Shown piece after piece: positions 1 to 7,114 of a stretch of 7,114 nt of DNA (position 1 is its first letter; each line of letters opens with the position of its first letter). The stretch covers positions 1-7,114 of the forward strand of contig JALOPK010000171.1 in the NCBI GenBank assembly GCA_025453925.1. Direction: 5' to 3'. The notes beneath the pieces are model-generated. The model ran no database searches, was not told where the DNA came from, and saw only the letters and a program-made list of their open reading frames with translations. Made by a program: the position numbers and the translations under genes. Source of the stretch: Candidatus Eiseniibacteriota bacterium (lineage in GTDB: Bacteria; JAFGKV01).

Positions 1-2078
1 ACCATGAGCACTCGCTCGGCTTCGGCAAGAGCATTCTGAATGTCAACGAGCTGTTGCGGGTTCTGGGTCTCCCCTCGCTTGTCGGCATCCCTCACCAGAC
101 CGTCAACTTCGTTGATTGTGTCGCGGAGCTCCCGGCGTAGACGGGCCTCCTCGGCGATCTCATTCAACCGCTTGCGGGCCTTCATGACTTGCTCGAGGGC
201 TTGCCCGATGCTTCCGACCTCCTGGTACTGTACCGCGGTGTCGATGAACACCTCGACCTCTTCGAGCTGCGTGGAGATCGGAGTATCGCCCTCGTGAACT
301 GCCAGCCGCTCGTGTTCCTTCCGGACTTCCTCGATAGCCATCTGGCAACGACGAACCTTCTCCTTCTCCTGCTTGATGCGAGCCTCTTCCTTCCGGGTCT
401 TCGCGCGGCGCGCCGCGTCCCGCGCCTGCTCGGCCGCGAGACGAGCCTCCTCGATTGCACGGGCGCGATTGGCGGAATCCGCGGCCAATCGTCGGGCCTC
501 CTCCAGACCATTGACTGCCATCCGAAGCTCCCGGGAAGCGTACTCCTCGGCACCTGCGTCACAGGCCTCCCTTACCGCCTTGTCGGCGTCTCGCAAGGAA
601 GTCTTCACCTGAGAATCGGTCCCTTCGGGTTCTTCGTAGGGCTTCAATACCGCCTGTACCGGAGGGGCGGAAGGCGTGGGGGCCGACCGCACGCTTTCCG
701 CGCTGTCTGCACGTCCGTGGGCGAGGGCTGCTCTTTCCAGGGCCTCCATTCCCAACTGCTCGCTGGCCACGAAATCGCCGGCGTCCCGCGCCTGAATCGC
801 GCGGGTCAGCGCCTCGCGGGCGGTGGCCAGGAGGGTGACGTCGCTCGGGCCGCGGCGTTGCTGGATTTCCTCGATGGCGGCCTGTGCCTCGCCTATGATG
901 GCCTCCGCCTCCTCGCGCAATAGATCAGCGGCCTTGTGGGCGGTGGGCTCATGAACGGGCGCGACGGATTCCGAGGGAGGAAAACCCGCGGCTTCCTGGT
1001 GGCCCGACGCACGCGACGCGCTTCCGCTTTCGATCGCCTCCAGTACTCGTCGGAGATCCCCCCCCGCCTCCTGGACAAGGACCCGAAGGTTGATTCCACC
1101 GGAGTCTAGTCCGGATCGTGCGGCGGCCCGACGCGCAATAGTCTCGATGGTATCCTGTTTCGGCGCTGACAGCGTCAGTAACCGACAGATGCCCAGGGCG
1201 GCACGCACACGCATGGAAAGGGTATCTACTGATGCCAGCGGTCTTCCCGTCGAGACGACGATTGGGCCGCCCTGCTGAAACACCGTGTTGAACGCCTGCA
1301 TGAATGCCTCTTCCAGCCTGGCATCGCCAGCCAGACTCTCGAGATCATCGACGACAAGCCCGTCGCCCTGACGACCTGAGGGGAATCCATCAGCGGTACC
1401 CTTGATATCCCGTGCCGCGACAAACAGCACCATGCGATTCGGGTGGTGCTTCCCAAGTTCCTGGTAGACGGCCCGAAGGAGGTGGGTCTTCCCAACACAT
1501 CCGACGCCGAGAAGCAGAATGGGCCGACGCCACTCGGCATCGTTCTTGACGAAACTCCGCAGTTCTTCAAGGACACGATGCTGGCTCTCATCGGACAGGA
1601 AGTCACCAAAGGAGCTTCCGGAGGCCGCGCTTCCAGGCCCGCCGACGGCAGGCGGCCCTTGTGCGAGTAGGTCACGAATCTGTTTCGGGAGCCCGAACAC
1701 CAGCGCCACGGGCTGGCCGAGCTGCGCCGTGAGCACTCGGGCCAATTCCGTGTCGAAGGGATCGACCGTGGCAACGCGAGTCTCACCTTCGCCACCGGCG
1801 ACGGGCAATACAGGAATGCGGGTTGCTTCCTGAGGAGTGATCCGGCCCACGGCCGCCCAGTCGACAGCAGCAGCCGACAAGGCTGGGCTCGCCAGGCCTA
1901 GACTGCCCGCAAGCCGCTCGACATCGCGAGTGCTCACATCGCCTTGCTCAAGGGCGATCTCGACCGGTGACTTGTTCGAACGTGATGATGCCTTGATGAT
2001 GTCGCGGGCGCGTTTCTTCGCGAGCAGCCCTTCGGACACCAGAATCTCAAAGAAGGTGCGTGGCTGTTTTCCAGGCAT
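1..2078 (-). CDS. MshEN domain - DnaA-type AAA+ ATPase - coiled-coil fusion protein (3' end outside window)
   Basis: The frame is open from ATG 2078 to the window edge: 692 codons, no stop. GGGAG lies 6 nt before the start. Residues about 8-140 match the MshEN/GspE-N fold of pilus and secretion ATPases, with two helical 'LVSEG' / 'ALEQG' units, then IPVLPV and VATVDPFD. Residues about 155-350 are a DnaA-like AAA+ core: Walker A GVGCVGKT (191-198) followed by HLLRAVYQEL, Walker B LVVDDLESLAG (241-251), AFNTVFQQGGPIVVST (262-277), and sensor-2-like GGDLRRVLEAI with Arg343. The arginine-finger position appears to be Ala294. From about 380 to 692 the sequence is Ala/Glu/Arg-rich and helical, broken by a Pro/Ser linker near 465-490. 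One stretch (about 494-556) resembles DUF4398-type helical repeats. No PilB motor is visible, and no DnaA HTH domain IV follows the AAA+ core. With a prepilin and its peptidase upstream, I infer an ATP-dependent organiser or regulator of a type IV pilus or secretion-like machine, cytoplasmic. It is not replication DnaA. Confidence 0.88.
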   Translation of the reverse strand, partial: MPGKQPRTFFEILVSEGLLAKKRARDIIKASSRSNKSPVEIALEQGDVSTRDVERLAGSLGLASPALSAAAVDWAAVGRITPQEATRIPVLPVAGGEGETRVATVDPFDTELARVLTAQLGQPVALVFGLPKQIRDLLAQGPPAVGGPGSAASGSSFGDFLSDESQHRVLEELRSFVKNDAEWRRPILLLGVGCVGKTHLLRAVYQELGKHHPNRMVLFVAARDIKGTADGFPSGRQGDGLVVDDLESLAGDARLEEAFMQAFNTVFQQGGPIVVSTGRPLASVDTLSMRVRAALGICRLLTLSAPKQDTIETIARRAAARSGLDSGGINLRVLVQEAGGDLRRVLEAIESGSASRASGHQEAAGFPPSESVAPVHEPTAHKAADLLREEAEAIIGEAQAAIEEIQQRRGPSDVTLLATAREALTRAIQARDAGDFVASEQLGMEALERAALAHGRADSAESVRSAPTPSAPPVQAVLKPYEEPEGTDSQVKTSLRDADKAVREACDAGAEEYASRELRMAVNGLEEARRLAADSANRARAIEEARLAAEQARDAARRAKTRKEEARIKQEKEKVRRCQMAIEEVRKEHERLAVHEGDTPISTQLEEVEVFIDTAVQYQEVGSIGQALEQVMKARKRLNEIAEEARLRRELRDTINEVDGLVRDADKRGETQNPQQLVDIQNALAEAERVLM

Positions 2079-2131
2079 CGATTACTCCCGGCAGGGGCAT
2101 CACAAGAGGGTGTTGGCCATGGTCATGAGAC

Positions 2132-2160
2132 AGAGTAACTCTCCCTGCCACGCCCGTCAA
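2132..2160 (-). promoter_or_regulatory. Candidate sigma70-type promoter for the MshEN/DnaA-like gene
   Basis: In the 108-nt gap downstream of the prepilin peptidase, the minus strand has TTGACG (2155-2160, 5 of 6 to consensus), a 17-nt spacer, then TACTCT (2132-2137, 3 of 6 including T1, A2 and T6). It ends 53 nt before the ATG at 2078. It would allow the AAA+ gene to be transcribed separately from the peptidase, although read-through is also possible because no terminator is evident. Confidence 0.4.
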
Positions 2161-2186
2161 GCTACTGCCCGCTCCACCAGAATCCG

Positions 2187-2951
2187 CTATGGCGGGCCAA
2201 GAAACTCGCGCTGATACAGAGCAAGGAGCGCATCACCGGACAACGCCGCTACCAGTGACCCCATCACGAGGAAGGGCCCGAACGGGATCGGATCACCACG
2301 ACGCTTTCTCCTCGTGGACAACAGCACGATTCCCGCTGTCGCACCCAGCACGGAGGCAACGGCAAAGGCCAGAATCACGGATTTGGGCCCTAGGAACACA
2401 CCCATCGCGCCGACGAGCTTCGCGTCGCCAAGACCCATCCCCCCGCGACTCACAACTCCAAGAGCCCATAGGCATCCTGCGCCCACCACACCGGCAACCA
2501 GCCTGCTTTCCAACGACGGCCCATCTGTGGACACCCATGCCATGCTCACGCCACCGGCCGCAATGGCAAGGCACAAGGAGTCGGGGATCACGAAGCTATC
2601 GAGATCAATCACCGCGACAGCGATCAGGAGAGCAAGACACATGGCCATGACCGCTGCTTCAAGGGTGAGGCCCCTGGTGAGGTACGCGCCCACGAACACC
2701 AGGCCACCCAGCCCCTCCAGCACAGGATACCGTGTGGCGATCGGTGCGCCACAGGCCCTGCACCGCGCGGCCAGAAACAAGTAGCTGAGCAGGGGAATAT
2801 TGTCCACTGGGCGGAGGCGGGTGGTGCAACGGGGACAGCGTGAACCCGGCCAGACGAGCGACTCGCCTCTCGGAAGCCGGTGAACGACGACATTGAGGAA
2901 ACTGCCGACGCAACCGCCCACGCACAGCACGAAGAGGAGCGGATTACCCAT
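2187..2951 (-). CDS. Prepilin peptidase (A24 family, bifunctional leader peptidase/N-methyltransferase)
   Basis: This is a polytopic inner-membrane aspartic protease of the PilD/GspO/ComC type. It cleaves type IV prepilin leaders after Gly and usually methylates the new N-terminus. Numbering from the alternative GTG at 2960 (three residues more than from ATG 2951), the N-terminal domain has GSFLNVVVHRLPRGES (19-34), then two zinc-type CxxC pairs, Cys42/Cys45 and Cys67/Cys70, then the RYPVLEGLGG stretch (77-86). The peptidase core has VIDLDSFVIPD with Asp119 and MGLGDAKL with Asp179, the two expected catalytic aspartates, and PFGPFL near the end (226-231). About eight hydrophobic segments fit the family, and the length (254-257 residues) is usual, so the enzyme looks intact. 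It lies 103 nt after the prepilin-like gene, its likely substrate. I chose ATG 2951 because of GGGGAG spacing; GTG 2960 remains possible. Confidence 0.96.
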   Translation of the reverse strand: MGNPLLFVLCVGGCVGSFLNVVVHRLPRGESLVWPGSRCPRCTTRLRPVDNIPLLSYLFLAARCRACGAPIATRYPVLEGLGGLVFVGAYLTRGLTLEAAVMAMCLALLIAVAVIDLDSFVIPDSLCLAIAAGGVSMAWVSTDGPSLESRLVAGVVGAGCLWALGVVSRGGMGLGDAKLVGAMGVFLGPKSVILAFAVASVLGATAGIVLLSTRRKRRGDPIPFGPFLVMGSLVAALSGDALLALYQREFLGPP

Positions 2952-2959
2952 GCCGTCCA

Positions 2960-2965
2960 CTCCCC
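2960..2965 (-). promoter_or_regulatory. Ribosome binding site deciding the prepilin peptidase start
   Basis: On the minus strand GGGGAG lies 8 nt before the ATG at 2949-2951. For the alternative in-frame GTG at 2958-2960 the same motif would overlap the start codon itself, leaving no spacer. This favours the ATG. Confidence 0.55.
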
Positions 2966-2982
2966 AGCATGGCGGTCAAGGA

Positions 2983-3034
2983 CCCCGCCTGCCCGCCCCT
3001 GAGAGAGCGACTCCCGTAGGCCCGACAGGCGGGG
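2983..3034 (-). repeat. Inverted repeat in the prepilin-peptidase intergenic gap
   Basis: Perfect 9-nt arms CCCCGCCTG (2983-2991) and CAGGCGGGG (3026-3034) flank a 34-nt loop in the gap between the prepilin stop and the peptidase start. No T-run follows on either strand, so it does not look like an intrinsic terminator. It may be an mRNA structure separating expression of the two genes, or chance in GC-rich DNA. Confidence 0.3.
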
Positions 3035-3054
3035 ATGATATCGATACGGTCAAA

Positions 3055-3726
3055 TCACGTTTTGGGGGTCGGTAGAGGCGGGAAGTCCGGGCGGCCTCCC
3101 ACGATGCGCCCGACTTCGTCGAGATGCGAGGTGACCTCGAATCCCAGCGAATCCGACAGGATGATGCTGAATCGTTTCATCATCAAAGGACACAACAGGT
3201 TCCTGACGCCGGAACTGACGGCTTCCAGGCTGTCCAGGCTGGCGGTGTAGGAACCCGTAGCGGCTTTGTATGCATCGAGGGCGGCGCTCACCTTCCCCAT
3301 GCGATCCCTGGATCGAACGATAAGTGAGGCCCGAAGTCCCTCGGATCCCGGCTCCGCGAGCCATGATGGAACCCCGCCGTCAATCACCCCGGGATCCGAC
3401 ACGGAACACTTGATCTGCAGCCGAGTGGTGTCGGACAGGATCTCGTAGGGACTCCCATCGAACGGGCACGCCAGACCACGCAGGGCGGGATTCAGAGAGA
3501 CCAGATCCGCGAGGTTGTCGGTGAACCGACCAGTCCTCTCGAAAAACAGCTCCTCGGCGAGCTTGAGTTCCACCATGTCATTGCGGGACTGAGCGACCAT
3601 CACGGCCTTCTGCGCTCGCGCCTTCTTCTCGTTGTACTGCGGGATGAGAAGCACTGCGATCACGGCTAGGGTCGCCAGTACGATCATGACATCGATGAGA
3701 GAGATGCCAGTCCTCTTCAACCTCAT
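3055..3726 (-). CDS. Type IV prepilin-like / pseudopilin-like protein with duplicated C-terminal unit
   Basis: This 223-residue protein has a class III (type IV prepilin) signal: a short basic leader MRLKRTG, predicted cleavage after Gly7, then ISLIDVMIVLATLAVIAVLL as the hydrophobic N-terminal helix (8 to about 29). Processing would be done by the prepilin peptidase encoded next downstream. Mature residue 1 is Ile rather than Phe, and mature residue 5 is Asp12 instead of the near-invariant Glu. After the helix come two related units, about 55-121 and 147-214. Each has TGx(F/Y)TxxLxxL, then RxLxCP, then an LSD strand, then GG(V/R)P. Unit 1 also has Cys87 and Cys107 arranged like the CP..G..Y...C motif seen in many minor pilins. 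The start is well supported: AAAGGAG at 3733-3739 lies 6 nt before the ATG. It could be a minor pilin, a pseudopilin, or a periplasmic protein borrowing the pilin anchor. Confidence 0.9.
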   Translation of the reverse strand: MRLKRTGISLIDVMIVLATLAVIAVLLIPQYNEKKARAQKAVMVAQSRNDMVELKLAEELFFERTGRFTDNLADLVSLNPALRGLACPFDGSPYEILSDTTRLQIKCSVSDPGVIDGGVPSWLAEPGSEGLRASLIVRSRDRMGKVSAALDAYKAATGSYTASLDSLEAVSSGVRNLLCPLMMKRFSIILSDSLGFEVTSHLDEVGRIVGGRPDFPPLPTPKT

Positions 3727-3787
3727 CGGGCTCTCCTTTCGAGGGACCGGAACACACGGCCTACGGCACCATCACTGCGATAACAGC

Positions 3788-3818
3788 AAAACACAAAAAT
3801 GCGCGCCTCGAGGCGCCT
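3788..3818 (-). terminator. Candidate intrinsic terminator after the surface-protein operon
   Basis: On the minus strand a perfect 14-bp palindrome, GCGCCTCGAGGCGC (3803-3816), can fold as a 5-bp all-GC stem with a TCGA loop. It is followed after two bases by ATTTTTGTGTTTT. It sits just past the stop of the 63-residue gene and before the prepilin gene, where a transcript end would be expected. The stem is short and the T-run interrupted, so efficiency may be modest. The palindrome could instead be an operator, because a TTGACA hexamer lies immediately upstream. Confidence 0.45.
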
Positions 3819-3824
3819 TGTCAA
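3796..3824 (-). promoter_or_regulatory. Weak promoter candidate overlapping the palindrome, upstream of the prepilin gene
   Basis: A perfect TTGACA (-35-like, 3819-3824) is followed after 17 bases by CATTTT (3796-3801), a poor -10 match. The spacer holds the 14-bp palindrome. If real, it would drive the prepilin and prepilin peptidase genes and the palindrome would act as an operator between the two hexamers. The terminator reading of the same bases is somewhat more likely. Confidence 0.2.
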
Positions 3825-3853
3825 CCATGGCCACACCGAACGCTCTTCCAGAC

Positions 3854-4045
3854 TCAACGCCGCGGCTCACCCTCAACTGAACGTACTATTCTGCCCTTCT
3901 CGAAGAGCCCAATCACCCGTTTCGCGTCGAGCACCCGCAACACGGAGAGCGTCATCATCACCGCCACGATAGCCAGAATCACCATTCGTTCGCGCCGGGT
4001 GAAAAGCTGCCCAGGCCCTCCCTGCGGACGTTGAGCGGAGTCCAT
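3854..4045 (-). CDS. Small single-pass membrane protein, function unknown
   Basis: This is a 63-residue frame starting with ATG at 4043-4045, 21 nt after the stop of the surface-protein gene and on the same strand. Residues about 21-39 (MVILAIVAVMMTLSVLRVL) form one clear transmembrane helix. It is preceded by RRER at 17-20 and followed by a basic tail (AKRVIGLFEKGRIVR), so positive charge sits on both sides and the orientation is unclear. I do not recognise a family. The layout of a basic turn, one helix and a short basic tail resembles the membrane-anchor end of ComEA-like proteins, but no helix-hairpin-helix DNA-binding part follows. There is no strong Shine-Dalgarno sequence, so expression may depend on translational coupling to the gene upstream. 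A terminator-like palindrome follows its stop. The hydrophobic helix and snug operon position argue that it is real; short length and the weak start keep confidence moderate. Confidence 0.6.
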   Translation of the reverse strand: MDSAQRPQGGPGQLFTRRERMVILAIVAVMMTLSVLRVLDAKRVIGLFEKGRIVRSVEGEPRR

Positions 4046-4066
4046 CGCCGGCGAGACCCGTTCAGC

Positions 4067-6973
4067 CTATCCGACCCGCACCACGCGGAGGCTGCTCCGC
4101 CGGTCGCCGGCCCGAAGGATCGCGACGTATGCCCCGTTCGACATGGACGCTACTAGGCTGCGGTCGATCACGATGGTGCCCACGGCGGCCTCGCCATCTC
4201 GACGCCACAGGAGACGGCCCGCAAGATCATAGAGACGGAGATCGGCCCTCGTGGACGGCGCGCTCCACGTGAGGACCAGAGCCGAGCTGAAAGGATTGGG
4301 GTGGGCCTCCAGTCGCAAAGTGCCGGGTACGGGACCATGCCCATGGACGGGCAGGGTGAGACTGGCCTGAACAGTGGAATCCGCGGTCCACCACGCGGTG
4401 ACCCGGGAGGAGGCGCTGACCGCCAGACGGTCGGGAGCCGTCTGGTCTTCGACGCTGACCAATGCCACCAGGCCAAGCAGCGCAGCGCCAGGCGCCGGGT
4501 CATCCTTGAGCAATACGCACACCAGCGTGTCAGTATCGCTGGCGACGGCAACCGAGGCGTATCGGGCCACGGCACCATCGTGAGGGGCGAGTTCAAGCCG
4601 CAAGGTATCGCCCGGTCCCCCACCTCCACTGATAAATGACAGTTCCTCCCCCCCGAACGGGACCAGCTCGACTGGGGCGGGACCCGGCGGAGGCGTCGTG
4701 CGCCATGGCTGGAAGCGGATGACGGCACGCCCCGGGTTGTCAACTCCGTCCCATATGAGGGCGCTGTTGGTCCCCGTGCTATCGAGGGCCATAGTGGGCG
4801 TACCCCACCAACAATCGGCTGCCTCGAGGCTATCCCCCACGCACCATGCACCCACAGACGCAGCATAGCGGCGGTTAAACGCCAGTGCAGAAGCGGAGAC
4901 GGTGAACGTGCTTGCGTAGTCGATCACCAGTCCCGACCCGCCGTTCCCAACAACTGCGCAGGAGTCGATCGCCACGCTGCAGTCCCATGCCACATCGACC
5001 CCGAACAGGTGATTGCCCGTGACCAGCGAAGCCCGAAGCCCGCAACTGGTGCCATCCCGGGCCATGAAACCTCCTCCCCGGTTCCCCACGATCTCGCAGG
5101 CCGTCATCGTCACGGCGCATCCTGACGCGCATAGCCCCTGCAGAGCGTTCCCGTCAAGGGAGCATTGGGCAAGGGTGACCTCGCACTCAGCGGCGTAGAT
5201 GCCTCCCTGCTCATGGCGGCACACGTCGGTGTGTTCCACATGGCAGGCCCCTCCGATGGACAGGAGACCGTCCATTGCATTGTCCTCGATCACGCTATTG
5301 GCGATGTCACAGCTTCCTCCAACAAGCACCACCCCGGCTCCGTCATTCTCGCTGATGAGAGTATTGCTCGACGTGAGAGCCCCCCCGTCAACCGAGATCG
5401 CGCCGGGTCTGACGGTCGCCTGCCGGATGATGGTTCCCAGCGCTCCGGCACGGCCTCTCGCCAGCCTCCACGCCTCACGCTCACCCGCTGGCCAGGCTCC
5501 ACACCCATGGAGCCCGACTTCCTCCAGATCCGCGGCGCCGCCCTCACTGACGGCAACCCCGGTCACCGCGTCGCGAATGGCCGCCCGATTCGCCACGAAC
5601 GATCCCGTCACCTGAATGCCGGCCCAGTCGCCGGCCCTGGCCGTGCTCGCGGCACTTTGCACCCACACGGTGTCGCCTGACTGCGCGCCGAGAACGGCCT
5701 CCCCCTCTACGCGCCACGTCACGGCGCGCCCGGGGAGGGCCGCGACTATGCAGCCGGGCTGGACACGAAGTCGGTGTCCGGGGGGAACCGTGACCGGGTC
5801 AGAGAGGAGTATGGGCGGCCCTGGAGACCAGAGGGTGTCGGTGATCACCCCCGACACCAGCCTGCCGCCCAGCAGGGCTGCTGACCTGATGTTCTTGGGG
5901 CTGCCTTCGTCGCCGGCGCGGTCGGCATAGCGGACGATGACCGAGTCGCCGTCCGCAGCGAGTACGTCCGGACTCGCGCCTCCGATTCTGAGGATCCCTG
6001 AGAACGCCCCCGGCGCGTCCTCGTTCGGTGTGAGCACAGTCGAATCGCGGACCGCGCCCTGCGGCGTGTGAATCGCCACTGAGACGGGGAGTTGACCGAT
6101 CCCGGCAAGATCCGGCTCGCTCAACGACACGAGGAGGGAATCGCTGCCAGTGGGAAGGAAGGCCAATTCGCCATATCGCACATGGGCCAAGGAGAGGCTC
6201 GCCGCCACCGTGGCCACCTGGTGGTCGAAACCGACGGGCCCTCCCATTGGAGGGAGCCACCCTGTCCAGGAGCCGAGGGAATCCCAGACGACGAAGGCAA
6301 GGCTGTCGGCATCAAGCACCAGCAGAGCGCCATCTGGCGGATCCAGATCCAGCGCACACGCGATGGGCGCGTTGGCCGAGAAGACCCCGGAGCTCGTACT
6401 GGTCTCCGCCAGGTGCAAGAGCCCCGACCCGCTCCCAAGAGCGCTGGACCATGCCAGCGTCACCGTGTCGGGGGCGGATAGGGTGATGTTCGCGTCTCGA
6501 TCCTCGACAGTGAGGGTGACCGCCGAACCCACCGTCAGAGTCTCGGGGGTAACCGTGATCGTGGCAGTCTCCGAACCCACGCGGGCCGTGTCGGCCACTC
6601 CGGACACCGTCACGGCGATGACGTCGCCGTAGAACGCCTGCATTACCGTGTCAACAACCGCACCGCGGCCGAGCGTCCACCCGGCGCCGAATGGCAGGGT
6701 CAACGACGAAGTGGCCGAATCGACCACGGCGAGCGTGCGAAGGACCGTGTCACCGTTCGTCAGATTGGTGAGGAAGCACTCCGCGGCAGACGCGGTATCC
6801 TCCCAGGAAACTTCAACTCCGATCGGCTGGTTCGGCCAGACCATCAGGCTGTCCAGCCCCGTGAAGGCAACCTCGGCGGGCTGGGCGCCTGCCCCCAGAA
6901 AGCCCCATATGGCCATCAGGCAGGCCGGAATGAGCCAGCGGGATCGGATTCTCAGAACGGGAAGTTCACCCAT
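4067..6973 (-). CDS. Secreted multidomain surface protein: Ig-like modules, right-handed beta-helix, FlgD/Por-like C-terminal domain
   Basis: This 968-residue protein is predicted to be exported and extracellular. Residues 1-30 form a signal peptide: basic n-region with RIRSR, hydrophobic core from about 14 to 28, and likely cleavage after AGA-30. Two related beta-sandwich modules follow, about 134-230 and 265-365. Both carry the acidic 'ET..tGvFs' type motif (ETSTSSGVFSA; NEDAPGAFSGIL) common in bacterial surface proteins. From about 380 the sequence turns into a parallel beta-helix, opening with the typical VTVPPGHRLRVQPG cap. It continues through roughly 22-residue coils and closes with CWWGTP near 721-726 and RFQPW near 753-757. 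Residues about 884-968 (HPNPFSSALVLTWS, RLYDLAGRLLW, NGAYVAIL) match the FlgD-like Ig / Por secretion (T9SS type A) C-terminal domain. No catalytic residues are evident, so adhesion or a structural role is likelier than an enzyme. ATG 6973 is chosen because it alone gives a complete signal peptide; a weak AGGG lies 8 nt upstream. Confidence 0.92.
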   Translation of the reverse strand: MGELPVLRIRSRWLIPACLMAIWGFLGAGAQPAEVAFTGLDSLMVWPNQPIGVEVSWEDTASAAECFLTNLTNGDTVLRTLAVVDSATSSLTLPFGAGWTLGRGAVVDTVMQAFYGDVIAVTVSGVADTARVGSETATITVTPETLTVGSAVTLTVEDRDANITLSAPDTVTLAWSSALGSGSGLLHLAETSTSSGVFSANAPIACALDLDPPDGALLVLDADSLAFVVWDSLGSWTGWLPPMGGPVGFDHQVATVAASLSLAHVRYGELAFLPTGSDSLLVSLSEPDLAGIGQLPVSVAIHTPQGAVRDSTVLTPNEDAPGAFSGILRIGGASPDVLAADGDSVIVRYADRAGDEGSPKNIRSAALLGGRLVSGVITDTLWSPGPPILLSDPVTVPPGHRLRVQPGCIVAALPGRAVTWRVEGEAVLGAQSGDTVWVQSAASTARAGDWAGIQVTGSFVANRAAIRDAVTGVAVSEGGAADLEEVGLHGCGAWPAGEREAWRLARGRAGALGTIIRQATVRPGAISVDGGALTSSNTLISENDGAGVVLVGGSCDIANSVIEDNAMDGLLSIGGACHVEHTDVCRHEQGGIYAAECEVTLAQCSLDGNALQGLCASGCAVTMTACEIVGNRGGGFMARDGTSCGLRASLVTGNHLFGVDVAWDCSVAIDSCAVVGNGGSGLVIDYASTFTVSASALAFNRRYAASVGAWCVGDSLEAADCWWGTPTMALDSTGTNSALIWDGVDNPGRAVIRFQPWRTTPPPGPAPVELVPFGGEELSFISGGGGPGDTLRLELAPHDGAVARYASVAVASDTDTLVCVLLKDDPAPGAALLGLVALVSVEDQTAPDRLAVSASSRVTAWWTADSTVQASLTLPVHGHGPVPGTLRLEAHPNPFSSALVLTWSAPSTRADLRLYDLAGRLLWRRDGEAAVGTIVIDRSLVASMSNGAYVAILRAGDRRSSLRVVRVG

Positions 6974-7114
6974 ACTCGGAGCCCTATCTCCCTTCGCGTC
7001 TGATTCAGCTTGAAGTTGCTCGACTGAGAGACCTCGATCTGGACGCCGGAGTCCACGACTCCGAAATCGTATGACGCCCCCGGCCGCACCGACCAGGTTG
7101 ACGTGTTGGTCGTA
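6952..7114 (-). CDS. Outer-membrane beta-barrel-like protein, C-terminal end (5' part outside window)
   Basis: Only the last 53 codons are visible; the frame enters at base 7113 and stops with TGA at 6952-6954. The tail reads as amphipathic beta-strands. Its final stretch, IGLRVWVNFPF, alternates hydrophobic residues and ends in Phe at the C-terminus, the usual beta-signal recognised by the BAM machinery of Gram-negative bacteria. A preceding segment (SVRPGASYDFGVV) has the look of a penultimate barrel strand. The stop codon lies 22 nt inside the following surface-protein gene, so the two are probably co-transcribed and translationally coupled. A barrel directly upstream of an exported protein could be a translocation or anchoring partner, but this is inference from order alone. 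The family cannot be named from 53 residues; large FCB-group surface barrels such as SprA end in a similar way, which I regard as only a possibility. Confidence is good that this is coding, moderate that it is a barrel. Confidence 0.72.
   Translation of the reverse strand, partial: TTNTSTWSVRPGASYDFGVVDSGVQIEVSQSSNFKLNQTRREIGLRVWVNFPF

Follow-up and report, generated by a model that had tools for sequence, protein, structure and literature searches.

The ATPase core of DnaA is known from the replication initiator, which assembles on DNA, and, in the form of Hda, as a clamp partner; in hetero-oligomeric AAA+ rings, such as those of the clamp loaders, the provision of arginine fingers is divided among the subunits. 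The MshEN domain is the c-di-GMP receptor of the ATPases MshE, PilB, and PilF and is defined by two 24-residue motifs of the form R/K/L-L-G ... L ... L ... Q (PMC5013675). Outside these ATPases it occurs as a portable regulatory module fused to REC, CheA, CheX, HD-GYP, cyclase, and kinase domains, and the main text of that survey does not name a DnaA-type AAA+ domain among its partners (PMC5013675). In Myxococcus, MglA, SgmX, and FrzS act on pilus formation and on the cell pole (PMC7519303, PMC11580455); SgmX, which together with MglA stimulates the formation of polar pili (PMC7519303), differs from the proteins described below in being a TPR protein. No description of an MshEN-DnaA fusion was found in open-access papers, of which a single one names both MshEN and DnaA, each only once, and none gives both Pfam numbers. 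Likewise, we know of no such architecture among the Myxococcus pilus regulators.

The stretch of DNA analyzed here (the window; 7,114 bp) is a whole contig of genome G000, which belongs to the same genus as the Candidatus Fermentibacteria genome G001, and every clear gene in it lies on the minus strand (Table 1). It codes for a protein, henceforth protein A, with just such a fusion, and the pilus genes that a preliminary description had placed beside it are indeed a prepilin peptidase and a pilin-like gene, the product of which has a hydrophobic segment by eye. Upstream of the pilin-like gene lies a gene for a beta-helix protein with a weak match to a Por-type sorting tail (18.4 bits against a cut-off of 23 bits). 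That description had gone on to suggest that the protein is an adaptor taken over by a type IV pilus or secretion platform and that it might have a polar role, an inference helped by the MglA/roadblock setting of one group of homologs (f117; see below). We consider the chances about even that protein A and its relatives are, in general terms, AAA+ scaffolds or regulators serving the pilus, and are less confident of the details.

Table 1. Features of the window and the five genes between peptidase and pilB in the related genome G002
Feature	Position	Strand	Length	Basis or remarks
Protein A, MshEN + DnaA-type AAA+ + helical region	3..2078	-	692 aa	ATG start; open at contig end, second AAA+ missing
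MshEN domain of protein A (residues ~5-142)	1653..2066	-		PF05157, profile comparison; c-di-GMP motif degenerate
First DnaA-type AAA+ core of protein A (residues ~152-350)	1029..1625	-		PF00308, PDB matches, model
Walker A GVGCVGKT of protein A (residues 191-198)	1485..1508	-		Motif
Walker B region of protein A, DD at end (residues 241-245)	1344..1358	-		Motif
Helical region of protein A (residues 380-692)	3..941	-		Pfam, predicted structure
Prepilin peptidase	2187..2960	-		PF06750, PF01478; 108 bp ahead of protein A on its strand
Pilin-like protein, class III-like signal GISLIDVMIVLATLAVIAVL	3055..3726	-		Weak pilin-model matches only; syntenic ortholog in G002
Secreted right-handed beta-helix protein	4067..6973	-		Weak sorting-tail match; syntenic in G001
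A, G002			983 aa	MshEN-AAA+-helical-AAA+
B, G002			436 aa	MshEN + probable degenerate AAA+
C, G002			409 aa	MshEN-AAA+
D, G002			1,993 aa	MshEN-AAA+-helical-AAA+ (two DnaA-type AAA+)
E, G002	L041:15978-17432	+	484 aa	One membrane segment (by eye), TonB_C

The N-terminal domain of protein A is recovered by the Pfam MshEN model PF05157 (residues 68-140; E = 1.1e-7, over the cut-off), and a profile of residues 1-146 built from three orthologs retrieves the solved structure of MshE (5htl; E = 7.6e-10) along with several PilBs. The core that follows matches Bac_DnaA (PF00308; residues 157-295; E = 5.6e-12), has DnaA as its top sequence matches in the PDB, and, in an AlphaFold model of residues 1-365 (pLDDT, 80.5), aligns to domain III of DnaA with a Z score of ~20. 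In the same model, the N-terminal domain displays the order of helices and strands typical of the MshEN domains of MshE, PilB, and PilF; since the fold-search matches span the AAA+ part only, the MshEN assignment rests on the sequence profiles. Both domains had been proposed in the preliminary description, as had the Walker A and Walker B motifs and sensor 2, and all of these stand. The MshEN domain is not followed by a T2SSE motor as it is in MshE, PilB, and PilF: the motor core model PF00437 gave no match in protein A at E values of up to 1 and none in P0002-P0005 at E values of up to 0.01.

The remainder of the protein had been described as a long coiled coil. Its helical nature is upheld, but the prediction, of moderate confidence, is one of helical hairpins with one 61-residue helix rather than a single coiled coil (the full-length model of A has a low pTM of 0.28 and was used for secondary structure only). 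A DUF4398-like stretch at residues 494-569 lies under the cut-off of its model. The helical region is the best-conserved part of A, with identities of 66 to 87%, versus 34 to 66% for the MshEN domain and the two AAA+ cores. Its second half is 87% identical to that of the G001 ortholog over 204 columns and 66% identical to that of the G002 ortholog, compared to 55 to 66% and 41 to 42%, respectively, for the MshEN domain and the first core. This conservation suggests that the second half serves as a binding surface rather than simply as a spacer.

The reading frame of protein A leaves the window at its start, i.e., at the contig end, and the gene is hence incomplete. Its orthologs in two related Candidatus Fermentibacteria genomes (67% identity in G001 and 49% in G002) are 983 aa long and possess, after the helical part, a second and better-conserved DnaA-type AAA+ core at residues 738-969 (Bac_DnaA E = 3e-36 in G002). 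By comparison with these orthologs, what the window shows of A amounts to the first two thirds of a protein with two AAA+ cores. The gene order in G002 is pilin-like gene, peptidase, A, B, C, D, E, pilB, a small gene, pilT, and pilC, with genes for a PilS-like histidine kinase, a second PilT, and a PilR-like (NtrC-like) regulator beyond pilC; the whole cluster is on one strand, and from the pilin-like gene to pilC, neighbors overlap or are at most 138 bp apart. A to D are four consecutive MshEN proteins, three of which have a clear DnaA-type AAA+ domain; the fourth, B, gives no Pfam AAA+ match and a weak one in profile comparison (probability 50%; E = 1.6e-4) and probably carries a degenerate version. 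The peptidase and A to D occur in the same order in G001 until the contig ends within D, and this was the only locus like the window retrieved in a scan of contigs. The window's own assembly (82% complete) lacks B, C, D, and a type IV pilB, so that the A-B-C-D-pilB cluster is taken from these relatives, a point against the scaffold proposed below. Four points go beyond the preliminary description: the gene is truncated, its orthologs have a second AAA+ core, four MshEN genes stand in a row, and A has lost c-di-GMP-binding and arginine-finger residues, which we turn to below. Gene E, between D and pilB, has a helical part and a C-terminal TonB_C domain (E = 3e-16), which is unusual within a pilus cluster. 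We claim no repeat common to A, D, and E, as a seed repeat from D matched only the orthologous copy in D and a marginal second copy.

We scored c-di-GMP binding by the published motif, comprising 12 binding residues in the two 24-residue motifs (PMC5013675, extended in PMC11731258). Protein A of the window is at chance: it retains 0 and 2 of the 12 residues in its two motifs, and its total of 8/22 equals the mean of 8.1 for shuffled sequences. Its sister D is intact, with 11 to 12 of the 12 residues kept, and 10 and 8 to 9 are kept in the stand-alone paralogs and in C, respectively. Sequence analysis of the first AAA+ core in the window revealed that Walker A, Walker B, and the sensor 2 arginine are retained, while the sensor 1 aspartate is lost and RAA stands in place of the RSR of the arginine finger; the full catalytic set (Walker A/B, sensor 1, arginine finger, and sensor 2) is thus not complete. 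Walker A/B, the arginine finger, and sensor 2 all persist in the second core of the orthologs. Across the family, the arginine finger is kept in the second core of A, both cores of D, and the fusions of lineages f25 and f117 and is lost in the first core of A, in C, in the stand-alone paralogs, and in most REC-DnaA proteins; a split of this kind between subunits is known from hetero-oligomeric AAA+ rings. In G002, the second Walker B aspartate of the first core of A is replaced by glycine, which we count against an AAA+ assembly. Like domain III of DnaA, the first core of A has the fold, Walker A/B, sensor 2, and the lid but differs from it in the above-noted losses and in a shorter region between Walker A and Walker B. 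The fusions further have an MshEN domain as their N-terminal domain, and the domain IV motif (GxRDHSTV-type HTH), which is present in the DnaAs of G000, G118, and G255, is absent from full-length A, C, and D and from all of the other fusions. Absence of domain IV is a feature of Hda too, but protein A is much larger than Hda and possesses an MshEN domain.

The boldest reading, which we hold tentatively and at clearly less than an even chance, is that these proteins constitute a hetero-oligomeric DnaA-type AAA+ machine in which as many as four MshEN subunits differ in their catalytic equipment and the largest has a helical arm of more than 1,200 residues. Such a machine would be a constitutive part of the pilus system in several uncultured phyla, where it would link c-di-GMP, and in one lineage also MglA, to the placement of pili. 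In our preferred reading, to which we give about an even chance overall and less in its details, we infer from the domains, motif states, gene order, and recurrence that the subunits form a complex that assembles with ATP, docks at the motor, is gated by c-di-GMP, and controls pili. Protein A would be a subunit of a DNA-independent assembly that has given up replication initiation and works for the type IV pilus machine. The MshEN domains would dock the subunits at the motor or pilus base, like the homologous N-terminal domains in PilB, and the DnaA-type cores of A to D would join into one ATP-dependent assembly, some lending arginine fingers and some lacking them. The conserved helical region would link both cores of A, and a longer helical region would do so in D, yielding an extended scaffold in which the helical arms might set the size and carry partner sites. 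D, with all or nearly all of the binding residues, is the candidate c-di-GMP sensor; A would be a c-di-GMP-blind structural subunit, the first core of which may bind ATP and could not supply an arginine finger. The output could be the number, position, or activity of pili.

A profile of the MshEN and AAA+ domains run on 386 genomes and an extended profile run on 389, largely overlapping, recovered full-length fusions outside Fermentibacteria only in f25, f117, and genome G268, with the extended profile finding fusion carriers in 8 of the 389. The carriers amount to 10 genomes across four distant bacterial lineages; by phylum, all three f25 genomes, all three f117 genomes, and one of the two genomes of the phylum of G268 have a fusion. 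The fusions of these three groups are short. Those of f25 (435-468 aa) lie directly upstream of pilB, from which they are separated by 19 bp (G026), 30 bp (G173), and 157 bp (G311); pilB is followed in all three by pilT, a histidine kinase, a regulator, and pilC. With 20 to 23 secretion ATPase genes per f25 genome, a random gene has a chance of ~1% of lying within 1 kb of one, and the ATPase beside the fusion is in each case the top-scoring one of its genome. In G268, the fusion is 7.6 kb from pilB/pilC, which, with 15 such genes, would occur by chance in ~6% of cases and is weak evidence alone. The association of the fusions with pilus genes is well supported. Both the architecture and the pilus linkage thus recur in other lineages. 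The domain assignments and the pilus linkage withstood every check, including those that the preliminary description had set for its own refutation, and its interpretation is partly supported.

The arrangement in f25, where the fusions of two of the three genomes keep 11 of the 12 c-di-GMP residues, would also suit a direct c-di-GMP-gated regulator of PilB, in which the fusions would co-assemble with the N-domain ring of PilB and switch the motor, with no larger scaffold and no marking of the pole. The binding of c-di-GMP by the MshEN-type domains of the pilus ATPase PilF (PMC11731258) is in keeping with this. We nevertheless regard it as unlikely, for A and D, with two AAA+ cores each, are far bigger than a motor switch requires, and the f117 fusions keep only 4 of the 12 residues and lie beside MglA rather than pilB.

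The f117 fusions occur in a compact cluster with the order ExeA-like ATPase, roadblock, MglA-like GTPase, DUF4388, fusion, and DUF4388, the MglA-like GTPase, roadblock, and DUF4388 genes adjoining the fusion in both genomes whose contig reaches that side. Given the stimulation of polar pilus formation by MglA and SgmX in Myxococcus (PMC7519303), this setting favors a polar role. It could point further, to a polarity scaffold in the sense of MglA/MglB, with the fusions marking the cell pole and acting upstream of pili and their linkage to pilus genes reflecting co-regulation. This is more doubtful still, given that no MglA-type gene was seen beside the fusions of Fermentibacteria, f25, and G268 in the gene lists examined. 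Two observations count against a pilus-serving role as such: no pilus motor gene is found near the f117 fusion, and no pilus genes were seen near the stand-alone MshEN-DnaA paralogs in G000 and G002 (L043:11600-12931 and L084:1534-2730, both on the minus strand).

Phylogenetic analysis of the MshEN domains grouped 15 of the 18 fusion domains (all except those of A) with support of 98/98, apart from the PilB domains and with one secretion ATPase row inside; a constraint holding these 15 together was not rejected (p = 0.46). In the AAA+ tree, from which the first core of the window protein, too long a branch to place, was left out, the bona fide DnaAs cluster in a single clade (98/94) that contains none of the fusions included. 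An origin of all of the fusion AAA+ domains in one clade was rejected by the AU test (p-AU = 0.016), which counts against the proposed AAA+ scaffold, whereas a clade of the fusions, the REC-DnaA proteins, and the second core of D was not (p = 0.10). We read this tentatively as an old family of nonreplicative DnaA-type AAA+ proteins with some domain exchange. That the fusions are instead replication- or DNA-linked regulators of the DnaA/Hda group that lie near pilus genes by chance is very improbable: DnaA and Hda are their nearest AAA+ relatives, but the domain IV motif is missing, protein A scores far below the NCBIfam cut-offs for the DnaA equivalog (59.2 versus 343.9 bits) and Hda (54.5 versus 194.8 bits), the window's genome has a canonical DnaA (L003), the DnaA clade holds no other fusion, and the pilus linkage is recurrent.

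The ATPase of DnaA hence appears to have been recruited beside pilus and cell polarity genes for a nonreplicative role. If the proposed pilus-serving AAA+ machine is real, ATP-dependent assembly of the initiator type would have found a second use in the construction or regulation of a motility machine, with the DNA-binding domain swapped for a pilus motor domain. The initiator ATPase fold would then have a role away from DNA, and the proteins would form a new class of type IV pilus regulators, open to testing in a tractable host.

DnaA-type AAA+ domains are found in several further contexts in these genomes. Fermentibacteria genomes have ~9 to 13 matches each, and in the window's own genome, five proteins of 490 to 701 aa (L002, L004, L006, L007, and L008) are apparent fusions of REC to a DnaA-type AAA+, with the REC domain confirmed by Pfam in L006. 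Proteins of family f13 are ~1,750 to 2,130 aa long (L082:9958-16356, minus strand; L083:4480-9732, plus strand, crossing an N run; and L085:8725-14085, minus strand) and have a cysteine-rich start that resembles a primase zinc finger by eye; in L082, Pfam identifies numerous TPR repeats, with a DnaA-type AAA+ at the C terminus. In the f25 genome G026, a 1,746-aa protein (L076:3512-8752, minus strand) without an MshEN domain and away from pilus genes has a very long coiled region with a DnaA-type AAA+ toward either end. Finally, a 701-aa protein of G107 (L070:331-2436, plus strand) consists of two tandem canonical DnaA-type AAA+ domains without the domain IV motif.
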